A stretch of 64,000 nucleotides of DNA from Arenibacter sp. F20364. GTDB taxonomy: Bacteria > Bacteroidota > Bacteroidia > Flavobacteriales > Flavobacteriaceae. The stretch covers positions 1-64,000 of the forward strand of contig NZ_JALKBD010000019.1 of the NCBI RefSeq assembly GCF_023015905.1, written 5' to 3'. Below are positions 1 to 64,000 of this stretch, one piece after another. Each line of letters opens with the position of its first letter. Within the stretch, counting starts at the first letter, position 1. The notes beneath the pieces are model-generated. The model made no database searches and was not told the origin of the DNA. It was given only the letters and a program-made list of their open reading frames with translations. A program made the translations under genes and the position numbers.

Positions 1-176
1 GTCACCTTTTCTCCCGACTCAAATGTCCCTTGCTTAGGGCTAATAGTTCCTCCTTCTACAGGTAATACATCTCCTGTAAAGTCATAAACGGTAATATCAT
101 CTTTTTTGGAGCAAGAACCAATTACAAACAAGAAGAGTGGAATTATGATAATTAAGGTAGATAATATTTTTTTCAT
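1..176 (-). CDS. Lipoprotein N-terminus, truncated by window edge
   Basis: The gene starts at 176 on the minus strand and runs off the left edge, so only 58 codons are visible. The N-terminus is MKKILSTLIIIIPLF followed by a lipobox ending in GSC, then SKKDD, a normal flavobacterial lipoprotein export signal. The visible mature part (GGTISPKQGTFESGEKV) resembles the start of an InlB B-repeat-like / bacterial Ig-like surface module. The function cannot be told from this fragment. Upstream lies a non-coding stretch of more than 800 bases. Confidence 0.75.
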   Translation of the reverse strand, partial: MKKILSTLIIIIPLFLFVIGSCSKKDDITVYDFTGDVLPVEGGTISPKQGTFESGEKV

Positions 177-416
177 TGCACGTTTGGTTAGATAGGTTAT
201 TAAACTACAATTCAATAAAAAATATTCTATTGGGGCAATGAATTCTAGGAGTTTGAAGATACTCAAAAATTGGCTAGCATACAATTAACTTTGATGTATT
301 TTTAACAAAAGGATATAGATTTTTTTGCTACCTCCCTAATCTACCATATCAATTATTGATACGGAATGGGAATATTAATAAATACAGTTTATTTTGATTA
401 AATTTTAGTGCTAATA

Positions 417-564
417 CAGTAAACTAACTCTGGGCAAGCCCACAAGGCATTAAAAGGAAATTCAATTTTGATTTCGACGCCCGCCTGAATGGATCGGGCA
501 GGCCCGCCTGAATGGAACAGGCAAGCAAGCGTCGGAGCATTTAAATCTCGATTATCGAGTAAAC
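417..564. repeat. Palindromic intergenic repeat, copy 1 (with internal duplication)
   Basis: The block opens with AGTAAACTAACTCTGGGCAA and ends with the palindrome CTCGATTATCGAG at 547-559. The same beginning and end recur at 40640-40704 with a shorter middle. The middle here has a ~23 bp unit beginning CCCGCCTGAATGGA present twice in tandem (480-525). This is GC-rich compared with its surroundings and has no coding frame. I infer a dispersed non-coding repeat element. Confidence 0.7.
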
Positions 565-1004
565 GATTCCATAAACGTTTTTATAAAATAATATTAAGAA
601 CATATTAGAGGGCAATTAGCATTTTTTTCAACAATATAACCCTGGGATCAGGAGTTCAACTGTTGTTCTCGCTGCAAAACTTAAGATTATAAAAATCAAC
701 GGATTGCTTACTGCCAATCCGTTTTTTTATGCCTTCGATTTCCGCATCTATTACAATCACATAATTTTTTCAGAGTGTCAACTTTCTAAATTGATGATAG
801 CACAATTTGCAGTAATCCGTACTTCCCAGTTAATAGATTAATCCACAACAAAAATATTGCAGTAACAATCCTAGGTTTATAAAAATAAACAGGACAATAC
901 TCATTTACTAATTTTAGTTAATCCACTTAAATTGAATATCTTGAAGATCCAATTGGATAATTGCATGACCCTTTTAAAACCAACCATTACATAAAAAGAA
1001 AACT
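565..1004. other. Intergenic region upstream of the large lipoprotein gene
   Basis: AT-rich, with no credible coding frame. It contains a terminator-like hairpin at 698-727 and presumably the promoter of the gene at 1005, which I could not place with confidence. Confidence 0.5.
698..728 (+). terminator. Rho-independent terminator-like hairpin
   Basis: AACGGATTG (698-706) pairs perfectly with CAATCCGTT (715-723) around an 8-nt loop and is followed by a run of T. No gene is visible just upstream on the plus strand, so what it terminates is unclear; it may be left from a lost gene. Confidence 0.65.
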
Positions 1005-4000
1005 ATGCCAAGAATCTTAATAGTACTGATAGGAATTATATGTCTCCTGGCATGCAAGCCTAAGAAGGAAAAAGATGTAGCTCCAGCCGATGTAAAACAA
1101 TCCAGTTTTCACATTGAACAGACCGATAATGAAATACGTATTGTTCCGGACGGTGGAAATGCTGCAGTGGTAACACAGAACACAAAACCCAATTTTCGTC
1201 CCTATATCCATCCCATTTTGGCCCCTGGCTCCAATACAGAACTTACAGAATACAGCCCGGGACATCATAAACACCAGACCGGTCTTTATTGGGGATTTAC
1301 CCGCATAAACGGTACTGGAGCCGAACCTGAGGAATTAAAAGAATGGTTTTACAATCCTGACAAACCAATACATATCCAAAAAAAAATTGGCCGCGATTAT
1401 TTTCACCATCCTGATGGGGGCTACTGGCAAAGAGAAGCAGCAGAAGTTCTAATCGCCGAAGGACAAGAGTTGAAATGGACCACAGTTTACCATATGTTGG
1501 ATGAATCTAAAGCTCCTATCCTAAAAGAAACACAGACCTGGACCTTTACAGAAAAGGACAATAAATATTTATTGACATTGGAATGGCAAGGGGAAGCACT
1601 TATCGATCTAACTATCAATCAATTCGATTATGGAGGACTCTTTTTAAGAATGCCATGGAAACAAGGTAATAAGGGTGAAGTAATTAATGCCGCCCGACAA
1701 AAGAACGAAAAAGCGGATGGGCAACGAGCCATGTGGGTAGATGTTGGCATGGAAATTAAAGGCCTTGACCACTGGGGCCATATTGCAATTTTTGATCATA
1801 AAGATAATAAGGATTATCCGCAACCATGGAGAGTAGACGGGCAATTGGGCGTAGGCCCGGTCCCCGCCCGATTGGGCGATTGGCACATTAAAAAAGGGGA
1901 AACAAAAATTTTCCAACACCAAATAGTCGCTTATAGCGGTGAATTGGATGATATGGTGTTGGATGATCTTTGGGGGGACTATGTCGGTGATAAGGGCATG
2001 TACAATACGGCATCGCTTTGGGGCATTGCAAAGCAGGAAGGACGCGATGCCAAGCTTTTAAGCCCCAAAGAAGCTGTGGAAGCAATGGCGATCAAACCTG
2101 GCTATACGGTGAACAGCTTTGCCTCCGAACCAATGATTACGCAGCCCATGGCGTTTTGTTGGGACGACAAAGGAAGAATGTGGATTGCCGAAAACAGGGA
2201 CTATGAGTCCCGATCCGAGGGATTTTCCAGTTCAGGGGATAGCCGTATTTTGATATTGGAAGATACCGATCGTGACGGTGTTGCGGACAGTAAAAAAGTA
2301 TTTTTGGAAGGCATTCCATTCCCATCGGCCATTGCGGTCGGTCATGGTGGGGTATTTATAGGCGCACCACCAAATCTACTTTTCGTACCGGATAGAAATG
2401 CGGACGATAAGGCAGATGAAAAGGACACAAAAGTATTGTTGACGGGCTGGGGCATTCGTGACCGGCATGAGACCATCAACAGTTTCCACTGGGGTCCGGA
2501 TGGTTGGCTGTATGGCCTAGAGGGATTTGCAACCCCTTCCAAAATAAGAAAGCCCAAAGGAGCGGGACGTATCTATAAGCATAGGGATGCTTTTCCAAAC
2601 GACCTATTGGAAGCTGAAGGAGTAGATATCAACGGCGGAGTCTGGCGTTATCATCCCATAAAGGATAGGTTTGAGGTAGTTGCACACGGCTTTAGTAACC
2701 CTTGGGGCATCGATTATGATGCCAAGGGACAGTTGTTTATTACTGCCTGTGTTATCCCCCATATGTTCCACATCATCCAAGGTGGTATATATCACAGGCA
2801 GGGCGGCCAACACTTCAATCCATATGTCTATGAAGATATTAAAACTATAGTGGACCACCGCCATCGCTCGGCACACGGTGGGGCAAGGATTTACCAATCA
2901 GATGCCTTTCCTGCAGATCAACAAGGGCGACTATTCATGGCCAATATTCATGAACATGCCGTGCTCTCGGATATCCTAACACCTATCGGCTCAGGTTTTA
3001 CGGCCAGTCACGGGGAAGATTTTATGATGGCAAACAATGCACAATGGGTAGGCTTTAGCATGGAAGTGGGACCAGCAGGCGACCTTTATGTCTTGGATTG
3101 GCATGATGCGGAAATATGTGGGGATGCCGTGATAAATAAAGATACGGGCAGGGTATATAGAATTATGCCTGCAGTGTCACAAGCAGTTGACTGGCCCGGA
3201 AGATTTGATGACCTCAGTAAAAAAAGTGATCGAGAACTAGTGGAATTGCAATTGAGCAAAAGTAATTGGCATGCACAACGAGCACGGGTCATTTTACAAC
3301 ACAGAGCCTCTAGGAAATCCCTGGACAGTGCAGCAATTTCCCGCCTGAAGGATATATTGGCTCAGCACAAAAACGAGGATATCCGACTACGTGCCCTATG
3401 GACCCTTCAAATAACAAACGGCATCAACGTCGACAGACTTACCCAACTCCTGGATGACAGAGACCAATATGTAAGGGGCTGGGCCATCCAGTTCCTGGTC
3501 GAAGATGGGCAGCCGTCGCAAAAAGCAATCCATAAGTTGACCGCTATGGCTAAAAATGAATCCTCCGCCGTGGTTCGCCGTTATCTTGCAGCGGCACTTC
3601 AACGAATCGCTGAAATTGACCGTTGGGCCATTGCTGAATCTTTGGTCCGTCTCCATGAAGATATAAACGATCCCAACATCCCACTGATGCTATGGTTCGG
3701 TATAGAGCCAATGGTCGCGAAGCAGCCAGAGAAAGCATTGATGCTAGCCATGGAAAGTAGAATTCCGTCTATTGCTCAAAAAATTGGGAGGCGACTAGTG
3801 GATGGGAACCAATTGGAAAAATTGACCGTTGCAGTAGGGCAAAAATCAGAAGTCCAATCGGATCTATTGCAAGGTATGCTGGCCGGCTTGGAAGGGAATA
3901 TTGATGTAAAAGAGCCCATCAATTGGGCCAAGGTATATACATTGTTAAAAGAGGATTCCGGTTTATCCTCCATGGCGGATGCAATAGCTCATAAATTTGG

Positions 4001-4898
4001 GAATGCGGAAGCATCTAAAAAAATGTTGGCCATTATAAAAGATCAGAAGGCAGAACTGGAAGATAAAAGAAAGGGAATCCAGGGCTTGGCAGCGCAACAA
4101 AATCCAGCTTTACAAAATGAGCTACCAAAACTATTGGAAGACCCTCATTTGCGACTGCAGGCCATTAAGGCCATAGCAGCCTACGACAGTAAGGAATTGG
4201 GCAAGGTTTTGTTCAACCTATATGCAGATCTAACAAGGAAAGAAAAGGAAGAAGCTATAATGACGATGGCTTCAAGACCCATATATGGTCAAATTTTAGG
4301 GGATGCCCTAAAAAAGGGTATCATACCCAAATCGGACATTCCCGCCCACGTAGTACTTCAGTTGAGGGCTGTTCTGGGAAATGGTTTTGTGGAAATTTGG
4401 GGGCCTATTGATGATATATCCCAGACCTTACAAGTAGAGTACAAAAAATACCAAGGAATATTGACGGACGATGCCCTAAGCACGGCAAGCCCACTTAAAG
4501 GCAAGGAAATATTTAAACATACCTGCGCCACATGCCACATTCTGCACGGGGAGGGTGGTAAAATTGGCCCCGAACTTACTGGCTCCAACAGAACCAATAT
4601 CACCTATTTGTTAAGCAACATATTAAACCCAAGTGGAGATGTACAGGAAGACTATAAACTGGTGGTCATAACCACTCAGGACGGCCGTAGCTATAGCGGA
4701 AATGTCATTGCTGAAAACAACAGAAGCGTAACTCTACGAATAGTGGGTCAAGACCCGATTATTATTAACAAATCCCAGATAAGGACAAGGGACGTTTCCG
4801 AAAAATCCATGATGCCGGAAGGGCTCTTGAACAACCTTAGTACGGAGGAAGTATTGGATTTGATGGCATATTTAAATAAAATGGAGCCACCCAGCTAA
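1005..4898 (+). CDS. Lipoprotein: DUF6807 + PVC-type dehydrogenase + HEAT + cytochrome c
   Basis: This 1297-residue protein has an export signal with lipobox (LLAC, Cys17). Residues about 35-325 match the DUF6807 (PmoA-like) family, with the conserved segment SPGHHKHQTGLYWGF. Residues about 363-715 form a propeller of the PVC-type membrane-bound dehydrogenase family (GDH/sorbosone dehydrogenase-like; motifs WIAENRDYES, GFSNPWGIDYD). Residues about 740-1110 look like HEAT repeats. The C-terminus carries a Planctomycete-type haem domain with CATCH at 1174-1178 and a distal Met region. By family knowledge such proteins are predicted periplasmic or surface-anchored sugar or polyol dehydrogenases that pass electrons to a c-type haem; the substrate is unknown. 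It is monocistronic in view. The joining of DUF6807 to the dehydrogenase is the odd point. Confidence 0.88.
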   Translation: MPRILIVLIGIICLLACKPKKEKDVAPADVKQSSFHIEQTDNEIRIVPDGGNAAVVTQNTKPNFRPYIHPILAPGSNTELTEYSPGHHKHQTGLYWGFTRINGTGAEPEELKEWFYNPDKPIHIQKKIGRDYFHHPDGGYWQREAAEVLIAEGQELKWTTVYHMLDESKAPILKETQTWTFTEKDNKYLLTLEWQGEALIDLTINQFDYGGLFLRMPWKQGNKGEVINAARQKNEKADGQRAMWVDVGMEIKGLDHWGHIAIFDHKDNKDYPQPWRVDGQLGVGPVPARLGDWHIKKGETKIFQHQIVAYSGELDDMVLDDLWGDYVGDKGMYNTASLWGIAKQEGRDAKLLSPKEAVEAMAIKPGYTVNSFASEPMITQPMAFCWDDKGRMWIAENRDYESRSEGFSSSGDSRILILEDTDRDGVADSKKVFLEGIPFPSAIAVGHGGVFIGAPPNLLFVPDRNADDKADEKDTKVLLTGWGIRDRHETINSFHWGPDGWLYGLEGFATPSKIRKPKGAGRIYKHRDAFPNDLLEAEGVDINGGVWRYHPIKDRFEVVAHGFSNPWGIDYDAKGQLFITACVIPHMFHIIQGGIYHRQGGQHFNPYVYEDIKTIVDHRHRSAHGGARIYQSDAFPADQQGRLFMANIHEHAVLSDILTPIGSGFTASHGEDFMMANNAQWVGFSMEVGPAGDLYVLDWHDAEICGDAVINKDTGRVYRIMPAVSQAVDWPGRFDDLSKKSDRELVELQLSKSNWHAQRARVILQHRASRKSLDSAAISRLKDILAQHKNEDIRLRALWTLQITNGINVDRLTQLLDDRDQYVRGWAIQFLVEDGQPSQKAIHKLTAMAKNESSAVVRRYLAAALQRIAEIDRWAIAESLVRLHEDINDPNIPLMLWFGIEPMVAKQPEKALMLAMESRIPSIAQKIGRRLVDGNQLEKLTVAVGQKSEVQSDLLQGMLAGLEGNIDVKEPINWAKVYTLLKEDSGLSSMADAIAHKFGNAEASKKMLAIIKDQKAELEDKRKGIQGLAAQQNPALQNELPKLLEDPHLRLQAIKAIAAYDSKELGKVLFNLYADLTRKEKEEAIMTMASRPIYGQILGDALKKGIIPKSDIPAHVVLQLRAVLGNGFVEIWGPIDDISQTLQVEYKKYQGILTDDALSTASPLKGKEIFKHTCATCHILHGEGGKIGPELTGSNRTNITYLLSNILNPSGDVQEDYKLVVITTQDGRSYSGNVIAENNRSVTLRIVGQDPIIINKSQIRTRDVSEKSMMPEGLLNNLSTEEVLDLMAYLNKMEPPS

Positions 4899-4919
4899 GC
4901 CCAAATAAAGTCTTAATTT

Positions 4920-5072
4920 TTTAAGCCCCTTGCTAGCCCCCTTGCTGGCACAAGTAAGATGTATTGTCCGGCTTAATTCTTTGGGCGTTCCCTCCTTCGT
5001 CGGTCGTGCCCTTGGCTATATCCCTTGCCTTGCTGCGGGGATGCCGCCGCGGTCACTAACGCAAATAAAAAA
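4920..5072. repeat. GC-rich intergenic repeat-like block
   Basis: A stretch clearly richer in GC than the flanks sits downstream of the large lipoprotein gene. It contains CCCCCTTGCTGGCACAAG, close to CCCCCTCGCTGGCGCGAG at 18667, and the segment GGGCGTTCCCTCC. I see no plausible protein. I believe similar GC-rich blocks are common between genes in Flavobacteriaceae, but could not check copy number. The rest of the gap (5073-5258) is AT-rich and featureless. Confidence 0.45.
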
Positions 5073-5258
5073 GGTTTATCTGACTATTGAAGTCATTATT
5101 TTTTTCCTTCAATGAAATGCCCAGTATTCATAAATACCACTTATAAACGATATACGAGCCTGTTAAAAAAGTATCCAAAAAAATCTAGGCGCCTTTAATA
5201 TTTCAATACATCCATGCACTTTCCACATTCGCGCTGTCCGGACCGCTTTCATTTCTAT

Positions 5259-5975
5259 TTACGGATTGGTAGTCCATAAGGCGGCACTTTTGAGCATTGC
5301 CCTTCTTGGAAGTTTTAGACCGGCTAGGATCAATTCCGCAAAATCTTCCGGTTGCAATACATTTTCTGAGCCTTTGCTTAACATGCCCAGTTCTATGGTC
5401 ATTTCAGATTCTATGGTACTCGGCGTTAGGGTGATTACCCTAACATTGTTTTTGCGGACTTCCTTCATAAGCGATTCGGACATGCCTATAACAGCGAATT
5501 TTGATGCCGAATAGGCCGATACGTTCGCATTTCCGTTTAAACCTGCCGTAGAAGAGAGATTAATTATGTCCCCTTCATTCTTAGCTATTAGATGTGGCAA
5601 AACTTCTTTGGTAACATAATACATCCCCATCAGATTGGTCTGGATAATTTTACTCCACGTACCCACTTCCATTTCATTGAACGAGCCTATGGCCGCCATT
5701 CCCGCATTGTTGACCAAAATATCAACGGTCCCCAAGGTCTTTATTATGTTTTTGATACTCTTTTGCACTTCCTCATAATTACCTACATCAAATACCGAAT
5801 AGATGGCCTTAACACCAAAGGTTTCCAATTCGGCAACGGTTTCCTTTAGTACTTTTTCATTCCTACCCGTAATGGCCAAATCTATGCCCTCTTTGGCAAA
5901 TGCCAGGGCAGTTGCTTTTCCCAACCCTCTACCGCCTCCGGTTATAATGGCCTTTTTATTTCGTAAACTTTTCAT
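5259..5975 (-). CDS. SDR-family NAD(P)-dependent oxidoreductase
   Basis: This is a classical short-chain dehydrogenase of 238 residues in the cytoplasm. It has the cofactor motif TGGGRGLG near residue 12, the NNAG motif, and the catalytic Ser plus YSASK. The open frame extends upstream to 6068, but that would overlap the end of the neighbouring propeller gene and add 31 non-family residues, so I chose the ATG at 5975 (MKSLRNKKAIITGG), which begins the Rossmann strand at the usual place. It resembles 3-ketoacyl-ACP reductase/FabG-like enzymes, but the substrate is unknown. It is the last gene of the minus-strand run that starts with the Crp/Fnr regulator. Confidence 0.88.
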   Translation of the reverse strand: MKSLRNKKAIITGGGRGLGKATALAFAKEGIDLAITGRNEKVLKETVAELETFGVKAIYSVFDVGNYEEVQKSIKNIIKTLGTVDILVNNAGMAAIGSFNEMEVGTWSKIIQTNLMGMYYVTKEVLPHLIAKNEGDIINLSSTAGLNGNANVSAYSASKFAVIGMSESLMKEVRKNNVRVITLTPSTIESEMTIELGMLSKGSENVLQPEDFAELILAGLKLPRRAMLKSAALWTTNP

Positions 5976-6052
5976 TTTTAATCTTTTAATAGGTTCCTGT
6001 TCAAATTCTCGCTGCGGTTCACTGGAAATGAATTGACTGTTTTTTTGTACTA

Positions 6053-7576
6053 CTACTCTTCCGTCCAATAATCCATCACCAAAACATCAGCTATTATGGG
6101 GCCTATTTTATTTACCAAGGCTATATGTGCCTCGTGAAAAAGGTAAATTTCCCTGGCGTGGTCGTCCTTGAAGGTTAGGGTAAAAGTATGGGTCAGACCT
6201 TTGCTGGCCCCTTCCTTACTATCGTTGACCCCCCACTCTATTTTCTCAATTTCTGGGATTTCGTTTTTAAGATTTTCAAAAACGCTAACGGCTTCATCAA
6301 TTTGCACTTTGGTGGCTTCCTCCTTATACTTTAGGTTTACGATATGCCTTAATACTTTTTCGCCCCTATGTATTTTGGGCAAAACCTTGTAGGTGGCCAC
6401 CTTCTTTAAATCGAACCTATTGGAGCCCGCAATAAGCAGGTTTACATCCTCTATTTGATGGGATCTTAGACCGTAGTAAATGGAGAACCCGGTTTCCAAA
6501 TAATTTAAGGGTTTCAGCGTTCCGTTTTCGTCCAATTTGATAAGTTGAATACTGGCATCGTCCCTGGTACCCACTGCCAATACAGCTTCCTTGTCTGTTA
6601 CAGAAACAATTTCAATTCTTGTTTGCCCTTGCAACTTGGTGTTTTCGTCATCTTTTAAAACAAAATGCGGTACCAAAGCTCCTTTTCTGTTTATTTTAAA
6701 AACACTTACCCCATCACCGTGGTATACAAAGTCCGTATTTTTAATAAAACCATTTCTCTCATAATACTTATGGTGTCTATGACCTACAATTACATAATAA
6801 TTCTCTCCCAAATTTACTCCGGTCACCGGGTAGGCTCCGGTCAAATACCTATCGGTGGTATTGTCCCCAATATGGTTGATATTTTTGAAGGAACCGTTTT
6901 CATACACTCTAAAACTACTTACACCATTGTCCTGAAATCCTCCGGTATATAAGAATGTTCTTCCTTTAATTTTATGGGTATACATCCCAATGATACCGTC
7001 CGTGTAAATCTTGTCATTATCGGCCATGGATTGTACATGGGTCAGTTTTCCATCGGGCAGAATTTTAAAACTACTTAGGCCGGGTGTTTCTTCCAGGCCT
7101 CCAATAAAGAGATAGGACGCCTGTTGCATATGAACTAGTTGTAGGGTAATGGCAATACCAAGGTGGGTTTCATCGGTATCCATGGTTAGGGAAACCTGTT
7201 CCAGGGTTCCATTATCCAAGATCTTAAATGTCTCTATGGCGTTACCGTATTTATTGGCTACAAATAAAAAGTCCGTACCCTCAATACTGCCGGCAACCAT
7301 TCCCCTGGCCGGTCCCTCTTGCTTATAGAGCTCTTGGGTACCTATGGACGTTAGTTTGCCTTCTTTGTCTAGGCTGAAGATATCAATCCCTCCAAAGCCG
7401 CCTGCATACACGTAATGGGAGCCGTCTTTTTCATAACTGGTTATGGTAACCGTATTATTGGCGGATACGCTCTTAAAATCCTGCAAATAAGGCATTACGT
7501 CATCTGAGCTTTGCGACCAACTAATTTGGAACAACAGTAGTGCAATGAAAACGACGGATATTTTTATGATGTTCAT
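6053..7576 (-). CDS. Exported beta-propeller protein with C-terminal Dabb domain
   Basis: The protein has 507 residues and a signal peptide ending near FQISWSQ. Residues about 30-400 carry repeated propeller blades of the lactonase/YncE-like type (recurring GG(F)xxG and FKILxDGxL strands). Residues about 408-507 form a stress-responsive A/B-barrel (Dabb) domain, recognised by LRHIVNLKYK at its start and FxxxHEAHIALV near its end. Dabb domains usually stand alone as small dimers, so the fusion to an exported propeller is uncommon. It lies 33 bases downstream of the DUF336 gene in the same operon. The function is unknown; a periplasmic binding or lactonase role is only a guess. Confidence 0.82.
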   Translation of the reverse strand: MNIIKISVVFIALLLFQISWSQSSDDVMPYLQDFKSVSANNTVTITSYEKDGSHYVYAGGFGGIDIFSLDKEGKLTSIGTQELYKQEGPARGMVAGSIEGTDFLFVANKYGNAIETFKILDNGTLEQVSLTMDTDETHLGIAITLQLVHMQQASYLFIGGLEETPGLSSFKILPDGKLTHVQSMADNDKIYTDGIIGMYTHKIKGRTFLYTGGFQDNGVSSFRVYENGSFKNINHIGDNTTDRYLTGAYPVTGVNLGENYYVIVGHRHHKYYERNGFIKNTDFVYHGDGVSVFKINRKGALVPHFVLKDDENTKLQGQTRIEIVSVTDKEAVLAVGTRDDASIQLIKLDENGTLKPLNYLETGFSIYYGLRSHQIEDVNLLIAGSNRFDLKKVATYKVLPKIHRGEKVLRHIVNLKYKEEATKVQIDEAVSVFENLKNEIPEIEKIEWGVNDSKEGASKGLTHTFTLTFKDDHAREIYLFHEAHIALVNKIGPIIADVLVMDYWTEE

Positions 7577-7609
7577 GATATTAAGCTTTTTTATAATGTA
7601 TTAGATTGT

Positions 7610-8104
7610 TTAATCCAAGATGGCCATTGCTCCAACAATGGCAATGTCGTGATCTTGCTCTATAGTACCGCCGCTAACCCCAATGGCACCAATGATTTTT
7701 CCAGCTTCGTTTTTTATGGGAACTCCCCCTGGAAAGGTAACGAGTCCGTCATTGGAAAGTTCAATATTATAGATAATTCCCCCGGGTTGGGTAAGCTTGC
7801 CCAGATCGCCCGTATTGATGTCAAAATAGCGCGATGTTTTCGCTTTTTTGATCGCTACGTCTATGCTTCCCAAATAGGAACCATCCATACGGACAAAAGC
7901 CTTTAGGTTAGCTCCTGCATCGACCACTGCAATATTTACCAGCACATCCATTTGTTCCGCTTTTTTCTTAGCGGCCAATACGGCCTTTAAGGCATCCTCG
8001 TGTGGTATGTCGGTTACGGATTGCCCAAGAACTGCCCCTGTACTTAGTAGAATTAATAGAACTAAAAAGGTAATACTTTTTGATAATGGAATTTTATTTT
8101 TCAT
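7610..8104 (-). CDS. Exported GlcG/HbpS (DUF336) family protein
   Basis: The protein is 164 residues long, with a signal peptide (MKNKIPLSKSITFLV..., cleavage near VLGQ). The mature part is a complete GlcG/HbpS-like domain: AKKKAEQMDVLVNIAVVDAG, then FVRMDG, and a C-terminal GGVPIKNEAGKIIGAIGVSG. Family members bind haem or corrin-like or small organic ligands in Streptomyces HbpS; the ligand here is not known. It follows the Crp/Fnr regulator gene by 77 bases and precedes the propeller-Dabb gene by 33 bases, which suggests one transcript. Confidence 0.87.
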   Translation of the reverse strand: MKNKIPLSKSITFLVLLILLSTGAVLGQSVTDIPHEDALKAVLAAKKKAEQMDVLVNIAVVDAGANLKAFVRMDGSYLGSIDVAIKKAKTSRYFDINTGDLGKLTQPGGIIYNIELSNDGLVTFPGGVPIKNEAGKIIGAIGVSGGTIEQDHDIAIVGAMAILD

Positions 8105-8181
8105 CGTTATTTACATTTTATGCAATGCAAATATCCCGAATGAAGATGGCAAAAAAGTTGAACAAGTTCAACTGGGGAATA

Positions 8182-8757
8182 TTATTTTATATTTTTTTTG
8201 ATCTTGCTTAAAAACTCGTGACTTATCCCCAGATAGCTGGCAATTTGTTTATCCATAAGTTTGGAGGAGATGTCCGGATAGGTCTGTATAAAATGGAAAT
8301 ATCGTTCTTTTGAAGTAAAGCTATGATTGCGCACCAGCCGTCTTTGCCACGAAACCAGTCCCTTTTGAAATATTATCCGAAAGAGTTTTTCCACTATGGG
8401 AAGCGATTCATAGAGCGCCATTTTATCCTGCCTATCAATTAAAAGAACCTTGCTGTCTTCCAAGGCCTGTATGTTCAGGTCAGAAGGGGTCTGATTCATA
8501 AAACTATCAATATCCATGAGCCACCAATCTTTGGCGGCAAAATATAGGGTGTTCTCATTTCCCTTTTTATCGAAGGTGAAAACTCTAAAACAGCCGTCCA
8601 ATACAAAGCCCTCCATTTTACAGATACTGCCTTGGGTCAATAAAAATTCCTTTTTCCTTAAACCAGCAGGTTTAAAGTAGCTACAAATAAGGTCTAGATC
8701 TGCAGTGGACAGATCTACATGTTTCTTTAAGTTTTGTTTAAGTATATCGTAAGACAT
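8182..8757 (-). CDS. Crp/Fnr-family transcriptional regulator
   Basis: The 191-residue protein has an N-terminal cyclic-nucleotide-binding-like barrel (about residues 20-130) and a degenerate C-terminal helix-turn-helix (SYLGISHEFLSKIKK). This layout is the usual one for the short Bacteroidota Crp-like regulators with few conserved ligand residues. Being the first gene of a minus-strand run (DUF336 protein, propeller-Dabb, SDR), it probably controls that operon and itself. The effector cannot be read from the sequence. Confidence 0.87.
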   Translation of the reverse strand: MSYDILKQNLKKHVDLSTADLDLICSYFKPAGLRKKEFLLTQGSICKMEGFVLDGCFRVFTFDKKGNENTLYFAAKDWWLMDIDSFMNQTPSDLNIQALEDSKVLLIDRQDKMALYESLPIVEKLFRIIFQKGLVSWQRRLVRNHSFTSKERYFHFIQTYPDISSKLMDKQIASYLGISHEFLSKIKKNIK

Positions 8758-8893
8758 AGATTAATAATCTCTTAAACGCGTTAAGGCCGTGTTTTATCAT
8801 TTAAACTTATAGCCCCTTCACAGGCTTAATTTTTAAAGATATTAAATTGAAAGTTAATTTGGGGCGGCATGGGCAAGTGGCCAAAAAAATAGT
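8758..8893. other. Intergenic region upstream of Crp/Fnr gene
   Basis: AT-rich and expected to hold the operon promoter. I could not identify a confident -7/-33 pair. The remaining part of this ~500 bp gap is the dispersed repeat described separately. Confidence 0.4.
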
Positions 8894-9190
8894 ACCCCGC
8901 TACTCAAAGTCTCCCGACTTTGAGCACTGCTCTACTACCCTACCTCAATGTCTGACCCCTATTTCATCTGATATGCCCAAGGTGCGAACGTTAAAACTTT
9001 CAACTTTATAAAATTCAAACTAACTTCTTTGAACCTTGGACCTTGAACATTATAACTCCCCCTCCCGTTTGTCGGATAACCTGTATTTTGTTGATTAAGC
9101 AGATTCCAAAACCAATACTTCCTACTTTAGAAAGAGAGAAACAAACTCCTGGTTGTAGCACTCCCTCCGCTGCCTACCACAGAAAATTTT
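8894..9190 (+). repeat. ~300 bp dispersed intergenic repeat, copy A
   Basis: The block runs from ACCCCGCTAC to CAGAAAATTTT and recurs in the same orientation at 16005-16265. Shared anchors in order are TTGAGC, CCCAAGGTGCGAAC, AAAACTTTCAAC, CCCGTTTGTCGGATA, GATTAAGCA, CCAAAACCAATA, TGGTTGTAG and CCGCTGCC. The copies differ by scattered substitutions and small indels, so they are old or functionally constrained. No complete frame is shared between them. It could be a MITE-like element, the relic of a mobile gene, or a structured RNA. Confidence 0.75.
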
Positions 9191-9253
9191 GATAGAATCG
9201 ATGATATTAGAAATTTTCTTCTTTTTAAGTGGTTCACCGAACTGTTCAAAATA

Positions 9254-10339
9254 TCAAATTCCATTTGTTGGAAACATCTTAAGCCATTTTTTTGCGTTTT
9301 GGAAATAAATTTTATCCACTGCCTCCTTAGGAAGTTTTAATCCCCTAAACTCTTCATTTACCAGATCACTGGCCATAAGCTCATCGGTAACGAAAAATCG
9401 CCAATCCGTAAGCCACATTTTATGCATATCCTTCTGCATTTCTCCGACATTTTTCTCGCCATCATCGGACAAATCGGTTGCATAGAGGAGCCGATCTTGG
9501 TACTTAATAAAAAAGGCACGTACCTTTTCCCTATTTTCTACAGTTTGATAAAAAACTTGCCCCATTCTGGCAGCGAGGTCTATGGACATATTGGGAAACT
9601 TGTCCAACCTTTTCGCCAATTCATCCACGCTCCACTCTAGACTCCCCATGTGTGCCCCAATAAACACAAGATCGGGGTGTTTTTCCAGCATACGATCCCG
9701 AGCGGCGATCTGTTCTTCATAAGAAGGTAGTTCCGGATGTTGGTACATATGGTATTGCGGATGTTCCGAAAAATATTTTCGATCGTTATTGGTTGTCATT
9801 TCATCTAGCGGAAGCCAACAGTTTTTTGGTTCTCCCAAATGACCTACCAATGGGATCTTTTTACTGGCCAAATAATCGAATATCGTATCCAGCTTGGGAT
9901 TGTCGACCATTATTAGCTCGTTATCCTTATCACGAAAAACCATGCCAATGTTCTTCCAAACCTTTACAGCTATGGCCCCTTCTTCAAAACTCTTGTCCAA
10001 CCAGGCAATGGTATTCTTTGTGAAGTCAGGGTTATCCCAATCCTCTATGGAAAAGGAGGTAGCGAACTCATAATCCTCAGGATGCCCTTTCTTTTGAGCT
10101 AAACAATAATCATATTGTTCTTTAATAAGTTCCTCGCCTTTTGAAAGGTCGACCATAATATTCAGCAAACGAAAATTGTCTTTTTTTGCTTGATTTACAA
10201 AACTGTTCCGATCAGCAAAAACATGAATGTGGGTATCAATTTTATCTACCTTGTCAAAATCGTCCAAAGTATAATATTCATTCTTTTCCACACAAGAAAT
10301 CGTTAATAGTACTAATAAGGCAATCCACGGTTTTTTCAT
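9254..10339 (-). CDS. Amidohydrolase_2-family lipoprotein (metal-dependent hydrolase)
   Basis: The 361-residue protein has a lipobox (LLTISC, Cys16). The mature part is a TIM-barrel amidohydrolase of the ACMSD-like Amidohydrolase_2 family: metal motif DTHIHVF (His37, His39), VGHLGEP, FIGAHMGS and the late Asp in YATDLSDDG. Such enzymes act on lactones, decarboxylate substrates or hydrolyse small cyclic compounds; a sugar-lactone role would suit its neighbours but is inference. It sits at the distal end of the minus-strand glycoside locus, 36 bases beyond a Gfo/Idh remnant. Confidence 0.87.
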   Translation of the reverse strand: MKKPWIALLVLLTISCVEKNEYYTLDDFDKVDKIDTHIHVFADRNSFVNQAKKDNFRLLNIMVDLSKGEELIKEQYDYCLAQKKGHPEDYEFATSFSIEDWDNPDFTKNTIAWLDKSFEEGAIAVKVWKNIGMVFRDKDNELIMVDNPKLDTIFDYLASKKIPLVGHLGEPKNCWLPLDEMTTNNDRKYFSEHPQYHMYQHPELPSYEEQIAARDRMLEKHPDLVFIGAHMGSLEWSVDELAKRLDKFPNMSIDLAARMGQVFYQTVENREKVRAFFIKYQDRLLYATDLSDDGEKNVGEMQKDMHKMWLTDWRFFVTDELMASDLVNEEFRGLKLPKEAVDKIYFQNAKKWLKMFPTNGI

Positions 10340-10375
10340 CTGTTTAATTTTTATAGTTTCTATCTGATATTGGTC

Positions 10376-10501
10376 TTAATTGGTATTCGGGTTAGTAGTT
10401 TTCAAAGCTGCTTTAAAATTGTGATAAGCCGTTCCAAGGGATGCGCCCATATTTCCAAACCCCATTACCAGAACAAGCACCGGACTGCTTTTATTGACCA
10501 T
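10376..10501 (-). pseudogene. N-terminal remnant of a Gfo/Idh/MocA oxidoreductase
   Basis: A 41-residue frame reads MVNKSSPVLVLVMGFGNMGA followed by SLGTAYHNF. This is the beta-alpha-beta dinucleotide-binding start of a cytosolic Gfo/Idh/MocA enzyme (GFGNMGxS...AYH), and it then ends at a stop within 14 codons. The other ~300 residues are missing; the amidohydrolase gene follows 36 bases on. I read this as the stump of a gene removed by deletion from the glycoside locus. It is too short to be functional as a dehydrogenase. Confidence 0.65.
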
Positions 10502-10541
10502 AATATTAATGTTAAATTTTACCAGCACTTATTTTAGGGAA

Positions 10542-11846
10542 TTAACTTTCTGTTTTTGGATCAGCGCTATCGGCCAAATCGCCCACCAAATCCTTTTGAC
10601 CCCTATTGTCTGTATTAGGCAAAATGTGCGGCATCTTGTTGTCTACTTTTAAAGTTCCTACAAGTTTTTCCCTGAAGAAAAACATGAATAACAAACCCAC
10701 CAATAAAGCAATTATTGCTGGAACCAGCCAAATGGATTCCCATTGGTAGCTCAATATGCCATTAATGTTGACGAGAAAATTATCGGTTACTGCTCCTGAG
10801 ACAAATGAGCCAATAAACATTCCCACCCCATAAGTTGCAAAAGTGATAAGCCCCTGGGCGGAATTTCGAAAGGAGGGCTTGGACTTTTTATCAATATAGA
10901 TCTGACCGGAAACAAAAAAGAAATCATAACATACACCATGTAATATAATTCCAAAATATAACATCCAAATTCCTGGACCTATATCCCCATAAGCAAACAA
11001 AAGATAACGTACTACCCAAGCAAAAATACCTATCAGCATCATTTTTTTAATTCCAAGCCTTCTAAAAGCAAGGGGCATCAATAACATGAATAAAAGTTCG
11101 GAAACCTGCCCCAAAGTCATTTTAGCGGCAGCATTTTCCATCCCTACGTCATTCAGAAAAGGATTGGCAAAGTTGTAATAAAAAGCCAATGGGATACAAA
11201 CTAGAATAGAGCTGACAAAAAAAACAACAAATGATCTTTTCTTAAATAAAACCAAGGCATCCAGTCCCAATATGGCAGAAATACTTGCGCTTTTACCGGT
11301 AGGCGGGGTACTTGGCAGGAAGAAGCTTAAAATACCAAGCAACAAAGAACAATAGGCCGCAATGCGAAAGGTCATATATGAAGTCTCCAACTCCATAAAC
11401 CCTATTAAAAGTCCCGCTGCTATCCAGCCCAAGGTTCCTAAAACCCTAATCCGTGGAAATTCCTTATCGGGATCCTCCATTAGCGAAAAGGAAATGGAGT
11501 TAACCAAGGACATCGTAGGCATATACAACAATGTGTATAGCAAAATCAACCACCAAAAAATTTGAAAATGCTCCACGGTACTTATAAAATATAAGGTGGC
11601 AGCACCCATTAAATGTAATGTTCCCAATACCTTTTGTGCGGAGAAAAATCGGTCAGCAACCAGTCCAACGAAAAAAGGAGAGATAATGGCTGCTATAGAA
11701 AGGTTTGCATATGCCGCCCCCACTTGTGTTGCATTTACCTCCAATGAGGACATCAGATAGGTGCCCATGGTAACATACCACGCTCCCCATATAAAATACT
11801 CCAAAAGCATTAGAACGGATAAACGTAATCTTACTGAGTTATTCAT
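10542..11846 (-). CDS. MFS transporter, nucleoside:H+ symporter type
   Basis: The 434-residue inner-membrane protein has about 12 hydrophobic segments and the NupG/XapB-like signature start (LSVLMLLEYFIWGAWYVTMG). In Bacteroidota, members of this Nuc_H_symport family are commonly found beside Gfo/Idh, DUF1080 and sugar isomerase-like genes, and there they probably carry sugars or keto-sugars rather than nucleosides. That context holds here. The C-terminus has a short charged cytoplasmic tail. It follows the DUF1080 gene by 131 bases. Confidence 0.87.
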   Translation of the reverse strand: MNNSVRLRLSVLMLLEYFIWGAWYVTMGTYLMSSLEVNATQVGAAYANLSIAAIISPFFVGLVADRFFSAQKVLGTLHLMGAATLYFISTVEHFQIFWWLILLYTLLYMPTMSLVNSISFSLMEDPDKEFPRIRVLGTLGWIAAGLLIGFMELETSYMTFRIAAYCSLLLGILSFFLPSTPPTGKSASISAILGLDALVLFKKRSFVVFFVSSILVCIPLAFYYNFANPFLNDVGMENAAAKMTLGQVSELLFMLLMPLAFRRLGIKKMMLIGIFAWVVRYLLFAYGDIGPGIWMLYFGIILHGVCYDFFFVSGQIYIDKKSKPSFRNSAQGLITFATYGVGMFIGSFVSGAVTDNFLVNINGILSYQWESIWLVPAIIALLVGLLFMFFFREKLVGTLKVDNKMPHILPNTDNRGQKDLVGDLADSADPKTES

Positions 11847-11977
11847 GGAGGTGGGTTGGTTGGTTATATTATTTTACGCAATGAATTTTAAGGGGTAAAC
11901 TGAATATGCTTTGGAAACAACGGAAAACCTCACCTTTTAGAATCAGACTTGTTGTTACTCATCCATAGGGTTCACAA

Positions 11978-12757
11978 CTATTTATTAAGCAGAGGAGCTA
12001 TCTGCTCAGCACTAGTTACCCCTGGCGGTAATTCTATTACTTTTAGATTCCTGAAATGAATCTCCGCACCTTCAGATTCTAGACAGAAATAACCTTTCTT
12101 TTGAGTGGATTTAGAAATACCATTCACAAATTTGCCGTTAACAGAAAGTTTAATGACCCCATCTACGCATACTACGTCATAGGTATTCCATTCTCCCTTT
12201 CCCTTACATCTATTCTCTACGGACTTACTTCTTTCCCCTCGTGGATTATCTGGTAGGGTCACTACTCCCCCTACACCCCAAACTTCCCCATGAACATAGG
12301 CTATGGGTTGCTGAACACCATCTTTTGCATTTATGTTTACCCAGTCCAATTCCAACATCTGGATTTCCACACCGTCCGGCAATGGGGATTTCCCCTTTGG
12401 ATCGGCACCGCTCCATGCAAATATTCCAGAATTGCCCCCAGCTTCCATATGTCGCCATTCTACGTGAAGAATAAAGTTTTCATATTGTTTCTCCGATCTT
12501 ACTACCCCAATTGGATGGCCCAAGTTTACCAATACCCCATCTGGACCCACGGTCCAACCCTCTTTAACGGTATTCACATTGATCCATTTAATGGTAGATG
12601 CTTCTCCCGACTTCCCAGAAATCAAATTCTCCCAGGTATCCTCCTCGCCAAATTCAAATTCAAATGCTTCGTTCTGCGCCTCGGCCTGGTAGGCAATCAT
12701 TATAATTAACAATACTGATAAAAGGGCAAATTTTCTATTAATCGAAATTTTCTTCAT
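11978..12757 (-). CDS. Exported DUF1080 (3-keto-disaccharide hydrolase-like) protein
   Basis: The protein is 259 residues with a signal peptide ([15 protein letters not shown]..., cleavage near AEAQ). The frame can extend to a TTG at 12772, but the ATG at 12757 gives the better signal. The domain is a concanavalin-like jelly roll of the DUF1080 family: [38 protein letters not shown] and a final FRNLKVIEL strand. DUF1080 members in Bacteroides have been shown to cleave 3-keto-glycosides. It is flanked by a Tat-exported Gfo/Idh, which could make the 3-keto substrate in the same compartment, and a carrier. Confidence 0.88.
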
Positions 12758-12900
12758 GTTTATATGGTTCAATTATTTATCAAAATAAAATGGCTGTTCA
12801 ACAGATTACCGAACGTAGTTTTAGGTTACAGCAGAATAAAGTATTCCCCTAAAAATAGCAATTTTGAGGACTCTTCACCTCTAAAATGCTAAATCTTTAA

Positions 12901-14208
12901 TTAGACCATTTTGGTGATGCCCGGAACCGCTATTCCTGGACCATCATATTTTAAATCCCAACTGTACTCATCGTTCTCGGGACCAAGGGATACGTTGGAG
13001 TTCATTGCCTCTTCCCAACTGATCGTTTGTCCGGAATAAGCAGCATCCCTAGCCATTATAGCCATCAAGGTACTATTGGCGGCCATTTCCCCATCGTTTA
13101 TAGCACTTCCCATACGAATGGATTTGAACAATCCGTCGTGCTCACTTTGGTACATGTCGTTTGACTCCCCTTCATACTTCCATTCATTTTTGCCCCAAAT
13201 CTCGTGCCTATTTCCCTGATAAAATGCATTTCCTGTTGTACCGGCGACCTCTACAGAGTTTCTGGACGAACCTCCACTGAGTTGCCTTGTGGAAACATTT
13301 CCTTTTAAACCACCCCCATAATCAAATTCTACTGCAAAGTGGTCATAAATATTCCCATACTTTTTATCTGTACGCCACTGCCTTCCACCTACCCCGGTTG
13401 CACTCAATGGCATTCTTTCTCCCATGGCCCAGGAAATCATGTCTGTACTATGTACGAACATTTCTACAATAAAATCCCCGCTAAGCCAATTGTAATAATA
13501 CCAGTTGCGCATTTTATATTGCATATCGTTCCAATCCGATTGGCGTTCTTTATGCCAAAGTTCACCCCCATTTCTAACTGAGGAAATGGATTTTATTTCG
13601 CCTATATCTCCACCCAATACTTTTCCAAAAAGGGCCTGTTTTGGTAAATCATATCTAAAACAGAGGCCAGAAACTATGGAAAGGTTCTTTTCTTTGGCCC
13701 TTTTTGCAGCTCCCAAGACTTTACGTATCCCAGGCGCATCCACGGCAACGGGTTTTTCATAGAACACATGTTTACCAGCGTCTATGGCCGCACTAAAGTG
13801 TTTTGGCCTAAATCCCGGGGGCTCGGCCGAAAGCACAACATCTACACCGGAATCAATTAATTTCTGATAAGCGTCAAAACCAACAAATTGCATTTCTTGC
13901 TTCACATCTGCTCGTTGCCCATGTTCTTTCTTCAACAATTCCAAAGAACTGGTCAATCTATCCTCAAAAATATCGGCCATGGCATGCAGCACTGTATCCG
14001 GGTCTGCACTTAGTGCCTGTGCGGCCGCACCCGTACCTCTACCACCACAACCTATCAAGCCAACCTTTAATACTTTATTCTGCGTAAGGAATGGATTTGC
14101 AAGACCAGCGTTTAGGGTCGCTGCACTGAAAAGTGTAGCTGCCCCCGCCTTTTTTATGAAGGATCTTCGGTCTGAGCCTTCTAATGAAACAATACCTTTT
14201 TTAGTCAT
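12901..14208 (-). CDS. Tat-exported Gfo/Idh/MocA oxidoreductase
   Basis: The 435-residue protein has a twin-arginine-like signal (SDRRSFIKKAGAATLF, Arg14-Arg15), consistent with export in folded form with bound NAD(P). The Rossmann motif is GLIGCGGRGTGA (residues 50-61), and the EKPVAVD motif at 151-157 supplies the catalytic Lys. By family knowledge, exported Gfo/Idh proteins of this kind include GH109-like and 3-keto-forming glycoside oxidoreductases. It is the first gene of the minus-strand locus with DUF1080, MFS carrier and amidohydrolase. The exact glycoside is unknown. Confidence 0.88.
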   Translation of the reverse strand: MTKKGIVSLEGSDRRSFIKKAGAATLFSAATLNAGLANPFLTQNKVLKVGLIGCGGRGTGAAAQALSADPDTVLHAMADIFEDRLTSSLELLKKEHGQRADVKQEMQFVGFDAYQKLIDSGVDVVLSAEPPGFRPKHFSAAIDAGKHVFYEKPVAVDAPGIRKVLGAAKRAKEKNLSIVSGLCFRYDLPKQALFGKVLGGDIGEIKSISSVRNGGELWHKERQSDWNDMQYKMRNWYYYNWLSGDFIVEMFVHSTDMISWAMGERMPLSATGVGGRQWRTDKKYGNIYDHFAVEFDYGGGLKGNVSTRQLSGGSSRNSVEVAGTTGNAFYQGNRHEIWGKNEWKYEGESNDMYQSEHDGLFKSIRMGSAINDGEMAANSTLMAIMARDAAYSGQTISWEEAMNSNVSLGPENDEYSWDLKYDGPGIAVPGITKMV

Positions 14209-14835
14209 AATTTTTAATTTAAATAGCCCAGATTCTGGGTAATAACATTAATATTCATTTTATACCGGGGAACAAGCCCGCAATAATCCCAGTTTTAATT
14301 AAAATTAGCAACCGCTCCATAGGCTAACAATTTCCATTGACCGGAAACAGCCTCTTTATTGTAAATTTTCTTGGTCCACCCTGGTCTTTACATAACCGAT
14401 TTTCCAACGATCAATATCATATAAGCTCAAACTCTCAAAAGCCAAATTCCTCATTCGTTCAGCTTATGTTCCATTTAGGGTGTCATTGTTATTCCAGACC
14501 TAATCTTTCTGTATAGGTTAAGGCCAGAATAGATATAACTATGGTTCAACTTTTTGGTATATGCCATTTCTTTGTAAGTCTGCTACTAACCAAATATAAT
14601 AATTAATAGTGAACAAGTTGATGACCAATAAGTTATCGAAATAAAATATTTAGACGGCTCGGATGAAGATTATCTTCTCTTTGAACAATTCAATATTTAT
14701 TGGTTTACTTTTACTAAAGATAGAATATTTGGATGTACCTGTAACTGCGTTTGCATTGGTTTTGCCAAACAATCAAACTTGCCTGGTCCAAAGCGAAATG
14801 GAATTAGGTAGCGTGCAACTATTAATAATACATTT
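14209..14835. other. Long intergenic region with possible decayed coding fragments
   Basis: No intact gene is evident. On the minus strand, short frames at 14475-14567 (30 residues) and 14356-14454 (32 residues, containing SLYDIDRWKIGYVKTR) and a third-frame stretch reading VSGQWKLLAYGAVANF near 14298-14350 look protein-like and lie in one direction with frame changes, as in a decayed gene. I could not name the family. The promoter of the Gfo/Idh gene at 14208 should also lie here. Confidence 0.35.
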
Positions 14836-14955
14836 ATGAAAATATATTTATTTACGTTCATAATTTCAAGCCTGTTTTTGCTACCATGGCCCACTATGAT
14901 GGGTCCGGTTAAAGGGTCGGTGCCGACCCGGTCCAACTTTCTTTTGCCCAAATAG
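14836..14955 (+). CDS. Short ORF with signal-like start, doubtful
   Basis: A 39-residue frame begins MKIYLFTFIISSLFLLPWP, a plausible signal or membrane segment, then GPVKGSVPTRSNFLLPK and a stop. It could be a small secreted peptide or the 5' end of a lost gene. There is no homology I recognise. Confidence 0.2.
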   Translation: MKIYLFTFIISSLFLLPWPTMMGPVKGSVPTRSNFLLPK

Positions 14956-15066
14956 TCGAACAACATGCTAACTACCAGGATTCATATTCGAATACCTTAT
15001 CCAAAATAATTAAACCAAATACCACCGCTAATGTATAATCCAATTTAAATTCCTTAGATTCATTAT

Positions 15067-15990
15067 ATGTCAAATAAGCCCAAAATTAAAATCGCATTAA
15101 TTGGATTAGGGAGGATTGCTCAAAAAGCCTATTTACCAATTTTAGCAAATCATTCAAAAGTAGATCCAATTCTTTGTACAAGAAATAATTATACTTTAAA
15201 CAAACTTTCCAATGAATATAGAATACATAAAACCTGCTCAAGTTTGGATGAACTAATACTCTCAAAACCAGATGCAGCAATGGTTCACAGTTCAACTGAA
15301 AGTCATGTACTTATTATACCAAAATTGTTGGAAGCTAAAATTCCAGTTTTTGTAGACAAGCCCTTGAGCTATTCACAGGAAGAATCCGAAAGGATATTGG
15401 ATATAGCCTCTAAAAATAAATTACCCCTGTATCTAGGATTTAACAGAAGGTTTGCTCCTCTAATAAAAACATTATCAGAAGTACCGAACCCTATTCAAAT
15501 ATCGTGGCAAAAGAATAGGGTTGACCTCGCAGGCAATCCGCGAATTTTTATTTTTGATGATTTCATCCATGTAATAGATAGTCTTCGTTTTTTAGGTAAA
15601 GGGCCTATTCGGAATATAAATGTTGTTTCTAGAGTTAAAGACGAAAAGCTAGAAAATATTCAGGTCCAATGGCAACAAGGGGAAACGCTACTACTTGGAG
15701 GAATGAATAGAATTAGTGGTATTACTGAAGAAAAGATCGATTTTTTTTCAGTGGGGAATAAATGGGTAATCAATAATTTAAATTCTGGTACCCATTTTAC
15801 AAAAGAAGAAGAAAATACGTTGAAGTTTGGTGATTGGGAATCTACTTTATACAAACGAGGATTTGTAAATATGATTGAAGATTGGATTAATGTTTTGGAA
15901 GAAAGAAGCTATAATCCTGAATCAATAGAGGATATTTGGGAAACTCATCATTTATGCGAAACTATCTTGAACAAAGTATTAATTAGCTAA
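15067..15990 (+). CDS. Cytoplasmic Gfo/Idh/MocA-family oxidoreductase
   Basis: The 307-residue protein has no export signal. It begins with the Rossmann fold (IALIGLGRIAQKAYLP), has the VDKPLSY version of the EKP motif near residue 98, then a GFNRRFAPL segment and a short C-terminal domain. The family oxidises or reduces sugar or inositol-like hydroxyls using NAD(P). The gene stands alone on the plus strand, with AT-rich composition and no functional neighbours, between a decayed region and the dispersed repeat. The substrate is unknown. Confidence 0.83.
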   Translation: MSNKPKIKIALIGLGRIAQKAYLPILANHSKVDPILCTRNNYTLNKLSNEYRIHKTCSSLDELILSKPDAAMVHSSTESHVLIIPKLLEAKIPVFVDKPLSYSQEESERILDIASKNKLPLYLGFNRRFAPLIKTLSEVPNPIQISWQKNRVDLAGNPRIFIFDDFIHVIDSLRFLGKGPIRNINVVSRVKDEKLENIQVQWQQGETLLLGGMNRISGITEEKIDFFSVGNKWVINNLNSGTHFTKEEENTLKFGDWESTLYKRGFVNMIEDWINVLEERSYNPESIEDIWETHHLCETILNKVLIS

Positions 15991-16004
15991 AGCTACGGGT
16001 CACA

Positions 16005-16265
16005 TACCCGCTACGCAAATTCTCCGGACGTTGAGCCCTCCTCTACTTCCCGACCACAATGTCCAGCCCCTTTTTTATCTGGTATACCCAAGGTGCGAAC
16101 TTTAAAACTTTCAACATTATAACATTCAACTCGTTCCACCCGTTTGTCGGATATAACCGTACTTCATCGATTAAGCAAATACCAAAACCAATATTTGCTA
16201 ACTTAGAAGGTTAGAAACTAACTCTTGGTTGTAGTACTCCCCCCGCTGCCCACCCACGAAAATTG
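16005..16265 (+). repeat. ~260 bp dispersed intergenic repeat, copy B
   Basis: Second copy of the element at 8894-9190, same orientation; it starts 15 bases after the Gfo/Idh stop codon and ends about 130 bases before the 749-residue gene. It keeps the same ordered anchors (CCCAAGGTGCGAAC, CCCGTTTGTCGGATA, CCAAAACCAATA, TGGTTGTAG, CCGCTGCC) with a ~35-base shortening in the middle. The rest of the gap to 16396 is AT-rich and has no feature I can name. Confidence 0.75.
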
Positions 16266-16396
16266 TATTGGATTTATAGGAATTATAGGACACTAGAAGG
16301 TATTTAGGTACTAGATGGTTGGCTTGTAGTTTCATAAAATGGGTATATAGTAATAAGTTACCATATCCGTACGTTGTCCTGCATTAAAAAAATTAA

Positions 16397-18646
16397 ATGG
16401 AAGCATCTGAAATACTCTTAGAAAATGTTAAGGAAGAAGTCCCTTCCATTTTGATGAAAAAATTTGAAACATTCCAAATTCGTAGTCTTCAGGATGTGGT
16501 TTCAATTGACTTGAATAAGTTCAGTCAAAACCGAGGGATAGGAAGAGCTGTAATAGATCAACTTGCTCAATTTCAGTTGGACATTATTAACAATGTCGAT
16601 CATTATACTGACCTGCAATTACAGAATACCAAGACGCATCTATTGCCTTTGGATGAAACAGTAGTCGCTACTTCAAATATTTTGGATTTGATATCCGAAA
16701 TCCTTACTGACTATTTGAATCTACTTCCTAAGGATGAACATCGAGGTATTATTAATCATTTATACGGCTTAAAGGGTTCTGACATTTTCGATTTGGATGA
16801 TTTATCTCATTATTATCCGCTTTCGAAAGAGCGAATCAGACAAATTAGACATTACCAATTACAAGAGATTAGAAGTCTTTTTTACGGAAATTACATCTCA
16901 AGTCTTAGATGTGAAATTCGCCCAGAGTTGGTTGAAGCTTTTTCAAACCTTCAAAAGCATATCGCTTCTAAGAGGGTGTTTGCATTTAACGAATTAGTTG
17001 AAACTTTCAAGGACAACTATGCATGTGAAAACGCATCAAGCCATTCCGCACTTATTAATTTTTTAATCGACTTATGGCAATTTTCAAAATGTGGAAAGGT
17101 TGAGTCAATTTTCACAAATGCAGATTTAATTGTTGTTGATGAATCCAATAGAGGCAGTTTTATAAAGGCAGCAGACAGAACTATTCGTATGCTTAAAAAG
17201 AAGATTATTCCACAGAACAAAATGCAAGCCATTATTGAGATAAAAAAGTCGAATAGATCCCTGCAAAACGCGAATATTCTGGATGCACTTAATGTTTTAC
17301 CCGAAATTGAAATACTAGAATCTAATGATCAAACCTTTTATCAAATAAAGTTTGAACACCTTTCGAGTGCGGCTGATCGTGCGTACAGAATTTTACTGGA
17401 AAATGGTGACCCAATGTACATCGATGATATTGTCTCAGAGATCAACCATCGTCTTGCCCATACTAGCACATCAAAAATCTATGACAGACATAGTTTGGCG
17501 ATTGCTGCTGATTCTCGTTTTGTTTCTATGGCCAAGACAGGTTTTTGGACATTAAAGGGATGGAAGGGCAATACCGAAAGATTGGAAGATTTGATAAAGA
17601 ACGCGCTACACAGATTAAACAAGCCATCAACATATGAGGAAATCTATGGATTGATTAAAAGCGAAAGGCCCAACATCAAAGAAAAGTCAGTCCGAGCTAT
17701 TACAGGCCGGGATTGCCTAAAAGTTGAAGGCAATAAATGGATACTGCCTGAATGGAAACAAAAATATTCTGACTTAGCCTTTGTGAAAAGGAAAAAACGA
17801 GTAGTCACATCTGAACCAGAATATAAAACTGAACAGAGAGCCCAGCTTATAAGATACTTGGACAATAAGGATGGAAATAAGGAATTAGCATCTAAGATTA
17901 TTAAAGATCTAAGCCCACTTGATAGGCATTATACGAAAGTCTCATTCTATAAATTATTTGAACAAGAAGAATATTTCGTCAAGGACGACCAGTCCAAGCT
18001 GACCATAAGTTTGAGAAATCAAGAATCAAACGTCAAAATATCTATTGATCAATACAATTGGAAGGAAGTTAGTGTAAAACTGAATCGTGATATTGTTGGA
18101 GCTTTCAGCGATCACACTTCTCCCAATTACACAAATTCTTTACAAGAAACCATCCAATTGTTTTATGAATTCATATTGTTAGAAACTAACGAGTCTGAGT
18201 TCAAAGCACTTCCTGAGCGAATTCTTGGAAACATGAAAAAGTATTACTTTGACTCAACCGACAACATAGATAAGCTCAATTTTCTCAAGCAATTTTTAAC
18301 AAGTACCGACCCTCTCTTCAAAAAAGTACTTTTTATTGTAAATCAAGCCGATTATAGCTGGATAAAGACACATAAAAAGGGGCTTGGAGATATTATTGAG
18401 AAACTGAATAAACTTGACCCAACTAGAGAGCGATATAAAGATGCTAGGACAGCACGAGCCTTTAAGTTTGGCAAACAAATTCAGTCAGTATACTTCTATC
18501 GTAATAATGATACTCACGGTGCTAATGACTGGACGGTGGCAGAATTGACAAAAACCATTACAGATTGCTTTACCTTATACATTTTCGCATGTGCAGAATA
18601 TTATAGTGAATTAAAACATGAAATAACGCAGCACAACAATAGCTAA
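16397..18646 (+). CDS. Multidomain HTH protein with HARE-HTH-like region and HEPN-like C-terminus
   Basis: This 749-residue soluble protein is not one I can name. Residues about 24-60 resemble a helix-hairpin-helix/RpoA-CTD-like module (SLQDVVSIDL...RGIGRAVIDQL). Residues about 125-163 look like a sigma-70 region 4 helix-turn-helix (YYPLSKERIRQIRHYQLQEI). Residues about 322-392 resemble a HARE-HTH winged helix (AADRAYRILLENGDPMYIDDI, ending FWTLKGW), followed by a second winged-helix-like segment to about 455. The C-terminal ~170 residues are alpha-helical and contain RNNDTH at 702-707, which fits the HEPN RX4-6H RNase motif. The gene is isolated and flanked by repeats. A DNA-sensing or defence role is inference; a transcription-related role is the alternative. 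Confidence 0.72.
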   Translation: MEASEILLENVKEEVPSILMKKFETFQIRSLQDVVSIDLNKFSQNRGIGRAVIDQLAQFQLDIINNVDHYTDLQLQNTKTHLLPLDETVVATSNILDLISEILTDYLNLLPKDEHRGIINHLYGLKGSDIFDLDDLSHYYPLSKERIRQIRHYQLQEIRSLFYGNYISSLRCEIRPELVEAFSNLQKHIASKRVFAFNELVETFKDNYACENASSHSALINFLIDLWQFSKCGKVESIFTNADLIVVDESNRGSFIKAADRTIRMLKKKIIPQNKMQAIIEIKKSNRSLQNANILDALNVLPEIEILESNDQTFYQIKFEHLSSAADRAYRILLENGDPMYIDDIVSEINHRLAHTSTSKIYDRHSLAIAADSRFVSMAKTGFWTLKGWKGNTERLEDLIKNALHRLNKPSTYEEIYGLIKSERPNIKEKSVRAITGRDCLKVEGNKWILPEWKQKYSDLAFVKRKKRVVTSEPEYKTEQRAQLIRYLDNKDGNKELASKIIKDLSPLDRHYTKVSFYKLFEQEEYFVKDDQSKLTISLRNQESNVKISIDQYNWKEVSVKLNRDIVGAFSDHTSPNYTNSLQETIQLFYEFILLETNESEFKALPERILGNMKKYYFDSTDNIDKLNFLKQFLTSTDPLFKKVLFIVNQADYSWIKTHKKGLGDIIEKLNKLDPTRERYKDARTARAFKFGKQIQSVYFYRNNDTHGANDWTVAELTKTITDCFTLYIFACAEYYSELKHEITQHNNS

Positions 18647-18660
18647 GAAAACATGCCATT

Positions 18661-18740
18661 AGGGACCCCCTCGCTGGCGCGAGCGTCACGCTCGTGCCCC
18701 GCTAGTGCAAGCGTTGGGTGTGCCTAACGGCGAGGCAGGC
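18661..18740. repeat. Structured palindromic repeat with strong hairpin
   Basis: The core GGCGCGAGCGT (18676-18686) pairs with ACGCTCGTGCC (18688-18698) as a near-perfect hairpin. It is followed by GCAAGCGTTGGGTGTGCC, which superficially resembles the GTTRRRY end of integron attC sites. It is much richer in GC than the surrounding genes. It lies just before the lipoprotein gene and shares the CCCCCTCGCTGGC motif with the block at 4920. Confidence 0.55.
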
Positions 18741-18773
18741 TCGTACTTTCTTTCATTTGCACTATTACCCTCT

Positions 18774-19589
18774 ATGAAATATAAACTAAACCTATTCTTT
18801 GGCATCGTCTTTCTCCTTGGGAGTTGTACCAACAATAAAAGTGATGATTTTAGGTGCGCGCCAGAACCCATGCCAAAGTACGAATATAGAGCAAGCATAA
18901 TTGGAGAAATGACACCTCAATTAGATTCTGTTCTAAGGATAGAAAAAAGAAGGGAAGTCTTTAAACCATGTAGAATTTACGCTTTTGATGCAGCATTCTA
19001 TAGCGCATCCAATGAATTGTTATCTCAGGAGCGTATTTTATTAATGTCCACAGGGAAGAGATGGGAACATAATCCGGAAAAACAGGACGAGATTCTGGTT
19101 AAATATGAATTTGACAAGGAGTCTATTGATAGTATTAATTTATATCAACTCAACAAGAGCGCTGTTTACAATAAATGGAGCCGAACTGTAAGTACAGGAA
19201 TAAGAGAGAATGTGGAAGAAATATGGATGCATCCATTCAGGTCTAACCAATATAACTTCACAGAGGTAGCTCCATTTCCACAAATTAAATTTCCTTTGAG
19301 TGTAGGAAAAAAATGGACGGACAATGATAAAAAATTGCACGAAGGTTGGGGGGATTGGTCCCACATGAATGTAAGAAGTACCTTCGAGGTACTATCCATA
19401 GAAACAATACAATCAAACTACGGAGAACTGGAAAATTGTTGGAAAGTTAAGGGCGTATCAACCTTTGACCTTGGCCGATCTGAAGTGACCTATTGGTTTC
19501 ATGAAAAATATGGGTTTGTAAAGTTGAACTATGTGAATTATGGAGACCAAAAACTAAATATTGAGTTAGCAGAAATAAAAGAAAACTAG
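18774..19589 (+). CDS. Lipoprotein of unknown function
   Basis: The ATG at 18774 gives a clean lipoprotein signal (MKYKLNLFFGIVFLLGSC, Cys18) and a 271-residue product; the open frame reaches back to 18705 but that part lies inside the palindromic repeat. The mature protein is rich in beta-type strands, with a YWFHEKYGFVKLNYVNYG segment near the end and a KFPLSVGKKWTDN segment typical of outer-membrane-anchored flavobacterial proteins of the DUF3108-like or Spy-like fold space, but I cannot assign a family. Its neighbours give no functional clue. Confidence 0.7.
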   Translation: MKYKLNLFFGIVFLLGSCTNNKSDDFRCAPEPMPKYEYRASIIGEMTPQLDSVLRIEKRREVFKPCRIYAFDAAFYSASNELLSQERILLMSTGKRWEHNPEKQDEILVKYEFDKESIDSINLYQLNKSAVYNKWSRTVSTGIRENVEEIWMHPFRSNQYNFTEVAPFPQIKFPLSVGKKWTDNDKKLHEGWGDWSHMNVRSTFEVLSIETIQSNYGELENCWKVKGVSTFDLGRSEVTYWFHEKYGFVKLNYVNYGDQKLNIELAEIKEN

Positions 19590-19656
19590 CATTTTAAAAA
19601 GTCCTTAGCTTTTAACATACAAATTATGACCCTTTTAAAAAACAGGGCCAGTTCAA

Positions 19657-20146
19657 TTAATTCTGGGTGGAATCAATTTCTTGCTCCACTTTTTGCTGCA
19701 TTTCTTTTGCCCAGTCGGCAAGTTGTTGGTATTGTTTGTCGGTCATTTTGGCTTCCTCATGCAACCATAGGTAAGATTTAAGTGGCATGGTCTGCTCTTT
19801 CATAACCAAGTGAAGGGCTTCAAATTTCTTTACCGCAGTATCTGGGGGATACCTGGCGAATTCCGAAAAATTTAAAGCCTGTTTGGCCTGCTTAATATGG
19901 CTGTTCATCCACCAACTTACAGGTTGTATATTGTAATACCAGGGATAGTCTTCGGTATAATTGGAATGGCAATCATAGCAGGCAACATACAGATCCATTT
20001 GGATATTCATGGGTACCTCATATTTATCCGTGATATCCACCACGGTATCGGCGTCCACATAATTTTTTTTCAGGATTAAATATAGGCATTTGGAGCAGTA
20101 GGAATACCACAAGTAATACAAGGACGATCTTTAACCTAGGATTCAT
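19657..20146 (-). pseudogene. haem_bd-domain protein, frameshifted in an A8 tract
   Basis: From the ATG at 20146 the frame reads MNPRLKIVLVLLVVFLLLQ..., a normal membrane anchor, then goes out of frame at a run of eight A (T on the plus strand, 20063-20070). From there the other frame continues NYVDADTVVDITDKY and a full haem_bd domain with the c-type haem motif CYDCH, then MPLKSYLWLHEEAKMT and a C-terminal helix. The interval is 490 bases, one more than 163 codons, so removing one A restores a 162-residue protein. It is either a sequencing indel, a true loss, or slippage. A start inside the second frame at 20121 would give an unlikely N-terminus. Such proteins are membrane-tethered periplasmic haem proteins. 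Confidence 0.8.
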
Positions 20147-20346
20147 AATTTCTTGTACAAAAAAAGCAATACTTTCAATAATAAAAGACCACAAATACCT
20201 CTACATCAGGACTAAACTAATGAATTTTTTTAAAATTTTTTTGAAAACAATTCTAGCAATCGCCCCATAATTTCCTTACAATCATACAAATATCTGCCAT
20301 TTTTATCGTAATTTTAGAAGTAAACCGTTTAACAAAACCATCAACT

Positions 20347-20718
20347 ATGAAACATACAAAAACTCCTTATTTCGGATTATTATTGACGGCTTTTCTTTTT
20401 ATGTTCTCATCCAACGCTTTTGCCCAAAGCAGTGAAACTATAAAAGGAGAAGTTTTGGACATGTCTTGTTATGTTACGCAAGAAGCTACGGGACAAGGCC
20501 ACAAAAAATGCGCCCAAGCCTGTTTGGATAAAGGATTACCTGCCGGCATTCTCAGCGAAAACGGAATGGTTTATCTTTTGGTGGAAGACCACAACGCAGC
20601 CGATGCCTATAAACAAGCCATTTCAAACGCTGCTGAAACGGTAGAAGTAACCGGAAAAGTGGTGGAAAAAGATGGCATAAAATCTATTGTTGTAGAAAAG
20701 GTCATGGTAAAAGGATAA
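20347..20718 (+). CDS. Small exported Cys/His-containing protein
   Basis: The 123-residue protein has a signal peptide ending SNAFAQ. The mature ~97 residues carry the conserved-looking pattern DMSCYV, GHKKCAQACLDKGLPAG and a beta-rich tail (VEVTGKVVEKDGIKSIVVEK), suggesting an OB-like small barrel with three Cys and one His that might bind a metal or haem. I have seen this pattern in uncharacterised Bacteroidota and PVC proteins, but no function is known to me. It is divergent from the haem-binding gene, with ~200 bases between, and has its own terminator. Confidence 0.78.
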   Translation: MKHTKTPYFGLLLTAFLFMFSSNAFAQSSETIKGEVLDMSCYVTQEATGQGHKKCAQACLDKGLPAGILSENGMVYLLVEDHNAADAYKQAISNAAETVEVTGKVVEKDGIKSIVVEKVMVKG

Positions 20719-20743
20719 TCCACAACTCTTTTTAAGCTTATTT

Positions 20744-20774
20744 AAAAGCAGTTCTTTGAGGAACTGCTTTTTTT
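20744..20774 (+). terminator. Rho-independent terminator
   Basis: AAAAGCAGTTC (20744-20754) pairs perfectly with GAACTGCTTTT (20761-20771) around a 6-base loop, followed by more T. It lies 26 bases after the stop of the small exported Cys/His protein. Confidence 0.9.
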
Positions 20775-20807
20775 ATGGCTATAATTTTTTATGGTCTTAA
20801 TTTTTCC

Positions 20808-20894
20808 CAGCTAACGAGAGCTGTGCGTTAGGGCTGGACAGTCCATACTTCTTTGGACTGTCGTTCACACGTATCTTGCACGAACCGTTGGCTG
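20808..20894. repeat. Structured palindromic element (nested stems, attC-like outline)
   Basis: The outer arms CAGCTAACG (20808-20816) and CGTTGGCTG (20886-20894) pair with one wobble. An inner perfect 9-bp stem is GACAGTCCA (20837-20845) with TGGACTGTC (20854-20862). GTGC and GCAC pair between them. It lies just upstream of the small zinc-ribbon gene. The AAC...GTT outer arms and nested stems resemble an integron attC site, but the consensus ends are imperfect and no integrase is in view. Confidence 0.55.
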
Positions 20895-20989
20895 CAACCA
20901 AAAAAGAAAAACCTAAATATTTTCAATGAAATAATATATTTTTAAGAATTGATTTTTAACAAATCTATAATTAAATTAAATTATAAAGC

Positions 20990-21205
20990 ATGGCTTTTTT
21001 TAGCAAGAAAACAAGAGAACCTCTTTCCGTCCAAGTAAAAGGAAAACAATTAAACTGTGGTGTTTGTGGGAATGACCATTTTTTCAATAAACGTATTCAA
21101 TTGAATACTTCAATATTCACGTTCCTCAATATTGATTGGCTGAATAAAAATGCGACTTGCTTTGTTTGTAGTAATTGTACTCACATAATATGGTTTGAGA
21201 GCTAA
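20990..21205 (+). CDS. Small zinc-ribbon protein
   Basis: The 71-residue protein has paired Cys knuckles CGVCGN (about residue 23) and CFVCSNCTHIIWF (about residue 60), with the linking segment LNTSIFTFLNIDWLNKNA. This layout matches a small zinc-ribbon family of nucleic-acid-binding-like proteins found across bacteria, with the TFLxxDWLN element conserved. The function is unknown. It sits between two structured repeats like a gene cassette. Confidence 0.75.
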   Translation: MAFFSKKTREPLSVQVKGKQLNCGVCGNDHFFNKRIQLNTSIFTFLNIDWLNKNATCFVCSNCTHIIWFES

Positions 21206-21209
21206 TAAG

Positions 21210-21374
21210 TCCTCCGCTAGTGCGAGCGACAGCGATGGGATTAGGGAACATACTTTATAATTATTGGCTGTGCAGCTTTCCAAAAGGAAATCCATAGAAT
21301 TAACTATCTTAGGACTGGCGGACACCTTTCCTATAGAAAGGTCCGGAACTAATAGGACCTGAGCGGTCGTACAA
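21210..21374. repeat. Structured repeat region with several hairpins
   Basis: It contains CCGCTAGTGCGAGCGACAG (related to the element at 18661) and hairpins CTTTCC/GGAAA near 21280 and ACCTTTC/GAAAGGT (21324-21330 with 21336-21342), ending in AGGACCT. It is non-coding as far as I can see and lies between the zinc-ribbon gene and the membrane-hydrolase gene. Confidence 0.45.
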
Positions 21375-21402
21375 GCTTTTAATCAATCTTTAGGTAAGTT
21401 CA

Positions 21403-22827
21403 ATGAGCACTAAATTGGATTCCAAAAACATATACAACTTCGCCAACTTTCTGATTGGGCTATTTATAGTACTTTCTTTAGTTCAGATTATTGTAGAGGC
21501 CCTGGCCGGATATCGCTTTTATTTGTTTAGCCCGTATTATGAACCGTGGATTATTCTACTCACTATGGTCACCATTGCGGTTATGTTGGTGCTGCTTTGG
21601 TATTTTTGGATTAAAAACTATAGGATTGCCTTTATAGCCTTTTTAATCTCTTCCGTAACATCATTGGCCTTTACCCTATTCGCGTATTTGGCCTTGTCGG
21701 ACAGGGATTTGCAAAAATTGGTTCCTTGGGCATTTGTAATACTCCTATGCTCTGGAATTATTTATTCGGTAAGCCTTTTTACGTCCAAGACAAGACATAA
21801 ACGTTGGTTGTTCTGGGTAGGAGCTATCGGGTTCTCTTTAGAGGTCATTTTATTAGTGCTACAGTTGTGGGCTCTTAATACTGACGATGAGGCTGTTTCA
21901 ATTATAGTAGGCAAAGTTTTGCTGTGGATATTAGCGCTGATCAATTTCAACATGATCTTCTATATATTGAACTTCAAAGAGGAGTTGGATCTACTGAAAA
22001 ACAAAGCTAAGGCAAAACCCTCCTATTTATTGACCGGGATACGTGTCGCACTTGGCATTGTGTCCCTATTTGCAGTTTTAATTGTTTTAAATGTTGCTAC
22101 CTCTGAATATGCTTGGGAAAAGGGAAAAGTTGCCAGATCTAAACTAATGGTTGGGGATTTTGAAGCCAAAATTTATGTAAACGCCCAAAATGATACGCTC
22201 CTGTACCGCTTGCAGTTACCAAAAGATTACGATAGCCACAAGGAGTATCCCCTAGTAGTCAATTTACATAATGGCGGGGGTGTAGGAACAGACAACCTGA
22301 TCCAATTGGATGCCACCACCACCGCCCAACTATTGTCTACTGCTGAGAATCGTGAAAAATATCCTGCTTTTATCTTTTTGCCCCAAAGTCCTACAAACAA
22401 CGGTTTCGGAGGTATTTCAGATGATCCTGGAGTTTCTGACCTGGTATTCGAGGCCATGAACCAACTGGAAAAAGTATACAATATTGATGATAAACGGCGC
22501 TACGTAGTAGGGATGTCGACCGGGGGTTATGGTGCTTGGTATTTTATTGGAGTAAAACCGGAAAAATTTGCTGCGGCCATACCTATTTGCGGAGGAGGGG
22601 ATCCGAAAATGGCATCTAAAATGACCCATGTTCCTATCTGGGCATTTCATGGTAAAACGGATAAATCGGTACCGGTACATTTAACACAAAATATGATCAA
22701 AGCTATAAGGAAAGCCGATGGAAGCCCTAAGTACACAGAATTTTCAGCCGGTCATCTTATCTGGGACAAGGTTCAAAGTACCCCTGGATATTTGGATTGG
22801 CTGTTTGCCCAAAAAAGAACTGATTAA
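21403..22827 (+). CDS. Membrane-anchored alpha/beta hydrolase
   Basis: The 474-residue protein joins about seven N-terminal hydrophobic segments (residues 10-230, the last at VALGIVSLFAVLIVLNVAT) to a C-terminal alpha/beta hydrolase (about 255-470) of the PHB-depolymerase/prolyl-oligopeptidase-like type. Visible motifs are VNLHNGGG (oxyanion region), nucleophile GMSTGGYGAW, Asp in FHGKTDKSVP and His in SAGHLIWD, so the Ser-Asp-His triad is complete. The hydrolase domain probably faces the periplasm. The substrate is unknown; an ester or peptide is likely. It stands alone. Confidence 0.8.
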   Translation: MSTKLDSKNIYNFANFLIGLFIVLSLVQIIVEALAGYRFYLFSPYYEPWIILLTMVTIAVMLVLLWYFWIKNYRIAFIAFLISSVTSLAFTLFAYLALSDRDLQKLVPWAFVILLCSGIIYSVSLFTSKTRHKRWLFWVGAIGFSLEVILLVLQLWALNTDDEAVSIIVGKVLLWILALINFNMIFYILNFKEELDLLKNKAKAKPSYLLTGIRVALGIVSLFAVLIVLNVATSEYAWEKGKVARSKLMVGDFEAKIYVNAQNDTLLYRLQLPKDYDSHKEYPLVVNLHNGGGVGTDNLIQLDATTTAQLLSTAENREKYPAFIFLPQSPTNNGFGGISDDPGVSDLVFEAMNQLEKVYNIDDKRRYVVGMSTGGYGAWYFIGVKPEKFAAAIPICGGGDPKMASKMTHVPIWAFHGKTDKSVPVHLTQNMIKAIRKADGSPKYTEFSAGHLIWDKVQSTPGYLDWLFAQKRTD

Positions 22828-22915
22828 TAGAGAATGTACTGTGGAAAACCCATGTCACCTAAATAGGCCTGGCCTTCCCCTCTTGATTTATGCTTATGAT
22901 TTTTAATAAAAACTC

Positions 22916-24232
22916 TTATTGGCTTAACCAGTTATCAAACCAATCAAAGGCATCGTTCTGCATCTGGACATCAAACTTATGTCCGCCATCATAGAATTTT
23001 CCGCTATACTTTTCGGGATGTCCCGCTTTAGTAAAGACTTGGGCGAGAATGTTATCTGCTTTTTTCATTTCGGGTAAGGTGTATAGTCCGTCTTGATTAT
23101 TGCTCTGCACCATGGTAGGAAGGGGTACCCGCAGCCCAAATATTTCAGGGAAATCCAGATAGTTCGCCAAGCCCGGGGCATAGGTCATCCAGGTATGGGT
23201 GTAGGATCTGTTCAGTAGAAAATCTTTCCAAGTAGACATAAAACCTACGCATACGGCACATTTTATGCGCGCATCCATTCCCCCCAAAAAAACAGTACGG
23301 AGTCCCCCACCCGAGAGTCCACCGCAACCTATCCGATCGGGATCCACGTCTTTTCTTGCGCTCAGGATATCCAGAGCAATACGGTCTTCGGCCAGTACCA
23401 TACCGGTGTAGGAGGTACCGGCAGAAAAAAGGGACTTGGCCATTACGTGTTCATGGTGGCCTGCCCATTCGTTATAGGCTTCTATGTTCCTGACATCTTC
23501 AGGGTTTTCATCGGTGCGTCCCTCCGCTTTTAACGGCCCCCATTCAATACCTGCCATATCTTCATAGAACACCCGCCGGCTGGCAAAGGAAAAAGCATCA
23601 TGTACCAAAACGGCATAACCCCTTTTGGCCATCCCATTGGCCCATGCCCTACCCTCATAATCGCTTTTCTGGTGCTCCACGATAAGCGGATGCTGGTTAT
23701 CTGAAGTCTTGGTAATCTTTCTTTTGCCAAAATATTTTTTCCCGGCATGGTCGTGCAGGCCCAGAATAGCGGGCAACTTTCCAGTACTGTTTTCAGGTTT
23801 CATAAAAATAGCCTCCACCGGTCTTCCGTAGGGCAATTGCCAAGTAAGTTCCTCTATGTGGAGTCCGTCGTAATTGAATTTCCTTTTAAGGGTAACTGTA
23901 ATAGTTTCTTTAATCAAAGGCTCTCCTATCTGTTCCTGGGCCTTGGCATGGGCACTGGGCTTCCAATCCTCGATATTGGACCAAATGTCGTTTCGGAACG
24001 ACAACTTGGGCGGATCCTGCATTTGTGACGCCAACCAAGGGCCGTATTGGCCTATAAGACTTTTGGAGATATCTACATTCATAGGGAGTGGTTTTGAGGT
24101 TAGTGTATTATTGAAAGCCGCGCTTATAGTGCCGGGCAAGAGTGGCAAGGCCACACTGGCCAGCGCCGTCTTGGATAAAAAGTCCCTTCTGGAACCTTGG
24201 ATTTCGGCATCGGTATTTTTGGATTTTTTCAT
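22916..24232 (-). CDS. Exported alpha/beta hydrolase (acetyl-xylan-esterase/dienelactone-hydrolase-like)
   Basis: The 438-residue protein has a Tat-like signal (SRRDFLSKTALASVALPLL). The domain is an alpha/beta hydrolase of the large esterase group annotated as acetyl xylan esterase or abhydrolase_7-like: LGLHDHAGKKY, nucleophile GCGGLSGGGLR, Asp within FMSTWKDF to the C-terminal region, and His in YDGGHKFD. Such enzymes in Bacteroidota often remove acetyl or methyl esters from polysaccharides. It is monocistronic in view, convergent with the previous hydrolase gene. Confidence 0.82.
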   Translation of the reverse strand: MKKSKNTDAEIQGSRRDFLSKTALASVALPLLPGTISAAFNNTLTSKPLPMNVDISKSLIGQYGPWLASQMQDPPKLSFRNDIWSNIEDWKPSAHAKAQEQIGEPLIKETITVTLKRKFNYDGLHIEELTWQLPYGRPVEAIFMKPENSTGKLPAILGLHDHAGKKYFGKRKITKTSDNQHPLIVEHQKSDYEGRAWANGMAKRGYAVLVHDAFSFASRRVFYEDMAGIEWGPLKAEGRTDENPEDVRNIEAYNEWAGHHEHVMAKSLFSAGTSYTGMVLAEDRIALDILSARKDVDPDRIGCGGLSGGGLRTVFLGGMDARIKCAVCVGFMSTWKDFLLNRSYTHTWMTYAPGLANYLDFPEIFGLRVPLPTMVQSNNQDGLYTLPEMKKADNILAQVFTKAGHPEKYSGKFYDGGHKFDVQMQNDAFDWFDNWLSQ

Positions 24233-24519
24233 GTTCTAGGATAAATGGCGGGACATTTAAAGTTAGTATTTATTTTTTAGTATTCACCATGGTTGGGGTT
24301 GGGGAGTTAATCAATATCTTGGTTGGTGATCATTGGTTAGGTAGTAGTGGTGTTCTTCTATTTACCTAGCACTTCTTAAATTCAGTTACCACACTTATAA
24401 TCAACCTAATATGCCATTCCTCTGACATATTTCCATTTAAGCTTCCCAAAAAACATTAAAAAAAGAGAATATTGCGCGATTTTTTTTAATCTTTAACAAA
24501 TTCTAATGACCAACGACCA

Positions 24520-25929
24520 ATGACCTTAGATTACCCCTCAGTATTGTTTATTTTGGCCCTGAATAATTTATTTATCATTGCATTATTTATCTACCAATAT
24601 TTTTATCAGCACAAACAATGGTATTTGTTGTTGGTGGCTTTGGGCATTACATCCCAAACCCTTGCCATTCTTATGTATGCCAATAGGGACTTATTTCCTG
24701 CTTTGCTCAGTTTGCGTATAAATAATTTTCTTTTGATTTCCTGTTTTGCCTTTACTTCCTTTGGTCTTATCTCTTTTGATGGTAAAATGCGGAAAAAACT
24801 TCTATGGCTTTTCGCTGTTTTTGCCTCTCTATTTTATTCCGCCATTTTGATGGTGGAAGAAAACTTCACCATGCTTAGCGTTATACGCATAGCATCTTGT
24901 TCATTTTTCTACGGGATAGGTGCTTATTACCTATTTATCAATAAAAATAAATACAAATTTTCCATCCTTTTAAGTGGGGTGCTTCTCTTGTATTCAATAT
25001 TCCAACTAATTCGTGCTATTCACGTATACCAATTGGGCGACTCATATGTTTTCCTCCAGAACTCTACTTTCAATAATTGGTTTCTGATAATTTCTGTCCT
25101 GGTAATCAGTGCTATCAGTATAGGTTTCATAATGCTTTTAAAAGAAGTAGATCAAAAAACGATACTTCGAAAAAATAAGATTATTGAAAAGGATAAACTT
25201 GAGTTGGAAGCGTTGAACCAGACCCAAAATAAATTATTTTCAATTATAGCCCACGATTTAAGAAGTCCGTTCAACAACATTTTATGCCTTTCCGAGCTCC
25301 TCTCGGAAAAGGTAGCGGCCACCGAAAATTCCGAATCTGAAGAGTTTGTTAATCTAATAAATACCACTGCCAAAAATACACTCAGTTTGCTGGACAATCT
25401 TTTAAATTGGGCAAAATCACAAACTGGAGAACTTGGTTTTAGCCCCGAAAAAATTAACTTGTCGAAAGTTATATCGCACATCATTGAACTTAAAACATCC
25501 CAGGCAAAAGCCAAGAACATTTCCTTGTATTTTTCCACTACTGATGAAATTGAACTAAGTACTGATGAAAATATTTTAGGAACCGTTTTACGCAATTTAA
25601 TTTCGAACGCCATAAAGTTCACAAATCCAGGCGGACAAATAGAGGTTGCAGCCATTACAAATCAGGGTTATGTGGAAATTTCTATATCCGACAATGGAGT
25701 GGGTATGGACGAAAATACACTTCATAAAATCTTCAATTTAACCACGAATGTAACCTTGCCTGGCACGGCGAACGAAAAAGGTTCCGGTTTAGGTCTGGTC
25801 CTTTGCAGGGAATTTGTAAAAAAATTGGATGGACAACTTTGGGTGGAAAGTGAAAAAGGAAAAGGCAGTACTTTCAAATTTACACTGCCCTATAATATTG
25901 CAGCACCAAAATTGGCGAAAATTGCTTGA
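24520..25929 (+). CDS. Membrane sensor histidine kinase (7-TM type)
   Basis: The 469-residue protein has seven hydrophobic segments (residues about 7-207), a short coiled linker (210-238), the phosphoacceptor helix SIIAHDLRSPFNN with His245, and a HATPase domain with N box (NLISNAIKFT), G1 (DNGVGMDE) and G2 (GSGLGLVLC). It autophosphorylates on His245; no cognate response regulator is adjacent, so it is an orphan kinase. The sensor part has no periplasmic domain, suggesting a membrane-embedded signal. Confidence 0.9.
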   Translation: MTLDYPSVLFILALNNLFIIALFIYQYFYQHKQWYLLLVALGITSQTLAILMYANRDLFPALLSLRINNFLLISCFAFTSFGLISFDGKMRKKLLWLFAVFASLFYSAILMVEENFTMLSVIRIASCSFFYGIGAYYLFINKNKYKFSILLSGVLLLYSIFQLIRAIHVYQLGDSYVFLQNSTFNNWFLIISVLVISAISIGFIMLLKEVDQKTILRKNKIIEKDKLELEALNQTQNKLFSIIAHDLRSPFNNILCLSELLSEKVAATENSESEEFVNLINTTAKNTLSLLDNLLNWAKSQTGELGFSPEKINLSKVISHIIELKTSQAKAKNISLYFSTTDEIELSTDENILGTVLRNLISNAIKFTNPGGQIEVAAITNQGYVEISISDNGVGMDENTLHKIFNLTTNVTLPGTANEKGSGLGLVLCREFVKKLDGQLWVESEKGKGSTFKFTLPYNIAAPKLAKIA

Positions 25930-26011
25930 TAACTTGATATAGGAAAAGCCCTAGACCATTCCAAAAATTATTTGGACCTTAGGTTTTAACACACTATAAC
26001 GGAATCATGCT

Positions 26012-26263
26012 CTAGAGCATACTTAGCATTTGCTTTTTGATATCTCCTTTTTCATAAATTTTCTGTACCCACTCCACATAGAGCTCGGTGAACTGTTTAT
26101 TTTGAACAAGATCGCCAGACAGGGATTCCTGCCTTATAAAAGCAAGCGAGTCCGTTTTTGTTTGTTGTGCTGCCCGTTGCAATTCGCCACTCATGACATC
26201 TATAATCTCAAGGGGTTGCCCATTCTTATCAAGCCCCTTATCACTATAGTAGCACCGTACTCT
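26012..26263 (-). pseudogene. C-terminal stump of a mannitol-dehydrogenase-family gene
   Basis: Reading from 26263 the frame gives CYYSDKGLDKNGQPLEIID and then GELQRAA, SLSGDLVQNKQFTELY and WVQKIYEKGD. This matches the C-terminal ~80 residues of the polyol/uronate (mannitol dehydrogenase, fructuronate reductase) family: the YxxGxDExGxPIxIxDP segment, then the FGDLxxNxxF and LYEKG segments. The remaining ~400 residues are absent. The stump begins in the same frame directly after the TAG of the Tm-1-like gene (26264-26266), so a deletion appears to have joined them. A start at 26194 would give only 60 residues. Confidence 0.7.
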
Positions 26264-27484
26264 CTATTCCATTATTTTCAACAAACGCTCCACCAACATC
26301 TTCGCAAAGGTTTCGTCGTTGATATGGGCATCCACCTCCATGACTGGCACACGGCCATCCGCGTTTTTCCTTATGGCCGCGAACAAGGCCGAATCCGCTT
26401 CGGAATCATAAAAAATATCCCCCGCGCTATCGATCTGGGATATGCCCTTTAGCGGGATGAGGATCTCTACAAGGGCCTTGGCCCCTATCAGCTTGTCCAC
26501 CAACTGTTTTCCCAAAATCTTGTTCTCCGCCACATTGGTGCGCATCAGGGTCACGTCCGGTGCCCAACTGTAGAGCTGTCTTGATCTATATTTCTCGGGT
26601 AGCGTATCCATTTGCGCAAAGTTAACCATGTCCAGACATCCGGGCACCACGATCTGGGGGATCCCCATTTCCGTTGCAGCGGTAAGTCGGTCCGGCCCTG
26701 CGCTCAATATGCCCCCGCAGAGCTCATCGGCAAGTTCGGTGGTGGTAACGTCCAGCACCGCGTCGAAGACCCCTTCCCGGATCAGCGATTCCATGGTGGC
26801 CCCGCCCACCCCGGTGGCATGGAAGGCCATAACCTCGTAGCCCTTGGACTTTAACAGTTCGGTACATTTGTCCACGCATTTGGTGGTGTTCCCGAACATA
26901 CTGATGGCGATGCTCTTTTTGGCTTCCTCCGAGGCATCCACCTTGGTATCCGCCATGGCAGTGATTGCCGATGCCGCCTGCCGTATCAACAGCCTACTTA
27001 TACTGTTGAGCCCTGCCACATCCACTACCGAGGACATCAGGCTAATGTCCTTTACCCCTATCTGTCTGGAAAGGTCCTTGGCCACTACCGTACTGAGGCA
27101 GAATTTAGGGATGCCCAAGGGCACCGCCTGCATGGCCTCCAGGATGATATAGGTACCTCCTCCCCCGCCCATGCCGATGACGCCCTTGATCCGGTCCTTG
27201 GAAGCAAGCTCAGCCAGGATGGCCGCAGCACCCTTTCCCATCAGCTCTACCGCCCTGCCCCGATCATTGGATTTTCGGATAGTTTCCAGGACAGCGCCAG
27301 AAGCCGCGGCTACGGCATCCTGGTCCACATCTATGGGGAAGTCCACGGAAGTGTCCATGACCCCTGTGTTTATGGTGATCACTTGCTGGCCCAGTGCCCT
27401 GAGACTTTTTAGGAGATAGGAAAAATCTTCCCCCTTGGTATCAAAGCACCCCAGCATTACTATACTTTTATCGGCCATGGCCAT
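26264..27484 (-). CDS. Tm-1-like ATP-binding (UPF0261) protein
   Basis: The 406-residue cytoplasmic protein is full length for the Tm-1-like/UPF0261 family: IVMLGCFDTKGEDFSYL at the N-terminus, GMGGGGGTY in the nucleotide-binding first domain (about residues 103-112), and VPGCLDMVNF plus the HATGVGG motif in the second domain. The tomato relative Tm-1 binds ATP and inhibits a viral replicase; bacterial roles are unknown, usually next to a TIM-barrel PEP-hydrolase-like partner, which is missing here. GC content is visibly higher (mid-50s percent) than the ~40% of its neighbours, suggesting recent transfer. Confidence 0.87.
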   Translation of the reverse strand: MAMADKSIVMLGCFDTKGEDFSYLLKSLRALGQQVITINTGVMDTSVDFPIDVDQDAVAAASGAVLETIRKSNDRGRAVELMGKGAAAILAELASKDRIKGVIGMGGGGGTYIILEAMQAVPLGIPKFCLSTVVAKDLSRQIGVKDISLMSSVVDVAGLNSISRLLIRQAASAITAMADTKVDASEEAKKSIAISMFGNTTKCVDKCTELLKSKGYEVMAFHATGVGGATMESLIREGVFDAVLDVTTTELADELCGGILSAGPDRLTAATEMGIPQIVVPGCLDMVNFAQMDTLPEKYRSRQLYSWAPDVTLMRTNVAENKILGKQLVDKLIGAKALVEILIPLKGISQIDSAGDIFYDSEADSALFAAIRKNADGRVPVMEVDAHINDETFAKMLVERLLKIME

Positions 27485-27864
27485 AAGCTTAAATTTTGGT
27501 TAATCGTTGAAGTGGTACACTACTTTAATTTTTTTGGTTACAGCCTTTAATTTATTACCGCCCGTTTAGAGCAACAACAACCCCTGAGGCGCATCTTGTC
27601 TTCCCTAACTGGATTAAAATCATGAAAGTTACCAACCAATATAACATCTTTTTTCTTCGTTATCACTATCCTTGGAAGTAATGCACATTACTGACCAAAA
27701 AATTGTTTAATTAGTCAAAAACGTATTGGGAGGGCTATTGTAATAAAAGGATTAAGGACACAAGGAGTTCTTGAATTTATATAAAAATGTATCAAATCTT
27801 ATATTATGGCCAGGGATCTAAATTTTAGGAGTAATAAATATGCCAGGTAGCTCAAATCAAATAA
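27485..27864. other. Intergenic region between Tm-1-like gene and sigma-factor remnant
   Basis: Divergent from the Tm-1-like gene, AT-rich, without a frame I believe. I looked for a decayed region 2 of the sigma factor here and did not find one. Confidence 0.4.
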
Positions 27865-28179
27865 CTTAAAAAAGAAGAACTTGCCCTATTGGAGATCAAG
27901 AATACGGTGCTGATGGATTTTGTTGAAAGAGATGAATCATTATTGGAAGAAAGGATGCAACTGTTGGAATCGGCCATAGATCAACTTCCAAAGAAGAACA
28001 GGGAAGTCTTTTTGCTCAGCAAGAAATCGGGGTACAAGCACAAGGAAATAGCTTCCCAATTGGACATCTCCGAAAAGGCCGTGGAAAAGCATATCAGTCG
28101 CGCTACCCAAAGCATAAAGAAATGGCTGAAGGAGAAAAAAAATAGTCTGGTGCTCATATTCTTGAATTATATGAGCTAA
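27865..28179 (+). pseudogene. ECF sigma factor, region 4 only (truncated)
   Basis: An open frame without an ATG start reads LKKEELALLEIKNTVLMDF and then a full sigma-70 region 4: AIDQLPKKNREVFLLSK, the helix-turn-helix KHKEIASQLDISEKAVEKHI and the closing KKWL. It fits the C-terminal half of a Bacteroidota ECF sigma factor (usual length ~180-190). Region 2, needed for -10 recognition and core binding, is absent; a TAA lies directly upstream in frame. Only TTG (27889) or an internal ATG could start it. No anti-sigma/TonB receptor pair is nearby. Confidence 0.72.
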
Positions 28180-28211
28180 ATCTTCTTTTTAACGTATTAC
28201 TTGGATTATGT

Positions 28212-28421
28212 CTACTCCTTTCTAACGGGGAGTTTGGAGACGGCATTGAGGGAATCTGCTTGCATCTCACTAGTTCCTACCGGAGAAACACATCTTAGAG
28301 GATTGTTAATACAAGCACAAACTTCTGGTTCTTCTTGACAAGCTTCATTGTCGCTTGCACAGGAATTACCAATAATTGCTAAGGAAAAAATGGCTAGAAT
28401 AAATAAGAATTTTGTTTTCAT
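28212..28421 (-). CDS. Small Cys-rich lipoprotein
   Basis: The 69-residue protein starts at 28421 (MKTKFLFILAIFSLAIIGN, lipobox SC at Cys21); a longer frame upstream lacks a signal at its start. The mature part is short and Cys-rich (EACQEEPEVCACINNPLRC) with no domain I recognise. The four clustered Cys could form disulphides. It is convergent with the truncated sigma-factor frame, 32 bases apart. Confidence 0.6.
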   Translation of the reverse strand: MKTKFLFILAIFSLAIIGNSCASDNEACQEEPEVCACINNPLRCVSPVGTSEMQADSLNAVSKLPVRKE

Positions 28422-28621
28422 GTTCCCTGCTTTATAGTTATATCCGATTTTAACCCTAAAACTATATAAAGCGTTCATTATCAGATGCCACAAATGTAAC
28501 CAAGTATATAAGAAATGTAACAATTAAAGAATTGCCGGTAACCAACTGTACCCAACTGAAAAATAAGGGTTTATAATTATATATAATTAACTTTAAGGTA
28601 GGTTCATAAAGTTCCGATGGC

Positions 28622-28726
28622 ATGGCCAAATTTCAAGAACAAATCACTGCCGAAAAATATGAACTGCCGGCCAGTTTAAGGGATGTGATAAAAAATACTA
28701 TCTACATTACCTACAATTCAGCTTAG
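28622..28726 (+). other. Short ORF in intergenic region, doubtful
   Basis: A 34-residue frame (MAKFQEQITAEKYELPA then SLRDVIKNTIYIT) has reasonable composition but no recognised relatives, and lies ~130 bases upstream of the next gene. It may be a remnant. Apart from it, 28422-28857 holds nothing I can name. Confidence 0.2.
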
Positions 28727-28857
28727 CTTCTACCCTATTTCAAAATTCACTACTTTTAATTCGCCCGATTTATTTACTGGATAGTCCTGTCTCGTCCAAA
28801 CACATGGCTGAAAGGATTTCCCAGACCGAATTGATAGGTTCTACATTGCACTCAATT

Positions 28858-29361
28858 ATGAAAAACATAGTTTTTATTCCATTAATGCTCTTAATTCCCA
28901 TATTAACACTTGGACAACATCCTGAGCTTGCCATATTCGATAATCTGGTGGCAAAAATTTGGAAAGCAGAGGGGAATTGGGGCGACGGAAGCAAGTTTAA
29001 ACAAGAAATAAAGATTGAATATTTATTGGACAGTACAATCGTCATAGCGAAATCTGTCGGATTCATAGATAAAGCACAAACTAAATTAGGGTTGCGAAAT
29101 CATGGAATAAGACAATTTGACAAAGTATCCAACAGCATTAAATTTTGGGAATTTGATATCTTCGGTGGTTTGACGGAAGGAATCGTATTTGCGGAAGGCA
29201 AGAACATAATCTACCAATATAGCTATGGAGATTCTATTGTTACTGATATGTGGGAATATATTGATGGCTCAACCTATAATTTCAAAGTTGGAAATTACCA
29301 AAATGGGAATTGGAAACAGGTATATTTGAACACACAATTTATTGAGGTTAAAAAAAATTGA
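28858..29361 (+). CDS. Exported protein of unknown function
   Basis: The 167-residue protein starts best at 28858 (MKNIVFIPLMLLIPILTLGQ, signal peptide). The mature part looks like a lipocalin-like or YybH-like beta-barrel: GNWGDGSKFKQEIKIEY, SIKFWEFDIFGGLTEGIV and WEYIDGSTYNFKV, patterned like proteins that model the effect of substrate treatment, often annotated as DUF1579-like. The function is unknown and it has no operon partners. Confidence 0.6.
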   Translation: MKNIVFIPLMLLIPILTLGQHPELAIFDNLVAKIWKAEGNWGDGSKFKQEIKIEYLLDSTIVIAKSVGFIDKAQTKLGLRNHGIRQFDKVSNSIKFWEFDIFGGLTEGIVFAEGKNIIYQYSYGDSIVTDMWEYIDGSTYNFKVGNYQNGNWKQVYLNTQFIEVKKN

Positions 29362-29437
29362 ACCATTGCCAGAACAAATTTCTACCTTCCTACTACCCAT
29401 GGCCCCAATTAGTGAAAAAATTTAAAAGCAAAGTACA

Positions 29438-29896
29438 ATGAAAGTTAATGCTGTAGTAACACAAGGTCATGGTGTTGCCTCTGGGAAGGCAAGAGACCCC
29501 CGCTACCCCAAAGGCACCCTAAATGCCCAATTTGAACATTTCATGCAAAAAGGCCTTGACTTAAGTCAATACTTTCCCGGGACCGTCAATTTGGACATTG
29601 CCCCTTATTCTTTTAAATTAATTAAGCCGAAATATTTTCTGGGGAACATCAATTGGTCCGAATTTATCCCTCCTGAAAATTTTTATTTTTTTGATGTATC
29701 CCTTCAGATTAATAACAACACCTACGAAGGATTGATTTATATGCCAGATCCTGCCACCAAAGCGGAACATTTTCAGAACCCTACCATCATAGAACTTTTG
29801 CTTCCAAAAATTGATGGATTGAAATACGGAGATATTGTAATAGTTGAGGTCGATGACAAACAGATTGAACTGCCAACCCATCCTGAAAAAAACTGA
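29438..29896 (+). CDS. RibK-like (DUF120) cradle-loop-barrel protein
   Basis: The 152-residue cytoplasmic protein resembles the archaeal CTP-dependent riboflavin kinase fold (PF01982/DUF120). The visible landmarks are GHGVASGKA near the N-terminus, the central FPGTVNLDIAP (compare PGTLNL in RibK), then NNTYEGLIYMPDP, TIIELLLPKIDGLKYGDIV and a final acidic strand (VEVDD). Bacteria normally use RibF for this reaction, so the role here is open: nucleotide or sugar binding is possible. The similarity is by pattern only. The gene stands alone. Confidence 0.6.
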   Translation: MKVNAVVTQGHGVASGKARDPRYPKGTLNAQFEHFMQKGLDLSQYFPGTVNLDIAPYSFKLIKPKYFLGNINWSEFIPPENFYFFDVSLQINNNTYEGLIYMPDPATKAEHFQNPTIIELLLPKIDGLKYGDIVIVEVDDKQIELPTHPEKN

Positions 29897-30081
29897 CTGC
29901 CGGAAGGACCATTTAAATCTATTTGAGGAAGTGTTTTTTTTTAGCCTAAGGTAGGCGGTTTGGGTACATCCTTAAGCCGCTATTGTGTTTTAATCAGTAT
30001 ATTGTTATCTAAAAAACAAAAGCACTTAATTGGTTAACCTGCTTACACGATTATTAATTCAGTTTCATAAAACTATTATTT

Positions 30082-31809
30082 ATGCGATTCCCTAATTCTC
30101 TCTATCCAGGAGTGTTGATAGCCTTCCTGTTTTTCACTGCCTGTAAAGCCCCTATAAAAGAATCTGCTACCATGCTTATTTATGGAGGTAATATTTATAC
30201 TGTAGATTCCACTCAGACAATGGTCGAAGCTGTAGCGGTAAAGGACAACACCATACTTTTTGCGGGTAATCTTGCAGAAGCCGAGCAATTCAAAAACGAC
30301 CAAACGCAACTGTTGAATCTGGATGGTAAAACCATGACACCGGGATTAATAGAGGGGCATGGCCATTTTATGGGAATGGGTTACAGTGAATTGAATTTAG
30401 ATCTAAATAACACCAGCAGCTATCAGGAAATAGTTGATGCGGTTGCCGAGAGAGTTAAAACAGCGGCACCGGGAGAATGGATTACCGGGAGAGGATGGCA
30501 TCAAAGCAAATGGAAAGAAATGCCTGCAGAAATGGTAAACGGCTTTCAAACACATGAGCTGCTCAGTGCCGTTTCCCCGAACAATCCCGTTTACTTGGGG
30601 CATGCCAGTGGACATGCAGGTTTTGCGAATGCCAAGGCCATGGAAATTGCGGGCCTCATGGTATTGTCCAAAGAAGGAATCAACAAATTTGAGGTTGAAG
30701 GAGGGGAAGTAATACGGGACGCTATGGGAAGGCCAACGGGAATTTTCAATGAACTTGCACAAAACCTGATTACAAAACATATTCCAGAGAACACCCCACT
30801 AAAAGATATCCAAGCCTTTGAAATGGCAGTTGCTGCGTGCCATAGAAATGGTATTACCGGATTTCACGATGCCGGTATAGGCAGGGAGACCATTGCTCTC
30901 TATGAAGAAATGAAAGCCCAGGATAAAATGAAAATTCGCATGTACGGCATGCTATCCGGTGGGGATACCGCGTTGCTGAACGAATGGTACAAAAAAGGTC
31001 CCATGATAGATCCTGATAACTTAGTGACCATCCGCTCCGTTAAGTTAAATTGTGATGGTGCTTTGGGATCAAGAGGGGCCTGGCTGTTGGAATCATATAC
31101 GGATAGACCGGGACATTTTGGTCACGAAACCCTCCCAATGAATTTTGTGGAAGAGACTGCCCTTAATGGCTTAAAACACGGCTTTCAAGTGTGCTCCCAC
31201 GCCATAGGCGACCGAGCCAACAGGGAAGTGCTGGACCGTTACGAATTGGCCTTTGCAGAATTACCGCAATTAGCAACGGATCACAGATTTCGGATAGAGC
31301 ACGCACAACACCTGCATCCAGAGGATATTCCCCGTTTTGCCCAACTGAACGTAATTCCTGCCATGCAAGCCATACATATGTCGTCCGATAGATCTTGGGC
31401 CATTGATCGTTTGGGGGAACAGCGTATCAAAGAAGGCGCCTATATGTGGCAAAGCTTGTTGAAAAGTGGTATACCTATCGTTAATGGTACCGATGTCCCC
31501 GTAGAACCACTAAACCCTATAGCCAGTTTGTACGCCAGTGTTACTAGAAAAACATTGCAAGGAACTCCTGATGGAGGTTATGAGCCTGCAGAGAAAATGA
31601 CTCGGGAACAAGCTCTGAGATCCTATACCCTGGATGCTGCGTACGGTGCCTTTGAAGAAGACATTAAGGGTTCTATTACCGTTGGCAAATTGGCCGATTT
31701 TACTATATATGACCAGGATCTAATGAAGGTAGCAGAAAATGAACTCCTAAATACCGAGATAGTCATGACCATTTTTGATGGCAAAATGGTGTATACCAAA
31801 AGGAAGTAA
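30082..31809 (+). CDS. YtcJ-like amidohydrolase, lipoprotein
   Basis: The 575-residue protein has a lipobox (LFFTAC, Cys21). The mature enzyme is an Amidohydro_3/YtcJ-like TIM-barrel hydrolase: MTPGLIEGHGHFMGMG (metal-binding HxH), the bridging segment VCSHAIGDRANRE, RIEHAQHL and GTDVPVEPLNP, followed by the typical C-terminal beta sandwich IKGSITVGKLADFTIYD. Family members hydrolyse N-substituted formamides and related amides; the natural substrate here is unknown. It would be exported and tethered to a membrane. Confidence 0.88.
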   Translation: MRFPNSLYPGVLIAFLFFTACKAPIKESATMLIYGGNIYTVDSTQTMVEAVAVKDNTILFAGNLAEAEQFKNDQTQLLNLDGKTMTPGLIEGHGHFMGMGYSELNLDLNNTSSYQEIVDAVAERVKTAAPGEWITGRGWHQSKWKEMPAEMVNGFQTHELLSAVSPNNPVYLGHASGHAGFANAKAMEIAGLMVLSKEGINKFEVEGGEVIRDAMGRPTGIFNELAQNLITKHIPENTPLKDIQAFEMAVAACHRNGITGFHDAGIGRETIALYEEMKAQDKMKIRMYGMLSGGDTALLNEWYKKGPMIDPDNLVTIRSVKLNCDGALGSRGAWLLESYTDRPGHFGHETLPMNFVEETALNGLKHGFQVCSHAIGDRANREVLDRYELAFAELPQLATDHRFRIEHAQHLHPEDIPRFAQLNVIPAMQAIHMSSDRSWAIDRLGEQRIKEGAYMWQSLLKSGIPIVNGTDVPVEPLNPIASLYASVTRKTLQGTPDGGYEPAEKMTREQALRSYTLDAAYGAFEEDIKGSITVGKLADFTIYDQDLMKVAENELLNTEIVMTIFDGKMVYTKRK

Positions 31810-31897
31810 TGACATTGAATGCCCTGTTCCTAGAAATGGAATAAATGAGTTGTATCCCAATATTAAAACCTACCGCATATTTAAAGTAAAAGAACAC

Positions 31898-32233
31898 ATG
31901 AATTATAACAATAAAAAGTTTAGAACCGTTCAAAACTCGGATAACGGGGAGACTTCGGGTGAAACCATTTTTGAATACCGTCAAAAAGACAATATTTTGA
32001 CTTCCGATTATGAAGGCGGGGAAATTGTAAAAGGACATTTGATCGGTTTGGTGGACAAAGAGGGGAATATCAATATGCGTTATCATCAAATTAATATTAA
32101 AGGCGAACTAATGACCGGGGTCTGTAATTCAAGACCCGAGATTTTATCCAACGGAAAAATTAGACTTTATGAAACCTGGAAATGGACATCGGGCAATAAA
32201 TCCAGTGGAAAATCAGTTATAGAAGAGATTTAG
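31898..32233 (+). CDS. Small conserved protein (often annotated n-acetylglutamate synthase)
   Basis: The 111-residue cytoplasmic protein starts at the ATG at 31898, past the stop of the preceding gene; the frame extends upstream but overlaps that gene. The sequence pattern TVQNSDNGETSGETIFEYRQ, then TSDYEGGEIVKGHLIG and RYHQINIKGELMTGVCNSRP, is a well-spread small beta-barrel family. Databases often name relatives n-acetylglutamate synthase, but the fold shown here has no GNAT features, so I do not accept that function. Confidence 0.75.
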   Translation: MNYNNKKFRTVQNSDNGETSGETIFEYRQKDNILTSDYEGGEIVKGHLIGLVDKEGNINMRYHQINIKGELMTGVCNSRPEILSNGKIRLYETWKWTSGNKSSGKSVIEEI

Positions 32234-32438
32234 ACGTATTCCCCCTATGTTAAGATCAAATGTGGACCATTAAAAATTTATATTCACGGTCCTATTATGT
32301 TTTAAACGTAATATGTAAGAAATTACTTGCAATATAAGGAGGGAAAAGTCGTTTTAAAAAATGAACGCCATTAAGCAGTTTTATTATTGTATTTTCTGGT
32401 GCACGTAACATTTTAATTTTGCATTAACTTCTGAATCA

Positions 32439-34124
32439 ATGGCTGAATTCTCTTCAAGACGGATAAAACTAGTCTTTTGTCTGTCTATATTAACAACCGT
32501 TATTGCTACCACTTGGTTTATTATTGCCAGAAACTTGGACATGACGGACTTGAGCAATTATATCGGGGCCACCGTTCCATTTTTTATTGTTTCAGCGCTA
32601 GTTGCAAAAAAGGGTAACCTCACTGTTGCCAGATTTATCTACATGATCGCCTTTAACATAAGTGTTGCCCTCACGGCCTCGTTTATTGGAAAAGCAGGTA
32701 GTGTTGAGTTTATTTTAATGTTTGCACTGGCATTGCCCTTCGTTGTTTTTTCCTTTAGACGGGAAAAAATGTATCTAACAATATTTTCGGGACTGTCCAT
32801 GTTACTGTGGTTCCTCCTATATTTCACCGATTTTGATCTGTTCACCACCAACCATATGGATCCGGAACTGGCAGGGAAGTATGTTTATCCCTTTTCTATA
32901 GGCACTACCATTATATTGGTCACCTATCAATTGATCTCTTTCTCCTTAATTAACGCCCAATACTATTCCAGAATCCATAACCAACGTGAAGAAGCCATAG
33001 AGGAATCCAATGCCAAATCTCGATTTTTGAGTATGATGAGCCATGAGATCAGGACCCCTCTAAATGCTATTACCGGCCTCTCGCACATATTGGGAGATTC
33101 CAATCCAAGAAAAGATCAGGAACAGAATATTGATGCATTGAATTATTCAGGAAAAATTTTACTGAACCTGCTGAACAATGTATTGGATTTCAGCAAGATG
33201 GAATCCACAACAATTGCGTTGGATCCAATTCCCACGAACATTTTGTTGGCCGTAAAGCAAATAAAAAAAATACATGAACCCAGTTGTTTACGAAAAGGGA
33301 TTACATTGGATTTAGAGATTGACGATGATCTTCCCCTTGTAAAATTGGATGTAGTGCGCTTTAATCAGGTAATCAATAACCTTGTTTCCAATGCCATAAA
33401 ATTCACCGATGAAGGTAGTGTAACCCTAAAAATCACAAAACTAAATGAAACTAAGGATACTGTCCTTTTGCACACAGAGATAAAGGATACCGGTATCGGC
33501 ATTGCCCGGGACCAGCATGACAACGTATGGCAAGCTTTTACTCAAGCCTCTACCAGCACCAATCGCCTATATGGTGGGACAGGCTTAGGGTTGCCTATTG
33601 TAAAAAGTATAGTGGAAGCCATGGGGTCTGAAGTTAAAATTGATAGTGAAGTAGGTAGTGGTAGTCGTTTTTATTTTGATTTGGAATTAAAATTGGCTTC
33701 AAGTGAAGAACTGGATCAGGCCACCCAAAAGAAAGTACACGATCTGAAAGGAAAAAGGATTCTGTTGGTGGAAGACAATCAGATCAATGTTATGGTGGGC
33801 AAACAGATTTTGGAAAAGGCCAACCTTGTCGTAGATGTGGCTTATGACGGACAAGAGGCCGTTAACAAAGTACGGGAAAATGACTATGATGCCGTGCTCA
33901 TGGATATTCAGATGCCCGTAATGGACGGCTATACCGCATCCAAGGAAATAAGAAAGTTTAATACTGATGTTCCTATCCTGGCCCTATCTGCTTCGGTATT
34001 TATGGAGGTAAAGAGTAAGATACGGGAAAGTGGAATGAACGGTTTCATCTTCAAACCTTTTGAACCGGAAAACCTTCTTGACAAGATGGAAGAAGCCGTA
34101 CATAAGCGAATATCCCTCTATTGA
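32439..34124 (+). CDS. Hybrid sensor histidine kinase/response regulator
   Basis: The 561-residue inner-membrane protein has about six hydrophobic segments (residues 10-170), a His kinase core with MMSHEIRTPLNAI (His202), N box (NLVSNAIKFT), G boxes (DTGIGIA, GGTGLGLPIV), and a C-terminal receiver domain from about 438 with the acidic pair VEDN, phosphoacceptor Asp489 in VLMDIQMPVMDG and Lys539. It therefore runs an internal phosphorelay; output by another partner (HPt or regulator) is not visible nearby. Confidence 0.9.
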   Translation: MAEFSSRRIKLVFCLSILTTVIATTWFIIARNLDMTDLSNYIGATVPFFIVSALVAKKGNLTVARFIYMIAFNISVALTASFIGKAGSVEFILMFALALPFVVFSFRREKMYLTIFSGLSMLLWFLLYFTDFDLFTTNHMDPELAGKYVYPFSIGTTIILVTYQLISFSLINAQYYSRIHNQREEAIEESNAKSRFLSMMSHEIRTPLNAITGLSHILGDSNPRKDQEQNIDALNYSGKILLNLLNNVLDFSKMESTTIALDPIPTNILLAVKQIKKIHEPSCLRKGITLDLEIDDDLPLVKLDVVRFNQVINNLVSNAIKFTDEGSVTLKITKLNETKDTVLLHTEIKDTGIGIARDQHDNVWQAFTQASTSTNRLYGGTGLGLPIVKSIVEAMGSEVKIDSEVGSGSRFYFDLELKLASSEELDQATQKKVHDLKGKRILLVEDNQINVMVGKQILEKANLVVDVAYDGQEAVNKVRENDYDAVLMDIQMPVMDGYTASKEIRKFNTDVPILALSASVFMEVKSKIRESGMNGFIFKPFEPENLLDKMEEAVHKRISLY

Positions 34125-34739
34125 GTTTATTCAGTGACATGGTGTGTAATTAGTTGTGCTCTATTTCCGGTGGACGTAATCACTATTTTTAGTTTACACT
34201 TAATAATTGACTTCCTAATAAGTCAGTTGGGTACCACTTCACTACCAATTGGGAATTATTTACCAAAACCCATATCCAAATTGGAAATGATTTTTGAGCA
34301 GTATTCTATTTCGGCCCTAATTGAATATAGCGTTGCTATTTTCTATTTTTTGGCTCCGCTCCCCACCATAAAGGGTCTCAAAAGACCAAAAATTTGAGTT
34401 TTCGAGCATAATTGCCATTGTAAACAAGAGCTTCTATTTCAGGTAAAACCTTATATACTTTTATTGAAAACAAGACCATTGACCAATTTATGAACAAGAA
34501 CAACTAATGAGAGTTCCTAAATTATATGCTCCTTTTTTTACGAGATAACAAAAGAATTCCAACTTTAATAACAATTAGGCAATATTCACCACTATAATTA
34601 TCTATTGAGTCAATAAGCCTTATTTTTACTCATAATCTAGATTTATAAGGACCAAGTTAATACCACATGGAAATGTAAAAATATGGTCTTCCTAATATCT
34701 CAGGTTTAAATCCACTTAATACCTTTAAATTATATCTCA
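34125..34739. other. Intergenic region, nothing recognised
   Basis: A 615-base AT-rich gap. An 87-residue frame at 34134-34397 has low-complexity hydrophobic content and no protein-like pattern I trust. It should contain the promoter of the glucosidase gene at 34740. Confidence 0.4.
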
Positions 34740-37376
34740 ATGGCACATTTTACCCCGAAAATTGCTGAGGAAGAAAGACTGGCAGTTCCCGATACCTACA
34801 AAAATTGGAAAAAATGGGGGCCCTATTTGGCGGAAAGACAATGGGGCACTGTACGGGAAGACTATAGCGAACATGGAGATGCATGGGATTTTGTAGATCA
34901 CGAAAATGCACGTAGCAACGCCTATAGATGGGGTGAAGAAGGTATCGCCGGATTTTGCGATTCCAGGGAAATAATGTGCCTGGCCCCAGCCTTTTGGAAT
35001 GGGACAGATAAAATTTTAAAGGAACGCCTGTTCGGGCTTACCAATAATCAGGGGAATCACGGTGAAGATGTAAAAGAACTTTATTTTCATCAGGTGTCCA
35101 CCCCGACCCACTCCTACAGCAAATACCTGTATAAGTACCCTCATAAAAAATTCCCTTACTTGGAGCTGGTCAATAAAAATATTCGAAGTCGAGAAGACAT
35201 GGAATATGAGTTGTTGGACTCCAAAGCTTTTAAGAACAATGCCTATTTTGATTGTTATATAGAATATGCCAAAGCAGATGTGGAGGATATTCTTATGAAA
35301 ATTACGGTGGTCAATAGAGGTCGAAGGAAAGCTAAGATCCATGTACTACCACACCTCTGGTTCAGAAATTTCTGGAAACATAATACACGATTTTCGCGTC
35401 CTACCATTAAATCCGTTGCCGACGATTGTTTGCAATCCAGAAGTATAAGAAACGGTCGACATTATTTTTATCATGAAAATGGAGAACAACTGTTCTGTGA
35501 AAACGAGACCAACAACCAACGTATTTATAAGGCACCCAATGAGGTTGATTATGTTAAGGATGGTATAAATGACCATGTGGTAAATGGGAAGTCTACCGTT
35601 AATCCGCAAAAGAACGGATCCAAATCGGCCATTTGGTATAAATTTAAACTCAAGGCAGGCGAGGAAAAGAGCATTAGGGTTCGATTGAGCAAAAAAAAAT
35701 TGAAGGACCCCTGGTCCGATTTTGACGCCGTATTCGATCAAAGAATAAAAGAAAGTGAGGAGTTTTATGGCAATATCCTAAAGACCGATCTGCCAGAAGC
35801 CCACCAATCCATTGCAAAAAGTGCTTTTTCAGGTCTGTTATGGACCAAGCAGTTCTACTACTATGATGTTTTTAAATGGCTTTTTGGGGGGCCAGGGGAA
35901 CCTAAGCCCCACCGTGCGGCCGCTAGAAATTTTAGTTGTCAACACCTTACCAATAGGCATGTAATATCCATGCCCGACAAATGGGAATATCCGTGGTACG
36001 CAGCATGGGACCTAGCCTTTCATATGGTTTCCTTTGTGGAAATAGACCCCTATTTTGCCAAAGAACAGTTATTGCTGGTACTTCGGGAGAGTTACATGCA
36101 TCCCAACGGACAAATTCCGGCCTACGAGTGGAACTTTAGTGATGTTAACCCTCCCGTACATTCTTGGGCGGTTTGGAGTGTTTATGAAAAGGATAAACAA
36201 CGAACTGGCCAAGGGGATAGCAAATTTTTGGAAAAAGCGTTCCAAAAGCTTCTTATCAATTTTACCTGGTGGGTAAATCAAAAGGATAAACACGGTACCG
36301 ATCTGTTTGAAGGTGGATTTTTGGGTCTGGACAATATTGGCGTGTTCGACCGGAACCATATGCCGGAAGGGGTGAGTAGAATGCAGCAGGCCGATGCCAC
36401 AAGTTGGATGGCCATGTTCACGGTTAATATGCTGCGAATGTCACTGGAATTGGCAAAGACGAATAAGGTTTATGAAGAGTCCGCCGCCAAGTTCTTCAGG
36501 CATTTCCTTAATATTGCTTGGGCCATGCACCATATAGGAAAAAAAGATATCTCGCTTTGGGATGATGAGGACGACTTTTATTACGATGTGGTGGAGTTGT
36601 CCAATGGCACTACCAATAGATTGAAAGTGCGTTCCCTAGTGGGTATAATCCCATTATTTGCGGTTGAAATAATTCATAAGGACCTTTTTGACCAATTGAA
36701 GGAGTTTAAATTCAGAGCCGCCGAAATTGTAAGGACCAGACCGGATCTGGCTTCCTTGATCTCCAATATAGAGGAAGCCAACAAGGAGGGCAACTATCTA
36801 TTTTCGATTATGAGGGCCTATAGACTGGAAAAACTCCTTAAACGGCTCTTGGATGAAGATGAGTTTCTATCCGATTATGGGATTCGCTCACTTTCAAAAT
36901 ATCATAAGGACCATCCTTTTGTATTTCAACACAACGGACACTATACCATTCACTACGAACCTGGTGAAAGTAGGTCCAATATGTTCGGGGGCAACTCCAA
37001 TTGGCGGGGTCCCATTTGGATGCCGTTGAATTATATGATCATCCAGTCGTTGCGTAAATATTATACCTTTTATGGACCTACCTATCAGTATGAATTCCCG
37101 ACCGGATCTGGAAAGAAACTAAACTTAAATGAAATAGCTAACGAGCTTACCAAAAGGTTGGTTAGGTTGTTCGAACCCAATTCCGAAGGTAAATTCCAAT
37201 ACCATGCGGATGACCCGAATAAACTTTTCTCCAAAGATGAACATTTCAAAAACCATCATCTGTTCTACGAATTTTTTGATGGTGACAATGGCAAGGGTCT
37301 TGGGGCATCACATCAAACGGGGTGGACGGCGTTGATCGCCAATCTCATTATGGAAATGAAGGAATCCGAGTCCTAA
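34740..37376 (+). CDS. MGH1-type glycoside hydrolase (GH63-like glucosidase)
   Basis: The 878-residue protein has no signal peptide and is a long member of the GH63/MGH1-like group with an (alpha/alpha)6 catalytic barrel. Visible landmarks are WGTVREDYSEHGDAWDF at the N-terminus, PHLWFRNFWKHN, the barrel segment WEYPWYAAWDLAFHMV (with acid Asp), ADATSWMAMF, and the C-terminal NMFGGNSNWRGPIWMPLNY with SHQTGWTALIANL. By family these remove terminal glucose or act on mannosylglycerate/glucosylglycerate, so a role in compatible-solute turnover is possible. It is cytoplasmic and monocistronic, with a terminator-like hairpin after it. Confidence 0.9.
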   Translation: MAHFTPKIAEEERLAVPDTYKNWKKWGPYLAERQWGTVREDYSEHGDAWDFVDHENARSNAYRWGEEGIAGFCDSREIMCLAPAFWNGTDKILKERLFGLTNNQGNHGEDVKELYFHQVSTPTHSYSKYLYKYPHKKFPYLELVNKNIRSREDMEYELLDSKAFKNNAYFDCYIEYAKADVEDILMKITVVNRGRRKAKIHVLPHLWFRNFWKHNTRFSRPTIKSVADDCLQSRSIRNGRHYFYHENGEQLFCENETNNQRIYKAPNEVDYVKDGINDHVVNGKSTVNPQKNGSKSAIWYKFKLKAGEEKSIRVRLSKKKLKDPWSDFDAVFDQRIKESEEFYGNILKTDLPEAHQSIAKSAFSGLLWTKQFYYYDVFKWLFGGPGEPKPHRAAARNFSCQHLTNRHVISMPDKWEYPWYAAWDLAFHMVSFVEIDPYFAKEQLLLVLRESYMHPNGQIPAYEWNFSDVNPPVHSWAVWSVYEKDKQRTGQGDSKFLEKAFQKLLINFTWWVNQKDKHGTDLFEGGFLGLDNIGVFDRNHMPEGVSRMQQADATSWMAMFTVNMLRMSLELAKTNKVYEESAAKFFRHFLNIAWAMHHIGKKDISLWDDEDDFYYDVVELSNGTTNRLKVRSLVGIIPLFAVEIIHKDLFDQLKEFKFRAAEIVRTRPDLASLISNIEEANKEGNYLFSIMRAYRLEKLLKRLLDEDEFLSDYGIRSLSKYHKDHPFVFQHNGHYTIHYEPGESRSNMFGGNSNWRGPIWMPLNYMIIQSLRKYYTFYGPTYQYEFPTGSGKKLNLNEIANELTKRLVRLFEPNSEGKFQYHADDPNKLFSKDEHFKNHHLFYEFFDGDNGKGLGASHQTGWTALIANLIMEMKESES

Positions 37377-37404
37377 GCCTTACATTTTTCAAACACTCTT
37401 AACA

Positions 37405-37431
37405 TCTAGACCCCACCTTTTGGGGTCTAGA
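37405..37431. terminator. Terminator-like hairpin
   Basis: TCTAGACCCC (37405-37414) pairs perfectly with GGGGTCTAGA (37422-37431). It lies 28 bases after the glucosidase stop codon. It has no T tract, but its strength and position favour a transcription end or RNA stabiliser. It also argues against a start for the next gene at 37420, which lies within it. Confidence 0.65.
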
Positions 37432-37566
37432 TCATTTATAGCCCAAAATTCCAACCATATTTATTATCTTTCTACAGTGCAAGGAATTATTACCTATTTC
37501 CTTCACATCATGATGTGCACATATCCCATGGTATTGCTCAAATTAGAAAATAAACCAACCAAAAAA

Positions 37567-38859
37567 ATGAAAACAAAAATTTTCGTCTCTTTTACTTGCT
37601 TCCTCCTTTTTATCCTTAACCTAAGTGCACAACCACGCCAAGAACTGGTAGAGGTCATAGTAAGTCCTGATCACGCCGACTGGACCTACTCCCTGGGGGA
37701 ACGGGCCGAATTTTCAATTTCGGTCTATCGAAACAATGTACTGCTAGACGGCATCGATATTGAATATGCCATACAACCAGATCCGGGGTACCGAACCTTA
37801 GCTATTTGGGATGAAGGCACGCGTACCCTTAAAAATAATACCACCAAAATAAAAGCCAAAAAATTCAACGAGCCCGGATTTCTGCGCTGTACGGCAAAAG
37901 TCAAGATAGACGGGAAGGAATATTCATCCTATACCACAGTAGGTTTTGCTCCTGACAAAATACAACCTACTACCACATTACCGAAAGATTTTGAGGCGTT
38001 TTGGAAAAAAAATCGGGAGGAATTGAACCAAGTTCCCATGAACGCCGTGCTGACCTTGATGCCAGAACGTTGTACCGACAAGGTTAATGTTTACCATGTG
38101 AAGTTGGACAATATTAAAGGAAAAATCTATGGCATCCTTACCAAACCCAAAAAGGCCGGAAAATACCCTGCCATTCTACATGTACCCGGTGCGGGAATAC
38201 GTCCTTATTACGGAGAAATAGACGAAGCTGCAGAAGGATTTATCTCCTTTACTATCGGTATACACGGTATTCCGGTAAACCTGGATCAAAGTGTTTATAA
38301 TGATCTGGGCCAAGGGGCCTTAAACGGCTATCAAACCTTTAATTTGGATGATAGGGACAAGGCCTATTACCGCCGTGTATATCTCGGCTGTGTTAGAGCG
38401 GTGGATTTTATAGAAAGTGTGGAGGAATTTAACGGGGAGGATATTGCCGTTACCGGTGGTAGCCAAGGTGGAGCACTTTCCATTGTTACCGCTAGTCTGG
38501 ATGATAGAATAGATTATTTGGCAGCATTTTATCCTGCCCTGTCGGATATGACGGGCTTTTTACATGGGCGTGCCGGAGGATGGCCACAGATTTTCGTAGA
38601 GGAATTTACCAATAAGCCCGAGAAAATAAACGTTTCCAAATATTATGATGTCGTGAATTTTGCACGCTTCGTAAAAGTACCGGGCTGGTATAGTTGGGGC
38701 TATAACGACAATGTATGTCCACCAGCCTCCACCTATTCCGCCTATAATGTGTTGACAGCCCCTAAGGAGCTACATCTCTTTCAAAAAACACAACATTGGA
38801 CTTACCCTGAACAGCAGGAATTAAGAAAAGAATGGCTATACTCAAAGCTCAGAAAATAA
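37567..38859 (+). CDS. Exported CE7-like acetylxylan esterase
   Basis: The 430-residue protein starts at 37567 (MKTKIFVSFTCFLLFILN, signal ending LSAQ); the frame extends to 37420 but that part includes a hairpin and has no signal. An N-terminal Ig-like region (about 25-125) precedes the AXE1/CE7 alpha/beta hydrolase: HVPGAGIRPYYGE, nucleophile TGGSQGGALS, Asp in YNDNVCPP and His in TQHWTYPEQQE. CE7 enzymes deacetylate xylo-oligosaccharides and cephalosporin C. The next gene is a Gfo/Idh on the same strand 43 bases on, so they may share a transcript. Confidence 0.88.
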   Translation: MKTKIFVSFTCFLLFILNLSAQPRQELVEVIVSPDHADWTYSLGERAEFSISVYRNNVLLDGIDIEYAIQPDPGYRTLAIWDEGTRTLKNNTTKIKAKKFNEPGFLRCTAKVKIDGKEYSSYTTVGFAPDKIQPTTTLPKDFEAFWKKNREELNQVPMNAVLTLMPERCTDKVNVYHVKLDNIKGKIYGILTKPKKAGKYPAILHVPGAGIRPYYGEIDEAAEGFISFTIGIHGIPVNLDQSVYNDLGQGALNGYQTFNLDDRDKAYYRRVYLGCVRAVDFIESVEEFNGEDIAVTGGSQGGALSIVTASLDDRIDYLAAFYPALSDMTGFLHGRAGGWPQIFVEEFTNKPEKINVSKYYDVVNFARFVKVPGWYSWGYNDNVCPPASTYSAYNVLTAPKELHLFQKTQHWTYPEQQELRKEWLYSKLRK

Positions 38860-38902
38860 AATAGATACAACACCAATTTTTAATTAAACCAACTATGTAC
38901 GC

Positions 38903-40192
38903 ATGAAGAAATCAGACCAAAAACGTAGAGAATTCATAAAACAAAGTGGTTTAGGCCTATTAGGGCTTACCCTATTGCCTTCGGCCTACGGCAAGATTGC
39001 GCCCAGTGATCGGCTAAGGGTGGCGCACATTGGCGTAGGTGGTATGGGCAACAGCCATATGAAATGGTTCAGTGCCCTGCCGGAAGTAGATGTGGTGGCG
39101 CTTTGTGATGTAGACGAAATGCACCTGGCTAGTAGCCTCAAAACAATGGAAACCCTTCAGCCTGGAAAAAAAGTAAAAGGATACGGGGATTTTAGAAATA
39201 TTTTGGACCGCCAGGATATTGATGCCATTACCTGTGCTACCCCGGACCATTGGCATGCCCAAATCGCAACTTTGGCCTTCCAGGCCGGGAAGGATGTATA
39301 CGGTGAAAAACCACTTTCCTATGATGTTAAGGAAGGGAAGATGATGCTCAGAAATTTGGAAAAGCACAACCGAATTTTTCAAATGGGCAACCAGATACAT
39401 GCTACAGATAACTACCACCGGGTTGTTGAAATTATTAAGTCGGGCGCCATTGGCAAGGTGCATACGGTTCGTTTATGGAAAACCGGGGCACCTCCAAATT
39501 TGGGCAATCCAAAAAGTGTAGCCGTCCCCAAGGGGCTTAATTGGGATATGTGGTTGGGACCAGCGCCCTATGTAGATTACATTCCTGAAAAATGTCACTT
39601 TACCTATAGATATTTTCTGGATTATTCCGGAGGTTATTTTGCCGATTTTTGGTGCCATATTGCCGATGTGGCTTTCTGGGCCTTGGATCCTAAAGGATTG
39701 AAAAGTATTGTTGCCCGTGGGGAAAAGGCCGAAGGTATTGCAGACACCCCTAAATGGTTGGAAGTCGATTACGATTTCGATGATTTAAAAATCTATTGGA
39801 CCACTGAACCTCCCAATGTTCCCGGTGCTGCCGATCGTGGGATCGGAGCCTATTTTGAAGGGGACAAGGGAAGTCTAATCTGTGATTACAATTCCCGTGA
39901 AATTACCATTAATGGAGAAACAATGACAGATATCCCAGAAATACCGCAAAGCATAATCCGATCTCCTGGACATCAACAAAACTTTGTGGATGCCGTAAAA
40001 TCAAGATCTCAACCGGAATCAAATCTGGCCTATGCGCGCAAAATGACGCTGCCCATGCATTTGGGCTTAATTTCATATAGATTGGGAAGAAAACTTAATT
40101 GGGATTCGGAAAAAGAGAAATTTATTGGAGATTCGGAGGCCAATGATCTACTATCCAGAAAAGCACGGAAAGCCTGGCAGTTGGCGACCTAA
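38903..40192 (+). CDS. Tat-exported Gfo/Idh/MocA oxidoreductase
   Basis: The 429-residue protein has an N-terminal twin-Arg-like signal (KRREFIKQSGLGLLGLTLL) followed by the Rossmann motif HIGVGGMGNSH (42-52), the EKPLSYD motif at 135-141 and the segment SGGYFADFWCHIADVAFW. It belongs to the exported Bacteroidota Gfo/Idh subfamily with a heavy C-terminal domain (429 is a usual length). The cofactor is probably bound tightly before export. It lies downstream of a CE7-like esterase, so it may act on a deacetylated sugar; the substrate is unknown. Confidence 0.88.
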   Translation: MKKSDQKRREFIKQSGLGLLGLTLLPSAYGKIAPSDRLRVAHIGVGGMGNSHMKWFSALPEVDVVALCDVDEMHLASSLKTMETLQPGKKVKGYGDFRNILDRQDIDAITCATPDHWHAQIATLAFQAGKDVYGEKPLSYDVKEGKMMLRNLEKHNRIFQMGNQIHATDNYHRVVEIIKSGAIGKVHTVRLWKTGAPPNLGNPKSVAVPKGLNWDMWLGPAPYVDYIPEKCHFTYRYFLDYSGGYFADFWCHIADVAFWALDPKGLKSIVARGEKAEGIADTPKWLEVDYDFDDLKIYWTTEPPNVPGAADRGIGAYFEGDKGSLICDYNSREITINGETMTDIPEIPQSIIRSPGHQQNFVDAVKSRSQPESNLAYARKMTLPMHLGLISYRLGRKLNWDSEKEKFIGDSEANDLLSRKARKAWQLAT

Positions 40193-40229
40193 CCTTAATA
40201 CATTTTAAAAGGGTTGCCTAATATTGATA

Positions 40230-40625
40230 ATGCAAAAAACTATAATGAACAAGAAAGTAGCTATCAAAATCATGTTTTTCCTACTCGGAACCATTTTGAT
40301 ATTTCATTTATTAATTTTCACGCAACAAATACCCTATGACAAAGTCTGGGCCGGCAGATTGAATTCTGTTGAGGAAATGAAAACCTTTGAAGCCTTTTCT
40401 ATCTTGATGAATGTCTTTATGATCTTGGTACTTTTCATAAAATACAAACTTCTGGGAAGTGGAAAAACCAACAAGGCTATTGATATACTCATTTGGATAT
40501 TTGCAGGCTTTTTTGCTCTAAACACCATAGGCAATCTTTTTGCCAAAAGTATGTTAGAATTGATTTTAGGAACTTTTTTAACCCTGGTTTCATGCATTCT
40601 GTGTTTTATCATTGTTAAAAAATAG
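40230..40625 (+). CDS. Small integral membrane protein
   Basis: The 131-residue protein has four hydrophobic segments (about 12-32, 55-72, 85-105 and 112-130) and no soluble domain. The ATG at 40230 or that at 40245 (MNKKVAIKIMFF) could be used. It looks like a DUF-type four-TM protein of unknown function. It follows the Gfo/Idh gene by 37 bases on the same strand but no link is evident. Confidence 0.7.
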   Translation: MQKTIMNKKVAIKIMFFLLGTILIFHLLIFTQQIPYDKVWAGRLNSVEEMKTFEAFSILMNVFMILVLFIKYKLLGSGKTNKAIDILIWIFAGFFALNTIGNLFAKSMLELILGTFLTLVSCILCFIIVKK

Positions 40626-40639
40626 AACCAAAAGCTTAC

Positions 40640-40704
40640 CAGTAAACTACCTCGGGGCAAGCCTGCCCTGCAGGCATGTTTTAATATCGATTATCGAATA
40701 ATCT
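40640..40704. repeat. Palindromic intergenic repeat, copy 2
   Basis: Short form of the repeat at 417-564: same start (AGTAAACTACCTCGGGGCAA) and end (ATCGATTATCGAATAA), with the ~90-base middle replaced by GCCTGCCCTGCAGGC, itself a palindrome. The rest of the gap to 40867 has no gene. Confidence 0.7.
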
Positions 40705-40867
40705 AAGCCTAACGCCCAGGAATTTGTCAAAATCCAATTGAAGAAGTTAACTCTTTTGCATCTTTAAACACTAAAATTGGAAAATACTTCAACCAGAAGA
40801 AAATTGAATTTGCTTACCTCCCTTTCTCAATTATTTCCGAATTTTACTAAAACAAAAATCCAACAAA

Positions 40868-41629
40868 ATGCCAAAAAACAAAATAGCTGTAGTAACCGGA
40901 GGAAGCAGAGGCCTAGGTAGGGATATGGCCATTAATATTGCAAAAAAAGGAATCGATGTCATTATTACCTACCACTCCAACAAATCGGCGGCAGATAAGG
41001 TTGTTGCCGAGATAAGGAATATGGGGCGAATCGCTTATGCACTACAACTGGATACCGCTAAGATAAATTCCTTTGATGAATTCTTTAGTCAGCTTTCCAC
41101 TTATCTGAAAACCGAGACAGCACAGGAAAAATTCGATTTTTTAATCAACAACGCTGGTACCGGAATTTATCAACCCTTTATTGAAACCACGGAAGATCAG
41201 TTTGATGAAATGGTCAATGTTCATTTCAAAGGGGTCTATTTCCTAACACAGAAAGCCTTGCCATATTTAAATGATGGCAGCAGAATTATAAATATTTCCT
41301 CCGGACTAACCAGGTTTACTTTTCCAAATTCATCCGCCTATGCTCCAACGAAAGCTGCTGTAGAAGTATTTACCAGATACTTGGCCAAAGAGTTGGCACA
41401 TAGAAAAATTACTGCGAATGCTGTGGCTCCAGGTGCCGTAGGAACAGATTTTGGTGGAGGAGAAAACAAAACTAATGAGCAAAAAAGAAAGGCGGTTACT
41501 GCTGCCACTGCTTTGGGAAGAGTAGGAGAACCCGAGGATATAGGTGGCGTGGTGGCTTTTTTATGCACCGAAGATGCCCAATGGATCAACGGTCAGCGCA
41601 TAGAAGCTTCAGGAGGAATTCTATTGTAG
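40868..41629 (+). CDS. SDR-family oxidoreductase (FabG-like)
   Basis: The 253-residue cytoplasmic enzyme has TGGSRGLGRDMA (cofactor), INNAGTG, a catalytic Ser in NISSGL and the YAPTK active-site motif, then the PGAVGTDF and WINGQRIEASGG segments of a classical SDR. FabG-like SDRs with this ending usually use NADP(H) and various small alcohols. The gene stands alone; the substrate is unknown. Confidence 0.88.
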   Translation: MPKNKIAVVTGGSRGLGRDMAINIAKKGIDVIITYHSNKSAADKVVAEIRNMGRIAYALQLDTAKINSFDEFFSQLSTYLKTETAQEKFDFLINNAGTGIYQPFIETTEDQFDEMVNVHFKGVYFLTQKALPYLNDGSRIINISSGLTRFTFPNSSAYAPTKAAVEVFTRYLAKELAHRKITANAVAPGAVGTDFGGGENKTNEQKRKAVTAATALGRVGEPEDIGGVVAFLCTEDAQWINGQRIEASGGILL

Positions 41630-41786
41630 GCCATTTTCGATTATAAAAGAAGTCCACAATGTTTAGTAATACTTAGCATTGGAATGAAGCACAGGATTTG
41701 AAATTTATTGGATTAGTGTAACTTAAGTGACTGTACACCAGAAGTATTACCAATACCTTAGTTCTATAATATTTAAATTTAGAACA

Positions 41787-42521
41787 ATGGAACAAGAACA
41801 AGAACAAATCAGTATGCCACGAATAGGTGATGCTGCACCAGAATTTAAGGCTGTTACAACCCAAGGTGATATAAATTTCCCCAGTGATTACAAGGGAAAT
41901 TGGGTTATCCTATTTAGCCATCCGGCCGACTTCACTCCAGTATGTACCTCGGAGTTTATGACATTTGCCACTATGGAAGATAAGTTTGAAGAAGCAAATT
42001 GTAAGCTTGTTGGTCTTTCCATAGACGGATTGTACAGCCACATTGCATGGTTGCGCACTATCAAGGAAAAAATTGAGTACAAGGGGATGAAAAATGTTGA
42101 AGTGAATTTTCCTTTAATTGAGGACATCACGATGGATGTCGCCAAGAAATATGGAATGATACAACCCAATGAGGATTCAACAAAAGCGGTTAGAGCTGTT
42201 TTTTTTATTGATCCAAAGGGAATTATTAGAACTATAATCTATTATCCGCTAAGTTTGGGAAGAAACTTTGATGAATTGTACCGAGTAATTATTGCATTGC
42301 AGGCCGCGGATGAATTTGGAGTTGCCACTCCTGCCGATTGGCGTCCCGGCGATGATGTGATCGTAGGACCAGCTGGTTCCTGCGGAACAGCAAAAGACAG
42401 AATGGAAGACAGTGATATAGACTGTAAGGACTGGTTCTTCTGTACCAAAAAATTGGATAAGGATATGGTGCTGGATCGAGTGCTAAAGAAAAGAAAACAA
42501 CCCGAATCCGCAACCACCTAA
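41787..42521 (+). CDS. 1-Cys/Prx6-type peroxiredoxin
   Basis: The 244-residue protein starts at 41787 (MEQEQEQISMPRIGDAAPEF); the frame extends to 41727 without a matching N-terminus. The peroxidatic Cys53 lies in SHPADFTPVCTSEF, followed by the arm region (SHIAWLRTIKEKI) and a long C-terminal dimer domain. It has extra Cys at 199, 213 and 219 (GSCGTAKD, DCKDWFFC), reminiscent of archaeal Prx6-type enzymes where C-terminal Cys resolves the sulphenic acid. It reduces H2O2 and organic peroxides in the cytoplasm. Confidence 0.9.
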   Translation: MEQEQEQISMPRIGDAAPEFKAVTTQGDINFPSDYKGNWVILFSHPADFTPVCTSEFMTFATMEDKFEEANCKLVGLSIDGLYSHIAWLRTIKEKIEYKGMKNVEVNFPLIEDITMDVAKKYGMIQPNEDSTKAVRAVFFIDPKGIIRTIIYYPLSLGRNFDELYRVIIALQAADEFGVATPADWRPGDDVIVGPAGSCGTAKDRMEDSDIDCKDWFFCTKKLDKDMVLDRVLKKRKQPESATT

Positions 42522-42543
42522 AACCGTAAAAAGGGAAAATGAA

Positions 42544-42565
42544 AAGAGGGCCATAAGGCCCTCTT
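42544..42565. terminator. Terminator hairpin between convergent genes
   Basis: AAGAGGGCC (42544-42552) pairs perfectly with GGCCCTCTT (42557-42565) with a 4-base loop, placed between the peroxiredoxin and DUF4494 genes. The minus-strand side is followed by T-rich sequence, so it probably serves both, mainly the DUF4494 transcript. Confidence 0.8.
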
Positions 42566-42589
42566 GCTATTAACAATCTTAAGGAATCT

Positions 42590-43174
42590 CTATTCCTCCT
42601 CCCCTTCCAAAGCTTCAACTGCCAGGGCTTCCTCATTTTCAAAAGTATCCAAGGCCTCCAAGTCTTCCTTCAATGCATTGGCTTCCGAGGTTGATGCCTT
42701 TAAGGCATTAAACTTTTCCAATTGATCCAAATCTCCTTCATCTCCAGAAAAATAGGGAAATACGTCCATGATGGGAGATTCCGAAATTACCGGTATAGTG
42801 TAGTCGCCCATCGTGCCTTTCATGGCCTGTACAGTATTGTCATAGGCTTCCTTTACATCATTGGCCTGTACCAGAAGATAAATATTTGTTTTTCTTTCCT
42901 TACCGCTATTTTCATCGAAGGCAATTAAAGCTACTTTCGACTTAAACCAGCGATCCGAATTTTCAAAGGGATGTACCTCGGAAAAATTGGCAACTTTTAT
43001 ATTTGTAATAAAGAATTCTTCGCTGGTATAAGCGGCCATTTCTTCGTTAATTCTCGCTTCTGCTTCAGTATAGGATATCGCATCCAACAAATAGGATTCT
43101 GTGGTCACCTTTTGTTCCCCAGTTTCATGTGTTTTTCTGTATTTTACTTTGCACTCGTACCAAGTCTGGCTCAT
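42590..43174 (-). CDS. DUF4494-family protein
   Basis: The 194-residue protein starts at 43174 (MSQTWYECKVKYRKTHE); the frame goes on to a TTG at 43198. It matches the DUF4494 family of Bacteroidota: WYECKVKY, SYLLDAISYTEAEARI, WFKSKVALIAFDE, and an extension here with an acidic, low-complexity C-terminus (EEALAVEALEGEEE). It is soluble and of unknown function, widely kept in the phylum. Confidence 0.88.
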   Translation of the reverse strand: MSQTWYECKVKYRKTHETGEQKVTTESYLLDAISYTEAEARINEEMAAYTSEEFFITNIKVANFSEVHPFENSDRWFKSKVALIAFDENSGKERKTNIYLLVQANDVKEAYDNTVQAMKGTMGDYTIPVISESPIMDVFPYFSGDEGDLDQLEKFNALKASTSEANALKEDLEALDTFENEEALAVEALEGEEE

Positions 43175-43479
43175 ATCTATATTTTTTAAGGATGCCAAAA
43201 ATAGACCTTACAGAAAAATTTATCTACCCATTCATAAAATAGATATTCACAATTTCCCCATGTAGACCAAACGACAAGTCCATTTGGATACAAATATTTT
43301 CTAGGGTATATTTCCCGTTTTCTTATAACTAACCTATGCACAATAGTTTATAGATCTGAACATCCTAAAGGCATCAATAAAAAAATTGAACTGGACCCTC
43401 AGGAAAAATTATTCCCTACTGCTTAATAGATCATTATTACTTTCAACATCCCTCTTAAAACGAGTAGAAATATGGAATA

Positions 43480-44664
43480 CTATAAATCGTCAAGGTCATA
43501 GCAATAAATATGGCCCAACTCATCCGAGAAAAATATAAGTTTGGCCTCATTGGGTAAAAAACTGGCCTTACTGGAGGTTACATCACCGTTTTTCCCATTT
43601 ATTTTGGTTTTTAATTGGATGAGTTCCTTAAACTCCCAGCCATTTTTCTTTTTTACTATTTCATTGACCGAAATAAAATATCGATTGTTCTCCCTATTTT
43701 TTACGGCATGTGCTTCAAATATTTTCCCCGATTCAACATGGTTAACAATAGGACGGGAAGGACTTCTTTGTGCAGTGAGGTTCTCGTATGGAATGTTGGT
43801 CCATCTGCCCTCCTTATCCCTTATTCTTAATACAAACTGAGGTTGATTTATTTTGTCCACACTGTTCTTGGTAACCAAGGCCAATTCCCCATTTTTAAAC
43901 ACAGTTGCATTCAAGTGATCGTCTGCATTGTTATCTCCCTGTTGAACAATTATGGGCTCCGACCAATTATTGGGCTCCTCCCCATCAATGTGGATCCGCT
44001 CCATGATGGATTGGGTATTTTGGTTGGACCAGATAACCGATACCTGCCCCTTTAGCCGGACAATTAAAGATATATCATCTATGTTAATGTTATCTGCGAG
44101 TGTAAATGGTTCTGACCAATCCCTACCATTTATGGAGTGCCAAACCATGATTTTTTCATTGATATCCGCACAAACCCAAAATTGGCCCTTCGAATCTTGG
44201 CTAATGGTGGCAGTTTCAAGGGAGCGACAGTCCTGAGGAATGGGCAGGGATATCTTCCATTCATGATTGTATTGCTCGCTGTGGTGAGAATACTTTAGTT
44301 GAACCACATTCAAAACACATTCTCCAGCCAAGACTATATGAACCTCATCACCCATACAATATACATCGGCCTTGCTCGGTAAGTTGTGCCATGTACGATT
44401 AACCCTAGATTGATCCTTCCATCCAGAAGTCTCTTTTTTTAATAGTTTGGGACCATCTTTATCACCTACTATTAGCCATTGTCCATGATTGGTTGTCCAT
44501 GATTTTGACTGGGGCTTATCGGCAGTAGCGTCCCCATAGATAACTTTAAAGATAGGCTCTAAATAAAGTTCCGGTGTGTTGGTCACTTGGGAAAATGCCA
44601 CAGATCCATATAGTAAGAGAAAAAAAAGTGGCGAGAATGGTAGTAAAATGCCTTTTAGTTTCAT
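43480..44664 (-). CDS. Exported beta-propeller-like protein of unknown function
   Basis: The 394-residue protein starts best at the ATG at 44664 (MKLKGILLPFSPLFFLL, signal ending VAFSQ). The mature protein has sialidase/BNR-like propeller features: SWTTNHGQWLIVGDKDG, FWVCADINEKIMVWHSINGR, DWSEPF and NNWSEPIIV repeats (Asp-box-like WSEP motifs) and ends in FFSDELGHIYCYD. No catalytic residues can be assigned, so it may bind rather than cleave glycans. It is divergent from the ars-like operon and shares its upstream region. Confidence 0.72.
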   Translation of the reverse strand: MKLKGILLPFSPLFFLLLYGSVAFSQVTNTPELYLEPIFKVIYGDATADKPQSKSWTTNHGQWLIVGDKDGPKLLKKETSGWKDQSRVNRTWHNLPSKADVYCMGDEVHIVLAGECVLNVVQLKYSHHSEQYNHEWKISLPIPQDCRSLETATISQDSKGQFWVCADINEKIMVWHSINGRDWSEPFTLADNINIDDISLIVRLKGQVSVIWSNQNTQSIMERIHIDGEEPNNWSEPIIVQQGDNNADDHLNATVFKNGELALVTKNSVDKINQPQFVLRIRDKEGRWTNIPYENLTAQRSPSRPIVNHVESGKIFEAHAVKNRENNRYFISVNEIVKKKNGWEFKELIQLKTKINGKNGDVTSSKASFLPNEAKLIFFSDELGHIYCYDLDDL

Positions 44665-44736
44665 GCTGTTGGTAATTGCCAACGAAATTAAGCTTTTGAG
44701 CTTATGTAACAAAAGTAACATCCTTTTCAAAAATCA

Positions 44737-44752
44737 ATCGTATATTTGCGAT
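44737..44752. promoter_or_regulatory. Putative ArsR operator and promoter upstream of arsR
   Basis: ATCG-N8-CGAT inverted repeat containing TATATTTG (44741-44748), which equals the Bacteroidota -7 box TAnnTTTG. A second TATCG-N8-CGATA site with the same spacer lies at 45186-45203. Binding there would block the promoter. It lies 72 bases upstream of the propeller gene start and 111 bases before the arsR ATG. Confidence 0.65.
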
Positions 44753-44863
44753 AAGCAATTGAAGATTGAGTATAAGAGTTGAACTGATAACGTCCCCTTT
44801 GTAATTTAGGGTCTTAAACCAAGCGGCAGGGCGGAGCGATCTAAAAAAAATATACTTGTATAG

Positions 44864-45169
44864 ATGAAAAGAAGTTTAGAACAAATAGAGTACCGGGAAG
44901 ATACCGAAGCGTTGGCAAAATATGCAAAGGCTTTAGGGCATCCTACGCGTATTGCCATACTAAAACATCTTGTTAATCAATCCTGTTGTTTCACAGGTGA
45001 TTTGGTAGATGTTTTTCCTTTGGCACAATCTACAATTTCACAACATCTTAAAGAACTAAAAAATGCGGGTCTTATTCAAGGAGAATTAAAACCGCCCAAA
45101 ATAAAGTACTGTATCAATCAAGAAAACTGGAAGGTCGCAAAATCATTGTTCCAGAATTTTTTTGACTAA
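44864..45169 (+). CDS. ArsR-family metalloregulator
   Basis: The 101-residue winged-helix repressor has ALGHPTRIAILKHL, the sensing Cys pair NQSCCFTGDL (Cys40, Cys41) and the recognition helix LAQSTISQHLKELKNAGLI. A third Cys (83) lies in KYCINQ. The vicinal Cys on helix alpha-3 mark it as a thiol-, arsenite- or related metal(loid)-sensing ArsR type. It is first in an operon with a thioredoxin-like protein, OsmC, permease, ALDC/FmdE fusion and DsrE-like protein, flanked by two inverted repeats with equal spacing that are the likely operators. Confidence 0.9.
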   Translation: MKRSLEQIEYREDTEALAKYAKALGHPTRIAILKHLVNQSCCFTGDLVDVFPLAQSTISQHLKELKNAGLIQGELKPPKIKYCINQENWKVAKSLFQNFFD

Positions 45170-45185
45170 TATTTTTTAATAATCC

Positions 45186-45203
45186 TATCGTATATAGGCG
45201 ATA
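45186..45203. promoter_or_regulatory. Putative second ArsR operator inside the operon
   Basis: TATCG-N8-CGATA inverted repeat, TATCG at 45186-45190 and CGATA at 45199-45203, between arsR and the thioredoxin-like gene. It repeats the arms and 8-base spacer of the site at 44737, implying a second repressor-controlled promoter for the structural genes. Confidence 0.65.
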
Positions 45204-45220
45204 AACTTAAAGCGAATAAT

Positions 45221-45457
45221 ATGACCAAAATAGTTAAAATATTGGGGACAGGTTGTCCAAAATGTCAATCAATGACAGGAGTAGTTAAAGATGTGATCTA
45301 CGAAAACAACATTGATGCCACCATCGAAAAAATTGAGGATATCATGGAAATTATGAAGTTCAACGTAATGACAACGCCGGCATTGGTAATAGATGATGTT
45401 ATCACCATAAAAGGAAGGGTACCTTCAAAAGATGAAGTGCTAGCACTTTTAAACTAA
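45221..45457 (+). CDS. Thioredoxin-like protein (Thioredoxin_3 type)
   Basis: The 78-residue cytoplasmic protein has the redox motif GTGCPKCQSM (Cys12, Cys15), the cis-Pro segment MTTPALVIDD and a closing helix RVPSKDEVLALL. It matches the small thioredoxin family that accompanies ArsP/DUF318 permeases in many bacteria, in which it probably reduces or carries thiols or metal(loid) adducts. It lies 51 bases after arsR and 14 bases before the OsmC gene. Confidence 0.9.
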   Translation: MTKIVKILGTGCPKCQSMTGVVKDVIYENNIDATIEKIEDIMEIMKFNVMTTPALVIDDVITIKGRVPSKDEVLALLN

Positions 45458-45471
45458 ATAAAATAAGTCTT

Positions 45472-45879
45472 ATGAATTATCAAATCAAGGCTTCCTCCAT
45501 TTCAGATCAGGATGCCATTGTTCATATCAAACAATCCAATATAGATTTTGGTACAACTGCAAATACTGCAGATATTTTGCCCAATCCAGCCGAATTGTTT
45601 TTGGGTTCATTTTCTGCCTGTATACTGAAAAATGTGGAGCGTTTTTCCGGTATGATGAAATTCAGCTATTCCAAGGCCACGTTGGAAGTCAATGCAACAC
45701 GTCTTGAAAACCCGCCTAGGATGGACAATATTCATTACGATCTAACAATTTATAGCAATGACAAAAAACTAAATACGGACTTGTTAAAAAAGAACATCGA
45801 AAAGTATGGTACTATCTACAACACCGTAAAACAATCATGCACTATTTCGGGAACTATTAGTACGGTAGAAAATGTTTGA
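45472..45879 (+). CDS. OsmC-family protein
   Basis: The 135-residue protein is a typical OsmC/Ohr-like enzyme: NPAELFLGSFSACILKNVE with peroxidatic Cys50 and the resolving-type Cys123 in VKQSCTISGT. The family reduces organic hydroperoxides or handles persulfides. It is cytoplasmic. The stop codon overlaps the start of the permease gene by eight bases, which implies translational coupling. Confidence 0.88.
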   Translation: MNYQIKASSISDQDAIVHIKQSNIDFGTTANTADILPNPAELFLGSFSACILKNVERFSGMMKFSYSKATLEVNATRLENPPRMDNIHYDLTIYSNDKKLNTDLLKKNIEKYGTIYNTVKQSCTISGTISTVENV

Positions 45880-46846
45880 TTGGTTACAACATTTTGCCGA
45901 TTGGCTCATTTACTCGGTTTTTAATATTGGGGCAGAAACTCATTTGGGAACTGCCCTGAATTTCTTTGTGTTTGATACGCTTAAAATTCTCATTTTATTG
46001 TTCTTCATTGTTTTTTTAATGGGCATAATCAATGCTTATTTTCCTATTGAGCGACTAAAGGGTTATCTGAATAGAAAGAAGCTTTACGGATTGGAATACT
46101 TTTTTTCTTCCGTTTTTGGGGCAATAACCCCCTTTTGTTCTTGCTCCTCGGTACCTCTATTTATTGGTTTTGTGCAAGGTGGCATTCCCTTAGGGGTAAC
46201 CTTTTCCTTTTTGGTCACCTCCCCTTTAGTGAATGAGGTAGCTGTGGCGATGTTTCTTGGCATGTTCGGTATAAAAGCTACTCTGATTTATGCTGTTTCA
46301 GGTATTTTATTAGGTACCATTGGCGGGTGGCTGCTTGGTAAATTTAAGCTCGAACCTTTACTTTCAGATTGGGTTAAGAAGATTCTTGATAATAAGATGC
46401 AACAAGGTGAATATGAAGAAGTGAAACAAACTTTCTACCAACGATTGCCCGGAATTTCCCGTGGGGCCTGGGATATTGTAAAAGGTGTTCTTCTTTATGT
46501 GGTCCTAGGGATTGCTATTGGGGCAGCCATGCACGGCTATGTTCCGGAAAATTTTTTCAACACCTATTTAGGTGGGGGCCAGTGGTGGACAGTTCCACTT
46601 GCTGTCCTGGTTGCCGTTCCCATGTACGCCAATGCCGCAGGAATAGTTCCCATTGTTCAGGTTTTTGTAGCCAAAGGGGTGCCACTTGGCACTGCTATTG
46701 CTTTTATGATGGCAACGGTAGGTCTATCCATTCCCGAAGCTACCTTGCTTAAAAAAGTTATGTCCCTAAAGTTAATTGCCATCTTTTTTGGCATTGTCAC
46801 GCTCTGTATCATCATTTCAGGGTATCTTTTTAATCTAGTGCTCTAA
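45872..46846 (+). CDS. ArsP/DUF318-family permease
   Basis: The 324-residue inner-membrane protein has about eight hydrophobic segments and the signature PFCSCSSVPLF (Cys89 and Cys91), then VTSPLVNEVAVAMFLG and PMYANAAG. ArsP proteins export trivalent organoarsenicals, and related DUF318 permeases are suggested to move other metal(loid)s or thiol compounds. It overlaps the OsmC gene and is followed by an exported ALDC/FmdE fusion 16 bases on. Confidence 0.88.
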   Translation: MFDWLQHFADWLIYSVFNIGAETHLGTALNFFVFDTLKILILLFFIVFLMGIINAYFPIERLKGYLNRKKLYGLEYFFSSVFGAITPFCSCSSVPLFIGFVQGGIPLGVTFSFLVTSPLVNEVAVAMFLGMFGIKATLIYAVSGILLGTIGGWLLGKFKLEPLLSDWVKKILDNKMQQGEYEEVKQTFYQRLPGISRGAWDIVKGVLLYVVLGIAIGAAMHGYVPENFFNTYLGGGQWWTVPLAVLVAVPMYANAAGIVPIVQVFVAKGVPLGTAIAFMMATVGLSIPEATLLKKVMSLKLIAIFFGIVTLCIIISGYLFNLVL

Positions 46847-46862
46847 TAAATTCTACAAAATC

Positions 46863-48170
46863 ATGAATAAATTAATTTTAATTTTTGCATTGACCTTTTT
46901 ACCATTGCCCAGCTTAATGGCACAAATAATTCCTAAAGTATATACAAAAGGTGCGATGAAAGATATGGGAACCGCCTATGACCTAAAGGTATGGCTGGAT
47001 AGCCTGCCCGATAAATCCAATTTGTTTGCCATGGGACCCTATGATAAAATGAAAGGCGAGATAACAGTTTTTGATGGTAAGCCCTTCTTTGCCACGGCAT
47101 TTGTTAAGGACAAAGCTGTGGTAAGTCAAAACTGGGATATCCGTTCTCCTTTTCTTGTTTATAGCAATGTAAAGGATTGGGAAGAATTTAATTTAAACGG
47201 TCCCATAAATAGTACTCAGGAAATAGAGGAAAAAGTGGCTGCATTGGCTAAGGATAAAGGTTATGATTTAAAAGAACCCTTTGCTTTTCGAATTGCTGGG
47301 GAATTTGCTCAAATCACCGCTCATATTGTTACGCCAAGAAGCCCGAAAATAGAAGGCTACAAACCAGATGTGAAATCCCAGAAGTTTTTCTTGGAAAACA
47401 ATAAGGGAGAATTATTAGGTTTCTACTCAGAAAACCATCAAGGAATATTCACCGGTTCCAAAAGCTTTGTCCATATACACTTTTTGAAGGAAGACCAGAC
47501 GTTTATGGGACATTTGGATGAAATTAGCACAGGGAACCAAACATTAAAACTCTACCTGCCAAGAAAGCAGCCGGTGGTTAGAACTGCTGTGCAGGTAAAT
47601 GATACCGATTTTTCAAAAGGGCGTTTGGGGAATATTCAATATATAGATTTGAATGACCTGGTAAAATTTCATGGCCATCTTTGTGACGGGCTGGTGGTAG
47701 GGCATCTGGCTTTGCAAAGCGCACTAAATGAATTATATCCTGATGGTTTAGTAGATAGGACAAATACCCGAATTGTAAGCAAACCTTCCCCCTGCCTGAC
47801 CGATGCAGCTATTTATACAACGGGAGGCAGATATCAGTTCAATACATTCTATGTGTCCGATAATATGGATGGATTATTTACGGTTCAACGTATTGATACG
47901 CGAGAAGCCATAGCCGTAAAAATGAAAAAAGGTGTAAAACCCCAAGAAATTGACCAACTTGGATCTCTAGCCGTAAAAGGAGAATTGTCGGCCTGCGATT
48001 TGGATAAATTAAAGGGAATGGAAGATAATTTTACGGAAATGTTACTTTCCGCCGATCCAAAAGATAATTTCACCCTAAGTGAATTACCCGATTTTAAATG
48101 GAACCCTGTTTTGAAGAACGATTATATAAAAACGGATATTCTCAATAAAAATATATCAAAATGTCAATAA
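46863..48170 (+). CDS. Exported fusion: ALDC-like domain + FmdE-like domain
   Basis: The 435-residue protein has a signal peptide (MNKLILIFALTFLPLPSLM, ending AQ). Residues about 25-235 resemble alpha-acetolactate decarboxylase: the metal triad HIH...GHLDE (His204, His206, His217) and preceding MKGEITVFDGK. Residues about 262-420 resemble FmdE (formylmethanofuran dehydrogenase subunit E-like), with HGHLCDGLVVGHLAL (Cys274), PSPCLTDAA (Cys311) and a later Cys378. I know the two families singly; a joined exported form in an arsR operon is unusual to me. The chemistry is unknown; metal- and thiol-handling is a fair guess. Confidence 0.8.
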   Translation: MNKLILIFALTFLPLPSLMAQIIPKVYTKGAMKDMGTAYDLKVWLDSLPDKSNLFAMGPYDKMKGEITVFDGKPFFATAFVKDKAVVSQNWDIRSPFLVYSNVKDWEEFNLNGPINSTQEIEEKVAALAKDKGYDLKEPFAFRIAGEFAQITAHIVTPRSPKIEGYKPDVKSQKFFLENNKGELLGFYSENHQGIFTGSKSFVHIHFLKEDQTFMGHLDEISTGNQTLKLYLPRKQPVVRTAVQVNDTDFSKGRLGNIQYIDLNDLVKFHGHLCDGLVVGHLALQSALNELYPDGLVDRTNTRIVSKPSPCLTDAAIYTTGGRYQFNTFYVSDNMDGLFTVQRIDTREAIAVKMKKGVKPQEIDQLGSLAVKGELSACDLDKLKGMEDNFTEMLLSADPKDNFTLSELPDFKWNPVLKNDYIKTDILNKNISKCQ

Positions 48171-48742
48171 TTAAATCTTTAATTAAAATGCAAAATAGAT
48201 CTCCACTCCTATTTTTTTTGGCCGTGTTTCTTATTCAAACCACCTTGTCGTATGGGCAGGATAATGAACCAACGACTGGGCCTGTCTTTTATAATATCGG
48301 TGCTGTATACTCTATTGATAGTTTGGATTACATACCCGATACCTCCCAACAATTAAAGGCAATTTTTGACGTCGACCGAAAGCACACAGACCCAAGTGCA
48401 AGCAATTCCATCATCTCTAGTTTACATCGCTATTATAATATGCACGTACGATACGGAGTCCCCAAGGAACAGATTTACCTAGCTATTGTATTACATGGCG
48501 GTTCAACAAAAGATGCCCTGTCCCCTACCGTTTACAAAGAAAAATTCAATACGGACAACCCCAATAAGGACTTAATAAAAACACTTTCCGATATGGGTGT
48601 ACACATCTATTTATGCGGGCAATCCATGTCTTATAGCGGCTACAGTAAGGAAGATTTACTTCCCGAAGTAAAAGTTGCCCTGTCAGCTATGACGGTGTTA
48701 ACGGTATATCAAATGAATAATTATGCCCTAATTAAATTCTAG
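48161..48742 (+). CDS. Exported DsrE-like protein
   Basis: The 193-residue protein overlaps the fusion gene by ten bases and may start at 48161 or 48188. A signal peptide ends near LSYGQ. The mature part has the DsrE/DsrF-like fold: YNMHVRYGVPKEQIYLAIVL, LHGGSTKDAL, then the Cys-bearing segment GVHIYLCGQSM (Cys152) and a hydrophobic tail. DsrE-type proteins carry sulfur on a Cys. An exported version at the end of this operon suggests periplasmic sulfur or thiol chemistry. Confidence 0.85.
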   Translation: MSIIKSLIKMQNRSPLLFFLAVFLIQTTLSYGQDNEPTTGPVFYNIGAVYSIDSLDYIPDTSQQLKAIFDVDRKHTDPSASNSIISSLHRYYNMHVRYGVPKEQIYLAIVLHGGSTKDALSPTVYKEKFNTDNPNKDLIKTLSDMGVHIYLCGQSMSYSGYSKEDLLPEVKVALSAMTVLTVYQMNNYALIKF

Positions 48743-48919
48743 ACCCAAAACCAACGATTCCCAAACAGCCAGATAATACTTGTTATCAACGACATCAGAA
48801 GCAATTAAGAAATGACAAAACCTCCTTCCTCAATATCAAGAACATATAAGAATTAAGACCATTGCTTTAAGTTGGGCGTTTGTTCCTTTCTACCCGACCC
48901 TTCCAATAAATATTCAGGT

Positions 48920-50203
48920 TTAGGGTTTATCTTTCGTATGCAGAGCGCTTGTACTTTTCCCGATCCCAAGGCGACGTGCTTGGATTCCAATTAGGGGACC
49001 AGCAAGAATTGAAGATAGCAGAGCCGAAAATACTATGGCCACAAATATAGCCTGACCAATAAGTTCCAATTCAATTGCCAGCGTGGCAACCACAATCTCC
49101 ATGGCCCCGCCCGGAATGAAGATCAAGCCCAATAAAATAGAGGTTTGTTGGGATTGCTTGCCCATTCTTGCTCCTAACCAGGCGCCTACAAACTTGCCCA
49201 AAATGGCAACTGCACAAAAGATAACAGTAGGCCATAGTTCCAGCCCTACCAAGAAATCAATTTTAAGGCCAAGTGTAGCAAAAAATAGGGGAACAAAGAT
49301 AGCGTGTAAGGTGTCGGAGACACTGTTGCGTAAATCCTCTGTTACCCTTTTGGCACTCCCTGCCATGGTACCGGCAAGGAAGAATCCCAGAATAGCATGG
49401 ATTCCCATCCACTGAGTGATAGCTCCACAAAGCAGACCAACACTCACAATTAGGGTTTGTGCCGCTGCAGGCTGAGGTAATGAAGTAGCTTGGACACGTT
49501 TTAGGGCAAAATTCAATATTTTGGCCCCAACGATAATACTTAAGGTAATAAAGCTTATTACAAGTAATGCCTTTCCGCCCAGATCAATAAAACTCATTGT
49601 ATGGGCGGTTACCAAGGACATCACCACAGTGAATAATAACCACCCAAAAATATCATTGATAGCACAGGCCGAAAGGGCTAGCGATGCCTGAGGCGTTTTA
49701 CTGATTCCGAGATCGCCTAAGGCACGTGCAACAACAGTTATTGCCGTAATTGAGGCTGCTACGGACAAAAACAGAGGGAATGAGACTGCCGTTGCAGCAT
49801 CTCCCCAATAGCTGGTGTTAAAAGTACTGAATACTGGAAATCCAACGGCAATGGGAAACAGCACACCAACAATACCTATTAGGATGGATGAACGCCCGCT
49901 GCGCAGTGCCTGATCCACATTAACATGAAAGCCTGAGGAGAGCAATAGAAAGAAGACCCCTAGCCAGGAAACTGTTTCAAGCATTATGTATTGGGCCTCA
50001 TTATTGGGAAAGAGCATATTTTGCAGGTCCGGAGATACCCGGCCCAGAAGTGTTGGCCCCAAAAGAACGCCCGCTAGAATCTCACCTGCTATGGCCGGAA
50101 TCTTCAGAGATTCACAAAGCACACCAAGGGTTCTTGCAAATCCAAGAAGAACAAGGACTTGTACAAGAAATAGAAGGATGTGGCTTTCGTTTAGGTAATG
50201 CAC
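48920..50203 (-). CDS. Cation:proton antiporter (CPA2/Kef-type)
   Basis: The 427-residue inner-membrane protein has about 12 hydrophobic segments and the CPA2 landmarks AGEILAGVLLGPTLLGRV (N-terminal), ALSACAINDIFGWLLF and GAMEIVVATLAIE. It exchanges Na+ or K+ for H+. The frame begins with a GTG at 50203. No TrkA-N domain is attached. It is followed on the minus strand by two universal stress protein genes and an APC permease, a stress-related grouping. Confidence 0.86.
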   Translation of the reverse strand: MHYLNESHILLFLVQVLVLLGFARTLGVLCESLKIPAIAGEILAGVLLGPTLLGRVSPDLQNMLFPNNEAQYIMLETVSWLGVFFLLLSSGFHVNVDQALRSGRSSILIGIVGVLFPIAVGFPVFSTFNTSYWGDAATAVSFPLFLSVAASITAITVVARALGDLGISKTPQASLALSACAINDIFGWLLFTVVMSLVTAHTMSFIDLGGKALLVISFITLSIIVGAKILNFALKRVQATSLPQPAAAQTLIVSVGLLCGAITQWMGIHAILGFFLAGTMAGSAKRVTEDLRNSVSDTLHAIFVPLFFATLGLKIDFLVGLELWPTVIFCAVAILGKFVGAWLGARMGKQSQQTSILLGLIFIPGGAMEIVVATLAIELELIGQAIFVAIVFSALLSSILAGPLIGIQARRLGIGKSTSALHTKDKP

Positions 50204-50397
50204 GTGACTATTTTATCCTATTGGACTTTAATTATGTTCTAAAAATATTACGGATCATTGAAATTGGCGAAGCTCGAACACTAAGTTTTTCTCCAGCGAA
50301 TTTTGGGATAAAAATTAGTTCTTTCAACCTTTTGACATCAAAAAATAAAAAAAGGCTAAAATCATTTGGTTCTCCCCCAGATAGTAATCCTCAGAAT

Positions 50398-51222
50398 TTA
50401 TGACTCCTTTTGAAAGGTAAAAAGAGGTATTCTAGTTTGAAATGCCGTATTTTGGGTAACGCTCTTTTGAAAAACCTTTTCTAAAAAATTGGTGTGATGG
50501 GTGAACATAATCACCATATCTGCATCAACGTCTGCCACAAATTTGTTGATTCCTTGAATAACAGAGTCAATTTTAAGTTCAGTAAACTTTATTTTTTGAT
50601 AGGAAAAATCCTTTCGCAAACTCATTTCTTTTTGTTCTATATCTCCTTCAAAACGTTCGTTATCCTTATCGATGTGTAGAATTTGAATCCATGAATCCAT
50701 TAATTTTGCAAATGGGACAATTAGGGCGATCTCATTTTCAAGATTGTACATATCACTGGAATAGACAATATTCTCAATACCTTTATACCGGGCAAATTCG
50801 GGAATAGTGAGGACAGGGATGCTACTGTTTTGTATAATACCGGCCGCGTTACTTCCAAAGAGAATCTTTTTTAAACCACTGGCACCTTTGGTTCCGATAC
50901 AGATCATATCTATATCGTTTTTTACTGCGAACATTTCCACATATTTTTCAATTGAAGCGCCAGAGGTAATTTCAGTGCTTATTTCGATATTATGGCTATT
51001 ATCTTTTTTGATAGACGCTATAAGTTCTTTCATTGATCTTTCAGAACTGGATTGTATAGCCTCATGCAGCTTACTGGAGCCGATCCTGGCCATTGAAGGC
51101 ACATTGGTGTCTATCACATGTAGCAAAATGAGCTCTACGTCTACATCCTTACTAAAATCCAAGGCATAATTGATCGCTACTTTAGATAATTCAGAAAAAT
51201 CTGTGGGAATTAAAATTCTCAT
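50398..51222 (-). CDS. Universal stress protein (two UspA domains)
   Basis: The 274-residue cytoplasmic protein has two tandem UspA-like domains. The first carries MRILIPTDFSELSKVAINYA and the nucleotide-loop GTKGASGLKKILFGSNA; the second is degenerate (IVYSSDMYNLENEI). It may bind ATP through the first domain. It is on the same strand as and precedes the antiporter gene. Confidence 0.88.
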   Translation of the reverse strand: MRILIPTDFSELSKVAINYALDFSKDVDVELILLHVIDTNVPSMARIGSSKLHEAIQSSSERSMKELIASIKKDNSHNIEISTEITSGASIEKYVEMFAVKNDIDMICIGTKGASGLKKILFGSNAAGIIQNSSIPVLTIPEFARYKGIENIVYSSDMYNLENEIALIVPFAKLMDSWIQILHIDKDNERFEGDIEQKEMSLRKDFSYQKIKFTELKIDSVIQGINKFVADVDADMVIMFTHHTNFLEKVFQKSVTQNTAFQTRIPLFTFQKES

Positions 51223-51320
51223 GGAGTATTATTTTATGTTTGAATATTAAAAATATTTTACAAAACATTTTTATCCTATGATATTGGTCATATCCCATAT
51301 CATATCGATCGGTTCAAGGA

Positions 51321-52160
51321 TCATCTTGCTAAGTCGTGTAAGGACAATACAGGGATATTATTATAATAATTAAGATTTTTTACCATTGGCCGTGACAATA
51401 TCATTCCCAAGAAACTGTGCTTTCTATTAATAAAGGCAACCATATCACTTCCGCGACTTTGTATGAAGGCATTAATTGCTGCTTGCACATCCTTGTTCTT
51501 AAAGGTATGAAATGAATAATCCAATTCCTCAAAATAATCTTGTAACAGATGTTTATTGGTAATTTGATCCCTATCAAGGTCTTCATCATTGGTATCGACA
51601 TATAAAACACTGATTGCCGAATTAGCGATTTTTGCAATGTCCACCAGGGACTGAAATTCACTTCTTTTAAAGGTTGTTCGGTAGTCCGTTGGAAAAACAA
51701 TTTCCTTTATCTCTTTAAAGAGTGTTTTTGCCGGTATGGCAAGTACCGGACAGTTCCTGATTTTTTCCATGGCTAGCACAGTTTGGCTGCCAAAAATTTC
51801 TATTCTGGAATTGGTAGCTCCTTTGGTACCCATAACAACCAAATCTATATCTTGTTTGGCTATTATGGTTTTCATTGTGTCCAATAAATTACCGCACTCC
51901 GATACCATTCGGAACTTATGATTTTTAGAATTATCGTCAGCTGACAGCCACTCAAGAATAATACCCAGACCATTATTCGATTTTTTCTGTAACTCCTCCA
52001 AATCCCTGGCAATGGCAAGCTCCATCGTATAGGCTTCGGCCTGATATGTGTTGAGAATATAAAAATCACAGGTTTCGTTCTTGAATAATTCAACGGCATA
52101 CTTAATGGCGTTTTGAGCATTCTTTGAAAAATCTGTAGGACATAATATTCTTCGGGTCAT
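51321..52160 (-). CDS. Universal stress protein (two UspA domains)
   Basis: The 279-residue paralogue of the next gene on the strand has the same layout: RRILCPTDFSKNAQNAIKYA and loop GTKGATNSRIEIFGSQT in the first domain and IVFPTDYRTTFKRSEF in the second. The two genes lie ~100 bases apart in the same direction and probably arose by duplication. Confidence 0.88.
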   Translation of the reverse strand: MTRRILCPTDFSKNAQNAIKYAVELFKNETCDFYILNTYQAEAYTMELAIARDLEELQKKSNNGLGIILEWLSADDNSKNHKFRMVSECGNLLDTMKTIIAKQDIDLVVMGTKGATNSRIEIFGSQTVLAMEKIRNCPVLAIPAKTLFKEIKEIVFPTDYRTTFKRSEFQSLVDIAKIANSAISVLYVDTNDEDLDRDQITNKHLLQDYFEELDYSFHTFKNKDVQAAINAFIQSRGSDMVAFINRKHSFLGMILSRPMVKNLNYYNNIPVLSLHDLAR

Positions 52161-52464
52161 AATAACGAAATATTTAAGCTTGTGAATTCAAATATATCCT
52201 TTTAATAAAAGGACAACAATGATATTTGTCAGTCCAATTTTGGTAAAAAACTATGAAGAATAACTTACATATGCTAGATTAGAATGGGTTATGGCCCATC
52301 TTTAGCGGTTGCCAATTCCAATCATTTTGAAGTGGGGTGCCCCATGTCCAAATAATATGCCCAATATTAGCATGGATTCATAAAAATGTGAACACCCAAT
52401 TTTTCACAACCCTTCTAATTGGAACTATAACTTCGCTCTAAATCAATATTTTTAATGAAGGAAG
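52161..52464. other. Intergenic region, nothing recognised
   Basis: A ~300-base gap between the universal stress protein and the APC permease genes, with no frame or repeat I can identify. It presumably holds the promoter for the universal stress protein genes. Confidence 0.4.
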
Positions 52465-53712
52465 CTACACCTCCGCCAAGATTTTATAGCCAAGGAATAC
52501 AATACATAGCAGGGCAGCGAGCAATGGTAGGATAAACTTACGGCTCCTCCAACATTTCTTTTTTCCAATATCGCTAAAAGCCAACTTGCTCTGTGAGAGA
52601 TTGACCAGTGTAAAAACGCTTATAATTACGTAACTGGTAGCATTGGCCAAGTCGACTATCGGAACGAAAATAGCCAAGACTACAATCCCAAGAGCTATTA
52701 CGATGGTGGCCAGCAAAGGAGTACGGTACTTCTTATGGACCTTATGGAACATTTTGGGAGCGCTGTTCTGGCCGGCCAATCCGTAAAGAACCCTTGAACC
52801 CATTATAACCTGTGCCAATACCCCATTCAGGACAGCCACCAAACTAATGACACTAATAATATAGGCATATTGTTCCCCCTTTTGAGCGACTATTTCCGCC
52901 ATTGGGGCATCCGTGGAATAAAGTTCATTAAGGGGCAAGGAAATCACGGCTACTACGGCAACAGCGATATATAGGAACAAGGCGATGAACAAACTGCCCA
53001 TAATAGCTACGGGCATGCTCTTTTTTGGGTTTTTGGCCTCCTCAGCAACATTGGCCAGATCTTCAAAACCAACAAAGGCATAAAAAGCCAGGAACGCACC
53101 TTGAAAAACTGCAAATACGTCATAGCCCGGTGCCTTAATGAACATTTCGGAAAACTGCGAAGTAAATTTCTCCATATCGATACCTGCCACAAAAATGACA
53201 AAGATGAGACCCCCAACTTCAATCAATGTAATTAAACCGATCACGTTCAAGGATTCGCCAATACCCAATATGGCAAGTATACATAGAAGCGTTAAACTAA
53301 CGATGATAACCAAGGCATCGGGTATTTCTATGAACACGTCCAGATAACCAACAAATCCTTTGATAATTGCTGCGGCTGAAATAAAGCCCGTAAAAATCAC
53401 CCCCCAACCAACCAAGGAGGCCAACCGTTTGGAATTAAAGGCGCTTTTTACATAGACAATTTCTCCACCGCTTTTTGGAAATCTTGGGGAAAGAAGGGAA
53501 TATGAGTATGCAGTCAATCCTGCTAAAATCCCTGCAATAAGGAAGGAAAGAGGCGCCAACGTTCCCGCATAACCCGCTACTTTACCTACCAGCACATAAA
53601 TACCCGCACCCAGCATGGTTCCAACTCCATACAATAGAATTTGCACTGTACCGAGTTGTTTCTTGAGCCCTACGGCTTCCTTTTCAACGCTCATAATTTC
53701 ATGATTTCCCAT
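52465..53712 (-). CDS. APC-family amino acid permease
   Basis: The 415-residue inner-membrane protein has about 12 hydrophobic segments with the APC start GTVQILLYGVGTMLGAGIYV and the FEDLANVAEEAKNP loop after segment 6. It is shorter than many relatives at the C-terminus but complete. It carries amino acids or polyamines by proton or substrate exchange; the substrate is unknown. Confidence 0.88.
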   Translation of the reverse strand: MGNHEIMSVEKEAVGLKKQLGTVQILLYGVGTMLGAGIYVLVGKVAGYAGTLAPLSFLIAGILAGLTAYSYSLLSPRFPKSGGEIVYVKSAFNSKRLASLVGWGVIFTGFISAAAIIKGFVGYLDVFIEIPDALVIIVSLTLLCILAILGIGESLNVIGLITLIEVGGLIFVIFVAGIDMEKFTSQFSEMFIKAPGYDVFAVFQGAFLAFYAFVGFEDLANVAEEAKNPKKSMPVAIMGSLFIALFLYIAVAVVAVISLPLNELYSTDAPMAEIVAQKGEQYAYIISVISLVAVLNGVLAQVIMGSRVLYGLAGQNSAPKMFHKVHKKYRTPLLATIVIALGIVVLAIFVPIVDLANATSYVIISVFTLVNLSQSKLAFSDIGKKKCWRSRKFILPLLAALLCIVFLGYKILAEV

Positions 53713-53841
53713 AAAGTTAAGGGATTGTTACACGTGAATTATAAAAGAACCTATTTTTTCCAGTGGCTTGCTGGATTAACCTAAAGAATTTGCGCCTTTA
53801 AACTATACCTCTCAATAACATTCCCTTTCAAAAAAGATATT

Positions 53842-53961
53842 ATGGAATTTGAATTCAACAACAGTATCACCTACGCCATTGCTTGGATGGTCCTCATGTT
53901 GATTCTGGGACAAATCATTTTTATGATCAATTTGGTTTATGGCATTATAAAAAGGAAATAA
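53842..53961 (+). CDS. Small single-pass membrane peptide
   Basis: A 39-residue frame (MEFEFNNSITYAIAWMVLML then ILGQIIFMINLVYGII) ends KRK. It has one long hydrophobic segment, an acidic N-terminus and a basic end, as real small membrane proteins often have. It lies in an otherwise empty gap (53713-54090). No function can be assigned. Confidence 0.45.
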   Translation: MEFEFNNSITYAIAWMVLMLILGQIIFMINLVYGIIKRK

Positions 53962-54090
53962 CTTGGACTGAAAATTAAAATTTTGAATTTGAGATATTCA
54001 TTTCAGGGCTTCTTACTATTGAAATAAAAATGCATAGTGAAAATAACCCGTATCACTATCTTTATAAAAGAACTTAAATTTAACGGACAT

Positions 54091-54810
54091 ATGAAAAAGG
54101 TTGCTCACACTTTAGTTTTAATATTGGTTTTTATGCCAATCTACACCGGGGTTGCACAAATCGATACCCCTAATGGATTCTATACCTATAAAAAAGGTGA
54201 CCCCAATGGTATAGGCAAATGGTATATGGGAAGGGAAATTGCACATGTGATGGGATATCAGGGAATGCAATGGTTAGATCGTCCAGAGCGTGAAGAAGAG
54301 GAGAACACCACTACCCTATTGCTAAATATGGCTATCGGCCCAGAGGACATTATAGCCGATATTGGTGCGGGATCTGGTTACCACGTTTTTAAGATGGCGA
54401 AATTGGCCCGGCATGGGCTTATCTATGCCGTTGATATCCAAGATGAAATGCTCCAAGTGATCAATAGTCGTAAAGATCGGGGCCAAATTAAAAATGTAAG
54501 GGTTATAAAAGGTGGGGAAAAAAGTGTAAACCTGGCCGAAAACTCATTGGACAAGGTGCTCATGGTGGATGTATACCATGAATTTAATCATCCTGCAGAA
54601 ATATTGGCCTCCATTAAAAAAGCCCTTAGATCCGATGGAGAAATATTTTTAATTGAATACCGGGGTGAAGATGAGTCGGTACCTATAAAAAAATTGCATA
54701 AAATGACGGAAGCACAGGCAGTGAAGGAAATGAAAGCGGCGGGTATGAAGCTTAAGCGAAACATAGATAACCTACCTTGGCAACATTGTATGGTCTTTGT
54801 AAAGAATTGA
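54091..54810 (+). CDS. Exported class I SAM-dependent methyltransferase
   Basis: The 239-residue protein starts best at 54091 (MKKVAHTLVLILVFMPIYTG, signal ending GVAQ). The mature part is a Rossmann methyltransferase: motif I DIIADIGAGSGYHVFK, IYAVDIQDEML, and LDKVLMVDVYHEFNHPAEIL. Methyltransferases with clean signal peptides are unusual because SAM is cytosolic. It is either a true periplasmic enzyme, a moonlighting fold, or the N-terminus is a membrane anchor. Confidence 0.8.
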   Translation: MKKVAHTLVLILVFMPIYTGVAQIDTPNGFYTYKKGDPNGIGKWYMGREIAHVMGYQGMQWLDRPEREEEENTTTLLLNMAIGPEDIIADIGAGSGYHVFKMAKLARHGLIYAVDIQDEMLQVINSRKDRGQIKNVRVIKGGEKSVNLAENSLDKVLMVDVYHEFNHPAEILASIKKALRSDGEIFLIEYRGEDESVPIKKLHKMTEAQAVKEMKAAGMKLKRNIDNLPWQHCMVFVKN

Positions 54811-55027
54811 TTCCATGCTATGACCTGTTCACAATATCATGTCCCTTATTCAATTAGCAGAGCGACCAAAACGACAACTGTTGAAACGGATCATAGCAGT
54901 ATAGGCTCGAAAGTTTGGTTGAATTTATCGTGTTCAAATGAATCTTCTTTTCAAATAATTGATTATCTTCAAAAGATAACACCAATCTCTGTTGGACAGA
55001 ATTTAACCCATACTAAAACACAGTAAA

Positions 55028-56032
55028 ATGAAACGGACAATTACTTCTCTAATATTGCTAATTATGGCACTTAACAGCTTTGCAAATAGTACGGCACAAC
55101 CACTTTTGGCCAATCCTTTTATGGGCATGTGGGGCCTTGATATTGAAGGTGGCGGTGCAGGCTGGCTAAACGTACACGAAGACCAAGGCTTTTTGGATGC
55201 AGAGCTTTTATGGATCGGTGGTAGTGTAGTTCCTGTATCCAACGTTTATCTGCTAAACGACAACACACTTAGAGTAACACGTACCAATCAGGTAAAAAGA
55301 AGTTCGGATCGTAGCCATACAGTGACCTATACCATAGAGGTCAAAAAAGTGGGCGATGTCTTAATGGGTACCATGAGCAGCCCCAATAGGGCCGGGAATG
55401 GAGTATCCATCAAAAATTTTACTGGAAAACGCATGCCTCCCATGCCGGACACACCTGATCTGTCCAAACTGAAATACGAAAAGCCGATCAAACTATTTAA
55501 CGGAAAGGATTTGAGTGGCTGGGAATTAATGGACCCAAATAAGGCCAACGGCTTCAAGGTGGTAGACGGCACGCTGACAAACGATCCCGTTCAACCTGAA
55601 GATGGCGAACATATTTCTTATGGAAACATTAGAACCGTGCAGGACTTTGGCGACTTCAACCTGAAGTTGGAAGTCATGGTTCCAGAAGGTAACAATAGTG
55701 GTGTTTACCTACGCGGACTTTATGAAATTCAGGTGGTGGATTCCTACGGAAAAGAATTGGATTCCCATAATATGGGAGCCTTATACAGCCGTATTACGCC
55801 CAGTGAAGCAGCTGAAAAACCCGCTGGGGAATGGCAGACATTTGATATTACCTTGGTGGACCGACATGTAACGGTAATCTTTAACGGCAAAAAAATAATT
55901 GATAATCAACCTGCTTGGGGTCCTACGGGCGGGGCTATGTCATCGAATGTATTGAGCCCAGGGCCAATCTATCTGCAGGGAGATCATGGCAATGTGGCCT
56001 ATAGGAATATTGTACTTAGCCCTATCAAATAG
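55028..56032 (+). CDS. Exported DUF1080 protein with N-terminal extension
   Basis: The 334-residue protein has a signal peptide ending ANSTAQ. Residues about 25-130 are a small beta-domain (FMGMWGLDIEGGGAGWL) not seen in the shorter DUF1080 protein at 11978. Residues about 150-334 are the DUF1080 domain: IKLFNGKDLSGWELMD, EVMVPEGNNSGVYLRG and the closing AYRNIVLSPIK. By family it may bind or cleave 3-keto-glycosides. It stands alone; a strong terminator follows. Confidence 0.87.
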   Translation: MKRTITSLILLIMALNSFANSTAQPLLANPFMGMWGLDIEGGGAGWLNVHEDQGFLDAELLWIGGSVVPVSNVYLLNDNTLRVTRTNQVKRSSDRSHTVTYTIEVKKVGDVLMGTMSSPNRAGNGVSIKNFTGKRMPPMPDTPDLSKLKYEKPIKLFNGKDLSGWELMDPNKANGFKVVDGTLTNDPVQPEDGEHISYGNIRTVQDFGDFNLKLEVMVPEGNNSGVYLRGLYEIQVVDSYGKELDSHNMGALYSRITPSEAAEKPAGEWQTFDITLVDRHVTVIFNGKKIIDNQPAWGPTGGAMSSNVLSPGPIYLQGDHGNVAYRNIVLSPIK

Positions 56033-56049
56033 ATATTGGGATTAAAAGA

Positions 56050-56087
56050 AAGGCCCCCTTAAAAGGAGGCCTTAGCTTTTTATTTTT
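56050..56087 (+). terminator. Terminator hairpin after DUF1080 gene
   Basis: AAGGCCCCCTT (56050-56060) pairs with AAGGAGGCCTT (56063-56073) with one mismatch, followed by AGCTTTTTATTTTT. It lies between two convergent genes and could serve both. Confidence 0.8.
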
Positions 56088-57216
56088 CCATTTTCAGGAC
56101 GGCAAATTTGCCTTTGTTCCATCCGTGCACTAGTAGATACAAATGCTTCGATCCATTTTCTGTCACAATGTGTGGCCAAACCTGATGAATATTTGTTAAT
56201 ACCGGTATATCCAAATCTCCAGGAATAATGGTCGAAAGTAACTCTTCACCAGTATGCACATATATAGGTGCCGATTTTTGTTCCCCTAAGGCCGATAGGG
56301 CATTTAGGAAGTAATGCTCATCCTTATAAGAAACATTACAAACAAGACTTCCCTCTGGAATATCATTAAAAGTCTCTACAAACTTACCCTTTTTGGTAAA
56401 TTTCACCACCTGTCCGGCCGCCCTGTTGGCCACTAGAATATGGTTTTCGTGGGCATAGATACCATGTGCCGTCTGGAACTGACCTGGATTATCACCTTTT
56501 CCTCCCCAGGCCAATTTTCCCCAACTCCATGCTCCATTCTTTTCCTTTATGGTCATTACAAAATCCCCAGCAGAATAACCGTGGGCTACATAAAGAGTGC
56601 CATTGAGGTAGGTAACATCCGTAACCCCAAAATTACTGTCCTTTGATCTGAAAAAATCATTGGCTTCCGCAAACTTGAATTCATTACCGGTGGGCTTCAA
56701 AACTTCACTTACGATTCTACCATCCAAGGTTAAGACCAATACTCTTTTTCCTTCCTGTGCTACGGCAAGGTATTTTTTTCCTTTGTGTACAAAGAAAACA
56801 ATACCGTGAATATTATCCTTTAAACGCTGATCGGTACCAATAGTAGACCATTCTTTCAGGTCGGGGCTTATGGAGCAAAGTCCGTAGCCTGGTATCCCGG
56901 TATAAACGATTCCTGTTTCAGGATCTTCATTAAATCCACCGTGCATTCCCGGTTCAAATTCATGGGCTTCTTTTGGAAAGGCCGCTGTTAATTCTTGGTC
57001 CCAGGAAAAAATGTATTCACCCTGACCCGTTACCAGTTTCGCCTGCAAAGGAATATCATCCGAGGGCATAGGGCCATGGTGGTGATGATGTGCTACATCA
57101 TTGTTTTCATGCGCATGATGCGTATGATCGTCCGAGCTACTCTGCGCCATTAAGGCGCTGGAAAACCCTAAATAGGATACAATTGTAATTACTGTAAGCG
57201 TGATTTCTTTTACCAT
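56080..57216 (-). CDS. Exported propeller protein with His-rich N-terminus
   Basis: The 378-residue protein has a signal peptide ending ALMAQ, then a His/Asp-rich stretch (DDHTHHAHEN and AHHHHHGPMP) that could bind Cu, Zn or Ni. The rest is a six-bladed NHL-like propeller (YNGIPGYGLCSIS-type blades; AHGIYAHENHILVANRAAGQV). The propeller resembles the PAL-type peptidyl-amidoglycolate lyase fold but I cannot assign activity. It is monocistronic, with its promoter in the gap before the MarR gene. Confidence 0.78.
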   Translation of the reverse strand: MVKEITLTVITIVSYLGFSSALMAQSSSDDHTHHAHENNDVAHHHHHGPMPSDDIPLQAKLVTGQGEYIFSWDQELTAAFPKEAHEFEPGMHGGFNEDPETGIVYTGIPGYGLCSISPDLKEWSTIGTDQRLKDNIHGIVFFVHKGKKYLAVAQEGKRVLVLTLDGRIVSEVLKPTGNEFKFAEANDFFRSKDSNFGVTDVTYLNGTLYVAHGYSAGDFVMTIKEKNGAWSWGKLAWGGKGDNPGQFQTAHGIYAHENHILVANRAAGQVVKFTKKGKFVETFNDIPEGSLVCNVSYKDEHYFLNALSALGEQKSAPIYVHTGEELLSTIIPGDLDIPVLTNIHQVWPHIVTENGSKHLYLLVHGWNKGKFAVLKMEK

Positions 57217-57471
57217 GGTGGTCGTTTATTATTTTTTTGAAAGTTAAACATTCTTCCTATAATATTCAACTGATAAAAGATCCTCTATTTAGTTAATCAA
57301 TTATTCTCTATTTTAATCAAATACCTTTTGGATCTCAGGAGTTAGATAGATTTCTACTTCAATAGAACACTTTCGTGATATGGGCACAGTAAATTCAACA
57401 CAGGTCATTTCATATATTGCATAAGTCGGATACAATGCAGAACCATTAACTATTAAAAAATTAAAAATTAC
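57217..57471. other. Divergent intergenic region before marR-like gene
   Basis: AT-rich, holding presumably the promoter for the minus-strand His-rich propeller gene. No frame or repeat is recognised apart from the MarR operator that follows. Confidence 0.4.
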
Positions 57472-57515
57472 GTAACTAGTTACTAAAATTTAAATATATT
57501 TGTGTAACCAGTTAC
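57472..57515. promoter_or_regulatory. Twin MarR operators flanking a -7 box
   Basis: GTAACTAGTTAC at 57472-57483 is a perfect palindrome; GTAACCAGTTAC at 57504-57515 differs by one base. Between them lies TATATTTG (57495-57502), a match to the Bacteroidota -7 consensus TAnnTTTG. The start codon of the MarR-family gene follows at 57530. The arrangement fits autorepression by dimer binding at both sites. Confidence 0.75.
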
Positions 57516-57529
57516 TTAAATTGAAAATT

Positions 57530-58024
57530 ATGAAAGATTTTTTAACCGAAATAGAATTTGTTGGACTTACCAGTAGGCTTAAGAGACTAAGTGATGCCCT
57601 ACTCTATAGTACTAAAGAGTTGTATAAATCAGAAGGACTGGATATTGAACCCAATTGGAACTTGATCTTCATTCTCTTACAGGAAAATGAGGCTATGACT
57701 ATTACCGAAATATCGGAAAAATTACAATTCTCACATCCTGCCGTTGTAAAAATCATAAACAAGATGAAAAAAAATGGGCATGTGGAGACCAAGACCGATG
57801 ACCAGGACAAAAGAAGACAAATTTTAACCTTGACAGAAAAGGCCCATAGGCAATTACCCCTTTTCGAAAAATATTGGACCGCAGGAAGACAGACCGTAAT
57901 GGACCTACTGGAAGACAGTCCAAACTTTTTGGAGGAATTCTTAAAAATTGAAGAAAAAGTGAATCAAAGCGATTACAAGGAAAGAACCTTAAAAAATTTA
58001 AAAAATGACAAACTTAGCAATTGA
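57530..58024 (+). CDS. MarR-family transcriptional regulator
   Basis: The 164-residue winged-helix protein starts at 57530 (MKDFLTEIEFVGLTSRLKR). The DNA-binding part is MTITEISEKLQFSHPAVVKI and GHVETKTDDQDKRRQIL, the wing with the usual Asp-Arg pattern. Twin GTAAC palindromes directly upstream are its likely operators. Its last 20 bases overlap the start of the YgjV-like gene, so the two are coupled. Confidence 0.9.
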   Translation: MKDFLTEIEFVGLTSRLKRLSDALLYSTKELYKSEGLDIEPNWNLIFILLQENEAMTITEISEKLQFSHPAVVKIINKMKKNGHVETKTDDQDKRRQILTLTEKAHRQLPLFEKYWTAGRQTVMDLLEDSPNFLEEFLKIEEKVNQSDYKERTLKNLKNDKLSN

Positions 58025-58250
58025 GAGCATTGGCTATATCGCCATCCTTACCGGTTTCTTTGCCATCACCAAAAAGGATATGGGCAAATTCCGCCTTTGG
58101 CATTTAATTTCCAGTTTCTTTTACATTATTTATGGCGCTGTGTTAAATTCCGTACCCCTTGTCATTGCCGGAATTGTTTTCTGTGTTATACATGTTTATC
58201 ATTTACTTAAAATTTACGATTCCAACAAGGGGCCAAAACTTAAGACCTAA
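58005..58250 (+). CDS. Small YgjV-like membrane protein
   Basis: The 81-residue inner-membrane protein has three hydrophobic segments: IGYIAILTGFFAITKKDMGK, WHLISSFFYIIYGAVLN and LVIAGIVFCVIHVYHLL. It resembles the half-length YgjV family of unknown function. It overlaps the MarR gene by 20 bases, so MarR probably regulates it. Confidence 0.75.
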   Translation: MTNLAIESIGYIAILTGFFAITKKDMGKFRLWHLISSFFYIIYGAVLNSVPLVIAGIVFCVIHVYHLLKIYDSNKGPKLKT

Positions 58251-58292
58251 TGGCATTGGTATACAGAATTTCCATAGGGTTCCAATGCCATT
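58249..58292. terminator. Terminator-like hairpin between convergent genes
   Basis: AATGGCATTGG (58249-58259) pairs perfectly with CCAATGCCATT (58282-58292). It lies between the YgjV-like and kbl genes, which converge, and probably ends both transcripts. Confidence 0.75.
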
Positions 58293-58305
58293 TCCTAAGA
58301 CGGTC

Positions 58306-59493
58306 TTAAATTACTTTTAGCGCCTTCCCTACTTTGGTAAAGGCCTCCACTGCCTTTTCCAGATGATGCTGTTCATGTGCTGCGGACAACTGCACCCTAA
58401 TTCGGGCCTTTCCTTTCGGAACAACCGGATAGAAAAAACCGATCACATAAATGCCCTCTTCCAACAATTTGGCGGCAAACTCTTGGGCCAAGGGAGCTTC
58501 ATAGAGCATTACGGGAACAATAGGGTGATCTCCCGCAACAATATCGAAACCGGCTGCGGTCATGGCAGACCGGAAATATTTAGTATTAGCCTCCAGTTTA
58601 TCCCTAAGCGCTGTTGAGGAAGAAAGCAGGTCCAATACTTTTATGGAAGCCCCAACAATTGATGGTGCTAAGGTGTTGGAAAACAAATACGGCCTGGAAC
58701 GTTGTCTTAGCATATCCACAATTTCCTTTCTAGCTGCAGTAAATCCACCAGAGGCTCCACCAAGGGCCTTGCCATAGGTTCCGGTAATGATATCGATTCT
58801 ACCCATTACATTTCTATATTCATGGGAACCACGGCCGGTAGCTCCTAAAAAACCAGTGGAGTGACATTCGTCTATCATGACCATGGCCTCATATTTATCC
58901 GCCAAATCGCAGATTTTATCCAATTGTGCAATGGTTCCGTCCATTGAAAAGGAACCGTCGGTCACGATCAATATTCTTCTGGAGCCCTTGGCCGCTTTCA
59001 ATTGCTCCTCCAAGTCATTCATGGAATTATGCTCATACCTAAAACGTTTCGCCTTGCACAGCCTTATCCCATCTATAATGGAAGCATGATTGAGCGCATC
59101 GGAAATAATGGCGTCTTCCGCCCCAAGAATAGGCTCAAATAACCCACCATTAGCATCAAATGCGGCGGCGTAAAGGATACAGTCCTCCATTCCCAAAAAC
59201 TCAGCGGTCTTGCGTTCCAATTCTTTATGGATGTCCTGTGTACCGCAAATAAAACGAACGGACGACAGTCCGTAGCCGTGCGTATCAATAGCCTCCTTAC
59301 CAGCCTTGATCACCTCTGGATGTGCCGAAAGTCCCAAGTAGTTGTTGGCACAAAAATTCAGCACCTCTTTGGTGTTGGTGGTTTGTATCTCCGCCCCTTG
59401 GGGTGTCGTAATTATTCTTTCCTCCTTATAAAGTCCCTCGACCTTAATAGCTTCCAGCTCTTGCTGCAATTCTTTTTTTACTGTTGTATACAT
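58306..59493 (-). CDS. kbl: Glycine C-acetyltransferase (2-amino-3-ketobutyrate CoA ligase)
   Basis: The 395-residue PLP enzyme of the alpha-oxoamine synthase family is full length. Landmarks are [12 protein letters not shown], the segment [11 protein letters not shown] and the PLP-lysine [15 protein letters not shown] (Lys242). It converts 2-amino-3-ketobutyrate and CoA to glycine and acetyl-CoA, the second step of threonine breakdown. The first step enzyme (tdh-like) is encoded 71 bases upstream on the same strand, and an Lrp/AsnC regulator is divergent from both. Confidence 0.94.
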
Positions 59494-59564
59494 GTTTATT
59501 ATTTCTTTTTAAGTGCCTATTTCAGGTATAGGCCTTGAGTTTTGTTCAAATAGCCGTGAAGGGT

Positions 59565-60515
59565 CTATTCATGTGGTATGTACTGTGCTTTAAGCTTTTC
59601 TATCATGGTTCGCGCAGTCATTTCCAGGTCGTACTTGGGTTGCCAGCCCCAATCAACCTTAGCCTCAACATCATTAATTGATTTAGGCCATCGGGCCGCA
59701 ATATCCTGTCTGAAATCCGGTTCATATTTTACCTTAAATTCTGGATAGTACTTATAGATTTCCTTCACAATATCCTCTGGGGAAAAACTACTTCCGGCAA
59801 GATTATAAGCCGTTCTAATTCTAATATCTTTTTTGGGTGCCTCCATCAGTTCCAAGGTAGCTCTAATTACATCATCCATAAAAATCATTGGGAGGGTGGT
59901 ATCTGCATTTAGGAAACAAACAAACTCCTCTTCCAATACTGCCTTATGGAAAATATCCACCGCGTAATCCGTTGTACCACCTCCGGGCAAAGATTGGTAA
60001 CCTATTATCCCGGGATAGCGAATGGATCTTACGTCCAAGCCATATCTTAAAAAGTAATATTGTGCCCAGTTTTCACCCGCAGCCTTGCTCATCCCGTAAA
60101 CGGTTGCAGGATTTAGATAAGCATTGTTTGGTGTATTGACCCATGGGGCATCTTCCCCAAAAACGGCAATGGAACTCGGAAAAAACACCTTATCCAACCC
60201 ATTGATTCTGGATACTTCCAAAACATTGAACAACATATTCATATTAAGCTCCCAGGTTCCCAACGGATTTGCTTCCCCCTTAGCGGATAAAATAGCAGCC
60301 AAATGGTAAATCTGCGTTATACCGTGACTGGAAACCACATCTTGGATTTTATTCATATTAGTGGCATCCAATAACTCAAATACCCCATTAAAGCTATTTA
60401 CCTTTTGAATGTCGGAAGCAATCACGTTCTCATCCCCATACCTATGTTGTAGCGCCTTTACAAGTACAGACCCCAATTGTCCATTGGCTCCGATCACTAG
60501 AACTTTTGCATTCAT
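59565..60515 (-). CDS. tdh: NAD-dependent L-threonine dehydrogenase (SDR/epimerase-type)
   Basis: The 316-residue enzyme starts at 60515 (MNAKVLVIGANGQLG); the frame reaches a TTG at 60539. It has the extended-SDR cofactor motif GANGQLG, the catalytic YGMSKAAGE and the segments VRSIRYPGIIGY and PGGGTTDYAVDIF. It fits the short-chain-type L-threonine 3-dehydrogenases known in Flavobacterium and archaea rather than the zinc MDR type. It oxidises threonine to 2-amino-3-ketobutyrate for the kbl product downstream. Placed in the cytoplasm. Confidence 0.92.
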   Translation of the reverse strand: MNAKVLVIGANGQLGSVLVKALQHRYGDENVIASDIQKVNSFNGVFELLDATNMNKIQDVVSSHGITQIYHLAAILSAKGEANPLGTWELNMNMLFNVLEVSRINGLDKVFFPSSIAVFGEDAPWVNTPNNAYLNPATVYGMSKAAGENWAQYYFLRYGLDVRSIRYPGIIGYQSLPGGGTTDYAVDIFHKAVLEEEFVCFLNADTTLPMIFMDDVIRATLELMEAPKKDIRIRTAYNLAGSSFSPEDIVKEIYKYYPEFKVKYEPDFRQDIAARWPKSINDVEAKVDWGWQPKYDLEMTARTMIEKLKAQYIPHE

Positions 60516-60623
60516 AATTTTTCTTTTTAATCTAATCAATAAAAGCGTTAATTACTGTCTAAATTACAAATAACAAGTCAATAATGTAAATGGATACAAT
60601 ATTTAAGTAATTATCGCTTATAT

Positions 60624-60641
60624 TTACTTTATTTAAAGTAA
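60624..60641. promoter_or_regulatory. Palindromic Lrp/AsnC-type site between tdh and lrp-like gene
   Basis: TTACTTTA (60624-60631) and TAAAGTAA (60634-60641) form a perfect palindrome with a 2-base centre. Related half sites AAGTAATT occur at 60605 and AAAGTAATT near 60676. They lie between the divergent tdh and Lrp/AsnC genes, where an Lrp-type regulator would be expected to bind cooperatively. Confidence 0.65.
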
Positions 60642-60696
60642 TATTTATTTTTTAACACTTAAATAAATCGATTTTAAAGTAATTTTTTAGTCCCAT

Positions 60697-61158
60697 ATGG
60701 AGCAACTTGATCAAACAGATATAACCATTCTCAGAATTTTACAAAAAGATTCGAAAAAAACAGCCAAGGAAATTGCGGCCATCCTTAACCTAACCCCCTC
60801 CCCTGTTTATGAAAGAGTCCGTAGGTTGGAAAAACAAGGTGTCATTAAAAAGTATGTGGCCATTCTGGATAAAAAACAAATAGATAGATCCATTACAGTC
60901 ATTTGTCAAGTTTCCATGCGATATCATAATGAAGCCTTTATTGAAAAATTTGAGGCACAGGTACAACAATTGGATGAGGTGCAGGAATGTTACCATTTGG
61001 CGGGACAGGTGGATTTTATCTTAAAAATCCATACCAAAAGTCTTGAAGAATACCACGACTTTGTAAAGACCAAACTCTCCAAGATTGAAAATATTGGAGT
61101 ATTGAACAGTACGTTCGTCCTGAAAGAAATAAAACAATCCTCGGAATACTATATTTAA
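60697..61158 (+). CDS. Lrp/AsnC-family transcriptional regulator
   Basis: The 153-residue protein has an N-terminal helix-turn-helix (DITILRILQKDSKKTAKEIA with TPSPVYERVRRLEKQGVI) and a C-terminal RAM domain (VQECYHLAGQVDFILKIHT). It is divergent from tdh-kbl and likely senses an amino acid, probably threonine, serine or glycine, to control them. The palindromes in between are the putative sites. Confidence 0.91.
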   Translation: MEQLDQTDITILRILQKDSKKTAKEIAAILNLTPSPVYERVRRLEKQGVIKKYVAILDKKQIDRSITVICQVSMRYHNEAFIEKFEAQVQQLDEVQECYHLAGQVDFILKIHTKSLEEYHDFVKTKLSKIENIGVLNSTFVLKEIKQSSEYYI

Positions 61159-61253
61159 ATGCTCTGTTCTTTTCTGCTATATTTGTTTTATAAGATGCCT
61201 TATCATTATTAGGTATCCATTAAAATAACCAACTATTGCCGATTATTTGAAAT

Positions 61254-62258
61254 ATGAAAATAGTAAGAACCGATATGGAGCTAGAAACTCCAATTGTAGA
61301 CAAAACACTTCGGGAAAAAGGACATGACCTGGTTTTACTCCCAGACGGGGTATCAGAAGAAGTATTAATAAAAGAATTAGAGGATTGCGATATCCTATTA
61401 ATGTGCTATACCCCCATTACCAAGCCAATTATAGCATCGGCAAAGAAGCTCAAGGCAATTGTAAAATATGGAGTTGGAATAGACGCCATTGATATTCCGG
61501 CCGCTAACCAGCAGGGTATCGTAGTGGTCAATATTCCAGAATATGCCGAGGAGACCGTGGCGGAAGGTGCTTTTGCCATGCTGATATCTTTGGCCAAAAA
61601 GTTGCCTGCACTACAAAAACAAATGAAAAGCAATGCTTGGGTATGGCCAAGTAGGGAGTGGCTGGGACTGGATTTTGCCGAAAAAACCCTGGGAATTATC
61701 GGTTGCGGTAAAATAGGAAGTAGCATGGCTAGGATGGCGGGACTTGGGTTTAGGGCAAAAGTTATTGGTTACGACCCCAGCAAGACCAAAGAGGACTTGG
61801 CAAAAAGGGGAATTCAGAAATATGATGACCTTACAGAAATGCTCAAGGAGTGCGATTTTATTTCAATACATGCCGTTTTGAACAAAGAAACCAAACACCT
61901 TATAGGCGCCAAGGAATTTGCGGTGATGAAAGAGAACGCAATAATTATTAATTCTGCTAGAGGTGCCTTAATAGATGAAATGGCGCTTTTGGATGCCTTG
62001 GAGAAAAAGCAAATTGCCGGTGCCGGCCTTGATGTCTATAGTTTGGAGCCACTAAACAATACGGACCATCCATTAAAGAATCTTTATGAAATGGACAATG
62101 TGATCCTTATGCCCCACTTAACATTCTACACCGAAGAAGCCATGCATAGGCTTGAAGCGGAGACCTTGGAGAGAATTACAGAGGTAATGGAAAATAGGCC
62201 TGTCACAATTAAATCCAAGGACCCGCGACTTCAAAATCAGCCCCAGGTAAAGCTATAA
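61254..62258 (+). CDS. D-2-hydroxyacid dehydrogenase (SerA/GhrB-like)
   Basis: The 334-residue enzyme has KYGVGIDAIDIPAANQQGI, the NAD motif GIIGCGKIGSSMARM, the catalytic Arg in NSARGALIDEMAL, the Glu in SLEPLNNTDHPL and the His in LMPHLTFYTEEA. There is no ACT domain, so it is not a standard regulated SerA. It reduces or oxidises small 2-oxo/2-hydroxyacids, such as glyoxylate, hydroxypyruvate or phosphoglycerate. It follows the Lrp-like gene by 95 bases and may share its regulation. Confidence 0.9.
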   Translation: MKIVRTDMELETPIVDKTLREKGHDLVLLPDGVSEEVLIKELEDCDILLMCYTPITKPIIASAKKLKAIVKYGVGIDAIDIPAANQQGIVVVNIPEYAEETVAEGAFAMLISLAKKLPALQKQMKSNAWVWPSREWLGLDFAEKTLGIIGCGKIGSSMARMAGLGFRAKVIGYDPSKTKEDLAKRGIQKYDDLTEMLKECDFISIHAVLNKETKHLIGAKEFAVMKENAIIINSARGALIDEMALLDALEKKQIAGAGLDVYSLEPLNNTDHPLKNLYEMDNVILMPHLTFYTEEAMHRLEAETLERITEVMENRPVTIKSKDPRLQNQPQVKL

Positions 62259-62261
62259 ATT

Positions 62262-62300
62262 AATATGCCTGTGTGGAACCATTTTGGATACTGGCATATT
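62262..62300. terminator. Terminator-like hairpin between convergent genes
   Basis: AATATGCC (62262-62269) pairs perfectly with GGCATATT (62293-62300). It lies between the hydroxyacid dehydrogenase and the Dabb gene, which converge. A T tract is lacking, so confidence is moderate. Confidence 0.5.
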
Positions 62301-62338
62301 CCATACAACTGTGCTGTAGTTTTCAATAAATGGTAACA

Positions 62339-62632
62339 TCAGACAATTGGTTCATAGTCTATTTCCAGAAATTTTTCAACGCTCTTTGCCCAATAGGTTT
62401 TCACGAACCTGGTGTGGTCCGGATGTACATTATAAACCTCATAAGCCGCCATGTTGTTAAATTCCATTGACAAACCATAATCAAAATCGTTCTTCTTCCC
62501 TATTTGTCTCAAGGATTGAAAATTGTGGACTCCAGGTATAGATTTCAATTTAGCCGCTGCGGAAAGAAACTCTTTTTCTTCAGGCGAGCCTTTGGGGTAT
62601 TTTAACTTGAGTACTACTGTATGCTGGATCAT
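62339..62632 (-). CDS. Dabb (stress-responsive A/B barrel) protein
   Basis: The 97-residue protein starts at 62632 (MIQHTVVLKLKYPKGSPEEK); an ATG at 62656 would add eight residues not seen in the family. It has the Dabb landmarks HTVVLKLKY, DYGLSMEFNNMAAYEVYNVH and PDHTRFVKTYWAKSVEKFL. Such proteins are small dimeric barrels acting on polyketide or hydrocarbon-like intermediates, or of unknown role. It lies 40 bases downstream of the partial gene that follows, on the same strand. Confidence 0.85.
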   Translation of the reverse strand: MIQHTVVLKLKYPKGSPEEKEFLSAAAKLKSIPGVHNFQSLRQIGKKNDFDYGLSMEFNNMAAYEVYNVHPDHTRFVKTYWAKSVEKFLEIDYEPIV

Positions 62633-62672
62633 AAACTGGTATTTGGATTTATACATTGCTCAATACAAGCAA

Positions 62673-64000
62673 CTAATATACTACCATCCTTTTATTGTCC
62701 TCTATTTCAATATCAATGCCATCTATCAGCTGGTTGCCTGGATATTTAGTAAGTTCGTATTGGTCATAATCCTGCAATGTATATTCCCTATCCTTATCTG
62801 CCGTAAACCACTCAGGAAATTGGTTGATCCTGGCCCAATCCATAGGCAATTTCATATTCGTCTTATGTCTAGGCTTATCAAAATAAAGTTTTCCTTTCCA
62901 GGGCTTTTCTGATTTTATGGAGATCAATAAAGAATCCCCTTTTTGCTCCGCTCCAAGTAATAGGTCATCTCTCCAAGGCTTTACATACAAACCCTTACTT
63001 TTCCATAAATTATACATAATGGTGGTCCGGGCAAAGTTGCCATCGCCATGCCAGCCCTCTATTATGCCACTTTCCTGTTGCATTGCCCACATCACATTTA
63101 TTTCACTGTCCATCCATTTGGCAACGGTGGGATCTGGAATCCGATTGTACATATTAAGGGCGCCTTCAATGGCATCCGCGTACCCATCGGCACTCCCCTT
63201 TTCCCAATCAAAATTGGTGTATTTGTTTAAATTGGAATATATCTTCAATATGGCTTCCTTGTATTTGGGATCCTTATCCAACATATAAACAGCGTAAAAT
63301 CCGTTGAGGGTATAGCCCCAATTATCGGCAGGGCGTTCCTGTACAATTTCTCCTGTTTGAGGATTTATGGCGTCATAGAATAATCCGTCTCCATTTCTAC
63401 CAACTTCCAAAATCCTGTCCATCATCTCATGTAATGGCTTTTTGTAGGCTGTCCTTTTAAGTGGCCTGGCAAAGTTTGTGGAAACATACAATTCACATAA
63501 GCCCGATATTAACTCACAACCATGATCCCGCAACCTAAGGTATTCCAAATTCTTTGTTGGATGGTGATCACCCAATAGATAATAATCCCCAATCGTTATA
63601 GCCCAGTCCAAGAACTTTTCATCACCGGTCATCCAGTAAATTCGGGAAAGGATCTGTAACAATTCACCATTCACTTCTTCCCGCGTAGCATTGGAACCAT
63701 CCTTAGATATCCCATCGGCAACATTTACCTCCTTCTTCAAATCGTAAAGCATCTCCAACATTCTATCCGACCAAGAACTTTGCCCCAACCATTCTGTAAG
63801 GGGCAGCAAGCCATCCTTGATATATTCCGAAGTCCCAAAAATAATTTCAGCCATATTCAATTTTTCATTTTGAAAATCCTTTTTAGAAAAGGAATAGGTA
63901 TCGGGAAGGGTGTTAACTCTAGAAGTGAGTTTTTTTTCAGCATGTAACATATCCAACATTGTCCCATCAAATAAATCCTGATCTGTGAAAAAAGAAGTGA
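62673..64000 (-). CDS. Alpha-toroid-like protein, 5' end outside the window
   Basis: The frame stays open past the first visible ATG (63959) to the window edge (reading ...TDQDLFDGT before it), so the start lies outside and the visible 442 codons are the C-terminal part. The helical repeats RMLEMLYDLKKEVNV, NGELLQILSRIYWMTGDEKF, RLRDHGCELISGLCEL and NWGYTLNGFYAVYM fit an (alpha/alpha)6 toroid as in glycoside hydrolases and lyases. The C-terminal ~110 residues are beta-rich. I cannot name the family or substrate. Confidence 0.72.
   Translation of the reverse strand, partial: TSFFTDQDLFDGTMLDMLHAEKKLTSRVNTLPDTYSFSKKDFQNEKLNMAEIIFGTSEYIKDGLLPLTEWLGQSSWSDRMLEMLYDLKKEVNVADGISKDGSNATREEVNGELLQILSRIYWMTGDEKFLDWAITIGDYYLLGDHHPTKNLEYLRLRDHGCELISGLCELYVSTNFARPLKRTAYKKPLHEMMDRILEVGRNGDGLFYDAINPQTGEIVQERPADNWGYTLNGFYAVYMLDKDPKYKEAILKIYSNLNKYTNFDWEKGSADGYADAIEGALNMYNRIPDPTVAKWMDSEINVMWAMQQESGIIEGWHGDGNFARTTIMYNLWKSKGLYVKPWRDDLLLGAEQKGDSLLISIKSEKPWKGKLYFDKPRHKTNMKLPMDWARINQFPEWFTADKDREYTLQDYDQYELTKYPGNQLIDGIDIEIEDNKRMVVY

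Follow-up and report, generated by a model that had tools for sequence, protein, structure and literature searches.

An ArsR-type operon of Arenibacter that encodes an exported ALDC-like/FmdE fusion protein: a candidate metalloid export system

ArsP of Campylobacter jejuni has been described as an efflux permease for methylarsenite and organoarsenicals (PMC11653729, PMC6205960). In Bacteroidota, ars operons can contain cassettes of ArsE, ArsF and ArsG with a permease of the ArsP_1 family. The operon of a Prevotella nigrescens plasmid is ordered arsR-arsF-arsG-thioredoxin-permease-arsC-acr3, and on a Comamonas plasmid arsD-arsA-arsC-acr3 and a sigma-factor gene are followed by permease-thioredoxin-rhodanese-OsmC. 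FmdE is found in an Alicyclobacillus plasmid cluster, arsD-arsA-arsA-hypothetical-FmdE-arsR-transporter-arsC-arsC. A paper on FmdE structures reports that these hold zinc or nickel and that most PF02663 genes lie next to metal-ion transporter genes, and leaves the function of the protein open (PMC2954224).

Here we analyse a six-gene operon in a 64,000-nucleotide stretch of the Arenibacter sp. F20364 genome (the window). It shares ArsR, an ArsE-family thioredoxin, the permease and a similar type of operator with the ArsE/ArsF/ArsG cassettes, but it lacks ArsF, ArsG, ArsC and Acr3 and adds an OsmC protein and an exported fusion of an alpha-acetolactate decarboxylase (ALDC)-like domain to FmdE. 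Literature searches combining FmdE with alpha-acetolactate decarboxylase or with arsenic returned no description of such a partnership.

Gene layout, regulator and operators

A sequence-only reading of the window had described six packed plus-strand genes between 44737 and 48742, and the open reading frames, their spacings and their Pfam families all agree with it (Table 1). From the coordinates, the spacing is 51 bases between arsR and the thioredoxin gene, 14 between the latter and osmC, and 16 between the permease and fusion genes, and osmC overlaps the permease gene by 8 bases. The fusion gene and dsrE overlap by 10 bases when dsrE begins at its first ATG (48161), and are separated by 17 bases when it begins at 48188. 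Pfam E-values were 6e-12 (HTH_5), 5e-26 (Thioredoxin_3), 1e-10 (OsmC), 5e-67 (ArsP_1) and 5e-14 (DsrE), with AAL_decarboxy (2e-17) and FmdE (2e-19) found within one protein.

Table 1. Features of the operon (positions in the window)
Feature	Position	Strand	Evidence
Putative ArsR operator 1, palindrome ATCGTATATTTGCGAT	44737..44752	.	Genome pattern scan and relatives
arsR, ArsR/SmtB repressor, 101 aa	44864..45169	+	PF01022, NF033788 above cut-off
Putative ArsR operator 2, ATCGTATATAGGCGAT, begins 34 bases 5' of thioredoxin start	45187..45202	.	Pattern scan
ArsE-family thioredoxin-like protein, CPKC	45221..45457	+	TIGR00412 (MTH895/ArsE family)
OsmC-family protein	45472..45879	+	PF02566
ArsP_1 (DUF318) permease, TPFCSCS motif	45872..46846	+	PF03773
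Exported ALDC-like/FmdE fusion, 435 aa	46863..48170	+	Pfam, alignments, AlphaFold2, Foldseek
Exported DsrE-family protein, 184 aa from conserved start	48188..48742	+	PF02635, alignment

A cysteine-sensor repressor of the ArsR family (NF033788, 64.4 bits, cut-off 55) adjoins the operon genes. The vicinal cysteines ascribed to it earlier are present at positions 41 and 42, as is the CPKC motif of the thioredoxin, and Cys41, Cys42 and Cys83 are kept in 40, 43 and 43 of 44 aligned rows, respectively. Both arsR and the thioredoxin gene are preceded by a 16-bp palindrome, whose degenerate pattern ATCGYNNATNNRCGAT has two matches in the 5.74-Mb genome, both in this operon. Many relatives carry the same palindrome 5' of arsR or of the thioredoxin gene. 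Of 70 ATCGN8CGAT sites in 1.0 Mb of loci, 56 lie at the start of one of these two genes, against 1.8 expected. Operator 1 contains a TAnnTTTG element (44741-44748), which resembles a -7 promoter motif; the pattern scan found no full promoter pattern at this operator.

Both regulator and operator have counterparts ahead of arsC/acr3 operons. In locus L136, an ArsR 60% identical to that of the window, with the same three cysteines and two palindromes of the window type, is followed by permease-arsC-acr3. In L139, the palindrome and an ArsR that is 53% identical and has two of the three cysteine positions stand ahead of an operon that includes arsC, thioredoxin, permease, arsG and acr3. The Prevotella plasmid operon carries a variant of the operator. 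The sequence-only reading had left the choice between sulfur, persulfide, selenium and metal(loid) handling, and we narrow this towards metalloids because operators of the same kind and related ArsRs precede arsC and acr3 in these operons. In L127, the first operator is identical to that of the window and the ArsR is 85% identical. The palindrome is absent from the acr3 operon of L127 and from that of the window's own genome, which has another ArsR. The ArsRs of other arsC/acr3 or permease operons that we compared (L135, L145, L134, L111, L106 and L110) are distant, of another type and without this cysteine set, suggesting that the sensor is common to only part of the ars operons.

The thioredoxin-like protein scores 108.9 bits against TIGR00412 (cut-off 62), placing it in the ArsE family, and no signal peptide was seen on inspection by eye. 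The permease belongs to PF03773 (226.6 bits, cut-off 32.3), and its likeness to C. jejuni ArsP is at the level of this family. It contains the TPFCSCS motif, which recurs in 60 of the 64 permeases in the loci that reach 300 aa and, judging from these, probably marks ArsP_1. In 345 Bacteroidota genomes there are 95 near-full-length matches to the permease, and for at least 44 of them an acr3 is no more than 10 kb away. Of the ten closest permeases (at least 57% identity), four lie near FmdE and one near acr3 among the matches listed. No solved structure was matched by the permease.

As had been noted from the sequence, none of the six products is an arsenate reductase or an arsenite pump. The locus also lacks ArsF and ArsG, and there is no match to ArsG in the genome. 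The single acr3 above the family cut-off is on another contig, and nothing in the genome exceeds the cut-off of NF008823, presumably the arsenite methyltransferase profile. Plain efflux of arsenite therefore does not depend on the operon described here, since an acr3 operon is present elsewhere in the genome.

Genes that neighbour FmdE

We surveyed PF02663 neighbourhoods, with Bacteroidota as the phylum covered, in 81 FmdE loci (80 fetched and the window). FmdE is rare, being present in 12 of 345 Bacteroidota genomes, and the fusion was found in 2 of 149 Flavobacteriaceae genomes. An ArsR-type regulator, a thioredoxin of the ArsE family and an ArsP_1 permease are repeated neighbours of FmdE across the loci. 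FmdE is joined to an ALDC-like domain in 22 loci, and separate ALDC-like genes lie near unfused FmdE in two more. Among loci with full context (3 kb or more on the upstream side and 2.5 kb or more on the downstream side), the permease, the thioredoxin and arsR accompany the fusion in 16, 16 and 14 of 17 and FmdE alone in 31, 30 and 29 of 35. By its neighbourhoods, the exported FmdE branch is associated in Bacteroidota with operons of the metalloid type, as is the ALDC-like domain that repeatedly partners it; in other phyla, a few FmdE genes are also in ars-like contexts. The link suggests for FmdE a concrete, testable role in metalloid handling outside the membrane. The suggestion that the exported FmdE-type protein belongs with the regulator, thioredoxin and permease is thus upheld, whether it is fused or alone.

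ArsF and ArsG are found in none of the 17 full-context fusion loci and in 24 and 28, respectively, of the 35 FmdE-alone loci. We rejected mutual exclusion of these proteins and the fusion: L047, a fusion locus with less context, has both, and a phylogeny-aware pair test gave two supported pairs and was not significant. The same kind of test did not support OsmC and rhodanese as alternatives for one slot. The FmdE tree (78 rows; L056, L104 and L105 were left out as short) requires five changes of fusion state, of which at least two are forced, and a single clade of fusions was rejected (p-AU 0.029), a modest result from a quick tree with long branches. We also discarded an arsenic link for stand-alone ALDC-like proteins of Flavobacteriaceae. 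In 24 of 27 such loci (L004-L030, at most about 1.5 kb on each side) ALDC was the only one of the labels present, suggesting that the ALDC-like domain does not by itself mark an ars locus; L026 has ArsR and CDF labels, and Rhod or Trx2 labels occur at L006 and L013.

DsrE had been proposed as a further partner, to be regarded as a neighbour if it was not conserved beside the other genes in relatives. This proposal did not hold. DsrE is present in only 4 of the 81 loci, those of three Arenibacter and the window, and is therefore a neighbour and not a core part; judged from these loci, it is a genus-level addition. In the three other Arenibacter loci dsrE lies about 300 bases from the fusion gene, and the promoter pattern had no match in this gap. 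Their products are 184 aa long and begin MQNRS, which corresponds to the ATG at 48188 in the window, and the window gene probably starts there. DsrE gave nothing significant in a search of solved structures.

Proposed function and alternatives

Taken together, these comparisons make it fairly likely that this is an ars-type operon for export, repressed by ArsR and responsive to metalloids, to which an extracytoplasmic metalloprotein has been added. The ligand, which we infer from related regulators, would be trivalent arsenic or antimony in inorganic, organic or thiol-bound form; it would bind Cys41, Cys42 and Cys83 of ArsR and free both operators, one of which would sit over the putative arsR promoter and the other before the thioredoxin gene. 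The ArsE-like thioredoxin and OsmC may keep thiols and cargo reduced in the cytoplasm while the permease exports the trivalent (organo)metalloid. Once the cargo has crossed the membrane, the exported fusion would then trap it or alter it chemically, using a predicted zinc-type His3 site and a His2Cys2 site. Such an exported two-domain metal-binding protein would add a further step of defence beyond the cell membrane. Points that weigh against this reading are the separate acr3 operon of the genome, the distant ArsRs of the other operons compared, the low number of acr3 neighbours among the ten closest permeases, the rarity of FmdE and the sulfur-type neighbours of some FmdE genes.

It is unlikely that the operon instead responds to sulfur or persulfide stress, with ArsR sensing persulfide or sulfite, the permease exporting sulfur species, FmdE binding a thiol compound, and OsmC, DsrE, thioredoxin and (in relatives) rhodanese handling persulfide. 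Consistent with such a role, some FmdE genes adjoin rhodanese genes (23 of 35 full-context FmdE-alone loci) or TauE/SafE-like genes (4 of 59 FmdE-alone loci), OsmC is found in 9 of 17 full-context fusion loci, Arenibacter has the exported DsrE, and the regulator has a weak BigR score (NF040642, 28.6 bits, cut-off 155). However, OsmC and rhodanese are frequent companions of the permease/thioredoxin pair and accompany the permease in the Comamonas arsenic cluster as well, and DsrE is not conserved. The operons of L136 and L139 and the proximity of the permease family to acr3 also argue for a metalloid.

Export of copper and zinc or of an organomercury-type compound, as by SO_0444 or SaoE, is quite unlikely. 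SaoE (128.1 bits) and the SO_0444 Cu/Zn efflux family (96.2 bits) are the best NCBIfam scores of the permease, but they fall well short of the respective cut-offs of 325 and 300, and the permease belongs to neither equivalog. The metals in FmdE structures and the metal-ion transporter genes reported beside PF02663 genes would fit such a function, as would the CDF genes in 8 of the 81 loci; CDF is, however, a less common neighbour than Acr3 (14 of 81, within 6 kb) or the ArsC-type genes (16 of 81).

The exported fusion protein

The fusion has an N-terminal signal at about residues 1-21 (by eye), an ALDC-like domain at 55-230 (E66, H154, H204, H206, H217) and an FmdE domain at 269-403 (H270, H272, C274, C311). 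The AlphaFold2 model (pLDDT 90, pTM 0.70) was matched by Foldseek to ALDC structures (4bt2 and others) and to FmdE (2gvi, 2glz). The FmdE half is placed in its family by score (PF02663, 67.2 bits, cut-off 22.9), by its His2Cys2 ligands and by a fold common to 2glz, 2gvi and 3d00. A search of solved structures with this half gave nothing significant.

The ALDC label given to the other half describes the fold correctly, but probably not the reaction. Of the functional residues of alpha-acetolactate decarboxylase (zinc His3, active-site Glu65, Arg145 and the C-terminal Glu253), the fusion shares the three zinc histidines (H204, H206, H217) and the GE glutamate (E66). In contrast with the enzyme, it has a signal peptide, an attached FmdE domain and His at the Arg145 position, the residue found there in all 15 ALDC-like sequences of the alignment, of which 8 are fusion halves and 7 stand-alone proteins. 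The C-terminal region of known ALDC enzymes, with Glu253, has no counterpart in the alignment. Since the zinc ligands are kept but Arg145 is lost, acetolactate decarboxylation is unlikely. Despite its fold and zinc ligands, it is highly improbable that the fusion acts in the periplasm as a true acetolactate decarboxylase or acetoin enzyme which merely shares the operon, given these differences, a TIGR01252 score of 49 (cut-off 180.65), the permease found no more than 6 kb away in 21 of 22 fusion loci and the separate ALDC-like genes near unfused FmdE. These results caution against annotating such exported ALDC-like proteins as acetoin-pathway enzymes.

Within the metalloid reading, it is conceivable, though doubtful, that the fusion is a two-metal extracytoplasmic enzyme which chemically finishes the cargo of the permease and replaces the ArsG/ArsF pair of related operons, for example by hydrolysis or oxidation of thiol- or carbon-bound trivalent arsenic or antimony. 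Detoxification would then be completed outside the membrane, and the FmdE family would gain a function outside formylmethanofuran metabolism.

The FHGHxC and second-Cys metal site described for FmdE (PMC2954224) is matched in the fusion. The fusion differs from the FmdE proteins of known structure in being exported and joined to an ALDC-like domain. Its relatives are mostly export-signalled and often lipoprotein-like: by a crude rule, 37 of 60 unfused FmdE open reading frames were lipoprotein-like, 14 signal-like and 9 neither.

Organization of the ars-type operon and its putative operators

The six plus-strand genes of the sequence-only reading lie where it had placed them, and Pfam and NCBIfam profiles bear out the family of each. 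The start of dsrE is probably 48188, 17 bases past the fusion gene, rather than 48161, because three Arenibacter loci carry a dsrE whose 184-aa product starts with MQNRS. In the FmdE tree the closest relatives of the window's FmdE come from these same three dsrE-bearing Arenibacter.

Positions of the operon genes and of the palindromes associated with them
Feature	Position	Strand	Assignment or location
Palindrome site 1 (16 bases)	starts 44737		127 bases 5' of arsR start
arsR	44864-45169	+	ArsR family
Palindrome site 2	starts 45187		34 bases 5' of thioredoxin start
ArsE-family thioredoxin-like gene	45221-45457	+	TIGR00412, 108.9 bits (cut-off 62)
OsmC gene	45472-45879	+	OsmC family
ArsP_1 permease gene	45872-46846	+	ArsP_1 family
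Exported fusion (435 aa)	46863-48170	+	alpha-acetolactate decarboxylase match 55-230; FmdE match 269-403
dsrE (exported product)	48188 (probable start)-48742	+	DsrE family

The degenerate pattern ATCGYNNATNNRCGAT matches the two operon sites only in the whole 5,735,699-base genome, and its backwards control gives no match there. A survey spanned 81 related loci, the window's 16 kb among them, and 999,534 bases in all. Of its 70 ATCGN8CGAT sites, a uniform spread would put 1.8 between -200 and +20 relative to the start of a plus-strand arsR or thioredoxin gene; 56 were observed there. The looser [AT]TCGN8CGA[AT] is present at least once in 54 of the 63 loci having either gene and at least twice in 35; nine have none. 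Within site 1, TATATTTG agrees with TAnnTTTG, which we take to be the Bacteroidota -7 promoter motif, and a scan with the full promoter pattern gave no match. Cysteines 41, 42 and 83 of ArsR are conserved in 40, 43 and 43, respectively, of 44 aligned rows (43 ArsRs encoded directly 5' of a thioredoxin gene and one from the acr3 operon of the window's genome).

That acr3, the only one in the genome above the family cut-off, is on another contig in an arsR-arsC-like-DUF6428-phosphoesterase-acr3 operon in which the palindrome was not found, so the operon in the window comes on top of ordinary arsenite efflux. The ArsC-like protein of this acr3 operon (L120, 2240-2875) begins like a signal peptide and, judged by eye, appears to be missing the Cys loop typical of arsenate reductases, so it could be a relative that is exported and inactive. 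The genome gave no match to ArsG and none above cut-off to NF008823, presumably the arsenite methyltransferase profile. An apparently exported SAM-dependent methyltransferase-like protein, recognized by eye at 54037-54810 of the window, matches NF008823 weakly at 54334-54645 (E 4e-7, far under cut-off). A second ArsP_1 permease (L121, 3422-4534), adjoining recombinase and integrase genes, has internal near-identical SSQQV(V/A)SCGTSSNN repeats.

Genomic partners of FmdE

A search seeded by three aligned FmdE-bearing proteins gave 117 confirmed loci, of which the best 80 were compared with the window. Their ORFs were labelled by profiles of the window genes and of recurrent neighbours, the latter identified by Pfam/NCBIfam as ArsF family, ArsG family, rhodanese, DinB-like, Acr3, ArsC types and DUF6428. 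FmdE is fused to an ALDC-like domain in 22 of these 81 loci. Partners were counted in loci with sequence for 3 kb or more upstream and 2.5 kb or more downstream and, as the loci were chosen via FmdE, the counts describe its partners and not permeases at large: fusion loci have the permease in 16/17, thioredoxin in 16/17, arsR in 14/17, OsmC in 9/17, DsrE in 4/17, Acr3 in 2/17, and ArsF and ArsG in 0/17 each; loci with FmdE alone have the permease in 31/35, thioredoxin in 30/35, arsR in 29/35, ArsG in 28/35, ArsF in 24/35, rhodanese in 23/35 and Acr3 in 8/35. DsrE is confined to the window and the three Arenibacter among the 81.

L084 and L092 each have a separate ALDC-like gene clustered with an unfused FmdE; such a gene also stands beside the fusion in five further loci, including the short fragment L042. 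In L084, from Flavihumibacter stibioxidans, one cluster holds the ALDC-like gene, thioredoxin, permease, unfused FmdE, arsR genes and acr3. Outside Bacteroidota, FmdE accompanies ArsR, permease and thioredoxin genes in a Thermodesulfobacterium MAG (L106). Its companions in L108, a Campylobacterales MAG, are ArsC-type, permease, thioredoxin and ArsG genes; those in L110, an Anaerolineae MAG, are ArsR and permease genes.

The full fusion is present in two of 149 Flavobacteriaceae genomes, including the window's, and FmdE alone in a third; 33 match the fusion protein, the remaining 30 via the ALDC half. PF02663 has 15 matches in 12 of 345 Bacteroidota genomes, six of them within 10 kb of one of the 95 near-full-length relatives of the window's permease (40-100% identity) in that set.

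Relationship to arsenic operons

At least 44 of these 95 permeases lie within 10 kb of acr3, where chance would give an estimated 0.6 or so at about one acr3 per 3.5-Mb genome. A simple arsenic link is opposed by the ten closest permeases, of which just one lies near acr3 among the acr3 matches listed and four are near FmdE; thus this branch has mostly departed from classical ars operons. Some relatives unite window-type parts and ars genes in one operon. Permease-arsC-acr3 in L136 follows the gene for an ArsR that is 60% identical to the window's and has all three cysteines; this ArsR comes with two palindromes of the window's kind, and an FmdE gene is about 6 kb off. In L139 the ArsR shows 53% identity, Cys at two of the three positions and one palindrome; arsC, thioredoxin, permease, arsG and acr3 are among the genes of the operon that follows. 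L127 has an operator identical to site 1 and an ArsR 85% identical to the window's; its arsR-thioredoxin-OsmC-permease-arsF-arsG operon comes after an arsR-DUF6428-arsC-acr3 operon in which the palindrome was not found. The closest plasmid-borne permease (66.7% identity), from Prevotella nigrescens, belongs to arsR-arsF-arsG-thioredoxin-permease-arsC-acr3, with TTCGN8CGAA sites 5' of arsF and of the permease gene and two of three cysteine positions kept in ArsR. Counting against the arsenic link, a different type of ArsR that lacks the window's cysteine set occurs in L135, L145, L134, L111, L106 and L110, so only some of the ars and permease operons share the sensor.

In Comamonas, arsC-arsD-arsA-arsC-acr3 and a sigma-factor gene are followed by permease-thioredoxin-rhodanese-OsmC. 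Plasmid pSMS7 of Arenibacter algicola (L142, 5056-6960) carries a sigma factor-thioredoxin-permease unit. Proteobacterial plasmids L143 and L144 have similar units in the order sigma factor-permease-thioredoxin. A plasmid-borne ars cluster of Alicyclobacillus has FmdE two genes past two arsA genes and immediately 5' of arsR, but on a Sulfuricella plasmid FmdE is apart from the ars genes.

The exported fusion protein

The operon is ars-type with a new extracytoplasmic module, which was not described in the literature searched on FmdE with alpha-acetolactate decarboxylase or arsenic. The sensor, permease and thioredoxin are ordinary parts, unlike the exported FmdE and ALDC-like fusion. Gene order, palindromes, conserved cysteines, folds, rule-based export signals and the recurrent partnership are direct observations. 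In the mechanism we propose, a trivalent metalloid would be the inducing signal, the permease would export the cargo, the ArsE-like protein and OsmC would supply thiol, and the exported fusion would capture or convert the cargo. PMC6205960 describes ArsP as exporting methylarsenite and trivalent roxarsone, not arsenite.

An AlphaFold2 model of the fusion (35-sequence alignment; mean pLDDT 90, pTM 0.70) retrieved ALDC structures with Foldseek (best E 8.5e-14) as well as the FmdE structures 2gvi and 2glz and, more weakly, 3d00. PMC2954224 gives the FmdE metal ligands as the His, His and Cys of FHGHxC plus a later Cys, reports an unexplained ligand close to that Cys in one structure, and places PF02663 genes mostly adjacent to metal-ion transporter genes. 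The window's FmdE half has the counterparts H270, H272, C274 and C311. HGHxC occurs in every one of the 81 FmdE ORFs that reach 150 aa, and 75 of them have the later Cys in its motif.

The GE and His3 zinc motif (4bt2 Glu65 and His194/196/207) is common to all 15 aligned ALDC-like sequences (eight fusion halves and seven stand-alone), and all 15 have His at the position of Arg145; we take these 4bt2 residues to be catalytic in acetolactate decarboxylase. The chains also stop, or run into FmdE, ahead of the C-terminal region of known ALDC enzymes. With the zinc ligands kept, Arg145 replaced and this region absent, the ALDC half probably holds a metal site and is unlikely to decarboxylate acetolactate.

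This FmdE branch is predicted to act mostly outside the inner membrane, because a crude signal rule classed 37 of 60 unfused FmdE ORFs as lipoprotein-like and 14 as signal-bearing-like (nine were neither). Just 5' of the arsR operon in L097, a second FmdE with no evident signal (4088-4690) is followed by a TauE/SafE-type gene, and FmdE adjoins TauE in L135 and L136 too.
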